This document shows, piece after piece, positions 1 through 36,945 of a stretch of DNA of 36,945 nucleotides (positions within the stretch are counted from its first letter, which is position 1; each line of letters starts with the position of its first letter). A model generated the notes under the pieces. That model was not told where the DNA came from. It saw only the letters and a list, made by a program, of their open reading frames with translations, and made no database searches. Source of the stretch: Candidatus Rokuibacteriota bacterium (GTDB lineage: Bacteria > Methylomirabilota > Methylomirabilia > Rokubacteriales > CSP1-6); the NCBI GenBank assembly GCA_003220225.1, contig QHRU01000070.1, forward strand, positions 1-36,945, read 5' to 3'. The translations under genes were made by a program, and so were the position numbers.

Positions 1-370
1 CTGCCCGCCCCTGTTTCTTCCTTCAAAGCGCAGGACCCGCGCGCCGTTCACGTCGAACAGGCGCCATGTGCCCGTGCTGCCAGTCGTAGCGTGACCGGCC
101 GACCCGTCAGGCTTCGGCTCGAAGGAGCCCTGGAAGGTACCTCCGCCCTCCTGCGTCGAACGAGGGTTGGCGACCCCAGTGAATGTGCCGTCGCCCTTGA
201 TCGTGTATTGAACGGCGTCGCCGAACCCCCAAAAGGTCCAAGGCCCGCAGAGCCAGACCAATTACCCTTCAGATCGCTCACACTCTTGATCGGAATTGCT
301 CATCAGCAGTAGCGACGAGCGGTAGTAACAAGACGGCGAGCAGAACGACGAATACGGACCGTCGTACCAT
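1..370 (-). pseudogene. Secreted protein gene, frameshifted and cut by the window edge
   Basis: Three reading frames have to be joined to give one protein. From ATG 370 (or GTG 376) the first frame encodes a signal peptide (MVRRSVFVVLLAVLLL, then a VATA cleavage site) and stops at 280-278. The second frame continues as SDLKGNWSGSAG. The third, from about 243 to the window edge, reads PWTFWGFGDAVQYTIKGDGT and then a TGTWRLFDVNGARVLRFEG segment, typical of small exported beta-rich proteins. The two breaks lie near 281 and in the TTTTGGGGG tract near 231-240. The start is 27 nt after the stop of the secreted gene at 398-820, so the two probably share a transcript. Real decay and sequencing error cannot be told apart here. 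Function is unknown. Confidence 0.55.
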
Positions 371-397
371 GTTCACGGCGATGTCCTCGTGGTTGCT

Positions 398-820
398 TCA
401 GGGCGCCTCGAACTGGGGCGTGTCGAGGGCGACCTTGTTGAAAGACTGAACTGTGGCGCGATAGGTGGCCGCACGCGACGAGACGAGGACGAAGAAGTAG
501 CCTCGACCGCCGGCTTTTACGTCACCCACAACCCACCCGGAGGCTTCACCTGTCACCCTCCCGGCCGGGTCCACACTCTCGACCCGCAGTCGAACGTTGG
601 TTATCCGCCAGGGGAGGTTGTTGTAGACGTATCCCTCAACAGCCCGCCCTCGAAAGGGACTCTGGGCTTCCTCGAGCTCGAAACGAAACGGGTTCTGGGG
701 GTCAGTCGCAGGAGTCTGCGCCCCCGCGACTACCGGCCCCACGACTCCAGCGACGACCATTCCCCACAACAGGATCCTGTGCACCACCGCACCTCCCACG
801 AACGCGCGTCGAGAGATCAT
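398..820 (-). CDS. Secreted FxLyD-like protein
   Basis: A 140-aa protein with an N-terminal signal peptide (hydrophobic stretch about residues 15-33, likely cleavage at VAGA-QT). The mature part reads as a single beta-sandwich: EGYVYNNLPWRITNVRLRVE, then VTGEASGWVVGDVKAGGRGY, then FFVLV. This order resembles the FxLyD family of small extracytoplasmic domains; that assignment is from memory of the family pattern. No Shine-Dalgarno precedes the ATG, and a TAGTCT hexamer lies 8 nt upstream. The gene is followed after 27 nt by the frameshifted secreted gene. Function is unknown. Confidence 0.7.
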   Translation of the reverse strand: MISRRAFVGGAVVHRILLWGMVVAGVVGPVVAGAQTPATDPQNPFRFELEEAQSPFRGRAVEGYVYNNLPWRITNVRLRVESVDPAGRVTGEASGWVVGDVKAGGRGYFFVLVSSRAATYRATVQSFNKVALDTPQFEAP

Positions 821-903
821 GTGGCCTGAGACTATCGCGCCGTTGAGGGCCCTTCGGCAACCGGTACCCTTTGGAAGTGGCCCGAGTAATATGGCGACGA
901 CGA

Positions 904-1281
904 TCAGCGCGGCTGACTGTCGAGGGCGGCGTCGAGCACCTGGCCGAGACGGTTCATGTCGAAGGGCTTCATCACGTAATCGAACGCCCCGCGCGTCAGC
1001 GTCTCGCGGGCGAGGCGTACGTCCGCGTTCGCCGTGACCATGATGATCGGGACGTCTGGACGAAGCAGGCGGAGCACGTCCAGTGTCTGCGTTCCGTTGG
1101 CATCGGGAAGGTTCATATCGAGGAGGATGGTGTCGGGCCGCTCGGCTTTCGCGAACGTGTACGCGTCGGCTGCGGTCCCCGCGAGGCGGGCGTCGTAGCC
1201 GAACCGTTCGAGCATTTCGGCAATGACGCGCAGGAGCGGCGCGTGGTCTTCCACGACCAGGATGACTCGATGAGCCATCAT
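904..1281 (-). CDS. Stand-alone response regulator receiver
   Basis: A 125-aa CheY-like receiver with no output domain. The acidic pair is E11-D12 in VVEDH, the phosphoacceptor is D55 in LLDMNLPDANG, the conserved Thr is in MVTANAD and the Lys in MKPFD. The start at ATG 1281 (or the adjacent ATG 1278) follows GGGAGGAAGGCG, a good Shine-Dalgarno, and overlaps the stop of the upstream receiver gene as ATGA, so the two are translationally coupled. The longer open frame upstream lies inside the neighbour gene and was discarded. There is no histidine kinase in the window, so the partner is encoded elsewhere. Both receivers lie downstream of a c-di-GMP riboswitch. Confidence 0.9.
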   Translation of the reverse strand: MMAHRVILVVEDHAPLLRVIAEMLERFGYDARLAGTAADAYTFAKAERPDTILLDMNLPDANGTQTLDVLRLLRPDVPIIMVTANADVRLARETLTRGAFDYVMKPFDMNRLGQVLDAALDSQPR

Positions 1282-1700
1282 CGCCTTCCTCCCGGAGCTG
1301 TGGTGTCGCCGGCGCGGCTGCTCAACGCCAAGTCCACGAGGTGGGCGACGTAGCGGAGATCGATGGGCTTCGGGAGGTAGCCGAAGACACCGACCAGCAG
1401 CCCCTCTGCGATGGAGTGGCAATCCGTGGCCGTGACGAGCACGACCGGCAGCTTCGGGTCCAGCTCGCGTATGTGCCTCAGAGCGTCCAGACCGTTCATG
1501 ACCGGCATGTTGGCGTCGAGCATGACGAGGTCGGGCGCGGCGCGCCGCACGGCTTCCACGGCGTCTCGACCGTTTCCGGCGATTTCCACGTTGAGAGGCT
1601 CGGGGAGTGTGGCCAACACGTCGTTCATCAGAATGGCGAATTCGAGCTCATCGTCGACGACGAGCACCCGGCGGACACGCCGACTCGCGTTCGGCTGCAT
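1278..1700 (-). CDS. Stand-alone response regulator receiver, first gene after the riboswitch
   Basis: A 140-aa receiver domain: D16-D17 acidic pair (LVVDDE), phosphoacceptor D62 (MLDANMPVMNG), Thr in VTATD, Lys in YLPKPID. There is no DNA-binding or enzymatic output domain. ATG 1700 is preceded by GGAGG (1710-1706) with 5 nt spacing. The upstream extension of the frame runs through the riboswitch and is not coding. This is the gene directly controlled by the GEMM element at 1726-1818, and its Shine-Dalgarno is part of the switching helix. It overlaps the second receiver gene by 4 nt. The two receivers may act as a phosphorelay or as competing phosphate sinks; that is inference. Confidence 0.9.
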   Translation of the reverse strand: MQPNASRRVRRVLVVDDELEFAILMNDVLATLPEPLNVEIAGNGRDAVEAVRRAAPDLVMLDANMPVMNGLDALRHIRELDPKLPVVLVTATDCHSIAEGLLVGVFGYLPKPIDLRYVAHLVDLALSSRAGDTTAPGGRR

Positions 1701-1739
1701 GAGGACCTCCGATGCTACCGGTCCTCGCGCTTCGGTAGC
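1701..1739 (-). promoter_or_regulatory. Expression platform with two competing helices at the Shine-Dalgarno
   Basis: GCTACCG (1739-1733), the 3' end of the aptamer, is fully complementary to CGGTAGC (1720-1714). GAGGACC (1726-1720) is fully complementary to GGTCCTC (1707-1701), which includes the last two bases of the GGAGG Shine-Dalgarno and abuts the ATG. The two 7-bp helices cross and share C1720, so they should exclude each other. Inference: ligand-bound aptamer holds CTACCG, the second helix forms and masks the ribosome site (OFF); without ligand the first helix forms and translation proceeds (ON). There is no T-run, so control is probably translational. Confidence 0.7.
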
Positions 1740-1818
1740 CTGGCGGCCCGAGCGTCCGGCACTCGGGTCCATGGCTTTGCGTCCCAGCCTTACGGCTGGT
1801 TTGCCGTTGTCGCGGGCG
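1726..1818 (-). promoter_or_regulatory. c-di-GMP-I (GEMM) riboswitch aptamer
   Basis: Read on the minus strand, the hallmark order of the GEMM-I class is present: GGCAAACC (1805-1798); a hairpin CCAGCC/GGCTGG (1799-1794 with 1789-1784) capped by the GNRA tetraloop GTAA; GGGACGCAAAGCC (1785-1773); a second arm with CCGAG/CTCGG; then GGCTACCGA (1740-1732). Flanking CGCG (1814-1811) can pair with CGCG (1729-1726), and CGG with CCG, to form P1. It lies 26 nt before the first receiver gene on the same strand. Known members bind cyclic di-GMP and control motility, biofilm and signalling genes. Confidence 0.9.
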
Positions 1819-2121
1819 AGGCGTACGGATACGACGCAATGGGCGTGCCGACCCCCACGCGGTTCCGTAAGTACCTATCGGTACATGACGGCGGCCTCGG
1901 AGACGTCACGGGCGTAGTTGATTCTTGGTCGTCGGGTCCCGCTCCGGCGACAAAACGCCGGGTCACCAGAGCCAGAGCCTCATCGGGCACGATGCCCCGA
2001 CGAGAGCTGAGTCGGCGGGCGCGCCGCCCGCGCTTCACGACCCCCGGTCCAGAAATCCGCGATATTCCCGCACGTGTCCTCTGGCATCGAGTATGCGATG
2101 GGGGCTCCGACATCTCGTCTC
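1819..2121. other. Intergenic stretch with no gene recognised
   Basis: This is the region between the riboswitch (minus) and the small VKGG gene (plus). It should hold the promoters of both divergent units. A short dyad GTACC-TATC-GGTAC lies at 1871-1884. Several long open frames cross the region on both strands, but none shows family features or a ribosome site. No second riboswitch is seen on the plus strand. Confidence 0.4.
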
Positions 2122-2133
2122 AGGAGGAGCGTC

Positions 2134-2265
2134 ATGGACAAGAAGAGCGGAAACGGCGAGCGCACCGTCAAGGACCTGCCGGCGCGTGAGACGCAGGACG
2201 TCAAGGGTGGTCGCGACGCAGCTACGGGGCTGCCGACGGGTAAGCGGCAGCACGCGCCCGTTTGA
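2134..2265 (+). CDS. Small VKGG-motif peptide (43 aa)
   Basis: ATG 2134 has a strong Shine-Dalgarno (AGGAGG at 2122-2127). The product starts MDKKSGNGERTVKDLPARE, followed by TQDVKGG and a 17-residue tail. The layout of a charged N-terminus, then DLPxxxxxxVKGG, then a short tail resembles the leader of double-glycine secreted or modified peptides. No peptidase-type ABC transporter or modifying enzyme is nearby, so the resemblance may be only superficial. The next gene starts 25 nt downstream with its own strong ribosome site, so the pair looks like an operon. Confidence 0.65.
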   Translation: MDKKSGNGERTVKDLPARETQDVKGGRDAATGLPTGKRQHAPV

Positions 2266-2290
2266 TCCGATCAAATGGGAGGAGGCTGAC

Positions 2291-2590
2291 ATGACGGGTG
2301 GGAGCTCGATCGTCGCGAGGTTGATGGCGTTCTTCGACGGACCCGACTCCGGCCCCGGCCAGGTGATCCGCCACATCCAGGTGCCGCCGCGGCAAGTGAT
2401 GATCGAAGTCCCTGTCAGCGTGCCGGCCGACGTGCCGCCGGAGACGCAGCAGCGCGCCGTCGAGATCCCGGGCTACGTCATGACGGAGACGACGAACGGC
2501 TACATCTATCCCGAGCGCTGGACGCTTCAACAGCCGGGCGCCGGCGTCTATCGGTGGCAACGCGTGCCCTCGTCCTTCCAGCGGAAATAG
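2291..2590 (+). CDS. Unrecognised 99-aa protein
   Basis: ATG 2291 follows GGGAGGAGG (2277-2285) with 5 nt spacing. The protein has a short hydrophobic start (SSIVARLMAFF) and a Pro/Val-rich centre (PPRQVMIEVPVSVPADVPPE). The C-terminal half is rich in Tyr and Trp and ends in a basic tail. No domain is recognised and there is no signal peptide. It is probably cotranscribed with the VKGG peptide. The excellent ribosome site and normal codon use argue that it is real. Confidence 0.65.
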   Translation: MTGGSSIVARLMAFFDGPDSGPGQVIRHIQVPPRQVMIEVPVSVPADVPPETQQRAVEIPGYVMTETTNGYIYPERWTLQQPGAGVYRWQRVPSSFQRK

Positions 2591-2604
2591 TCACTCGCGG
2601 CGGC

Positions 2605-3333
2605 TCAGTCCTCCAGCACCATCCTCAGAAACAACTCGGCGGCGCGCAGGCGCCGGCGCGCGCCCTGCTCGCGCGCCCAGCCGCGGACCATCGGCGCCGG
2701 GTCCCAGTCGCCCATCTGGCTGCGGTGCTCGCGAAGCGCGCGGATTTTCAGATCGAGCGTGGTGGAGATGTCGACGAACGTGTCGGCGCGGTCCGCCGAT
2801 CCGAACAACCACACCGCGCTGACGTGATGCGGCTGGAGCCCCTCGTCCAGCAGCTCGGGGAAGATGAAGCGCGTTTCCGCCGAGGGAAAGATCGCGTCGA
2901 GCGCGACGTCGGCGGCCACGCGGTGGTCGGGGTGGTTCATGTAGCGCGTGCCGTAGAAGCGTACGGTTGGATCGCCCGTCACCACGGCGTCCGGGCGGTG
3001 GCGGCGCACCAGCCGCGTGAGGTGGCGCCGCATGTCGATCGACGGCACCAGCACGCCGTCGTCGTACCCGAGGAACTCGACCTCGGTGATGCCGAGTACG
3101 CGGCACGCCGCGCGCTGCTCCTCCTCGCGGATCTTCGCCAGCCGCTCGCGCGTCATGTCGGCCGGGGTCCCCTTGTTCGAGCCCGCCTCGCCACGCGTCA
3201 GACACACGGTGACGATCTCGCTGCCGGCGCGCGCCCACTTCGCGAGCGTGCCGGCCACCGTGAACTCCTGGTCGTCGGGGTGCGCGTGGATCGACAGGAC
3301 CCGTTTCGGGGCGGGGGGTTCCTTGCGGGGCAT
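2605..3333 (-). CDS. PIG-L/LmbE family deacetylase
   Basis: A 242-aa protein of the zinc-dependent N-acetylglucosaminyl deacetylase family (LmbE, MshB and BshB relatives). The family motif HAHPDDQE lies at residues 16-23, with zinc ligands in AHPDD; the later NHPDHR motif supplies the third His. Substrates in the family are N-acetylglucosaminides or related amides; the one here cannot be told. ATG 3333 is chosen over the upstream GTG 3369 because family members begin a few residues before the beta strand ending in AHPDD. No Shine-Dalgarno is seen, but TAGACT lies 7 nt before the ATG. It ends 14 nt from the stop of the convergent 99-aa gene. Confidence 0.85.
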   Translation of the reverse strand: MPRKEPPAPKRVLSIHAHPDDQEFTVAGTLAKWARAGSEIVTVCLTRGEAGSNKGTPADMTRERLAKIREEEQRAACRVLGITEVEFLGYDDGVLVPSIDMRRHLTRLVRRHRPDAVVTGDPTVRFYGTRYMNHPDHRVAADVALDAIFPSAETRFIFPELLDEGLQPHHVSAVWLFGSADRADTFVDISTTLDLKIRALREHRSQMGDWDPAPMVRGWAREQGARRRLRAAELFLRMVLED

Positions 3334-3459
3334 GGCGGCCAGTCTACCCGGCGCGCGTCGGCGAATCACCCGATCGACCCGGGCACCGTGGCACGCGCCC
3401 GATCAGTCTCTAGCCGCTCGCACCGTTGCCCGCGGGCGGGTAGGCTGCTAACTCCGCCA

Positions 3460-3477
3460 AATATCGACGAATATCGA
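3460..3477. repeat. Tandem octamer AATATCGA upstream of the FecR gene
   Basis: AATATCGA occurs at 3460-3467 and again at 3470-3477, ten bases (about one helical turn) apart, in the 219-bp divergent region between the deacetylase and FecR genes. A small dyad TCGAA-TAC-TTCGA follows at 3523-3535. The helical phasing suggests a regulator site; that is inference. Confidence 0.35.
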
Positions 3478-3552
3478 GGGGCCGACCTTTGGCACCCACG
3501 CTGCATCGTCGTTGGCGCGATGTCGAATACTTCGATCAGACGAGGGGTGCCG

Positions 3553-4560
3553 ATGAAGACGACGATGACCCGCGTGCTCGGCATGCTGCTGGCCTTCACG
3601 ATCGCGATTCCGGCTGTCGCGTCCGCGCAAGAGCGCGTCGGCATCGCGACGACGGTGGAGGGTCCCGTGACCATCACGCACGCGACCACGTCGCCCGTCC
3701 CCCTGAAGTTCAAGGACGACGTCCTCCTGAACGACCGCGTGACCACCGGTGACAAGGGGTTCGCGCGGATGCTGCTCGGGGGCAAGGCGATCGTCACCGC
3801 GCGTGAGCGCTCGGTGATCACGATCACCGAGGTGCCCGGCGTGTCCACGATCGACCTGGTCTCCGGCCGCATCTCGGTCGCGGTGGTCAAGTCCCGGATG
3901 CGCCCGGGCGAGGTCGTCGAGATCAAGACGCCGAACGCCGTCAGCGGCATCCGTGGCACGATCGTGGTCGCCGAGGTGGTGGGCGGCGTGTCGATCATCA
4001 CGGTGCTGCGCGGCCTCGTCGACGTCTACCGCCGCGATCCGGTGACCGGCAACGCCGTCGGTCGCGCCACGCCCGTGGGCGTGCGCGAGAGCATCACGGT
4101 GAAGGCGGGCCCGGGTCCGCTGCCCGCGCGGCCCCAGTCGATCTCCGTGGACAACGCGCGCCGGCTGTCGAACGACTTCACGGCGCCGGTGCGGCCGCTC
4201 TCGCCGGTGAGCCCCATCGTCACGGACGAGGTCACGCGTGCGACGAACCTGCTCGGCACGCTCATCGGCACGACTTCGGCGGTCAACGTCGACACGTCGG
4301 TGACGGGCGGCACGCTGGCGACGACGGGCACACTATCGACGACGAGCACGCTGTCGACGACCACGACGCTGACGACGAGCACGCTGTCGACGACCAGCAC
4401 GCTGCCGACGCTGACGACGAACACCTTGTCGACTACCAGCACGCTGCCGACCCTCACCACGGCGCCGACCATCAGCACGCTGCCGACGATCAGCACGACG
4501 CCGACGATCTCGACGACCACGGTGCCGATCCTGCCGAGCAACACGCTGATCAAGCGGTAG
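3553..4560 (+). CDS. Exported FecR-domain protein with Thr/Ser-rich tail
   Basis: A 335-aa protein. A signal peptide (residues 1-25, cleavage after VASA) is followed by a FecR domain at about 45-165 with characteristic segments LLNDRVTTGDKGFARMLLGG and VVEIKTPNAVSGIRGTIVVA. After residue about 250 the chain becomes a low-complexity tail of STL, TTT, TLPT and TIST units to the end, with no anchor. ATG 3553 follows GAGGGG; an in-frame ATG at 3520 would put 11 polar residues before the signal peptide. FecR domains sense or bind at the cell surface; no sigma factor or TonB receptor is nearby, so this is not a classical iron-dicitrate system. A strong terminator follows. Confidence 0.85.
   Translation: MKTTMTRVLGMLLAFTIAIPAVASAQERVGIATTVEGPVTITHATTSPVPLKFKDDVLLNDRVTTGDKGFARMLLGGKAIVTARERSVITITEVPGVSTIDLVSGRISVAVVKSRMRPGEVVEIKTPNAVSGIRGTIVVAEVVGGVSIITVLRGLVDVYRRDPVTGNAVGRATPVGVRESITVKAGPGPLPARPQSISVDNARRLSNDFTAPVRPLSPVSPIVTDEVTRATNLLGTLIGTTSAVNVDTSVTGGTLATTGTLSTTSTLSTTTTLTTSTLSTTSTLPTLTTNTLSTTSTLPTLTTAPTISTLPTISTTPTISTTTVPILPSNTLIKR
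4320..4533 (+). repeat. Degenerate Thr/Ser/Leu coding repeat
   Basis: Irregular tandem units built on ACGCTGTCGACGACGAGC encode the Thr/Ser/Leu/Pro tail of the FecR protein. Units vary in length and sequence, so this is a protein low-complexity region and not CRISPR or an intergenic repeat. It is prone to slippage. Confidence 0.7.
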
Positions 4561-4585
4561 AGTCGCCGCCGCGACGGGACATTCC

Positions 4586-4622
4586 CTGCCGCGCGCCCGA
4601 AACGGCGCGCGGCAGTTTTTTT
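4586..4622 (+). terminator. Rho-independent terminator of the FecR gene
   Basis: A perfect 12-bp GC stem, CTGCCGCGCGCC (4586-4597) with GGCGCGCGGCAG (4604-4615), has a 6-nt loop and is followed directly by seven T. It is one-directional: no A-run precedes it to serve the minus-strand gene that ends at 4632. Confidence 0.95.
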
Positions 4623-4631
4623 CAGCGCCGC

Positions 4632-5594
4632 TCAGCGGCGTGAGAACGCCTGCTCGAAGAACGCCCTGAGGTCGGCGACCGACTGCTGGTGGGCGCGCGC
4701 ATCGTAGCCCATCGACGCGCCGCGCGTCATGCACGGCGAGGCGCCGCTGAATCGCTTGCCCCCCGCGTCGATGAACGTGCCGTCCTCCTGCTGGAACATC
4801 GCGCACCCCGAAGAGTTCACGACCTCCGCGAAACGCTGCGGGCGCGCGAAGAACGGGACGTCGAAGGCGTGCCGCGCGCCTTCGTATTCCACGAGCGAAA
4901 CGTCCTTGCCCGCCGCGCGCCGGCGCGCGACCCACTCGCGGCAATGATCAATGGTCGTCCAGTCGTCGGCGGTGCCGTGGAAGATCCGCACGGGTCCGCC
5001 GGCCATGTCGGCCTCGTTGATCAGCCGGGCGTTGCAACCCGCTGGATAGAACGCCGCGTAAGCGGCGGGCGGCGGGAGCGTGCCGCGCATGAAGCGTCGC
5101 TGGTACCACGCCTGGCTCGCCCACAGCGTCACCCAGCCGCCGTGCGAAAAGCCGAGGACGCCGATGCGCCCCGGGTCGATACGTGGATGCGTGACGAGCA
5201 GCTCCTGCGCGCGGAAGACATCGGCGAGGCGGCTGCCGACGCTCACGGGCGTGTGCCCCGTGCAGACCTCGTTGACGCCGCGCCCGGTGAAGCTGTCGAG
5301 CACCAGCGCGACGTAGCCCATCCGGTTCAGCGCGCGCGCCCATTCGGTGACGTTGGGCGTGACGCCGGAGCACGAGTGCAGCACGATCACCGCCGGCACG
5401 CGGTCGCTGCCGCCGGGCACTGAGAGATCGCCCGTCACCGTGCCGGGCTGTTCGACCGCGCCCGTGGCCGTCGGGAACGTGCGCGTCAGGATCGGAAAGC
5501 TGCCGGTGCGGCCGTCGGCGAGGGTCGCGACGCCTCCTGACGTCGCGCATCCGGCCAGGAGCACGCAGACGATGAGCGCGGGCAGGGATCTCAT
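4632..5594 (-). CDS. Dienelactone-hydrolase-like lipoprotein
   Basis: A 320-aa alpha/beta hydrolase exported as a lipoprotein: the lipobox LAGC puts the lipidated Cys at position 16. Nucleophile elbow GFSHGG gives S150, the acid is D210 or D211 in GTADDWT, and the His is H242 in GARHAF. Overall order matches dienelactone hydrolase relatives, but these classically use Cys; here it is Ser, so an esterase/hydrolase role on the periplasmic side is more likely than lactone hydrolysis. There is no Shine-Dalgarno; TAGAGT sits 6 nt before the ATG. The next minus-strand gene upstream (MetE-like) ends 9 nt before this start. Confidence 0.85.
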   Translation of the reverse strand: MRSLPALIVCVLLAGCATSGGVATLADGRTGSFPILTRTFPTATGAVEQPGTVTGDLSVPGGSDRVPAVIVLHSCSGVTPNVTEWARALNRMGYVALVLDSFTGRGVNEVCTGHTPVSVGSRLADVFRAQELLVTHPRIDPGRIGVLGFSHGGWVTLWASQAWYQRRFMRGTLPPPAAYAAFYPAGCNARLINEADMAGGPVRIFHGTADDWTTIDHCREWVARRRAAGKDVSLVEYEGARHAFDVPFFARPQRFAEVVNSSGCAMFQQEDGTFIDAGGKRFSGASPCMTRGASMGYDARAHQQSVADLRAFFEQAFSRR

Positions 5595-5603
5595 GGCCGC
5601 ACT

Positions 5604-6677
5604 CTACACGCGGCGCGCGCCCTCGACGAGAGCGCGCAGGCGGGCGCGCGCATCCGACCGCTCGAGATACTTCATCCCGCAGTCTGGCGCGGCGACGAGC
5701 CGCTCGGCCGGCACGTGGCGGAGCGCCTCGCGGAGGCGCGCGGCGACCACGTCGGCCGACTCCGGCGTCGGAGCGCCGAGGTCGAGGATGCCGAGCACCA
5801 CGGTCTTGCCACGGATCGCGGCGAGCGCGCTGAGGTCAAGGCCCGGCTGAGCCGCTTCCAGCGACAGGTGCGTGGCGGCCGAGCGCTCGAGCTCGAGCGC
5901 GAACCGGTAGCCGCCGGACTTCGAGGTGCCGGCGAGCGCGTGCGAGAACGCGTAGCCGAAGCAGACGTGAATGCACGTCGGCTTGCGCAGCCCGGCCAGC
6001 GCGCGGTCGATCGCCGGCAGCGCGTAGGCCTTGGCGTGATCGGCGCGCGCCTCGAGGTATGGCTCGTCGAGCTGGATCCAGTCGAGCACCGGCTCGAGCT
6101 CGCGCAGCTCCTCGTTCACCGCCCTCGCGTAGGCCATCGCGAGCCGTTCGGGATCGCGATAGTGCTCGTCCTGCGCCAGCGCCGCGAGCGTGAACGGCCC
6201 GGGCACCGCGAGCTTGATGCGCCGGGCGGTGAGCACTCGCAGAAACTGCGCGTCGCGCAGGAACACCGGACGCTCGCGCTCGATGGGCCCGGTCACGCGC
6301 GGCACGGCCTGGCGCTTGCCGAGCCGGTTGATCGCTTCCCCCGGGCGCTCGAGATCGATGCCCGACAACCCGTTGGCGAACTGGTTGAAGTACGACTCGC
6401 GCCGCTGCTCGCCGTCCGTCACGACGTCCACGCCGGCCGCTACCATGTCGCCGACGGCGAGTCGGACGGCGTCGTCCTGCGCCTCGTCCAGGTGGGCCGT
6501 CGGCACGCGCCAGAGCTCGGGCATGCGGATGCGCGGCACCACGGTCTGGCGATAGCGCGTCTTGTCCACGAGCCAGTCGGGCTGCGGGTAGGAGCCGACG
6601 ACCGTCGTCTCGATCACGGACGGCCGGCGAGCGCGCGCCTCGATCGGCTGCTTCACGTAGTCGTCGCGCGTCGCCAT
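5604..6677 (-). CDS. MetE C-terminal-like methyltransferase
   Basis: A 357-aa single-domain relative of the catalytic C-terminal half of cobalamin-independent methionine synthase. The zinc ligands of the family are present: H237 and C239 in IHVCFG, E274, and C333 in APDCGMKYL. Segment VVGSYPQPDWL near the start and QLDEP (203-207) are also typical. The full MetE has an additional N-terminal half that is absent here, as in the core MetE and MtxX-like families whose methyl donor differs. It may methylate homocysteine or another thiol; the donor is unknown. The start is ATG 6677 with no Shine-Dalgarno. Confidence 0.85.
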   Translation of the reverse strand: MATRDDYVKQPIEARARRPSVIETTVVGSYPQPDWLVDKTRYRQTVVPRIRMPELWRVPTAHLDEAQDDAVRLAVGDMVAAGVDVVTDGEQRRESYFNQFANGLSGIDLERPGEAINRLGKRQAVPRVTGPIERERPVFLRDAQFLRVLTARRIKLAVPGPFTLAALAQDEHYRDPERLAMAYARAVNEELRELEPVLDWIQLDEPYLEARADHAKAYALPAIDRALAGLRKPTCIHVCFGYAFSHALAGTSKSGGYRFALELERSAATHLSLEAAQPGLDLSALAAIRGKTVVLGILDLGAPTPESADVVAARLREALRHVPAERLVAAPDCGMKYLERSDARARLRALVEGARRV

Positions 6678-6740
6678 AGGCCCCGCAGTCTACACCGCCA
6701 TTTCTCGACACGGGCGGCGCCGGCGCGCTATCGCTGGCGC

Positions 6741-7397
6741 GTGGCCGATCGCAACCAGCTCTCGCCGGGCGGCGCCATCGTCATCGGCCTGCTGTGCGGC
6801 GCGATGGGGACGCTCGTCATGCTGCTGGCGCTCGGCGCGGGCGAGGGACGAATGTCCGACGGCACGCCACCGTGGGTCCTCGTCTGCGGGGGGCTGGCCT
6901 TCGTGCTGGCGGGGCTCGCGATCATCGTCGGCTACGGGATCGCCGGCGGCGTCACGCCCGACGGCGACCTGCTCCCCGGCACGCCATTCGCCGTCCGCCT
7001 CGTCCAGTACCTGCTCGGCCTCGGCATCGTCGCGCTGCTGGCGTCGATCGCGTCGTGGGTCGCCTTCGGCGGAGGCTCGCGCCACTTCACGGGCAGCGGA
7101 CCGTTCATCAGCGGCGCCGTGAACGAAGCGCTCGGCCGCACGGCGTTCGGGATCGGCGCCGCGCTCGCCTGGGCGTTCATGGCGCTGATGATCGTCGTCA
7201 GTGTCAAGCGCCTGCGCCGCCGGTCGTTACGCCGCGTAGATCTTCTTCAGCTCACCCGCCGCCCACTTCACGGCGTCCTCCGGGCTCATGCCCTGGATCG
7301 CCTTCGCGAACATGTCGACGATGACGTACTTGCTCAGCGCTTCGGTCGCCTTGCGCCCCGCCGGCCCCGCGTAGCCCACCTGCCGCGCGTTCGGTAG
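6741..7397 (+). CDS. Four-helix membrane protein running into the convergent gene
   Basis: The GTG at 6741 starts ADRNQLSPGGAIVIGLL. Four hydrophobic segments are clear, at about residues 11-33, 40-66, 78-105 and 125-148, ending in a basic VKRLRRRSLRR. The frame then stays open for a further 170 nt inside the 3' end of the minus-strand solute-binding gene, adding a basic, non-membrane tail. Either the overlap is real, or the natural stop after the basic cluster was lost by mutation or sequencing error. No family is recognised. It is divergent from the MetE-like gene, 63 nt away. Confidence 0.65.
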   Translation: MADRNQLSPGGAIVIGLLCGAMGTLVMLLALGAGEGRMSDGTPPWVLVCGGLAFVLAGLAIIVGYGIAGGVTPDGDLLPGTPFAVRLVQYLLGLGIVALLASIASWVAFGGGSRHFTGSGPFISGAVNEALGRTAFGIGAALAWAFMALMIVVSVKRLRRRSLRRVDLLQLTRRPLHGVLRAHALDRLREHVDDDVLAQRFGRLAPRRPRVAHLPRVR

Positions 7398-8504
7398 CGT
7401 TTCGGGGAACACCGCGGTCTTCGGATCTTTACGCCACAGCGGGTGGTCGCTGTAGGCCTTCGTGCCCGGGATGCCGAACGTGTCCATCGTCTCGAAGTAC
7501 CGATCGAAGCGCGCGCGGTCCATGTAGAAGCGGATGAAGTCCTTCGCGACCTTCTGGTTCTTCGAATACTTCATCACGACGGAGTTCCACGCCGGCAGCC
7601 AGTAGAAGCGGCCCGCGGGGCCGGGCGGGAAGTGGCCGTGGTTCGTCCCCTTGTAGACGTCGGGGAACTTCTGCCGCGCGGCGACGTAGATGGAGGGCGC
7701 GTTGCCGGTCAGCGAGATCTCGGACGACAGGAACGCGCGGTTGTTGGTGGAGTCGTCCCACGCCAGGCCGCCCTCGTCGAAGACGTCCTTCCAGAGGACG
7801 TTGTTGAACTTCACCGCCTCCACCGTGTTCTTGCTCTCGAGCGCGACCGTCTTCCCGTCTTTCTGCACCTCCATCCCGCCCCACATCCACACCAGCGGGT
7901 AGCACCAGTTGTTCGGATCGTTGATCGAGTGCCCGAAGGCCTGGCCGAAGGGCTTGCCCTTGGCCTTCATGGCGCGGCCGACCTTGCGGAAGTCGTCCCA
8001 CGTCTTCGGATACTCGAAGCCGGCCTCCTTGAACCAGTCCTCGCGATAGGTCACCGCCCACGAGATGATGAACTGCGGCACCGCCACCCAGCGCCCGCCG
8101 CTCGTCACGCCGTTCGCCTTCGCGTAGTCGTGCCAGCCGCCTTGCTTGCGGCCGATCTCCTCGGCCACGTCGGTGACGTCCACCAGCGAGTTCTCGTAGA
8201 GCAGCGCGTGGTTGTTGGCGACGATGACGATGTCGGCGCCGCTGCCGCTCTGGATGGCCGCCGTCAGGCGCGCCTGGATGTCGTTCTGGTTGATGCGCTC
8301 GATCGCGATCTCCACGCCCGCCTGCTTGCCGAACTCCTTCGCCTGCTCCTCGAACACCTGGTCCGCCGCCGGGATGAAGTGCGACCACTGCAGGAAGTGC
8401 AGCCGTGTGCCCTGTGCGAGGGCGGGGGCGGCGCCGGCCGCGGTGAGAACGCCGGCGGCGGAAGTCTTCAAGAAGTGGCGACGGGTGAGGCGGGCGATGG
8501 TCAT
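7227..8504 (-). CDS. ABC transporter solute-binding protein, Tat-exported
   Basis: A 425-aa family 1 extracellular solute-binding protein (sugar/polyol class). ATG 8504 has a strong Shine-Dalgarno (AAGGAGG, 5 nt spacing); the open frame upstream of it is not used. The N-terminus carries a twin-arginine motif, RRHFLK at residues 8-13, then a hydrophobic Ala/Gly stretch and APALAQ cleavage site, so it is probably exported folded. Segments LHFLQWSHFIPAADQVFEEQ and VTDVAEEIGRKQGGWHDYAK fit the family. No permease or ATPase gene is adjacent; the partner transporter must be elsewhere. Substrate unknown. Confidence 0.9.
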   Translation of the reverse strand: MTIARLTRRHFLKTSAAGVLTAAGAAPALAQGTRLHFLQWSHFIPAADQVFEEQAKEFGKQAGVEIAIERINQNDIQARLTAAIQSGSGADIVIVANNHALLYENSLVDVTDVAEEIGRKQGGWHDYAKANGVTSGGRWVAVPQFIISWAVTYREDWFKEAGFEYPKTWDDFRKVGRAMKAKGKPFGQAFGHSINDPNNWCYPLVWMWGGMEVQKDGKTVALESKNTVEAVKFNNVLWKDVFDEGGLAWDDSTNNRAFLSSEISLTGNAPSIYVAARQKFPDVYKGTNHGHFPPGPAGRFYWLPAWNSVVMKYSKNQKVAKDFIRFYMDRARFDRYFETMDTFGIPGTKAYSDHPLWRKDPKTAVFPETLPNARQVGYAGPAGRKATEALSKYVIVDMFAKAIQGMSPEDAVKWAAGELKKIYAA

Positions 8505-8577
8505 AGCGTCCTCCTTGATGGCGCACGTGTGAGTAACACGTGGCGCGCGCCGCCGCAATCGGTCAGACTGTCTCGCC

Positions 8578-9381
8578 ATGACCGATCAGTGCATGTTCGT
8601 TCCCGACGGTGATTCGTTCCAGCCCACCGAGTGGGCCGTGGGCCCGTGGTCCAAGGATCTGCTGCAGGCCAGCGCCTACGGCGGCTTGATGGTGCGCGCG
8701 CTCGAGCGCGACGCTCCCGCCCCGGGCATGATGCTGGCGCGTCTGTCGTTCGATCTCTGGCGTCCGGTCACGCGCGAGCGTCTCACGCCGAGTGTCACCG
8801 TGCTGCGCGAAGGCCGCAAGGCACGCACGGTGGAAGCATCGCTCGTCCAGGGCGGCAAGCCCGTCGCCCGCTGTACCGCCGTCTATCTGAAGGCCGACCC
8901 GTCGGTCGCCGCGGCGCCCGTCGATCGCACCCCGCCTCGCCTCGGCCCCGACGCCGGCCGTCCGCTCCCGCCGCACGTGAAGGGCTGGAGCCCGTTCTTC
9001 ACCGGCGTCGATACGCGTACCGTCGAGGGTGACCTCCTGAAGCCCGGTCCCGCCGCGTGCTGGTTCAACCTCGAGCGCCCGCTCGTCCCCGGCGAGACGA
9101 ACTCCGCGCTGGTCCACGCCGTCTCCGCTGCCGATCTCTGCAGCGGCACCTCCGCCGTCGTCAACCTCAGAGAGGTGACCTTCGTGAATGCCGACCTGAC
9201 GGTGGTGGTCTGGCGCCAGCCGCGGGCGCCGTGGATTTTATTGGCCGCCGAGACGCGCGTGGGCGACCAGGGAACCGGCGTGGCGCGCGGGACACTCTCG
9301 GATCTCGACGGCGCGTTCGGGGCGTGCGAGCAGGCGCTGATCTTCGAGCGGCGGACCGAGAGCGTCAGGGACGGACGGTGA
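8578..9381 (+). CDS. Acyl-CoA thioesterase family, double hot-dog
   Basis: A 267-aa protein with two hot-dog halves. The first half has SAYGGLMVRALE and LSFDLWRPV, the second has TSAVVNLREVTFVNADLTVV and ends with the SDLDGAFGACEQALIFERR pattern typical of thioesterase-like TesB/4HBT_3 proteins. Predicted to hydrolyse an acyl-CoA; chain length is unknown. It is divergent from the solute-binding gene (73 nt between starts), and its 3' end overlaps gspB by 17 nt in convergent orientation. No clear ribosome site. Confidence 0.8.
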   Translation: MTDQCMFVPDGDSFQPTEWAVGPWSKDLLQASAYGGLMVRALERDAPAPGMMLARLSFDLWRPVTRERLTPSVTVLREGRKARTVEASLVQGGKPVARCTAVYLKADPSVAAAPVDRTPPRLGPDAGRPLPPHVKGWSPFFTGVDTRTVEGDLLKPGPAACWFNLERPLVPGETNSALVHAVSAADLCSGTSAVVNLREVTFVNADLTVVVWRQPRAPWILLAAETRVGDQGTGVARGTLSDLDGAFGACEQALIFERRTESVRDGR

Positions 9382-10069
9382 CGCGGCGACCGTCTTCGAC
9401 GAGCACGACGCCGTTCGCCTGGATCTCCTCGATATGCGCGCCGTCGCCGATCGCGTCACCCTCGACGTATTTCCGCCCGTTGATGAAGGCCCAGCGCAGC
9501 GGGCGCTGCTCGGAGTACACGATCACCTCGACCTTCAGCTTGGCGACGTCGGTGCGCAGCGCCGCGGGGGCCGGCGTCGAAGGCAGTACGGCGACGACCG
9601 GCGGAGCCGGCGCAGGCACGCCGGCGCCGAGCGGCGTCGTCTGAGCCGGCCCGGTCTCGGCGACGCGCGCTTGCGCCGCGCCGCCACGCCCGTCGTCGGC
9701 CGGCGGTCGCGCCGCGTCGCGCCGCGAATCGATCGCCGTCAGCGGAACACGCGGCCTGTCGTCGGCCGCGACGCGTGGCCGCTCCTGCTGCCGCTCACCG
9801 GGTGTCGGGGCCGCGATGAGCGACGCGACGGGCTTCACGGTGGATGCCGGAACGTCGTGGCTCAGCGGCGCCGGCACGTCGTGTGCGGGAGCCCACATCC
9901 AGACGACGGCGGCGAGCGCGATGGCGCCGGCCGCGGCGACGCCGATCGTGACGTAACGCGAGGCCGAGACCGCGGCCACCGGCGCCGCCGACAGCAGCCG
10001 CCGCACCTCCGGCGGAGGACCACTGCGCTGCTCGGCCGCCTTCTTGAGCGCGTCGAGGATGTACGACAC
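9365..10069 (-). CDS. gspB: GspB-like type II secretion accessory protein
   Basis: A 234-aa protein beginning SYILDALKKAAEQR, the hallmark N-terminus of GspB. A transmembrane helix lies at about residues 40-60, then a Pro/Ala/Arg-rich periplasmic linker, then a C-terminal GspB domain at about 170-234 (EVIVYSEQRPLRWAFINGRK and YVEGDAIGDGAHIEEI). In known systems GspB works with the ATPase GspA to insert the secretin through peptidoglycan. It starts at GTG 10069, 2 nt after the stop of the exeA gene, so the two are one operon. No other secretion genes are in the window. Confidence 0.9.
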   Translation of the reverse strand: MSYILDALKKAAEQRSGPPPEVRRLLSAAPVAAVSASRYVTIGVAAAGAIALAAVVWMWAPAHDVPAPLSHDVPASTVKPVASLIAAPTPGERQQERPRVAADDRPRVPLTAIDSRRDAARPPADDGRGGAAQARVAETGPAQTTPLGAGVPAPAPPVVAVLPSTPAPAALRTDVAKLKVEVIVYSEQRPLRWAFINGRKYVEGDAIGDGAHIEEIQANGVVLVEDGRRVTVRP

Positions 10070-10071
10070 GG

Positions 10072-11613
10072 CTAGGGCGTCGCCCTCGAGAGCGACGGGC
10101 GAGAGCCGGGCGTCGTCGCCGCCAGCCGCAAGAGCGTCTCCTCGCCGACCACGCCGTCCGCCCGCAGGCCGTTCGCGCGCTGGAACGCGACGACGCGCTG
10201 TCGGAGATCGTCTCCCGGCTTCAGCAGCGTCGCCGCGAGGTCGGGCGTGCGCCAGAGCGCCACGAACGCGCCGTCCCAGAAGCGCTCGACGTCGTTCAAC
10301 AGCAGCGTCACGGGGCGCGGCGCCAGATCGAGCGTGACCGTGTCGGCACCGAGGGTCGTGACGGTCGCGTAATGGCGTTCACCCGTCGGCGTCATCAGCG
10401 TCAGCATCGCCGGTACGTCCAGACGCCGGATCACGTTCCACGTTCCGGTTCTCACGAGGCAGCGCAGTCCTGATCGGCGCGCGATTTCGCAGGCGTTCTC
10501 GCCCGGCCGCGGCTGGAACTCGACGCCCCACCGCGCGAACAGGCTCGCCAGCGCGGCGTCGCGATCGACGGTCGTCCCGTCGAGCAGCCGCGCCGGGCTC
10601 GGGCGCTGCGGCGCGCCGACCGCGGCCAGCGGCGCCGGCGTGACGGCCACCGCGGCGTTGCTCGGCGCCACGCCCGCCGGAAGGACGCGCTGCCCCCACC
10701 ACGTCGCCACGTACTCCAGGCGACTGCGGCCGAGCGTGCTCGCACTGAACACGATGGCCGCGAGCAGGACGGCCGCCACCGCCGGCTGCAGCCAGCGGCG
10801 CAGGCGGCTGACGCCGGACACCTCCACCGCCGCGCGCCGGGCCGTGGTCGCCGTCACGCGCCGCCTGCTCCGCCCGAAGGCGCCCAGCAGCGCGCGATCG
10901 CAGACGTTGTTGATCACCCGCGCCACGCCGCCGGAGCGGCGGTGGATCACGCTCAGAGCGGGCGAGGTGAAGATCATCTCGCGCCGTCCGGCTACCTGCA
11001 GGCGATGACGCACGTAGGCGCGCGTCTCCGTGTAGCTGAACGGCCGCAGGTGGTACCGCGCCGTGATCCGCTGCGCCAGCTGGCGCAGCGCGGGCCGCTC
11101 CATCAGGTTCACCAGCTCGGGCTGCCCGATCAGGATGACCTGCAGCAGCTTGTCGCGCGTCGTCTCGATGTTCGTCAGCAGGCGCAGCTCCTCGAGCACT
11201 TCCATACTGAGGTTCTGCGCCTCGTCGATGATGACGACGGTACGCCGCCCGCGCGCGTGCGCGTCGAGCAGCGCCCGCGACAGCGCGTCGACGAGGACCT
11301 TGAGGCTCGTCGTGCCGGCCGGGTAGGGCACGCGCAGCTCGTCGCAGACGGACGACAGCAGCTCGACCGCCGTCAACCGCGGCGTGAAGATCATCGCCAC
11401 GTCGACCTCGGGCGGGAGCTGGTCGAGCAGCGCGCGGCACACGGTCGTCTTGCCGGTCCCGACCTCACCCGTCAGCTGGACGAAGCCCCCGCCCTGGAGC
11501 CCGTACACCAGGTGGGCGAGCGCCTCCCGGTGCCCCTCGCTCAAGAAGAGGTAGCGCGGGTCGGGCGCGAGGGAAAACGGCCGCTCGGTCAGCCCGAAAT
11601 GTGCAGCGTACAC
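10072..11613 (-). CDS. exeA: ExeA/GspA-type AAA ATPase with peptidoglycan-binding domain
   Basis: A 513-aa inner membrane protein. It has an AAA ATPase domain (about residues 1-265) with Walker A GEVGTGKTT (K55) and Walker B VVIIDEAQ (D130, E131), a transmembrane helix at about 275-294, and a periplasmic part ending in a peptidoglycan-binding domain (about 460-503, GDDLRQRVVAFQRANGLRAD). ExeA-type proteins remodel or bind peptidoglycan for secretin assembly. It starts at GTG 11613; a good promoter stands directly before it without room for a leader. Cotranscribed with gspB. Confidence 0.93.
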   Translation of the reverse strand: MYAAHFGLTERPFSLAPDPRYLFLSEGHREALAHLVYGLQGGGFVQLTGEVGTGKTTVCRALLDQLPPEVDVAMIFTPRLTAVELLSSVCDELRVPYPAGTTSLKVLVDALSRALLDAHARGRRTVVIIDEAQNLSMEVLEELRLLTNIETTRDKLLQVILIGQPELVNLMERPALRQLAQRITARYHLRPFSYTETRAYVRHRLQVAGRREMIFTSPALSVIHRRSGGVARVINNVCDRALLGAFGRSRRRVTATTARRAAVEVSGVSRLRRWLQPAVAAVLLAAIVFSASTLGRSRLEYVATWWGQRVLPAGVAPSNAAVAVTPAPLAAVGAPQRPSPARLLDGTTVDRDAALASLFARWGVEFQPRPGENACEIARRSGLRCLVRTGTWNVIRRLDVPAMLTLMTPTGERHYATVTTLGADTVTLDLAPRPVTLLLNDVERFWDGAFVALWRTPDLAATLLKPGDDLRQRVVAFQRANGLRADGVVGEETLLRLAATTPGSRPSLSRATP

Positions 11614-11648
11614 GCCGGTACCGTAGACAACGGAAGGCGCCTCGTCAA
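11614..11648 (-). promoter_or_regulatory. Promoter of exeA-gspB, likely leaderless
   Basis: TTGACG (11648-11643), 17 nt, then TACGGT (11625-11620), then 6 nt to GTG 11613. Spacing and hexamers fit a housekeeping promoter whose start of transcription would fall at or within a base or two of the start codon. There is no Shine-Dalgarno. Confidence 0.6.
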
Positions 11649-11659
11649 GAAGCGATGCG

Positions 11660-13327
11660 CTAACCCGCCCTCTCGATCTTCGCCCAGGTGTCGCGCAGCC
11701 CCACCGTCCGGTTGAACACCAGGCGCCCCGGAGCGGAGTCGCGCGGGTCCACGCAGAAGTAGCCGTTCCGCTCGAACTGGAAGCGGGAGCCCGGCGCGGC
11801 GTCTTTCAACGACGGCTCCAGGCGCGCGCCGCGCAGCACGCTCAGCGAGTTCGGGTTCAGCGCCGCCTTGAAGTCCTCTTCGTCGTCGGGCTTGGGCGTG
11901 GCGAAGAGCGTCTCGTACAGGCGCACCTCCGATTCGACGGCGTGGGCGGCCGACACCCAGTGGAGGGTGCCCTTGACGGTGCGGCCGCCGCTGTCGCCGC
12001 CGACGGTGGCGGGATCGTAGGTGCAGCGCACCTCGGTGACGCGGCCGTCCGGCCCGACCGAGAAATCGGTGCACTTGACGATGTAGCCGTAGCGGAGGCG
12101 AACCTCGGCGCCGAGCGTGAGGCGGAAATACTTCTTGGGCGCCACTTCTTTGAAGTCGTCCTGCTCGATCCACAGCTCGCGGCCGAACGGCACCTTGCGC
12201 GTGCCGGCGGAGGGATCCTCTGGATTGTTGACGGCGTCCAGCTGCTCGACCTTGCCTTCGGGATAATTCGTGATGACCAGCTTCAGCGGGCGCAGGACGG
12301 CCATGCGGCGCTGGGCGCGTGTGTTGAGGTCCTCGCGGATGCAGTGCTCGAGCAGCGCCAGCTCGACCACGTTGTCGGCCTTGGCCACGCCGATGCGCTC
12401 GCAGAAGTCGCGGATGCTCTCGGGCGTGTAGCCGCGGCGGCGCAGGCCGGCCAGCGTCGGCATGCGTGGATCGTCCCAGCCGCTCACGAAGCCGCCTTCC
12501 ACCAGCTGGAGCAGCTTCCGCTTCGACATCACGGTGTGACTGAGGTTCAGGCGCGCGAACTCGATCTGCTGCGGATGGAAGATGCCGAGCGCGTCGAGGT
12601 ACCAGTCGTAGAGCGGCCGGTGGTCCTCGTACTCGAGCGTGCAGATCGAGTGCGTGACGCCCTCGATGGAGTCGGACTGGCCGTGCGCCCAGTCGTACAT
12701 CGGGTAGATGCGCCACGCGTCGCCGGTGCGCTGGTGCGGCGTCTTGCGGATCCGGTACATGACGGGATCGCGCAGGTTGATGTTGCCGCTCGTCATGTCG
12801 ATCTTCGCGCGCAGCGTCTTGCTGCCATCGGGAAACTCGCCGGCGCGCATGCGGCGGAACAGCTCGAGGTTCTCCTCGACCGAGCGATCGCGATGGGGCG
12901 ACGGGCGGCCTGCCTCGGTCAGCGTCCCGCGCGACTCGCGCATCTCCTCCACGGTCTGATCGTCGACATACGCCTTCCCCGATTTGATGAGCTGCTCCGC
13001 CCACTCATAGAGCTGCTCGAAGTAGTCGCTGGCGTGATGCAGGTGTTCGCCCCAGTCGAAGCCGAGCCAGCGCACGTCGTTCATGATGGCGTCGACGTAC
13101 TCCTGGCTCTCCTTGGTCGGGTTGGTGTCGTCGAAGCGCAGGTGGCAGCGGCCGCCGTAGTCTCGCGCCAGCCCGAAGTCGATGCAGATGGCCTTGGCGT
13201 GGCCGATGTGAAGGTAGCCGTTGGGCTCGGGCGGGAAGCGCGTGACGACCTTGCCGCCGAAGCGGCCGGTGCGGAGGTGCTCCTCGACGATCTCGCGGAT
13301 GAAGTTGGACCGGGGGGCGTCGCTCAT
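11660..13327 (-). CDS. glnS: Glutaminyl-tRNA synthetase
   Basis: A 555-aa class I aminoacyl-tRNA synthetase of the GlnRS type. The HIGH motif is at residues 40-43 within [20 protein letters not shown], and the KMSKS-like loop is VMSKRK at about 268. The two C-terminal anticodon-binding barrels are present (for example [20 protein letters not shown]). Full length for the family. ATG 13327 is preferred; an in-frame GTG lies 6 nt earlier. The presence of GlnRS means Gln-tRNA is charged directly in this organism. The start has only GAGG touching the ATG, and an extended -10 at 13333-13343. Confidence 0.97.
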
Positions 13328-13332
13328 CCTCA

Positions 13333-13343
13333 CGATCGTATCA
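13333..13343 (-). promoter_or_regulatory. Extended -10 element before glnS
   Basis: TGATACGATCG on the minus strand contains TGA-TACGAT, an extended -10 form, 7 nt before ATG 13327. The same 11-mer precedes srkA (16760-16770) at the same distance from its start. No convincing -35 is seen. Confidence 0.45.
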
Positions 13344-13472
13344 TTTCGATGGAGCTTGGCCCGAGTGTCAGCCAGACCCAGGAACCGCTAAATATGCTAC
13401 CGTCCGTCCGGCTCATCGGCAGCCGACTGTTCGCTGGCACGAACGCTTCCGACCACTCCAGGAGGATTCGCG

Positions 13473-14520
13473 ATGATGCGCCTACGCCCGTCTCGCTCCT
13501 GGTCGTCCTGCTGTTTTCCGTTCCGGCCCTCGCCGCGGACGGCGTGACCGTGATGACGCGCAACATGTACTTCGGCGCAGATCTCACGCCCGCGATCGCG
13601 GCGACGACGGTGCCGGCGCTGATCCTCGCCGCCACCCATATCTTCGCCGTCGTGAACGCCAGCGACGTCCCGAGCCGTGTGGACGGGATGGCGGCGGAGA
13701 TCGCGAAGGCCAGGCCCGATCTCGTCGGGCTGCAGGAGGTCGCGATCTGGCGCGCCGTGTACCCACCGACGTTCTCGCCGACCGGGTTCGATTTTCTCGA
13801 GCTCCTCCTCGACGCGCTCGCGGCGCGCGGCGAGCATTACGTCGTCGTCGCCACCACGTGACCAACGACCTCCAGGCGCCGGCGCTGTGCCCGAACACCC
13901 CGCCCTTCAGCTGCATCGGCCTCGTCCGCTTCATCGACCGCGAGGTGATTCTGGCGCGCGCGGCAGACGCGCTGACGCTTTCGAACGTGCAGGAGGGCAC
14001 CTTCGCGACCCAGAGCGGGTTCGCGCTGCCGGACGGAACCTTCTACGTCGCGAAGCGCGGGTGGCTCTCGGTGGACGCGAGGAAGGGCGACGACACGCTC
14101 CGGTTCATCACGACACATCTGTTGCCCGAAGGCTTCTTCGATCCGATCCAGGTGGCCCAGGGGCAGGAGGTCGTCGCCGGCCCGGCCCAGACCTCCCTGC
14201 CCGTGATCTTCGTCTGCGACTGCAACTCGCGCGCTGACAACACCGGCACCGCGACGTACGCGAACCTGCTCGCCGCGGGCCTCGAAGACGCCTGGCTCGA
14301 GCGGCACCCGCACCAGGCCGGGCTGACGTGCTGCCAGGACGAGGACCTCAGGAACGAGGCGAGCCACTTCGATCAGCGCATCGATCTGGTCCTCGTGCGC
14401 GGCGGCGCGCACGTCCATCACGTGGGCCGCACCGGCGAAAGCGAGCACGACAAGACGGCGTCCGGCCTCTGGCCGTCGGATCACGCCGGGGTCGTCGCGA
14501 CGGTCGATTTTCGGCCCTGA
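13473..14520 (+). pseudogene. Endonuclease/exonuclease/phosphatase-superfamily protein, two frameshifts
   Basis: ATG-ATG at 13473 has a strong Shine-Dalgarno (AGGAGG 13460-13465), but the signal peptide continues in another frame (VSLLVVLLFSVPALAADG); the shift lies in CGCCCG near 13485-13490. The second frame carries VMTRNMYFGADL and LVGLQEVAIWR, then stops at 13861. The third frame (from 13858) continues VTNDLQAPALCP and has TTHLLPEGF, FVCDCNSRADN and the closing SDHAGVVATVDF. Together they give a complete, secreted EEP-superfamily enzyme with catalytic Asn, Glu, Asp and His positions. Single-base losses from sequencing would also explain this. Substrate unknown. Confidence 0.75.
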
Positions 14521-14594
14521 TCGGGAGGTCAGACCAAGGTCGGATTTCTTATGTAAGTCCAAGTATTATTTCACTTTATAGGCTATATCATGAG

Positions 14595-14621
14595 GGGTGC
14601 CCGGCACCCTATATTGTAAAT
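14595..14621 (+). promoter_or_regulatory. Dyad operator and -10 before the MlaC-like gene
   Basis: A perfect 7-bp inverted repeat GGGTGCC-C-GGCACCC (14595-14609) is followed at once by TATATT (14610-14615) and, 6 nt later, ATG 14622. The region from 14550 is unusually AT-rich for this window. A repressor or activator on the dyad would sit in the promoter spacer. There is no Shine-Dalgarno, so the message is probably leaderless. Confidence 0.5.
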
Positions 14622-15944
14622 ATGCGTCTCGCGCCGGGTACCCGTTTCTTGCTCGCTTCCGCCGGTCTGGTCGGCCTGTTTTTCTCGGCCGCGACGCCGG
14701 TCCACGCCGGCCCGGCGACCGAGCGCATGCGCGAGTTCTTCGGCACCGTGAACACCATCCTGAACGATCCGGCCACCCGCTCGCGGCCACTGGAACGGGT
14801 TGCCCGGGTCAAGCGTCTCGTCACCGACATCGCGGACGTGCGCGGCGCCGCCGCCGCCGCCCTGGAACACGAGTGGGACGTGCGGACCCCCGCCGAGCGG
14901 GACGAGTTCACCCGACTCTTCGCCGAACTGCTCGAGCGCGGTCTCGTCGCCCGTCTCGCCGGAACCGTCAACCCGGTCAACGGCATCCTGATGACGTGGC
15001 AGGGCGAAACGCGTGTGAACGACGAGGCGAGGGTGGCGACGGTCGTCGAGAGCCGGGATGGCCGCAAGATCATCGTGGTGTACCGGATGACGGAGCGCCG
15101 AGGCCGGTGGCTCGTCCGCGATGTCGTCGTGGACGGCATCAGCACGACCGACAACTATCGCTCGCAGTTCAAGCGGGTGCTGCGCCAGGGCTCCTACGCC
15201 ACCCTGGTTGCGCAGCTTCGCGCGAAGCTCGGCGAAGAGACGCTGATGTTCGCCCAGGCGTCGCCTGTGCCGAAGCCGGTGGAGGAGGCGGCGACGACAC
15301 GTCCAAGCCCGGCGCCGCGTGTGGTGGCTCGCGCGCCGGCGCATCCGCCGGCCGCCAGGGCCACGGCGCCGCCAGTCGCCCGGGCCGGCTTGCCGTCGGT
15401 CGCGAAAGCCATCGCGCCGTCGGTGGCGAAGACTGCGGCGCCGTCGGTGGCGAAGACTGCGGCGCCGTCGGTGGCGAAGGCTGCGGCGCCGTCGGTGGCG
15501 AGGACTGCCGCACCCTCGGTGGCCAAGACCGCCGCGCCGTCGGTCGCCAGGGCCGCCGCGCCGACCACCGCACCGATCGCGGCCGCGCCGACGCCGCCGG
15601 CCAACGAGACGCGAGTGGCTCTGGTCGCGATGACGCCCGTGGTGCTGTCGCCGGCGGCCGAAGTCGTCTCGCCGCTGAGCCTGGCGGCCATGAGCACCGA
15701 CGTACTGCCGAGCGCGCTGCTGGTCGTGCTCGGGTTCGCCGGAGTGAGCGGCGCGGTCTACCTGCGCCGGCGCGCGGCCGCGAGCGCGCTAGTGCTGCAG
15801 CGCCTCCGCGATACCGACAAGCACCTCGTACTCCTGCATCCAGTACCGCGTGTCGCGAAAGTTCGGGAAGGCCGGCGGAAACGACGGGTCCTCCCACCGC
15901 CGCGCAATCCAGCCCGACATGTAGACGATGCGCATGGCGCGTAG
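14622..15944 (+). CDS. MlaC-domain protein with repeat linker and C-terminal membrane helix
   Basis: A 440-aa protein. It has a signal peptide (cleavage after VHA, about residue 29) and an MlaC/Ttg2D phospholipid-binding domain at about 30-205, with MREFFGTVNTILNDPATRSR, FTRLFAELLERGLVARLAG and VDGISTTDNYRSQFKRVLRQ. A linker rich in Ala, Pro, Ser and Val contains APSVAKTA octapeptides (about 257-312), and a transmembrane segment (LLVVLGFAGVSGAVYL) lies at about 363-380 with a basic end. Ordinary MlaC is a free periplasmic shuttle of about 210 residues, so this one is tethered. The last 156 nt overlap srkA convergently and may not be natural sequence. No mlaD, mlaE or mlaF is nearby. Confidence 0.8.
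   Translation: MRLAPGTRFLLASAGLVGLFFSAATPVHAGPATERMREFFGTVNTILNDPATRSRPLERVARVKRLVTDIADVRGAAAAALEHEWDVRTPAERDEFTRLFAELLERGLVARLAGTVNPVNGILMTWQGETRVNDEARVATVVESRDGRKIIVVYRMTERRGRWLVRDVVVDGISTTDNYRSQFKRVLRQGSYATLVAQLRAKLGEETLMFAQASPVPKPVEEAATTRPSPAPRVVARAPAHPPAARATAPPVARAGLPSVAKAIAPSVAKTAAPSVAKTAAPSVAKAAAPSVARTAAPSVAKTAAPSVARAAAPTTAPIAAAPTPPANETRVALVAMTPVVLSPAAEVVSPLSLAAMSTDVLPSALLVVLGFAGVSGAVYLRRRAAASALVLQRLRDTDKHLVLLHPVPRVAKVREGRRKRRVLPPPRNPARHVDDAHGA
15390..15557 (+). repeat. 24-bp tandem repeat coding for APSVAKTA units
   Basis: Six units of GCGCCGTCGGTGGCGAAGAC plus TGCG (24 bp) run from 15414 to 15557, with a more diverged unit before them. Each encodes one octapeptide of the linker. Units 1 and 2 are identical, pointing to recent duplication by slippage. 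Confidence 0.9.
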
Positions 15945-16754
15945 CGGCTCACACAGCGTGAGCGTGCTGCGGTCGAACTCGCGAAACAGCTCGTAACCTT
16001 CCAGCAAGTCTTCACGCATCTTGCGCGCCTCGTCGGTGTCGCCGCGCGCGAGCAGCCAGAGATCCTGCACCGGCGGGCCCATCAGGCAGTCGTCGAAGTC
16101 CACGAGGATCGGCCCGTCCTTGGCCCACAGGATGTTGCCCCAGTGCAGGTCGCCGTGGATGCGTTGCGCGCGCGCCGCCGCCAGCGGAGCCGCCACCGTG
16201 TCGGCGATCTGCAGCGCGACGTCGCGATAGCGGGGCGCGAGCGAGCCGGGGATGAACTCCCCGGAGAGCAGCACGTCGAGCGGCTCCCGGATGGAGCGTT
16301 CGACGGAGAGCCGCGGCCGGTTCGGCGCGGGGCGGGCGGCGCCGACCGCGTGCAGCCGTCCGATCGTGCGCCCGATGCGGCGCCGGTTCTCGGCGTCCAG
16401 CTCGTCGAGCGTGCGCCCGCGCACCTTCGGGAACCCGGAGTAGAGGATGCCGTCGATCTCGTTCAGCGTCGTGCCGGTGCCCAGGTCCATGGGCGCGACC
16501 GCGGGGACTTCCGCCGCGGCGAGCTCGGCCAGGAAGCGGTGCTCGTCCTCGATCGTCGCCCGCGACCAGCGTCCCGGCCGGTAGAACTTGACGACCACGC
16601 GCGTCTCGTCCTCCAGCTCGACCTCGTACACGCGATTCTCGAACGCGCGCAGCGGCAGGCAGCGACCGGTCGAGCGCAGACCTCCGGCCTCGACCGCCTC
16701 CAGCACGCGATCGGGCGTGAGACCGAAAAACGTCTTCCCGGGCTCTCCGGCCAC
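15789..16754 (-). CDS. srkA: SrkA/RdoA-type Ser/Thr protein kinase
   Basis: A 321-aa protein of the choline/aminoglycoside kinase fold, SrkA (YihE/RdoA) subfamily. Core motifs are RVVVKFYRPGRWS (ATP-binding Lys), RIHGDLHWGNILW (catalytic Asp and Asn) and LVDFDDCLMGPPVQDLWLL (metal-binding Asp). The LRAFENRVYEVELED start and RYWMQEYEVLVGI end are typical of this subfamily. In E. coli SrkA counters stress-induced cell death. It starts at GTG 16754 with no Shine-Dalgarno but with TGATACGATCG 16760-16770 ahead. Its 3' end overlaps the MlaC-like frame. Confidence 0.92.
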   Translation of the reverse strand: MAGEPGKTFFGLTPDRVLEAVEAGGLRSTGRCLPLRAFENRVYEVELEDETRVVVKFYRPGRWSRATIEDEHRFLAELAAAEVPAVAPMDLGTGTTLNEIDGILYSGFPKVRGRTLDELDAENRRRIGRTIGRLHAVGAARPAPNRPRLSVERSIREPLDVLLSGEFIPGSLAPRYRDVALQIADTVAAPLAAARAQRIHGDLHWGNILWAKDGPILVDFDDCLMGPPVQDLWLLARGDTDEARKMREDLLEGYELFREFDRSTLTLCEPLRAMRIVYMSGWIARRWEDPSFPPAFPNFRDTRYWMQEYEVLVGIAEALQH

Positions 16755-16759
16755 CCCTG

Positions 16760-16770
16760 CGATCGTATCA
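16760..16770 (-). promoter_or_regulatory. Extended -10 element before srkA
   Basis: TGATACGATCG, identical to the element before glnS, 7 nt from TACGAT to GTG 16754. Immediately upstream (16783-16806) is a 24-bp strictly alternating purine-pyrimidine run. Confidence 0.45.
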
Positions 16771-16835
16771 GCAGTCTCCGCGACGCGTGCGTGCGCGTGC
16801 GCGCGCCGGCGGCGTCAGAATCACCAGGGTGGCGA

Positions 16836-17417
16836 TCAGCCGCGCGGCTTGACCCACGTTTCCGACCAGGCCAGGCACGCGCTCGACGACTGCCGGTCGC
16901 CGCGCATCTCGGCCCACACCTGGCCCTTCGGCGTCTTGCCGTTCAGCTCGACGCGCGCCGTCTTCGCTGGGAAGAACGTGCTGAAGACGCCGATCGGGCG
17001 GTTCATGAAGCCCGGCGGCGCGTTGAGCACGAACGGCGCGATCGTGTCGGTCCACGTCATGACGATGCGGTCGTTGCCGGCGACGATCGTCTCCGTGGCC
17101 GGCTTGGGTGGCGCGCCCGCACGCGAGAACTGCGCGGGTGTCACCGGCAGCGTCGTGTCGGCGAACTGTGGATAGAGCAGCGCCTCGATCGTCTTCTGCA
17201 GCCAACGTGCCACGGCCTGATTGTCCGAGTAGATGCGGACTTGGCCGTCGATCAGCGTGGAATGCACGAACAGCGCGTGGCCCGCGCCGTCCGGACACCA
17301 CAGCACGCGCCAGTGGCTGAAGCGGTCCGTCAGCGTCTTGCCGCTGTCGGAGCTCAGCCGGATGAAGGAGTTCTCGCCGGTCATGAGGACGTCGTTGGGA
17401 TCGACTGGTGGCGTCAT
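16836..17417 (-). CDS. Unrecognised 193-aa protein
   Basis: ATG 17417 has a strong ribosome site (GAGGAGGAACC). There is no signal peptide or membrane helix. Notable segments are SHWRVLWCPDGAGHALFVHS, DGQVRIYSDNQAVARWLQKT and TWTDTIAPFVLNAPPGF, an alpha/beta-type soluble protein with many Trp and Phe. A near-N-terminal ATG (MTGENSF, residue 12) is an alternative start. No family is recognised. It diverges from the zinc-ribbon gene with 39 nt between starts. Confidence 0.75.
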   Translation of the reverse strand: MTPPVDPNDVLMTGENSFIRLSSDSGKTLTDRFSHWRVLWCPDGAGHALFVHSTLIDGQVRIYSDNQAVARWLQKTIEALLYPQFADTTLPVTPAQFSRAGAPPKPATETIVAGNDRIVMTWTDTIAPFVLNAPPGFMNRPIGVFSTFFPAKTARVELNGKTPKGQVWAEMRGDRQSSSACLAWSETWVKPRG

Positions 17418-17456
17418 GGTTCCTCCTCGCGCCGGTTAATGTACAATGCCTCCGCC

Positions 17457-17813
17457 ATGAAGCGCCCGGGGTTGAAGCGGAAGCCGAGTCGCGCGGTCGA
17501 GCGGCTGCGAAGGGCCGCCGCCGCGAGCGCGAACGGCGCGCCCGCGAACGGCGCGGCGCCGAATGGCACGCCCGCGCGCCCGCCCGCCAAGGTCGTCTCC
17601 CTGCTCGAGCCGGATCTCGTGCTGGAGCGCACAGCGCGCCGCTTCCTGTCTCAGCCGATCGATCGCTGCGTGAAATGCGACAGCACCTTCGTCGGGCGCG
17701 AGCCGGCGTTCATCCACTGCTTCTACTGCGGCAAGATGGCGCGCATCGCCAATGCCTCGCTGCTCGCGCAGGAGGAGTTCGAGATGCGCTCCGGCCTCCG
17801 GATCGCGGTCTAG
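17457..17813 (+). CDS. Zinc-ribbon protein
   Basis: A 118-aa protein with a basic, Ala/Asn/Gly/Pro-rich N-terminus (about residues 1-45) followed by a compact zinc ribbon: CVKC and CFYC, 17 residues apart, which should bind one Zn. The spacing fits a rubredoxin-like ribbon. The rest is helical. The start has no Shine-Dalgarno; TACAAT at 17442-17447 is 9 nt before the ATG. No partner function is suggested by the context. Confidence 0.7.
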   Translation: MKRPGLKRKPSRAVERLRRAAAASANGAPANGAAPNGTPARPPAKVVSLLEPDLVLERTARRFLSQPIDRCVKCDSTFVGREPAFIHCFYCGKMARIANASLLAQEEFEMRSGLRIAV

Positions 17814-17839
17814 ACCTACGCCGCCGCCCGCGGCGAGTG

Positions 17840-18334
17840 CTACCAGCGCTCGCGGTGGACGAGCTCCTCCAGCGGGCTGCGCTTGCGCGCGACCGACTTC
17901 GGCGGCGCGGCGCGCGCGGGATCGACGTAGCCGAAGCCGATCACGCGGTTGACGTGCACGCCGTCGGGAATGCCGAGCAGGCGCGCGACGTCGGCCTCGG
18001 GCAGGTGCGCGGGGCAGGAGCCGATGCCATCGGCCCAGGCCGCGACCATCATGCTCTGCGCGCAGCGTCCGGCGTCGAACTCGTGTGCCTCGACCTGCGC
18101 GATGACGATCACCGCCGCGGCGTCGGCCAGCCATTTGCCCCACGGGCTCAGGGCGCCGAGCGCTCTCACGCCCGCGCGCTCGCTCACGACGACCAGCCGG
18201 TTCGGCTCGCGGTTCTTGCTGCTGCCGGTCATACGCGCGGCCTGGAGAATGCGCCGGAGCGCGTCCGCGGGGATCGGCTTCGACAGGTAGACGCGCTGGT
18301 CGCGCTTGTCCACGACCGCGCGATAGGCCTCCAT
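17840..18334 (-). CDS. Nitroreductase family protein
   Basis: A 164-aa flavin-dependent nitroreductase-fold protein. Characteristic segments are QRVYLSKPIPADALRRILQA with the GSSKNREP pocket, AGRCAQSMMVAAWADGIGSC (FMN-side helix), and VNRVIGFGYVDPARA followed by the K/R-rich PLEELVHRERW end. ATG 18334 overlaps the stop of the amidase gene by 1 nt (TGATG), so it is translationally coupled. Substrate unknown; family members reduce nitro compounds, quinones or flavins. Confidence 0.88.
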   Translation of the reverse strand: MEAYRAVVDKRDQRVYLSKPIPADALRRILQAARMTGSSKNREPNRLVVVSERAGVRALGALSPWGKWLADAAAVIVIAQVEAHEFDAGRCAQSMMVAAWADGIGSCPAHLPEADVARLLGIPDGVHVNRVIGFGYVDPARAAPPKSVARKRSPLEELVHRERW

Positions 18335-19743
18335 CACAGCGTCCAGCGCGCGGGATCGGGGCGTCGCCGGTGCCAGTCGGTGACGCGCTCGTAGGCGCGC
18401 GCGATGCGCAGCACGGTGGCGTCGTCGAACCGGCGGCCGACGATCTGGATCGAGACCGGCAGCCCCTCGCGGCTGAAGCCGCACGGCACGACGGCCGCGG
18501 GCAGCCCGAGGAGGTTCCACGGCGCCGTGTAGCGGATCGAGGCGGGCGCGAAGCCGGTGGTCGGAAAGTCCTCGAACTTGAGCGCGGGCGCCGCCTGGCC
18601 GGGGAAGATCAGCGCGTCCACGCGCGAGAGCAGCGCGTCCACCTCGCGGCCGATCCGTGCGCGCAGCCGCTGCGCGCGCTGGACGTCCTGCGCGGTGAAG
18701 AGCGCGCTCAGGTAGATGCGCGTGCGCAGTCCCTCGCGGAACTTCTCCGGCGTCTTGCGGATCGTCTCGGCGTGGTATTCGTACGCCTCCGACATGATCG
18801 GCGCCCACGCGGCCAGCGCGAGATCGAGCGACGGCGCGTCCACGTCTTCGATCGTCGCGCCTTCCTTGCGGAGCGCGTCGAACGCCGTGAGGGCCGCGCC
18901 GCGCACCTCGTCGTTCAGTCCCGGGAAGTCGACGTAGTAGCGCTTGAGCAGCCCCAGCCGCAGCCCGCGCGCGCCGTCCTCGAGGTGCTGGACGTAGTCC
19001 TGCGTCGTGGCGTGACGCGTGGAGGTGTCGTCGGGGTCGGCGCCGGCGATCGCCTGGAGCATCACCGCGCTGTCCCACACGCCTCGCGTCATCGGGCCGA
19101 CGTGATCGAGCGACCACGACAGCGCCAGCACGCCGCTGCGGCTCACGAGGCCGTACGTCGGCTTGTGGCCGACGAGGCCCGTCATCGCCGCCGGCCCGCG
19201 AATCGAGCCGCCGGTGTCGGAGCCGAGCGCGCCGGCGCAGAGGCCGGCGGCCGCCGCGACGGCGGAGCCCGACGACGAGCCCGCGGGCGCGCGGCGCACG
19301 TCCCACGGGTTGCGCCCGGTGGGGAAGGGCCCGTCGGTCACCGGACGGCCGAACGCCCACTCGTGCATCGCGAGCTTGCCGAGGAGCACGGCGCCCGCGT
19401 CCTTGAGCCTGCGCGTGATGAACGCGTCGCGCGCGGGGACGTGATCGGCCAGCACCTGCGAGCCGCTCGTCATCTTCACGCCGGCGACGGCGATGAGATC
19501 CTTGAGCGCGATGGGCACGCCGTGCAGCGGTCCGCGGCGCCGGCCGCGCCCGATCTCCGTGTCCGCTTCCTTCGCCTGGGCCAGCGCCGTGTCGCCGGTG
19601 ACGGTGATGTAGGCGCGCAGGACACCGTCGTGCGTCGCGATGCGGCGCAGGTACGCCTCCGTCGCCTCGACCGACGAGAGCTCGCGCCGGCCGAGCCCTT
19701 CGCTCACTCCGCGCAGATCGAGGTCCGCGACGTTCACCGCCAT
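18334..19743 (-). CDS. Amidase signature family enzyme
   Basis: A 469-aa amidase. The Ser-cisSer-Lys triad is K81 in ALKDLI, S156 in AGSSSGS and S180 in SDTGGSIRGPA; these are spaced as in family enzymes. Segment LHGVPIALKDLIAVAGVKMT and the C-terminal PWNLLGLPAAVVPCGF are typical. It is either a free amidase or a GatA paralogue; no gatB or gatC is adjacent, and the organism has GlnRS. ATG 19743 has GGAGG 7 nt ahead; a longer frame upstream is not used because it would overlap the small gene. It overlaps the stop of that small gene by 10 nt. Confidence 0.9.
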   Translation of the reverse strand: MAVNVADLDLRGVSEGLGRRELSSVEATEAYLRRIATHDGVLRAYITVTGDTALAQAKEADTEIGRGRRRGPLHGVPIALKDLIAVAGVKMTSGSQVLADHVPARDAFITRRLKDAGAVLLGKLAMHEWAFGRPVTDGPFPTGRNPWDVRRAPAGSSSGSAVAAAAGLCAGALGSDTGGSIRGPAAMTGLVGHKPTYGLVSRSGVLALSWSLDHVGPMTRGVWDSAVMLQAIAGADPDDTSTRHATTQDYVQHLEDGARGLRLGLLKRYYVDFPGLNDEVRGAALTAFDALRKEGATIEDVDAPSLDLALAAWAPIMSEAYEYHAETIRKTPEKFREGLRTRIYLSALFTAQDVQRAQRLRARIGREVDALLSRVDALIFPGQAAPALKFEDFPTTGFAPASIRYTAPWNLLGLPAAVVPCGFSREGLPVSIQIVGRRFDDATVLRIARAYERVTDWHRRRPDPARWTL

Positions 19744-19907
19744 GGCTCGTCCTCCGGCTCCGGCATCGTCGCGCGCAGGCGGTCGCGCTCCGGCAGCCAG
19801 TCGAGCCACATGTCGTAGAGGAGATCGTAGTCGCGGGCACCGAGCGTGAGACCCGCGCTGCGGCACTCGGCGTCGAACTGTGCGCGCCGGTCATCCATGG
19901 TTTTCAT
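19734..19907 (-). CDS. Small protein overlapping the amidase gene
   Basis: ATG 19907 (or ATG 19898) encodes 57 (or 54) aa: MKTMDDRRAQFDAECRSAG, then LTLGARDYDLLYDMWLDWLP, then an acidic, Pro-rich end stopping in PWR. Its stop overlaps the amidase start by 10 nt, which argues for coupled translation. Size, position and aromatic/acidic helix recall the short accessory subunits found next to some amidases (AtzG-type), but no motif proves this. TACAAT (19921-19916) is 8 nt before the ATG and there is no Shine-Dalgarno. Confidence 0.6.
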   Translation of the reverse strand: MKTMDDRRAQFDAECRSAGLTLGARDYDLLYDMWLDWLPERDRLRATMPEPEDEPWR

Positions 19908-19964
19908 GGCGCGAGATTGTAGCAGGAGTTATCCTCCGACCCTGACTCCCACGAAAGGATCGAC

Positions 19965-22289
19965 ATGGCCACGGCAACCCCCCGACTGATGGGCGCGGAA
20001 GTGAAGCGCAAGGAAGATCCCCGGCTCGTGACCGGCACCTCCGCCTACGTCGGCGACGTCACGGTGCCCGGACTGCATTACGTCGTGTTCGTGCGCAGCC
20101 CGCACGCCCACGCGCGCGTGCGCAAGATCGACACGAAGGCCGCCCTCAAGCGGCCCGGCGTCGTGCGAGTGGTGACGGGCGAGGATCTGCGCGCCCACGT
20201 GCAACAGCTTCCGCTCGGCGGACCGAGTGCCGAGGGCGGCGGCGGGGCGAAGACCGAGGCCGGGCGCAAGCACTTCCCGCTCTCCATCGGCCGCGTGCGC
20301 CACGTCGGCGAGCCGGTGGCCGCGGTCATCGCGACCTCCGAAGCGGCGGCGGTGGACGGCGCGCAGGAGGTCGTCGTCGACTGGGATCCGCTGCCGGCCG
20401 TCGGCGACCTCGCCTCCGCGATGGCCCGGAGCGCGCCCAAGCTGCACGAGGACGCGCCCGGCAACGTCGAGCACACCACCGAGATCAAGCAGGGCGATCC
20501 CGACGCCGCCTTCAAGAAGGCCAACAAGGTCGTCAAGCAGCGGATGATCAGCCAGCGCCTGTCCGGCATCCCGATGGAGCCACGCGCGACGCTGGCCGCG
20601 CCCGATCCGGCGACGGGCGGCGTCACGGTGTGGGCGAGCCACCAGGCGCCGCACGTGCTACGCAACGACCTCGCCACCGTGCTGGGCGTGCCGCAGAACC
20701 TCGTGCGCGTGATCGCGCCCGAGGTCGGCGGCGGCTTCGGCGTGAAGTTCGGCACGTATCCGGAGGACGCCACGCTCGCCGCGTGCGCGCGCCTCTACAA
20801 GCTGCCGCTGCGCTGGACGGAGACGCGCATCGAGCACATGGTGGCCACCACCCACGGGCGCGCGCAGGTGACCGACCTCGAGGCGGCCGTCGAGGCGGAC
20901 GGCACCATCACCGCCGTGCGCATGCACGTGATGGCGGACATCGGCGCCTATCCGATCTTCACCTTCATCCCCGACCTCACGCTGATGATGGGCGTCGGTG
21001 TCTACAAGTTCACCAACGTCGACCTCAAGTCGACCTGCGTGTTCACCAACTCGACGCCGGTGGCCGCGTATCGCGGCGCGGGACGGCCGGAGGCCGCGTA
21101 CTACCTCGAACGGCTGATCGACGTCGTCGCGCAGGAGCTCGGCAAGAAGCCCGAGGAGATCCGCCGCAAGAACTTCATCCCTCCGTCGGCGTTCCCCTAC
21201 GCGACGCCGACGGGCCAGCGCTACGACTCGGGAGAATACGACCGCGCGCTGACGAAGGCGCTGGAGATCGCCGGCGTCGAGAAGCTCCGCGGAGACCAGC
21301 AGTCGCGCGTGAGCCGCCGCGACCGGCCGCTGCTCGGCATCGGCATGGCGTGCTACGTCGAGATGTGCGGCTTCGGGCCGTTCGAGAGCGCGGTCGTGCG
21401 CGTCGAGCCGGGCGGCGACGTCACCGCCTTCACGGGGACCTCCGCGCACGGCCAGGGCCACGAGACGACGTTCGCCCAGATCATCGCGGACCACCTGGGG
21501 GTGCCCTTCGACAAGATCGTCGTCCGCCACGGCGACACGCTCAACACGCCGATGGGCAACGGCACCGGCGGCTCACGCAGCCTCGTCGTCGGCGGCTCGG
21601 CCATCCTCGGCGCCGCGCTGAAGGTGCAGGCCAAGGCTCGGCGCATCGCGGCCACCATGCTGGAGGCCGCCGCGGACGACGTCGTCTACGCCGAGGGCCG
21701 GTACCAGGTGAAGGGCGTGCCGGCCAAAGCCCTGACGATCGCCGCCATCGCGGCGAAGGCGTACGGCGATGCCCTGCCCGAGGGCATGGAGCATGGGCTG
21801 GAGGCGACGGAGTTCTTCCGGCCGCCGCAGCTCGTCTATCCGTTCGGCGCGCACGTGGCCGTGGTCGAGATCGACCGCGAGACGGGGCGCGTGAGCGTGC
21901 GCGACTTCGTCTCCGTCGACGACTGCGGCGTGCGCATCAGTCCCACGCTCGTGGCCGGCCAGGTGCACGGCGGGCTCGCTCAGGGGATTGCTCAGGCATT
22001 GCTGGAAGAAGTCGTGTACAGCGCCGACGGGCAGCTCGTCACGGGCTCGCTGATGGACTACGCGGTGCCGCACTCCGAGGACCTGCCGCTGTTCAAGACG
22101 GACCAGACGGTCACGCCGACACCCTTCAATCCGATGGGCGCCAAGGGCATCGGCGAGGCGGCGACGATCGGGAGCACGCCCGCCGTCGTCAACGCAGTGG
22201 TCGACGCCCTCAAGACGTTCGGGGTCAAGCACCTCGACATGCCGCTCAAGCCCGAGCGCGTGTGGACCGCCCTGAAGGGCACGCGGTGA
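19965..22289 (+). CDS. CoxL-like molybdopterin-binding subunit, form II
   Basis: A 774-aa large subunit of the xanthine oxidase/CO dehydrogenase family. It contains the family segments EVGGGFGVKFGTYPED, the MPT/active-site motif AYRGAGR (368-374), GNGTGGSRS and AKGIGEAATIGSTPAVVNA. AYRGAGR is the form II signature; true form I CO dehydrogenase has AYxCSFR, so CO oxidation is not supported. The FAD and 2Fe-2S subunits are not adjacent, which is unusual. AAAGGA (19954-19959) is 5 nt before the ATG. The stop overlaps the start of the M20 gene (TGATG). It is divergent from the amidase unit. Confidence 0.92.
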   Translation: MATATPRLMGAEVKRKEDPRLVTGTSAYVGDVTVPGLHYVVFVRSPHAHARVRKIDTKAALKRPGVVRVVTGEDLRAHVQQLPLGGPSAEGGGGAKTEAGRKHFPLSIGRVRHVGEPVAAVIATSEAAAVDGAQEVVVDWDPLPAVGDLASAMARSAPKLHEDAPGNVEHTTEIKQGDPDAAFKKANKVVKQRMISQRLSGIPMEPRATLAAPDPATGGVTVWASHQAPHVLRNDLATVLGVPQNLVRVIAPEVGGGFGVKFGTYPEDATLAACARLYKLPLRWTETRIEHMVATTHGRAQVTDLEAAVEADGTITAVRMHVMADIGAYPIFTFIPDLTLMMGVGVYKFTNVDLKSTCVFTNSTPVAAYRGAGRPEAAYYLERLIDVVAQELGKKPEEIRRKNFIPPSAFPYATPTGQRYDSGEYDRALTKALEIAGVEKLRGDQQSRVSRRDRPLLGIGMACYVEMCGFGPFESAVVRVEPGGDVTAFTGTSAHGQGHETTFAQIIADHLGVPFDKIVVRHGDTLNTPMGNGTGGSRSLVVGGSAILGAALKVQAKARRIAATMLEAAADDVVYAEGRYQVKGVPAKALTIAAIAAKAYGDALPEGMEHGLEATEFFRPPQLVYPFGAHVAVVEIDRETGRVSVRDFVSVDDCGVRISPTLVAGQVHGGLAQGIAQALLEEVVYSADGQLVTGSLMDYAVPHSEDLPLFKTDQTVTPTPFNPMGAKGIGEAATIGSTPAVVNAVVDALKTFGVKHLDMPLKPERVWTALKGTR

Positions 22290-23704
22290 TGGCGCTCGAC
22301 GTCAGCCGCACGCTCGCGTTTGCGCAGAAGACGTGGGACGAGGAGATCCTGCCGACGCTCACCGAGTACGTGAGGATCCCGGCGAAGTCGCCGATGTTCG
22401 ATCCCGACTGGAAGGCACACGGGCACCTCGACCGCGCGGTGGCGATGATCGAACAGTGGTCGCGCGCGCGCGCGATCGAAGGGCTGCGCGTGGAGGTCGT
22501 GAGGCTCGAGGGCCGTACACCGCTGATCTTCATGGAGGTGCCGGGGCGCGGCGACGACACCGTGCTGCTCTACGGCCACTGCGACAAGCAGCCGGAGATG
22601 GTCGGCTGGGGTGAGGGGCTCGGCCCCTGGACGCCGGTGCGGCGCGGTGACAAGCTCTACGGCCGGGGCGCCGCCGACGACGGCTACGCGGCGTTCGCCG
22701 CGCTCGCGTCGATCCAGGCGCTGCAGGCGCCGGGCGTGCCGCACGCGCGCTGCGTCGTGCTGATCGAGGCGTGCGAGGAGTCGGGCTCATACGACCTGCC
22801 GCATTACGTGAACGCGCTGGCCGCACGCATCGGCACGCCCAGCCTCGTCGTGTGCCTCGACTCCGGCTGCTCCGACTACGAGCACCTCTGGACCACGACC
22901 TCGCTGCGCGGCATCGTCAACGGCGTCCTCACCGTCGAGGTGCTGACGGAGGGCGTGCACTCGGGCGTGGCGAGCGGCATCGTGCCCTCGTCGTTCCGGA
23001 TCCTCCGCGCGCTGCTCTCGCGCCTCGAGGACGAGCGGACGGGCGAGATCCTCCTGCGCGACCTGCACGCCGACATCCCGCGCGAGCGCGTCGAGCAGGC
23101 GCGCGCCGTCTCCGGTGTGCTGTCCAAGCGGATCACGCAGCTGCCATTCGTGCCGGGCGGGCGTCCGATGCACGACGATCCGCTCGACGCGCTGCTCGCC
23201 GGCACATGGCGGCCAGCGCTCTCGATCACCGGCGCCGCCGGGCTGCCGTCACCCACCGACGGCGGCAACGTGCTGCGGCCGATGACGGCCGCGAAACTGT
23301 CGCTGCGGCTGCCGCCCACGGTGAGCTCGGCGCACGCGGCGAAACGGCTGAAGGAGACGCTCGAGGCCGCGCCGCCGTACGGCGTGCGCGTGCGGTTCGA
23401 GGCGGAGACGCCCGGCGACGGCTGGGACGCGCCGGCGACGGCGCCGTGGCTCGCGGAGGCGATGCGCCGCGCGTCGGAGGACTATTTCGGCCGGCCCGCG
23501 ATGTCGCAGGGCACGGGCGGCTCGATCCCGTTCATGGCGATGCTGGGCGCGCGCTATCCGCAGGCGCAGTTCATGATCACGGGCGTGCTGGGCCCCGACA
23601 GCAACGCGCACGGGCCGAACGAGTACCTGCACGTGCCGACGGGCGTGCGGGTGACGGCGAGCGTGGCCTCGGTGCTCGCCGACCACGCCAATCGGCCGCG
23701 CTGA
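22289..23704 (+). CDS. M20 family metallopeptidase/amidohydrolase
   Basis: A 471-aa dinuclear zinc hydrolase. Ligands and catalytic residues are in LLYGHCDKQP (His, Asp), GRGAADDGY (bridging Asp), EACEESGS (Glu base), CLDSGCSD (Asp) and NAHGPNEYL (last His). A dimerisation domain interrupts the catalytic part, with the GVHSGVASG segment. Substrate class is dipeptides or N-acyl/carbamoyl amino compounds. ATG 22289 overlaps the stop of the CoxL-like gene, so they are cotranslated and may act on the same compound, hydrolysis followed or preceded by hydroxylation. That link is inference. Confidence 0.92.
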   Translation: MALDVSRTLAFAQKTWDEEILPTLTEYVRIPAKSPMFDPDWKAHGHLDRAVAMIEQWSRARAIEGLRVEVVRLEGRTPLIFMEVPGRGDDTVLLYGHCDKQPEMVGWGEGLGPWTPVRRGDKLYGRGAADDGYAAFAALASIQALQAPGVPHARCVVLIEACEESGSYDLPHYVNALAARIGTPSLVVCLDSGCSDYEHLWTTTSLRGIVNGVLTVEVLTEGVHSGVASGIVPSSFRILRALLSRLEDERTGEILLRDLHADIPRERVEQARAVSGVLSKRITQLPFVPGGRPMHDDPLDALLAGTWRPALSITGAAGLPSPTDGGNVLRPMTAAKLSLRLPPTVSSAHAAKRLKETLEAAPPYGVRVRFEAETPGDGWDAPATAPWLAEAMRRASEDYFGRPAMSQGTGGSIPFMAMLGARYPQAQFMITGVLGPDSNAHGPNEYLHVPTGVRVTASVASVLADHANRPR

Positions 23705-23726
23705 GTCCGGTCGGCCGGCGCCGCCG

Positions 23727-23994
23727 TCAGGCCGGCTTCCGCACCTGGGCGGAGGCGTTCTGCGCGGCGTGACGGCCGCGGGCGACGCGGCCGCGCGCCT
23801 CGGCGAGAGAACGGCGCGCGAGATTCGCCCAGTGACGTTTCTTTCCCCTCGAGCGCCTCGCTCATCCGGTTCGTCGCCGCGACCGCCTTGTCGCGGGCGA
23901 GCGCGCGGCGGTGGCGGCCGCGCTCGGGATCGAGCATGTAGGCGGCTCCGGCGCCGACGGCGAGGCTCACGATCAGGCCCAGCAGCTTGCTCAT
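23727..23994 (-). pseudogene. YtxH-like small membrane protein, one frameshift
   Basis: ATG 23994 has GGAGG ahead. It encodes an N-terminal helix (SKLLGLIVSLAVGAGAAYML), then DPERGRHRRALARDKAV and NRMSEALEG. The expected continuation, KKRHWANLARRSLAEARGR and VRKPA stop, is in another frame after the GGGGAAAGAAA tract (23838-23849). One extra base in a homopolymer explains it. The intact protein would be about 88 aa. The pattern (one helix, DPERGR, basic coiled region) matches YtxH-type proteins of unknown function. Confidence 0.7.
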
Positions 23995-24065
23995 CACACA
24001 CCTCCCCCCGCGCGACGTGCAGCCACGGTGCCAGCGACTCCACTGGCGTTCGCGTTGCAGCGGTT

Positions 24066-24077
24066 TACACTATGGCC
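24066..24077 (+). promoter_or_regulatory. -10-like element of the transketolase gene
   Basis: TACACT (24066-24071) is 6 nt before ATG 24078. No Shine-Dalgarno and no clear -35 are seen. The distance puts the expected transcript start at the ATG, which is why ATG 24078 is chosen over ATG 24072, which would lie inside the promoter. Confidence 0.4.
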
Positions 24078-25934
24078 ATGAGCAGCCCCGCCGACGCCCG
24101 CTTGCTCGCGCTCGAGGACTTGGCCACCCAGCTGCGCGTGGACAGCGTGCGCGCGACGACCGCGGCCGGCAGCGGCCACCCGACCTCCTGCGCCTCCGGC
24201 GCGGACCTCGTCGCGGCGATCTTCTTCGACGTGATGCGCTTCGACCCGCAGGCGCCGCGCGATCCGGCGTGCGACCGCTTCGTGCTGAGCAAAGGCCACG
24301 CGGCGCCGCTGCTCTACGCGGCGTGGGCGGCGGCCGGCGCGCTCGACCGCAAGGATCTCGTGCAGCTGCGCCAGATCGACGGCGATCTCGAGGGCCACCC
24401 CACGCCGCGGCTGCCGTTCGTCGACGTCGCCACCGGCTCGCTCGGCCAGGGGCTCGGCGTCGGCGTTGGCCTGGCGCTCGGCGCGCGCATGCTCGGCGCC
24501 GACGCGCGGGTCTTCGTCCTGCTCGGCGACGGCGAGATGGCGGAGGGCTCGGTGTGGGAGGCCGCGCAGATGGCGAGCCACGAGAAGGTCGAGAACCTCG
24601 TGGCGATCGTCGACGTGAACGCGCTCGGCCAATCGGGGCCGACGATGTTCGGCCACGACCTCAAGGCCTACCAGCGCCGCTTCGCCGCGTTCGGCTGGCG
24701 CGTGAACGTCATCGACGGGCACGACATGAAGCAGGTGACCACCGCGCTCCGCCGCGCCGCGCGCGGCCGCGGCGCGCCGACCGCGATCGTCGCGCGCACG
24801 GTGAAGGGCAAGGGGCTCGGCGCCGAGGTCGAGGGCAAGGAAGGCTGGCACGGCAAGCCCCTGCCTCCCGACATGGCGGAGCGCGTGATCGCGGCGCTGG
24901 AGAGCCGGCTGCACCGGCTGCCGCCGCCGCCGATCCACCGGCCGCGCCGGCGCGCGGGCAAGAGCGCGCTGCCGACGCCCCAGCCGGTCGCGGGCAAGCC
25001 ACCGACCGGCGAGATCGCGACGCGCCAGGCGTACGGCGAGGCGCTGGTGCGGCTCGGCGAGAGCGACCCGCGCGTGCGCGTGCTGGACGGCGACGTGAAG
25101 AATTCGACGTACGCGGAGAAGTTCAAGGAGCGCTTCCCCGACCGGTTCGTCGAGGGCTGGATCGCGGAGCAGAACATGGTGAGCGCGGGGGCCGGCCTCG
25201 CCGCCCAGGGCCTGATCCCGTTCGTCTCGTCGTTCGCGTGCTTCCTCGAGCGCGCGGCCGACCAGATCCGCATGGCCGGCATCTCGCGCGCCAACCTGAA
25301 GCTCTGCGGATCGCACGCGGGCGTCTCGATCGGCGAGGACGGGCCCTCGCAGATGGCTCTCGAGGATCTCGCGCTCTTCCGCGCGATCCCCGAGGCCGTC
25401 GTCTTCTACCCATCCGACGGCGTCGCCACCGATGCCGCCGTGCGATTGGCCGCGGCGCGCAAGGGCATCGTCTACATCCGCACGACGCGCGGCAAGACGC
25501 CGGGCCTCTACCGCGAGGACGACGCGTTCGCCGTCGGCACGCTCAAGACGCTGCGCCGGAGCGAGCGCGACCGGCTCGCCATCGTCGCGGCCGGGATCAC
25601 GCTGCACGAGGCGCTCGCCGCCTACGACGAGCTGGCGAAGCAGGGGACCGCCGTGCGCGTGATCGACCTCTTCTGCGTGAAGCCGCTGGACGCCGCCGCA
25701 TTGCTCGAGGCCGCGCGCGCGTGCGACAACCGGGTCCTGACCGTCGAGGACCACTATCCGGAGGGCGGCCTCGGCGACGCCGTGATGGAAGCCGTGAGCA
25801 CCGCCGGCGTCGCCGTGCACCGGCTCGCCGTGCGCGAGATTCCGCGCAGCGGCCCGCCGCGGCAGTTGCTCGAGCGCTTCGGCATCGGCCGGGGCCCGAT
25901 CCTCGCGAAGGTCCGCGAGATCCTCGGCGGCTGA
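24078..25934 (+). CDS. tkt: Transketolase
   Basis: A 618-aa thiamine-diphosphate enzyme that moves two-carbon units between sugar phosphates (pentose phosphate pathway). Segments are SGHPTSCASGADLVAA, FVLSKGHAAPLLYAAW, the TPP motif GDGEMAEGSVWEA with NALGQSG, then a long Pro/Arg-rich joint at about residue 275-305 (RLPPPPIHRPRRRAGK), and the second half with GWIAEQNMVSAGAGLAAQG and VEDHYPEGGLGDAV. Single-chain, somewhat shorter than E. coli TktA (about 660). Followed 46 nt later by the histidine phosphatase gene. Confidence 0.95.
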   Translation: MSSPADARLLALEDLATQLRVDSVRATTAAGSGHPTSCASGADLVAAIFFDVMRFDPQAPRDPACDRFVLSKGHAAPLLYAAWAAAGALDRKDLVQLRQIDGDLEGHPTPRLPFVDVATGSLGQGLGVGVGLALGARMLGADARVFVLLGDGEMAEGSVWEAAQMASHEKVENLVAIVDVNALGQSGPTMFGHDLKAYQRRFAAFGWRVNVIDGHDMKQVTTALRRAARGRGAPTAIVARTVKGKGLGAEVEGKEGWHGKPLPPDMAERVIAALESRLHRLPPPPIHRPRRRAGKSALPTPQPVAGKPPTGEIATRQAYGEALVRLGESDPRVRVLDGDVKNSTYAEKFKERFPDRFVEGWIAEQNMVSAGAGLAAQGLIPFVSSFACFLERAADQIRMAGISRANLKLCGSHAGVSIGEDGPSQMALEDLALFRAIPEAVVFYPSDGVATDAAVRLAAARKGIVYIRTTRGKTPGLYREDDAFAVGTLKTLRRSERDRLAIVAAGITLHEALAAYDELAKQGTAVRVIDLFCVKPLDAAALLEAARACDNRVLTVEDHYPEGGLGDAVMEAVSTAGVAVHRLAVREIPRSGPPRQLLERFGIGRGPILAKVREILGG

Positions 25935-25980
25935 GCCGCCTCGCTTGCGTTGACCGCGCGCCACTGACACTCTCTGTGGC

Positions 25981-26622
25981 ATGCCGCCGGCCCGTTTCGC
26001 CTCCACGCTCGTCCTGCTCGTGCGCCACGGCGTGACGCCGACCACCGGGCGCCTGCTGCCCGGTCGCCGCCGCGGCCTGCACCTCTCGGAGGAGGGCCGG
26101 CGCCAGGCGGAGGCGCTGGCCGTGCGGCTGGCGGCGGTGCCGAAGCTCGCGGCGATCTACTCGTCGCCGCTCGAGCGGGCGCGCGAGACGGTGGCGCCGC
26201 TGGCGAAGGCGCGCGGCCTCGCCGTGCGCGTGGAGCCCGGCCTGCTCGAGAGCGATCTCGGCGCGTGGACCGGACTGTCGCTGCGGCGGGCGGCGAAGCG
26301 GCCCGAGTGGGCCGTGGTGCAGCGGCACGCGAGCGCGTTCCGTTTTCCGGGCGGCGAGTCGTTCGTCGAGATGCAGGCGCGCATGGTGAGCGCGGTGGCC
26401 CGGCTGGTCGCGCGCCATCGCGGCGGCACCATCGTCGTCGCCTCGCACGCCGACCCGATCAAGACGCTGGTGGCGCACGCGCTCGGCGCGCCGCTCGATC
26501 TCTTCCAGAGGATCATGATCGCGCCGGCGTCCATCACGGCGATCGCCTATCGTTTGGAGGGGCTGAGCGTGCTCACGATGAACGCGATGGACGGCGACCT
26601 CGCGTCGCTGGGGCGGCCATGA
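25981..26622 (+). CDS. Histidine phosphatase, MSMEG_4193 type
   Basis: A 213-aa histidine phosphatase-superfamily protein. The catalytic His is H16 in LVRHGVT, the second His is in VASHADPIK, and the acidic residue is in LLESDLGAW; SSPLERARETV is the phosphate-pocket Arg segment. The sequence and neighbours match the MSMEG_4193/Rv2135c phosphomutase-like family, found next to DUF3090 and SCO1664 genes in actinobacteria. The substrate is not known. Its stop overlaps the next start as ATGA. No Shine-Dalgarno is obvious. Confidence 0.9.
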   Translation: MPPARFASTLVLLVRHGVTPTTGRLLPGRRRGLHLSEEGRRQAEALAVRLAAVPKLAAIYSSPLERARETVAPLAKARGLAVRVEPGLLESDLGAWTGLSLRRAAKRPEWAVVQRHASAFRFPGGESFVEMQARMVSAVARLVARHRGGTIVVASHADPIKTLVAHALGAPLDLFQRIMIAPASITAIAYRLEGLSVLTMNAMDGDLASLGRP

Positions 26623-27119
26623 GCGCGTCCTTCGACCTCGATGCGCCCGATCACTTCACCACCGGCGCCGTCGGCCCGGTGGGCGAGCGCGTCTTCTACA
26701 TCCAGGGACGCCAGAAGGGCCGGCTCGTCACGCTCAAGAGCGAGAAGGAGCAGGTGCGCGCGCTGGCGACCTACCTCGCGCAGATACTCGACAAGCTGCC
26801 GACGGCGTCGGAGCCGACGCCCCAGAGCCTCGACCTCGTCGAGCCCGTGGACGCGGCGTGGCCGGTGGCCTCGCTCGGCCTCGGCTGGGACGAGAAGCGC
26901 CAGCGCATCGTCGTGGTCGCCGAGTCCGTCGTCGACGAGGAAGGCGAGGAGCCGGCGACGGCCCGCTTCGCGATCACGCGCGCCCAGGCGGCGGCGTTCG
27001 TCGAGCGCACGGAGTCGCTCGTGAAGGCGGGCCGGCCGATCTGCCCCATGTGCAGCCAGCCCAGGGATCCCGCCGGCCACGTGTGCCCGCGGAGCAACGG
27101 CCACGTCGTCACCGCCTGA
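26619..27119 (+). CDS. DUF3090 family protein
   Basis: A 166-aa protein of the DUF3090 family: RVFYIQGRQKGRLVTLKSEK and EQVRALATYLAQILDKL in the first half; VASLGLGWDEKRQRIVVVAE and ARFAITRAQAAAFVERTESL in the second. A short Cys-rich tail reads CPMCSQPRDPAGHVCPRSNG, a probable zinc site. ATG 26619 overlaps the stop of the phosphatase. It is the middle gene of the three-gene set. No function has been assigned to the family. Confidence 0.92.
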   Translation: MSASFDLDAPDHFTTGAVGPVGERVFYIQGRQKGRLVTLKSEKEQVRALATYLAQILDKLPTASEPTPQSLDLVEPVDAAWPVASLGLGWDEKRQRIVVVAESVVDEEGEEPATARFAITRAQAAAFVERTESLVKAGRPICPMCSQPRDPAGHVCPRSNGHVVTA

Positions 27120-27147
27120 CGTCGCCGCGCTCCTCGCGCGCGGCGAG

Positions 27148-27807
27148 GTGACCCTCAAGGGGCGGCTGCCCCGCAGCACGAACGCGACCTTCCTCGTCGA
27201 GGTCGCGCTCGAGGCCACTTGCGCGCTCGCCGTCTACAAGCCCGAGCGGGGCGAGCGCCCCCTCTGGGATTTTCCGCCCGGCCTCTTCAAGCGCGAGCTG
27301 GCCGCGTATCACCTCTCGGAGACGCTCGGCTGGGGGCTCGTGCCCCTCACGGTGCGGCGCGATGGGCCCTACGGCGAAGGCTCGCTGCAGGAGTTCGTGC
27401 ACGCGGACTTCGCCCAGCACTACTTCACGCTCTGCGAGGAGCCCGCGCACCGTGATCAGCTCGCCCGGATCTGCGCGTTCGATCTGATCGCCAACAACGC
27501 CGACCGCAAGAGCGGCCACTGCCTGCTCGGACCCGACGGCCGCATCTGGGCCATCGACAACGGGCTCTGCTTCAACGTCGAGCCCAAGCTGCGGACGGTG
27601 ATCTGGGATTTCGCGGGCGAGCCGCTGCCCGACGGCGTGCGCGACGACCTGCGACGACTCGTGAAACAGGGGCCACCCGCCGCGCTCGCGGAGCTGCTGG
27701 ACGAGCAGGAGCGCGACACGCTCGTCGCGCGGGCGCGGAGGCTGGCTCAGGCCGGCCGATTCCCGGGTGAAGGGAGCGCCGATCGCTACCCCTGGCCGGT
27801 TGTTTAG
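27148..27807 (+). CDS. SCO1664 family protein, PI-kinase-like fold
   Basis: A 219-aa protein of the SCO1664 family, distantly like phosphatidylinositol 3/4-kinases. It has a glycine-poor N-lobe (NATFLVEVALEATCALAVYK), then QEFVHADFAQHYFTL, the catalytic-loop-like FDLIANNADRKSGHCLL and the Asp in IWAIDNGLCFNV. The only start in the frame is GTG 27148, but clear coding signal (DVAALLARGE) precedes it in frame back to 27118, inside the intergenic space after DUF3090. Either the N-terminus is truncated, or a rare start is used, or a frame error hides it. Confidence 0.85.
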   Translation: MTLKGRLPRSTNATFLVEVALEATCALAVYKPERGERPLWDFPPGLFKRELAAYHLSETLGWGLVPLTVRRDGPYGEGSLQEFVHADFAQHYFTLCEEPAHRDQLARICAFDLIANNADRKSGHCLLGPDGRIWAIDNGLCFNVEPKLRTVIWDFAGEPLPDGVRDDLRRLVKQGPPAALAELLDEQERDTLVARARRLAQAGRFPGEGSADRYPWPVV

Positions 27808-27833
27808 ATGGGGGGCCTCGAAGGGCCCCCCAT
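27808..27833 (+). terminator. Hairpin without U-tract after the SCO1664 gene
   Basis: A perfect 10-bp stem ATGGGGGGCC (27808-27817) and GGCCCCCCAT (27824-27833) closes a 6-nt loop, starting 1 nt after the gene's stop. ACCCCCCAACG follows, with no T-run. A second, weaker stem GGAGCGTC/GACGCTCC lies at 27848-27876. It is probably a terminator or RNA end-stabiliser. Confidence 0.6.
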
Positions 27834-27923
27834 ACCCCCCAACGTTCGGAGCGTCCCGGCGGAGCCGTGACGCTCCTCTGTCACGCCCGGTGGTATCCTG
27901 TCCCCCAACTGGGAGGGTCGACC

Positions 27924-28793
27924 ATGGCGGCTGAGACGTTCGACCGGAAGGCAGAGGACGTCGGGAACATCGTCTTGCTGGAGCACGTGAACTTCCGCGT
28001 GCCCGATCAGCAGCTGGCGACGGCGTTCTACGTCACCGCGCTGGGCTTCACCCGCGATCCGTACCTCATGGTCGGACTCGACAACATGTGGATCAACCTC
28101 GGCCGCTCGCAGTTCCACCTGCCGACGGGCGCGCCGAACCACTCGCGCGGCCGAGTGGGGTGCGTCGTCTCGGACTTCGACACGCTCCCGGACCGGCTGC
28201 AGGCCGCCGACAAGTGGCTCGGAGGCACCAGGTACACGCACAAGGTGGAGAAGAACCACGCCGACGTGACGTGTCCGTGGGGCAACCGGATCCGGCTGCA
28301 TCGCGCGGGCTCGGACTTCGGCTTCATGACGCTCGGCATGCCGTACGTCGAGTTCCCGGTGCCCACGGGTCACGCCGACGGCATCGCGCGCTTCTACCGC
28401 GAGGTCATGGCCGCGCCGGCGCGGCTGGAGCAGGACAACGGCAGCGCGGTGGCCCGCGTGCAGGTGGGACCCGGCCAGTCGCTGCGGTTCCGCGAGACGT
28501 CGGACGACATCCGCCCCTACGACGGCTATCACATCGCCGTGTACGTCACCGACTTCGGCGGCTCGCATGCCAAGCTGAACGAGCGCGGCATCGTCAGCCA
28601 GGAGTCGAACCCGTACCAGTACCGCTTCCAGGAAATCGTCGACCCCGACTCGGGCAAGCTGCTCTACGAGATCGAGCACGAGGTGCGGTCGTTCACGCAC
28701 CCGATGTACGCGCGGCCGCTCGTGAATCGCAACCCGGCGCAGCGGCAGCCGACGTACCAGCCCGGCCAGGACGCCTTCTATCCCCGTTACTAG
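27924..28793 (+). CDS. VOC-fold protein (glyoxalase/dioxygenase-like)
   Basis: A 289-aa protein with two VOC modules. The first begins NIVLLEHVNFRVPDQQLATA, with FYVTALGFTRDP. The second begins MPYVEFPVPTGHADGIARFY, with EVMAAPARLEQDNGSA, and ends LLYEIEHEVRSF. The metal ligands expected in extradiol dioxygenases (H-H-E) are partly matched by H22 and the E of YEIEHEV; no specific substrate is suggested. ATG 27924 follows GGGAGGG (27911-27917). It ends in a palindrome shared with the convergent cupin gene. Confidence 0.8.
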   Translation: MAAETFDRKAEDVGNIVLLEHVNFRVPDQQLATAFYVTALGFTRDPYLMVGLDNMWINLGRSQFHLPTGAPNHSRGRVGCVVSDFDTLPDRLQAADKWLGGTRYTHKVEKNHADVTCPWGNRIRLHRAGSDFGFMTLGMPYVEFPVPTGHADGIARFYREVMAAPARLEQDNGSAVARVQVGPGQSLRFRETSDDIRPYDGYHIAVYVTDFGGSHAKLNERGIVSQESNPYQYRFQEIVDPDSGKLLYEIEHEVRSFTHPMYARPLVNRNPAQRQPTYQPGQDAFYPRY

Positions 28794-28803
28794 CTATAGC
28801 TAG
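28790..28803. repeat. 14-bp palindrome holding both convergent stop codons
   Basis: CTAGCTATAGCTAG is a perfect palindrome. The TAG stop of the VOC gene (28791-28793) and, on the other strand, the TAG stop of the cupin gene (28802-28800) are symmetrical parts of it. Confidence 0.8.
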
Positions 28804-29093
28804 CGCTTCAGCTCGATCTCGACGAAGACGAACTCGCCGGGGTTGGGGTTGATGACGTCGTGCTCGACGCCGGCGTCGCGATAGTAGGGCGCGCCGACGG
28901 TGAGTTGCGCAGTCGCGTCGCCGGCGGCGCTCCGGATGGCGAGCGGGCCACTGGTCATCGGCACGACGACGTAGGCGTACTCGTGACGGTGGTGGCCGGT
29001 GTGGGCACCGGGCGCGAAGCGCCACTCGGTGACACGCACCCGGTCGTTGTCGATCCGCACGGTCGCGACGGCCTTTGCCATCGGCTCGGGCAT
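28800..29093 (-). CDS. Small cupin protein
   Basis: A 97-aa single-domain cupin. The motif GAHTGHHRHEYAYVVVP supplies the metal-binding His cluster and Tyr/Glu, and the second motif is EHDVINPNPGEFVFVEIEL. Likely a small metal-binding barrel with unknown ligand. ATG 29093 is chosen; ATG 29081 is an alternative. TATGAT (29104-29099) is 5 nt before the start and there is no Shine-Dalgarno. Confidence 0.85.
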   Translation of the reverse strand: MPEPMAKAVATVRIDNDRVRVTEWRFAPGAHTGHHRHEYAYVVVPMTSGPLAIRSAAGDATAQLTVGAPYYRDAGVEHDVINPNPGEFVFVEIELKR

Positions 29094-29098
29094 GCGGC

Positions 29099-29104
29099 AT
29101 CATA
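29099..29104 (-). promoter_or_regulatory. -10 element of the cupin gene
   Basis: TATGAT, one base from the -10 consensus, is 5 nt before ATG 29093. An imperfect -35 (TCGGCA, 29128-29123) is 18 nt further upstream. The transcript would start at or next to the ATG. Confidence 0.5.
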
Positions 29105-29170
29105 TCCCGCCGCCTGACGATTTGCCGACCGTCGGGGGCGGATGCTCCCCGACGGCACATGGAGGAATCA

Positions 29171-29842
29171 ATGGCTGAGATGATCAACCTGACCGCCGAA
29201 GACGGACACAAGCTCGCCGCCTACAAGGCCGCGCCGACCGGAAAGCCGCGGGGCGCGCTGGTCGTGATCCAGGAGATCTTCGGCGTGAATCACCACATCA
29301 AGAACGTCACCGACGGCTTCGCGAAGGACGGCTACCTGGCCATCGCGCCCGCGATCTTCGACCGAGTCGAGCGCGGCTTCGAGACGGGCTACCAGCAGGC
29401 GGACATCGAGCGCGGCCGCGCCGTGCGCGGCAAGCTGTCGATCGACGACACGGTGAAGGACATCCGCGCGGCCGTCAAGGAGGCGCAGAAGTCCGGCCTC
29501 AAGGTCGGCGTGGTCGGCTACTGCTTCGGCGGCACCATGGCCTGGCTGGCCGCAACGCGCATCGACGGCGTGGCGGCGGCCATCGCGTACTACGGCGGCG
29601 GCATCGGCGACACGGCGACGGAGAAGCCGAAGTGTCCGGTGATCTTCCACTGGGGCGAGACCGACGCGTCCATCCCCAAGGAGCACTGGGAGAAGGTCAA
29701 GCAGAACCACCCGAACCTCCAGCAGTACGTGTACCCGGCGGGCCACGGCTTCTCGTGCGACGAGCGCGGCTCGTTCCACAAGCCGAGCTCGGACCAGGCC
29801 CGCGAGCGCACGATCCAGTTCCTCAAGCAGCACGTCGGGTAG
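29171..29842 (+). CDS. Dienelactone hydrolase family protein
   Basis: A 223-aa cytosolic alpha/beta hydrolase with the classical dienelactone hydrolase triad: C118 in GYCFGG, D165 in GETDAS and H192 in AGHGFS, plus E35 in QEIFGVN that gates the Cys. The substrate may be a dienelactone from aromatic degradation or another ester. ATG 29171 follows GGAGG (29161-29165). It is followed after 7 nt by the synthase/OB-fold fusion gene and is probably cotranscribed with it. Confidence 0.9.
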   Translation: MAEMINLTAEDGHKLAAYKAAPTGKPRGALVVIQEIFGVNHHIKNVTDGFAKDGYLAIAPAIFDRVERGFETGYQQADIERGRAVRGKLSIDDTVKDIRAAVKEAQKSGLKVGVVGYCFGGTMAWLAATRIDGVAAAIAYYGGGIGDTATEKPKCPVIFHWGETDASIPKEHWEKVKQNHPNLQQYVYPAGHGFSCDERGSFHKPSSDQARERTIQFLKQHVG

Positions 29843-29849
29843 CGGCGAC

Positions 29850-31247
29850 GTGCGCGGCCTTCTCGCCTGGGGCGCGTACGTCCCGTACGCGCGGCTCGAC
29901 CGCAAGGCCATCGGCGCGGCCCTCGGGGCCGCCGCCGGCGGCGGCACGCGCGCGGTCGCGTCGTACGACGAGGACACCACGTCCATGGGCGTGGAGGCCG
30001 CGCGCTCCGCGCTCCGCGGCGTGCCGGTGACGCCGGAAGCCGTCTACTTCGCCACGGCCGATCCCGCCTACCTCGACAAGACCAACGCGACGGCCATCCA
30101 CGCCGCGCTCGACCTGCCCGCCTCCGCGGCCGCCTACGACATGCTCGGCTCGGTCCGCTCGGCGGCGGGCGCGCTGCGCGCCGCCCTCGATGCGCGCGGG
30201 CCGGCGCTGGCCGTCCTCGCCGACGTCCGCACCGGGCTCGCGGGCGGCGGGGACGAGCGCGACGGCGGCGACGCTGCCGCCGCATTCTTGTTCGGCGACG
30301 GTCCAGTCGTGTCCGAAGCGCTCGGTCACGCGTCGCAGACCGCCGAGTTCCTCGAGCGCTGGCGCGTGCCGGGGGAGCCGGCGTCACGCCAGTGGGAGGA
30401 GCGCTTCGGCGAGCACGCGTACGTGCCGCTCGGCGAGGCCGCGCTGGCGGAGGCGTTGAAGCAGGCCGGCGTCACCGCGCCGTCGATCGACGTGCTGATC
30501 GTCGCCGGCCCGCACGCGCGCTCCAACAAGCGCGTGGCCGCCTCCGCGGGCGTGAAGAAGGAGGCGATCGCCGACGACCTCGCGGCGAGCGTCGGCCACA
30601 CGGGCGCGGCACACGCGGGACTCATGCTGGCGGCCGCACTCGACGCGGCGCGCCCCGAGCAGGTGATCGCGGTCGTCTCGCTCGCCGACGGTGCCGACGT
30701 CACCGTGTGGCGCACGACGGCGGCGGTCGCCGCGCGGCGTTCGGCCGCGACGGTGGCCGCTCAGATCGCGAGCTCGGGTCCTGTGCCGTATGCGGCCTTT
30801 CTGACGTGGCGCGGCTTCCTGCGCCGCGAGCCGCCGCGGCGTCCCGACCCGCAGCCCCCGGAGGCGCCGGCCTCGGCCCGCTCGGAGAGCTGGAAATACG
30901 CCTTCACCGGCAGCCGCTGCCAGGCGTGCGGCGCGCGCCACGTGCCGCCGCAGCGCGTGTGCGTGAAGTGCCACGCGATCGACCGCATGACGCCGGAGCG
31001 GCTCAGCGACGTGCCGGCGACCATCGCGACGTTCACGGTGGACCGGCTGGCGTACTCGATGTCGCCGCCCGTCGTCGTCGCCGTGGTCGACTTCGAGGGC
31101 GGTGGACGGTTCCAGTGCGAGATGACCGACGTCGATCCCAAGGCCGTCAAGATCGGCGACCGCGTCGAGCTGACCTTCCGGCGGCTCTACACGGCCAACG
31201 GCATCCACAACTACTTCTGGAAGGCGCGGCCGCTCCGCGCGCTCTGA
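29850..31247 (+). CDS. HMG-CoA synthase-like/OB-fold (DUF35) fusion lacking the catalytic Cys
   Basis: A 465-aa fusion. Residues about 1-310 have the thiolase-like fold of HMG-CoA synthase/KAS III (YDEDTTSMGVEAARSAL, SVGHTGAAHAGLMLAAALD). The rest is a zinc ribbon (CQACG and CVKC, 13 residues between the pairs) followed by an OB-fold, the DUF35 layout. At the position of the catalytic Cys (normally AFDxxxAC) the protein reads AYDMLGSVRS, so Val102 replaces it. It may be a non-catalytic acyl-CoA binder or substrate-channelling partner, as DUF35 proteins help thiolases. It starts at GTG 29850 and ends 1 nt before the convergent cytochrome stop. Confidence 0.82.
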   Translation: MRGLLAWGAYVPYARLDRKAIGAALGAAAGGGTRAVASYDEDTTSMGVEAARSALRGVPVTPEAVYFATADPAYLDKTNATAIHAALDLPASAAAYDMLGSVRSAAGALRAALDARGPALAVLADVRTGLAGGGDERDGGDAAAAFLFGDGPVVSEALGHASQTAEFLERWRVPGEPASRQWEERFGEHAYVPLGEAALAEALKQAGVTAPSIDVLIVAGPHARSNKRVAASAGVKKEAIADDLAASVGHTGAAHAGLMLAAALDAARPEQVIAVVSLADGADVTVWRTTAAVAARRSAATVAAQIASSGPVPYAAFLTWRGFLRREPPRRPDPQPPEAPASARSESWKYAFTGSRCQACGARHVPPQRVCVKCHAIDRMTPERLSDVPATIATFTVDRLAYSMSPPVVVAVVDFEGGGRFQCEMTDVDPKAVKIGDRVELTFRRLYTANGIHNYFWKARPLRAL

Positions 31248-31248
31248 T

Positions 31249-32700
31249 CTATCTCGCGGGATTTCGGACCGGCCCGGTCAGGCTGTCCTCTAGCTTCTCG
31301 TTCTCGAACTTGAGTGCCTCGTCGGCGATTCGCTTGAAGTCCCGCGCGAGCTCGAGCAGGGTCTGGCGGTCGCGGGGATCCTCGATGCCGTCGATCGGCG
31401 GCATCGCGTTGTCCTCGAGGACCGCGATGATGCGGTTGCGGCCGGTCAGGGCCTGGTTGGGATAGTTGAAGAACTCCAGCATGTTCATCTTGGCGTAGTT
31501 GGCCGGCGTGTGGCACTCGAAGCACTTGTACCGGTTGAACCCGAGTGCGAGCTTCCGGTACGCCGAATCCAGCTCCTTCACGTGCGGGTTCTTCGGCGTG
31601 AACAGGCTCGAGTAGAGCGTGACCCGCGGCTCCGTCTGGGTGGCCTCGTGCGTGGCCCCCGGCTTGAACCAGTGCCACTTGTGATCCCACGTTCTGACCA
31701 CCTTCGGCCGGGTCTTGTCCGCCACGGCGGAGCGGAAGGCGCCCCGGAGCTTGCCCTCCCGGTAGACGAGCATCACCTCGGTCGAGTAGTTGTAGTCGTC
31801 CCACTTCTTCTCGGAGTGCCAGAAGGGATACGGGTACTCGCCGGAGTCGAGCTGCCCTCGGAACTGGGCCGGCATGTGGATGATCGTCTGATCGCCGACC
31901 TTTTCCACGCGGTTGTTCCCGTCGAACATGAAGAGCGACAGGTACATCTTGCGCCACGCCAGCGGGTTGAAGCGATTCGATGGAGAATGCTCCAGGTCGT
32001 AGTCCCCCGCGACCTTCTGTCCGCCCCAGAGGAACGGCTCCTGCATCCGGGCTTTCAAGATCTCCGACCGCGCCAGTCGTTCGGCGCAGGCGTCTCGTGC
32101 CCTGGCGTCCTTGCGATCCGCCAGGGGGCACGCCTGTGCGATCGCCGCCGCGATCTGCGCCGGAATCTCCGGAGCGTCCACCGAGGCCATCTCGCGCGAG
32201 CTGCGCACCGTGTTCAGCGCCGCGATGCCGGCCTCGGCCCAGCTCAGGATGGCCTTTCGCTCCTCCTCGGTCAGGCGATGCGTCCAGTGCACGAGCGCGT
32301 ACTCGAGCGGCGGCATGCTCCGGTCCTGAACCGAGTTCCGGAGCCGGGCGATGAACTCGTGGGCTGCGCCGACGCGGCCGGCGGGGAACCCGTTCGAGAA
32401 ATCGAACTGCACCCGCCCCTGGCGGATGTGGTCTTCGATGAACGGCTGGCTCCAGAGATTCAGGACCGGAATGAAGTAGTACAGCGGACGCTCGGGCGTC
32501 CCGGTGTGGCACGCCGCGCACTTGGTGACCAGGATGGGATGGATCCGCGTCTGGTAGCTCGCCACGACCGATTGCGGGGCCGGCGCGGGCGCGTTCGCCC
32601 TGTGCCTCGCTTCGCAGGGAAGTGCGAGCGCCAGGGCCGCCAATCCCGCGAGCAGGGCTGCTCGCAGGCGTCGTCGAGGCGCCTGAGTTTGCGCGACCAT
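31249..32700 (-). CDS. Exported diheme c-type cytochrome
   Basis: A 483-aa protein with a signal peptide (hydrophobic 12-28) and two heme c sites: CAACH at 61-65 and CFECH at 393-397. Each is followed by an MPP motif (SMPPLEY at 129-135, and NAMPPIDG near the C-terminus), likely the axial Met ligands. Between lies a large beta-rich domain of about 230 residues with no heme. It may be a periplasmic electron carrier or oxidase partner. ATG 32700 has no Shine-Dalgarno. Confidence 0.85.
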   Translation of the reverse strand: MVAQTQAPRRRLRAALLAGLAALALALPCEARHRANAPAPAPQSVVASYQTRIHPILVTKCAACHTGTPERPLYYFIPVLNLWSQPFIEDHIRQGRVQFDFSNGFPAGRVGAAHEFIARLRNSVQDRSMPPLEYALVHWTHRLTEEERKAILSWAEAGIAALNTVRSSREMASVDAPEIPAQIAAAIAQACPLADRKDARARDACAERLARSEILKARMQEPFLWGGQKVAGDYDLEHSPSNRFNPLAWRKMYLSLFMFDGNNRVEKVGDQTIIHMPAQFRGQLDSGEYPYPFWHSEKKWDDYNYSTEVMLVYREGKLRGAFRSAVADKTRPKVVRTWDHKWHWFKPGATHEATQTEPRVTLYSSLFTPKNPHVKELDSAYRKLALGFNRYKCFECHTPANYAKMNMLEFFNYPNQALTGRNRIIAVLEDNAMPPIDGIEDPRDRQTLLELARDFKRIADEALKFENEKLEDSLTGPVRNPAR

Positions 32701-32780
32701 GTCGCATATACACGGGCAACGACCGTGCCGTATGGAATGTCCACGATTTCATTAAGATAGGATTCCATCCGAGCCCGGTC

Positions 32781-32799
32781 CTGGTCAGCGATTGACCAG
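32781..32799. promoter_or_regulatory. Operator-like palindrome between cytochrome and thiolase genes
   Basis: CTGGTCAGCGATTGACCAG: a perfect 7-bp inverted repeat with a 5-nt centre. The half-site GACCAG recurs at 32846-32851. It lies in the 224-bp divergent region, so it could serve both genes. The size and symmetry fit a dimeric regulator; which one is unknown. Confidence 0.5.
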
Positions 32800-32924
32800 C
32801 CCGCGCTCTCGCGGCCGGTTATCGCCCAGCGGAGATCCCGCGCTCGACCAGTCAACGGCGCCGAGAAGCCGTGGTAGGGTCTCCTCACTCGATCGGCAGC
32901 GACCGTCAACGTGCGGGAGGGCAT

Positions 32925-34121
32925 ATGGCCAGCAACGGGATTCGCGACCGCGTGGCGATCGTGGGCATGGGCTGCACGTCGTTCGGCGAGCGCTGGGACA
33001 AGAGCGTCAGCGACCTCCTGGTCGACGCGACGAAAGATGCGACAGCGTCGGCCGGGATCGACCTGAAGGACGTGGACGCCTTTTGGCTGGGCACGCTGTT
33101 TTCGGGCCAGAGCGGTCTGACGCTCTCGCGCCCGCTCAAGATCGACTACAAGCCGGTGAGCCGGCTCGAGAACTTCTGCGCGACCGGCTCGGAGGCGTTT
33201 CGCAACGCGTGCTACGCGGTGGCCGCGGGCGCCTACGACATCGCCATGGCCATCGGCGTCGAGAAGCTGAAGGACTCCGGCTTCTCCGGGCTGCCGAGCA
33301 CACGCTCGGTCGGCGACGGCACCGCGGCCGGCATGACGGCGCCCGCGATGTTCAGCCTGCTCGCGCCCGCCTACGCCAAGAAGTACGGCGTGAGCGACGA
33401 GCAGCTGAAGGAAGTCATGACACGCATCGCGTGGAAGAACCACAAGAACGGCGCCCTCAACCCGCGCGCGCAGTTCCGCAAGGAAGTGCCCAAGGACACC
33501 ATCGCGTGCTCGCCGCTGGTGGCGGGCGCGCTCGGCATCTTCGACTGCTCGGGCGTGAGCGACGGCTCGGCGGCGGCCATCATCGTTCGCGCCGAGGACG
33601 CGCATCGCTACACCGACAAGCCGCTCTACGTGAAAGCGCTGTCGTTCGTGGCGGGGCCGGCGGCGGGGCCGATCGATCCCGACTACGACTACACCACGTT
33701 CAACGAGGTCGTGGCCTCCGCCGCCGACGCCTACGCGCAGGCCGGCATCAAGGAGCCGCGCCAGGAGCTGGCCATGGCCGAGGTGCACGACTGCTTCACG
33801 CCCACGGAGCTGGTCCTCATGGAGGACCTCGGCTTCGCGGCGCGCGGCACCGGGTGGAAGGAAGTCCTCGCCGGCACCTTCGACCTCGAGGGCGAGCTGG
33901 CCGTCAATCCCGACGGCGGCCTCAAGTCGTTCGGTCATCCGATCGGCGCCTCGGGGCTGCGCATGCTGTTCGAGTGCTGGCTGCAGCTGCGCGGCGAAGC
34001 GGGCAAGCGGCAGATCGCCAGCGTCGCGCGCGGGCGCAAGCTCGCCCTCACCCACAACCTCGGCGGCGCGCCGGGCGAGTGCGTCTCGTTCGTGAGCGTG
34101 GTCGGCTCGGAGAGGAGCTAG
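32925..34121 (+). CDS. Thiolase family protein, SCP-x-like
   Basis: A 398-aa thiolase. Catalytic residues are the Cys in ENFCATGSEAFR, the His in SFGHPIGASGLRM and the second Cys in LGGAPGECVSF. The EVHDCFTPTELVLMEDLG segment is typical of SCP-x-type thiolases. It would cleave or form 3-ketoacyl-CoA. ATG 32925 follows GGGAGG (32915-32920). The next gene starts 1 nt after its stop. SCP-x-type thiolases often pair with DUF35 proteins; one is fused into the synthase upstream at 29850-31247. Confidence 0.92.
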   Translation: MASNGIRDRVAIVGMGCTSFGERWDKSVSDLLVDATKDATASAGIDLKDVDAFWLGTLFSGQSGLTLSRPLKIDYKPVSRLENFCATGSEAFRNACYAVAAGAYDIAMAIGVEKLKDSGFSGLPSTRSVGDGTAAGMTAPAMFSLLAPAYAKKYGVSDEQLKEVMTRIAWKNHKNGALNPRAQFRKEVPKDTIACSPLVAGALGIFDCSGVSDGSAAAIIVRAEDAHRYTDKPLYVKALSFVAGPAAGPIDPDYDYTTFNEVVASAADAYAQAGIKEPRQELAMAEVHDCFTPTELVLMEDLGFAARGTGWKEVLAGTFDLEGELAVNPDGGLKSFGHPIGASGLRMLFECWLQLRGEAGKRQIASVARGRKLALTHNLGGAPGECVSFVSVVGSERS

Positions 34122-34122
34122 C

Positions 34123-35103
34123 ATGCCCCGCATCGTCTTCGCCCCGAAGTTCCCCAAGGCGCTGCTCGACGTCCTCATGGAGATGAAGCCCGCGGGCTTC
34201 GACCTGGTCGTGACCGAGCCGACCGGGCCCGAGTTCTTCTCCGCCGTCAAGGGCGCCGACTACTTCATGGGCTTCGCGCGCAACCCGCTCGGGCCCGACT
34301 TCTATGCGGCCGCGCCCACCATGAAGCTGGTGCAGCTCATCAGCGCCGGCTACAACACCATCGACCTCGAGGCGGCGCGCCGGGCGCGGGTGCCCGTCGC
34401 CAACAACGGCGGCGCGAACTCGGTGGCCGTGGCCGAGCACGCGATGATGCTGATCCTCGCCACCCTGAAGAAGCTGCACTGGCAGCACAACAACGTGACG
34501 GCCGGCAAGTGGCGCGTGGGCGACTTCGCCGAGACGCGCCTCTACGAGCTGGAGGGCAAGACGGTCGGCATCGTGGGATTGGGCAACATCGGCAAGAAGG
34601 TGGCGCGGCGGCTGCGCGGCTTCGAGTGCAAGATCGTCTATTACGACATCATCCGCCTGCCCGAGCACGAGGAAGACGCCCTCGGCGTCCGCTACGTGCT
34701 TCTCGACGAGCTGCTCGCGACCGCCGACGTGGTGACGCTGCACACGCCGCTCACCTCGGTCACGCAGAACATGATCTCGGATCGGCAGCTCGCGCTGATG
34801 AAGCCGACGGCCATCCTCGTGAATACGTGTCGCGGGCCCGTGGTGGACGAGCGCGCGCTGCACAAGGCCCTGATCACGCGGCGCATCGCGGGTGCCGGCC
34901 TCGACGTCATGGTCGACGAGCCGCCGTCCAAGGACAACCCGCTGCTCAACGTCGACACCTGCACGATCACGCCGCACACGGCGGGGCCGACGTGGGAGAA
35001 CTGGCCGAAGGCCTTCCGCAACGCCTTCGACAACATCCTGCGCGTGCACGCGGGGCGGCCCCCGCTGTGGGTGGTGCCGGAGCTCCGCGACCTGGTGAGG
35101 TGA
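34123..35103 (+). CDS. D-isomer-specific 2-hydroxyacid dehydrogenase
   Basis: A 326-aa NAD(P)-dependent dehydrogenase. Nucleotide-binding motif GLGNIGKKVARRL; catalytic Arg in NTCRGPVVDERAL, Glu in LDVMVDEPPSKD and His in ITPHTAGPTWE. These are the R-E-H triad of the family (phosphoglycerate, glyoxylate, formate dehydrogenases). The substrate cannot be told from the sequence. It is 1 nt after the thiolase stop, so the two share a transcript. Confidence 0.93.
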   Translation: MPRIVFAPKFPKALLDVLMEMKPAGFDLVVTEPTGPEFFSAVKGADYFMGFARNPLGPDFYAAAPTMKLVQLISAGYNTIDLEAARRARVPVANNGGANSVAVAEHAMMLILATLKKLHWQHNNVTAGKWRVGDFAETRLYELEGKTVGIVGLGNIGKKVARRLRGFECKIVYYDIIRLPEHEEDALGVRYVLLDELLATADVVTLHTPLTSVTQNMISDRQLALMKPTAILVNTCRGPVVDERALHKALITRRIAGAGLDVMVDEPPSKDNPLLNVDTCTITPHTAGPTWENWPKAFRNAFDNILRVHAGRPPLWVVPELRDLVR

Positions 35104-35149
35104 TCCGGCAAGGAGCGCTTCGCATCCGTGTCTGCGTTATCCTGATGTC

Positions 35150-35317
35150 ATGTCGCAGTCGGATCCGGTCATCGAGGCGTACAAGCGGCACGTCGATCGT
35201 TCGTTGATCCGAGAGAGCCTGCGCCGGTCGATCGAGCAGCGCCTGGAGGCTCTCATCCAGCTCCAGGAATTCGCCGAGGAGCTCCGCCGGACCGGCCGCG
35301 CCTCCGGAGCCCGATGA
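35150..35317 (+). CDS. Small charged partner of the nucleotidyltransferase
   Basis: A 55-aa helical protein: SQSDPVIEAYKRHVDRSLIR, ESLRRSIEQRLEALIQLQEF, AEELRRTG. The pattern of VIEAYKxxVDRxLIRExL followed by EERxxxLxxLQxFAEELRR is, from memory, common in proteins placed directly before this nucleotidyltransferase type. TATCCT (35138-35143) is 6 nt before the ATG; there is no Shine-Dalgarno. Its stop overlaps the next start as ATGA. It looks like the antitoxin-position gene of a two-gene module. Confidence 0.75.
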   Translation: MSQSDPVIEAYKRHVDRSLIRESLRRSIEQRLEALIQLQEFAEELRRTGRASGAR

Positions 35318-35805
35318 CGGACTTCAAGGCGCTTCTCCGCGTCCTGTCGGAGAGCGGGGTGGAGTTCATTCTCGTCGGCGGCGTTGCGGCAACGGTGCAC
35401 GGCTCGACGCGTCTCACCGCCGACGTCGACGTCGTCTACGAGCGCCGCCGCCCCAATCTGGATCGGTTGGCGCTCGCGCTCACGCCCTACCACCCCTACC
35501 TTCGTGGCGCGCCGCCGGGACTGCCGTTCCGCTGGGATGCGCAGACGCTGGAACGGGGTCTCAACTTCACGCTGACGACCGATCTCGGTGCACTCGACCT
35601 CCTCGGGGAGATCACGGGCGGCGGCCGCTATGCCGAGTTGTTGGCGCACACGATCATGATCCGTGTCTTCGGCGTCGATTGTCGCTGCCTCACCCTCGAG
35701 CGGCTGATCGACGTCAAGCGTGCCGCCGGTCGGCCGAAGGACCTCGAGGCGATCGCCGAGCTCGAGGCGATACGCGAGGAACGAGACCGGCGACCGGACG
35801 CCTGA
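35314..35805 (+). CDS. Nucleotidyltransferase-fold protein
   Basis: A 163-aa minimal nucleotidyltransferase. The pol-beta fold signature is FILVGGVAATVHGSTRL followed by TADVDVVY with D37 and D39. The rest (PYLRGAPPGLPFRWDAQTLE, FTLTTDLGALDLLGEITGGG, KRAAGRPKDLEAIAELEAIR) matches a widespread small family, found as the second gene of a pair. Relatives include MNT/AbiEii-type toxins that modify tRNA. Whether it is active or toxic is not known. It ends 3 nt before the convergent DinB-like stop. Confidence 0.85.
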   Translation: MTDFKALLRVLSESGVEFILVGGVAATVHGSTRLTADVDVVYERRRPNLDRLALALTPYHPYLRGAPPGLPFRWDAQTLERGLNFTLTTDLGALDLLGEITGGGRYAELLAHTIMIRVFGVDCRCLTLERLIDVKRAAGRPKDLEAIAELEAIREERDRRPDA

Positions 35806-35808
35806 TCC

Positions 35809-36342
35809 TCACGTCGCGCCGCCACTCTTCGCGCCCACCAGCGTGCGCGCCAGCTCGATCTCGCCGAAGTGCGTGAAGCCGTGGGTGATGCCGACCATGG
35901 CGAACACGCGCGCCACCGGCATCTCGCCGACGAACTTGAGGGCGACCTTGCGGTCGAGCTCCGCGGGCGACAGCGTCTGCACGTACTCCTCGGTGCTCGC
36001 CCACACCTTCTTCATGTAGCCGGCGAAGAGCGGCACGTCCCGGATGCGCAGGGCGTGCGCCTCTTCGGTCGACATGCCGGTGCCCTGCGCGGCGGGGTGC
36101 AGCCCGAGCCTCTCCGGATAGCCGCCCTCGACCCACACCGTCGGCCGCCGGTCTTGCAGCACGAAGCGTACGACGTTGTCCTCGGTCCGCGCGTAATGCC
36201 AGAGGTTCCACGCGATCGTGTTCGCCTTCGGGTGGCCGGCGGGCACCGTGTGCAGCTGATCCGTGGTGAGGCCGTCGAGGCTCTTGTCCAGCACGTCGTG
36301 CAGGCGCCGCAGGTCGGTGGAGAGTGACTCCAGCAGGGTCAT
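35809..36342 (-). CDS. DinB-family protein with its promoter split off by a group II intron
   Basis: A 177-aa DinB/YfiT-type four-helix protein. Metal-site His residues are in IAWNLWHYARTEDN and GITHGFTHFGEIE. The family includes metal-dependent thiol transferases; substrate unknown. The start is ATG 36342, with a ribosome site GGAG (36352-36349) 6 nt before it. The open frame upstream of the ATG is intron sequence, so the longer reading is wrong. The intron starts at 36353 on the opposite strand, directly behind the ribosome site. Transcription must now begin inside the intron or not occur. Confidence 0.88.
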   Translation of the reverse strand: MTLLESLSTDLRRLHDVLDKSLDGLTTDQLHTVPAGHPKANTIAWNLWHYARTEDNVVRFVLQDRRPTVWVEGGYPERLGLHPAAQGTGMSTEEAHALRIRDVPLFAGYMKKVWASTEEYVQTLSPAELDRKVALKFVGEMPVARVFAMVGITHGFTHFGEIELARTLVGAKSGGAT

Positions 36343-36346
36343 CGTG

Positions 36347-36352
36347 GTCTCC
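36347..36352 (+). other. IBS1 exon sequence at the intron insertion site
   Basis: GTCTCC, the last six exon bases before the intron, is exactly complementary to GGAGAC at 36539-36544 in intron domain I, the place and length expected of EBS1. It fixes the 5' splice site at 36352/36353. On the other strand the same six bases contain the Shine-Dalgarno of the DinB-like gene. Confidence 0.8.
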
Positions 36353-36945
36353 GTGCGCCGGTCACACCGGCGCGGTGCAGTGAATGAAAGAGTCATGCGG
36401 CGAAGGCGTAGCGAGCCACGCCGGCCCCGAGTCATGCGTGAGCGTCCGTAAGGGCGACCGCGAAGCGTTGACAGGGGGAGGTACGGGCCGGGTATGGAGC
36501 CGCGAAATCAATGAACCACTTCGGGGTGCCGACGCGGTGGAGACAAGCGGAAGGCCACGCCGGCAGTGCCGATATCGCGAGGCGCTGACGGACCCTGCGC
36601 GGTCAAAGACCCTGCGCAGATATCCAAGCACCGCGGACGGGAACCAGGAGAGCCCGCGTTCGTCGGTGGCCGAGGGGGCCGCAGACCGCAGCGGGAAGTC
36701 CAAGGACACACGCCGATGATGGACGAGCGCGGGCAGTCGGACCGCCCCGTAGTACCGGGGAAGCCGCCGAACAAGGCCGAGGAGCCGGCCGCGGAGGCGG
36801 TGGAGGGAAGGGGGCGGGCCAAGGGGAACTCGGGCGAGCGCGACGCGCTCCGGACACCGGGCCGGGGAGGCGCGCTCAGTGCGCTCGCGCGAGTGCGTCA
36901 GGCAGCCGAACGGGACAGCAAGCAGCGGTTCACGGCGCTCCTGCA
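36353..36945 (+). mobile_element. Group II intron, 5' part
   Basis: It begins with GTGCG (36353-36357), the group II 5' consensus GUGYG, followed by a hairpin GCGCCGGT-CAC-ACCGGCGC. About 360 nt of structured, non-coding sequence (domains I to III) precede the maturase ORF, with recognisable stretches such as GCGAAGCGTTGACAGG and GGTATGGAGCCGCGAAATCA that recur in bacterial group II introns. The EBS1/IBS1 match supports the boundary. The maturase ORF and domains V-VI run beyond the window. It is oriented opposite to the DinB-like gene it interrupts. Confidence 0.93.
36716..36945 (+). CDS. ltrA: Group II intron reverse transcriptase/maturase, N-terminal part
   Basis: ATG 36716 opens a frame to the window end: MMDERGQSDRPVVPGKPPNK, then EGRGRAKGNSGERDALRTPG, then ALARVRQAAERDSKQRFTAL. 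This is the typical N-terminus of bacterial LtrA-type intron-encoded proteins; the RVRQAAxxDxKxRFTALL segment leads into RT block 0/1. The reverse transcriptase core lies outside the window. It has a GGAAG before the start. The protein aids splicing and reverse splicing of the intron that carries it. Confidence 0.9.
   Translation, partial: MMDERGQSDRPVVPGKPPNKAEEPAAEAVEGRGRAKGNSGERDALRTPGRGGALSALARVRQAAERDSKQRFTALL

Follow-up and report, generated by a model that had tools for sequence, protein, structure and literature searches.

A c-di-GMP-I (GEMM-I) aptamer precedes two response-regulator receiver genes on the minus strand of the window, the whole 36,945-nt stretch of Candidatus Rokuibacteriota DNA analyzed here, and the four bases GAGG (1723-1726) belong both to the 3' strand of its P1 stem and to the 5' strand of a second hairpin, helix 2, next to the first start codon. 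This arrangement of aptamer, P1, and helix 2 with shared bases is conserved in one ortholog and one paralog of the locus. Because P1 and helix 2 both need GAGG, they are mutually exclusive, and from the sequence and the modeled folds we lean slightly toward a translational switch in which c-di-GMP turns the two-receiver operon on. A fuller description is offered more tentatively: a clade-specific translational c-di-GMP ON switch of a REC-REC operon, in which GAGG would serve alternately as P1 3' strand and as anti-ribosome-binding-site strand and in which about 1 kcal/mol would separate the two states while the start codon is emerging. The features are collected in Table 1.

Table 1. Features of the riboswitch locus in the window (positions on the forward strand)
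Feature	Position	Strand	Basis or remark
Second gene: stand-alone receiver, 125 aa	904-1281	-	PF00072, 96.2 bits
First regulated gene: stand-alone response-regulator receiver, 140 aa	1278-1700	-	Pfam PF00072, 83.6 bits
Helix 2, 3' strand GGUCCUC	1701-1707	-	Direct reading; MFE of full leader, pairing probability 0.95-1.00
Shine-Dalgarno sequence GGAGGU	1705-1710	-	Direct reading; 4 nt before the ATG at 1700-1698
Helix 1, 1733-1739 with 1714-1720	1714-1739	-	Present, 7 bp; 1/76 leaders; probably not functional
Helix 2, 5' strand GAGGACC	1720-1726	-	7 bp; kept in L079 and L005
Outer P1, 3' strand GCGAGG	1723-1728	-	Direct reading; in MFE folds of transcripts ending before the ATG
c-di-GMP-I (GEMM-I) aptamer core: P2, P3, inner P1	1730-1814	-	RF03167 and RF01051 matches
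Outer P1, 5' strand CCUCGC	1816-1821	-	Direct reading

Aptamer identity and expected ligand

A first-pass annotation made from the letters of the window had proposed a GEMM-I aptamer on the minus strand, and the covariance search bears it out. Rfam cmscan returned c-di-GMP-I-GGC (RF03167) at 1814-1730 minus with 68.6 bits (E 2.3e-14; gathering score 59) and c-di-GMP-I (RF01051) at 1815-1731 minus with 67.5 bits, above the curated threshold of 35. The span of 1701-1818 given at first stops inside the 5' strand of P1, which runs to about 1821. The aptamer has a P1-P2-P3 architecture, the sequences on either side of P2 and P3 pairing as P1. The ligand contacts of Vc2, G20, A47, and C92 (PMC4744006), map by alignment to 1805, 1778, and 1735 and are all canonical in the window. 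Thus c-di-GMP is the ligand to be expected by default, and the "GGC" variant label is a matter of score. In sequence, secondary structure, contact residues, and stem order the window resembles RF01051 and carries no feature that would set it apart, save a slightly irregular P1 with a C-C mismatch; the aptamer is real, but it is an ordinary c-di-GMP switch.

The top Rfam label might suggest a variant riboswitch for some other ligand, and RF03167 does outscore RF01051 by 1.1 bits. This we consider very improbable, given that G20 and C92 are canonical and that position 47 is A in the window and in all 82 parsed relatives. We take the name GGC to denote G in place of A47, the position being drawn from the RF03167 consensus, which has G there; membership in c-di-GMP-I-GGC was rejected on this base, and the label reflects general sequence similarity. 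An A at position 20 marks the c-GAMP-sensing GEMM-Ib riboswitches, and the window has G1805 there. Elsewhere, aptamers L035, L065, L146, and L157 in other genomes do have A rather than G at position 20 (..AAGAGCAAACC..), and aptamer L070 has C.

Receiver operon and distribution

The first-pass annotation was also right that two receiver genes lie downstream, as PF00072 is found in both products. The start of the second gene overlaps the stop of the first by 4 nt (ATGA). Across 60 genomes of the order, the first protein has three other matches with E below 1e-27, namely an ortholog (L079, 57% identity), a paralog (L005, 51%), and a relative (L026, 42%), and all four of these best-matching receiver loci have a c-di-GMP-I aptamer upstream. 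A second receiver gene likewise follows the first in L079 and L005. Protein searches of the order (60 genomes), the phylum (95 genomes, one class), and named genomes found no further orthologs. A small number of receiver operons share the expression platform.

The aptamer class itself is more widely distributed. At least one match occurs in 35 of 60 relatives and 14 of 27 further genomes, and the genome of the window has seven matches above the cut-off, one weak remnant, and five GGDEF genes. A literature search found no riboswitch paper for this lineage, which is probably Rokubacteriales. The weak remnant, L008 (G000:C121:12839-12888), scores 32 bits with RF03167, keeps P2, lacks P3, and lies upstream of a putative exported protein; its sequence reads as that of a riboswitch that has decayed or been truncated. 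Group II intron domains (RF02005 group-II-D1D4-6, 180 bits) occur toward the window's right end, at 36389-36612 on the plus strand.

Competing helices in the leader

Two perfect 7-bp pairings had been pointed out in the leader, GCTACCG (1739-1733) with CGGTAGC (1720-1714), here helix 1, and GAGGACC (1726-1720) with GGTCCTC (1707-1701), here helix 2. Direct reading finds both in place, interleaved and with C1720 in common. The 3' strand of helix 2, which adjoins the ATG, covers the end of the Shine-Dalgarno sequence. No terminator was found on the minus strand, again as first proposed. What that anatomy overlooked is outer P1 (1816-1821 with 1723-1728), a helix of 6 bp. Relatives of the window aptamer have a long P1, and a flank-swap test over 77 leaders gave a mean of -10.5 kcal/mol for the leaders' own P1 flanks versus -8.9 kcal/mol for swapped ones, a result reached in 0 of 2000 permutations.

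Helix 2 recurs in the ortholog and the paralog. In L079 it reads GAGGACCC/GGGUCCUC, 8 bp adjoining the ATG, and in L005 GAGGcCCC/GGGaCCUC, 7 of 8 pairs; the loop between the strands differs among the homologs, and the helix is part of the full-leader MFE fold in the window, L079, and L005. It is missing from L026, the leader of which folds differently. The three homologs, the only ones available for this comparison, show no double compensatory change, and the duplex energy gains modestly over that of shuffled sequences (P 0.03-0.08 for each sequence). Searching 59 genomes for the pattern GAGGACC..GGTCCTC was uninformative, with several hits per genome and no clear excess over a reversed control. 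In a leader survey that left out 26 loci that the aptamer pattern could not parse, the window, L079, and L005 pair the P1 3' strand with the ribosome-binding site, and no other of 72 leaders does so (L028 aside). L028 was considered as a fourth member and rejected, its aptamer end having been misparsed.

Folding of successively longer transcripts shows an exchange between P1 and helix 2. In the window, L079, and L005, GAGG is at first held in P1 and passes into helix 2 when the nucleotides just upstream of the ATG become available; at the flip point of the window the two states are 1.2 kcal/mol apart in energies that leave out ligand, tertiary contacts, and kinetics. In constrained folds, imposing P1 raises the openness of the ribosome-binding-site region (-12 to +3) from 0.38 to 0.46-0.60 in the window, from 0.26 to 0.53-0.55 in L079, and from 0.31 to 0.40 in L005. 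A fold that combines the aptamer core, inner P1, and helix 2 comes to within 0.8 kcal/mol of the full-P1 fold in the window; in L079 and L005 it is the favored one of the two, by 3 and 10 kcal/mol, respectively. In these models helix 2 can thus coexist with a short inner P1, and this is the main weakness of a ligand-ON reading, most pronounced in L005. The Cd1 RNA binds ligand with almost no P1 (PMC9262584), so ligand could bind here as well without opening helix 2.

Proposed switch and its alternatives

In the c-di-GMP-I class the ligand stabilizes or forms P1 (PMC9262584; PMC4744006), and P1 mutations reduce expression in Vc1, which is activated by c-di-GMP (PMC4744006). Since P1 competes with helix 2 in the present leader, the predicted outcome is activation. 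Without ligand, GAGGACC would leave P1 and pair with GGUCCUC, and helix 2 would then mask the end of the Shine-Dalgarno sequence, abutting the start codon, and hold translation off. With c-di-GMP, P1 (CCUCGC 1821-1816 with GCGAGG 1728-1723) would be stabilized, GAGG would be withheld from helix 2, and the ribosome-binding site would be freed. We infer that translational coupling by way of the ATGA overlap would extend this control to the second receiver. The ON polarity is itself a prediction, one that we hold to be slightly more likely than not.

The first-pass annotation had read the same leader as OFF with ligand: bound ligand would keep GCUACCG in the aptamer, so that helix 1 could not form and helix 2 would, whereas in ligand-free RNA helix 1 would form and turn translation on. 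Both 7-bp matches do exist and interleave, helix 1 includes the ligand-binding C1735, and a complement of at least 7 nt to the aptamer 3' end has a chance probability of about 0.007 when only the window leader is considered. The feasibility of short P1 together with helix 2 also favors this polarity, as a ligand-bound aptamer could retain helix 2. Across 76 leaders, however, such a complement occurs once, in the window, against 0.29 expected by chance, and not even 6 nt is reached in any other; the longest complement to the last eight bases of the aptamer is 3 nt in L079 and in L005. The annotation had staked its model on conservation of both 7-bp helices in homologous leaders. Helix 2 is kept in L079 and L005, but helix 1 is found in 0 of the 75 other leaders, ortholog and paralog included, so helix 1 fails by the annotation's own measure. 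The energies point the same way. Helix 1 was never the best fold in any transcript prefix tested. In the window it lies 5.9 kcal/mol above the P1 fold at the point where its 3' strand first becomes available, 2.8 kcal/mol above the best fold when the bases before the ATG appear, and 8.6 kcal/mol above helix 2 at full length. The first and last of these values predict a ligand-free RNA that is OFF, not ON. Absent in homologs and energetically unfavored, helix 1 was rejected as a conserved anti-aptamer element and is probably not functional. The OFF assignment, which ignored the overlap of P1 with helix 2, depended on helix 1 competing with helix 2. It is P1 that competes with helix 2 in a conserved manner, and this gives the opposite polarity. 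We therefore regard OFF with ligand in the window as probably wrong and the model built on helix 1 as improbable. The 42% relative L026 (1473-1598, minus strand) has a CGGUAGC of its own just past the start codon, in the coding region and complementary to the GCUACCG of its aptamer; the predicted fold in which it lies is strong and masks the start, and we note it as a lead only.

Nor does interleaving by itself make the two helices alternative, as had been argued, since they have a single base in common and, with loops of about 6 and 7 nt, could coexist as an H-type pseudoknot. If so, helices 1 and 2 could form together without ligand in the window, masking C92 and the ribosome-binding site, and ligand would open both to give ON, with helix 1 as a window-specific supplement to the conserved P1/helix 2 switch. 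The geometry read from the sequence is permissive (S1 7 bp, S2 6 bp), but with helix 1 unconserved this arrangement is quite improbable. Somewhat less so, although still unlikely, is an aptamer with short P1 that binds c-di-GMP while helix 2 is constitutive or opened by the ribosome, control being exerted through RNA stability, Rho, or co-transcriptional timing. The preference of L079 and L005 for short P1 with helix 2 speaks for it, as does Vc1, which works without an evident anti-Shine-Dalgarno element or terminator (PMC4744006). Against it stands the exact overlap of P1 with helix 2, kept in three receiver leaders and absent from the other parsed leaders. The exchange of GAGG between P1 and helix 2, with c-di-GMP activating, remains the reading that we prefer.

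In nine other leaders of the survey the P1 3' strand itself contains a Shine-Dalgarno-like match, which would predict OFF with ligand there; in L020, L025, L048, and L068 the Shine-Dalgarno sequence lies inside the P1 3' strand, and ligand should switch translation off. Opposite polarities may coexist within one lineage. L019, L058, L024, and L070 have a P1 3' strand similar to the Shine-Dalgarno strand of a hairpin further downstream (GAAAGGA..), a likeness that a strand-exchange OFF switch would be expected to show.

Relation to known switches and significance

Two characterized members of the family each share part of the proposed design. The pilM riboswitch of Geobacter metallireducens, a GEMM-I member that senses c-GAMP and acts by transcription termination, is an ON switch because its aptamer and OFF fold exclude each other (PMC9262584). 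The same ON logic, aptamer with P1 against an OFF fold, is modeled for the window, which differs from pilM and its terminator and c-GAMP ligand in having a Shine-Dalgarno hairpin and no terminator. Vc2 of Vibrio cholerae, a translational c-di-GMP-I switch with P1 as its key switching element, is reported to repress with ligand in a work cited in PMC9262584. Translational control with the state decided by P1 is likewise what is modeled for the window; unlike Vc2, the window switch is predicted to activate.

These results place a regulon of c-di-GMP riboswitches in what is probably Rokubacteriales and link c-di-GMP to two-component signaling through a compact, readable switch. They also indicate that assigning polarity takes more than the ligand-binding strand of the aptamer, as one must also read how P1 pairs with the expression platform. 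If the ON reading is true, c-di-GMP would feed directly into the supply of receiver protein.
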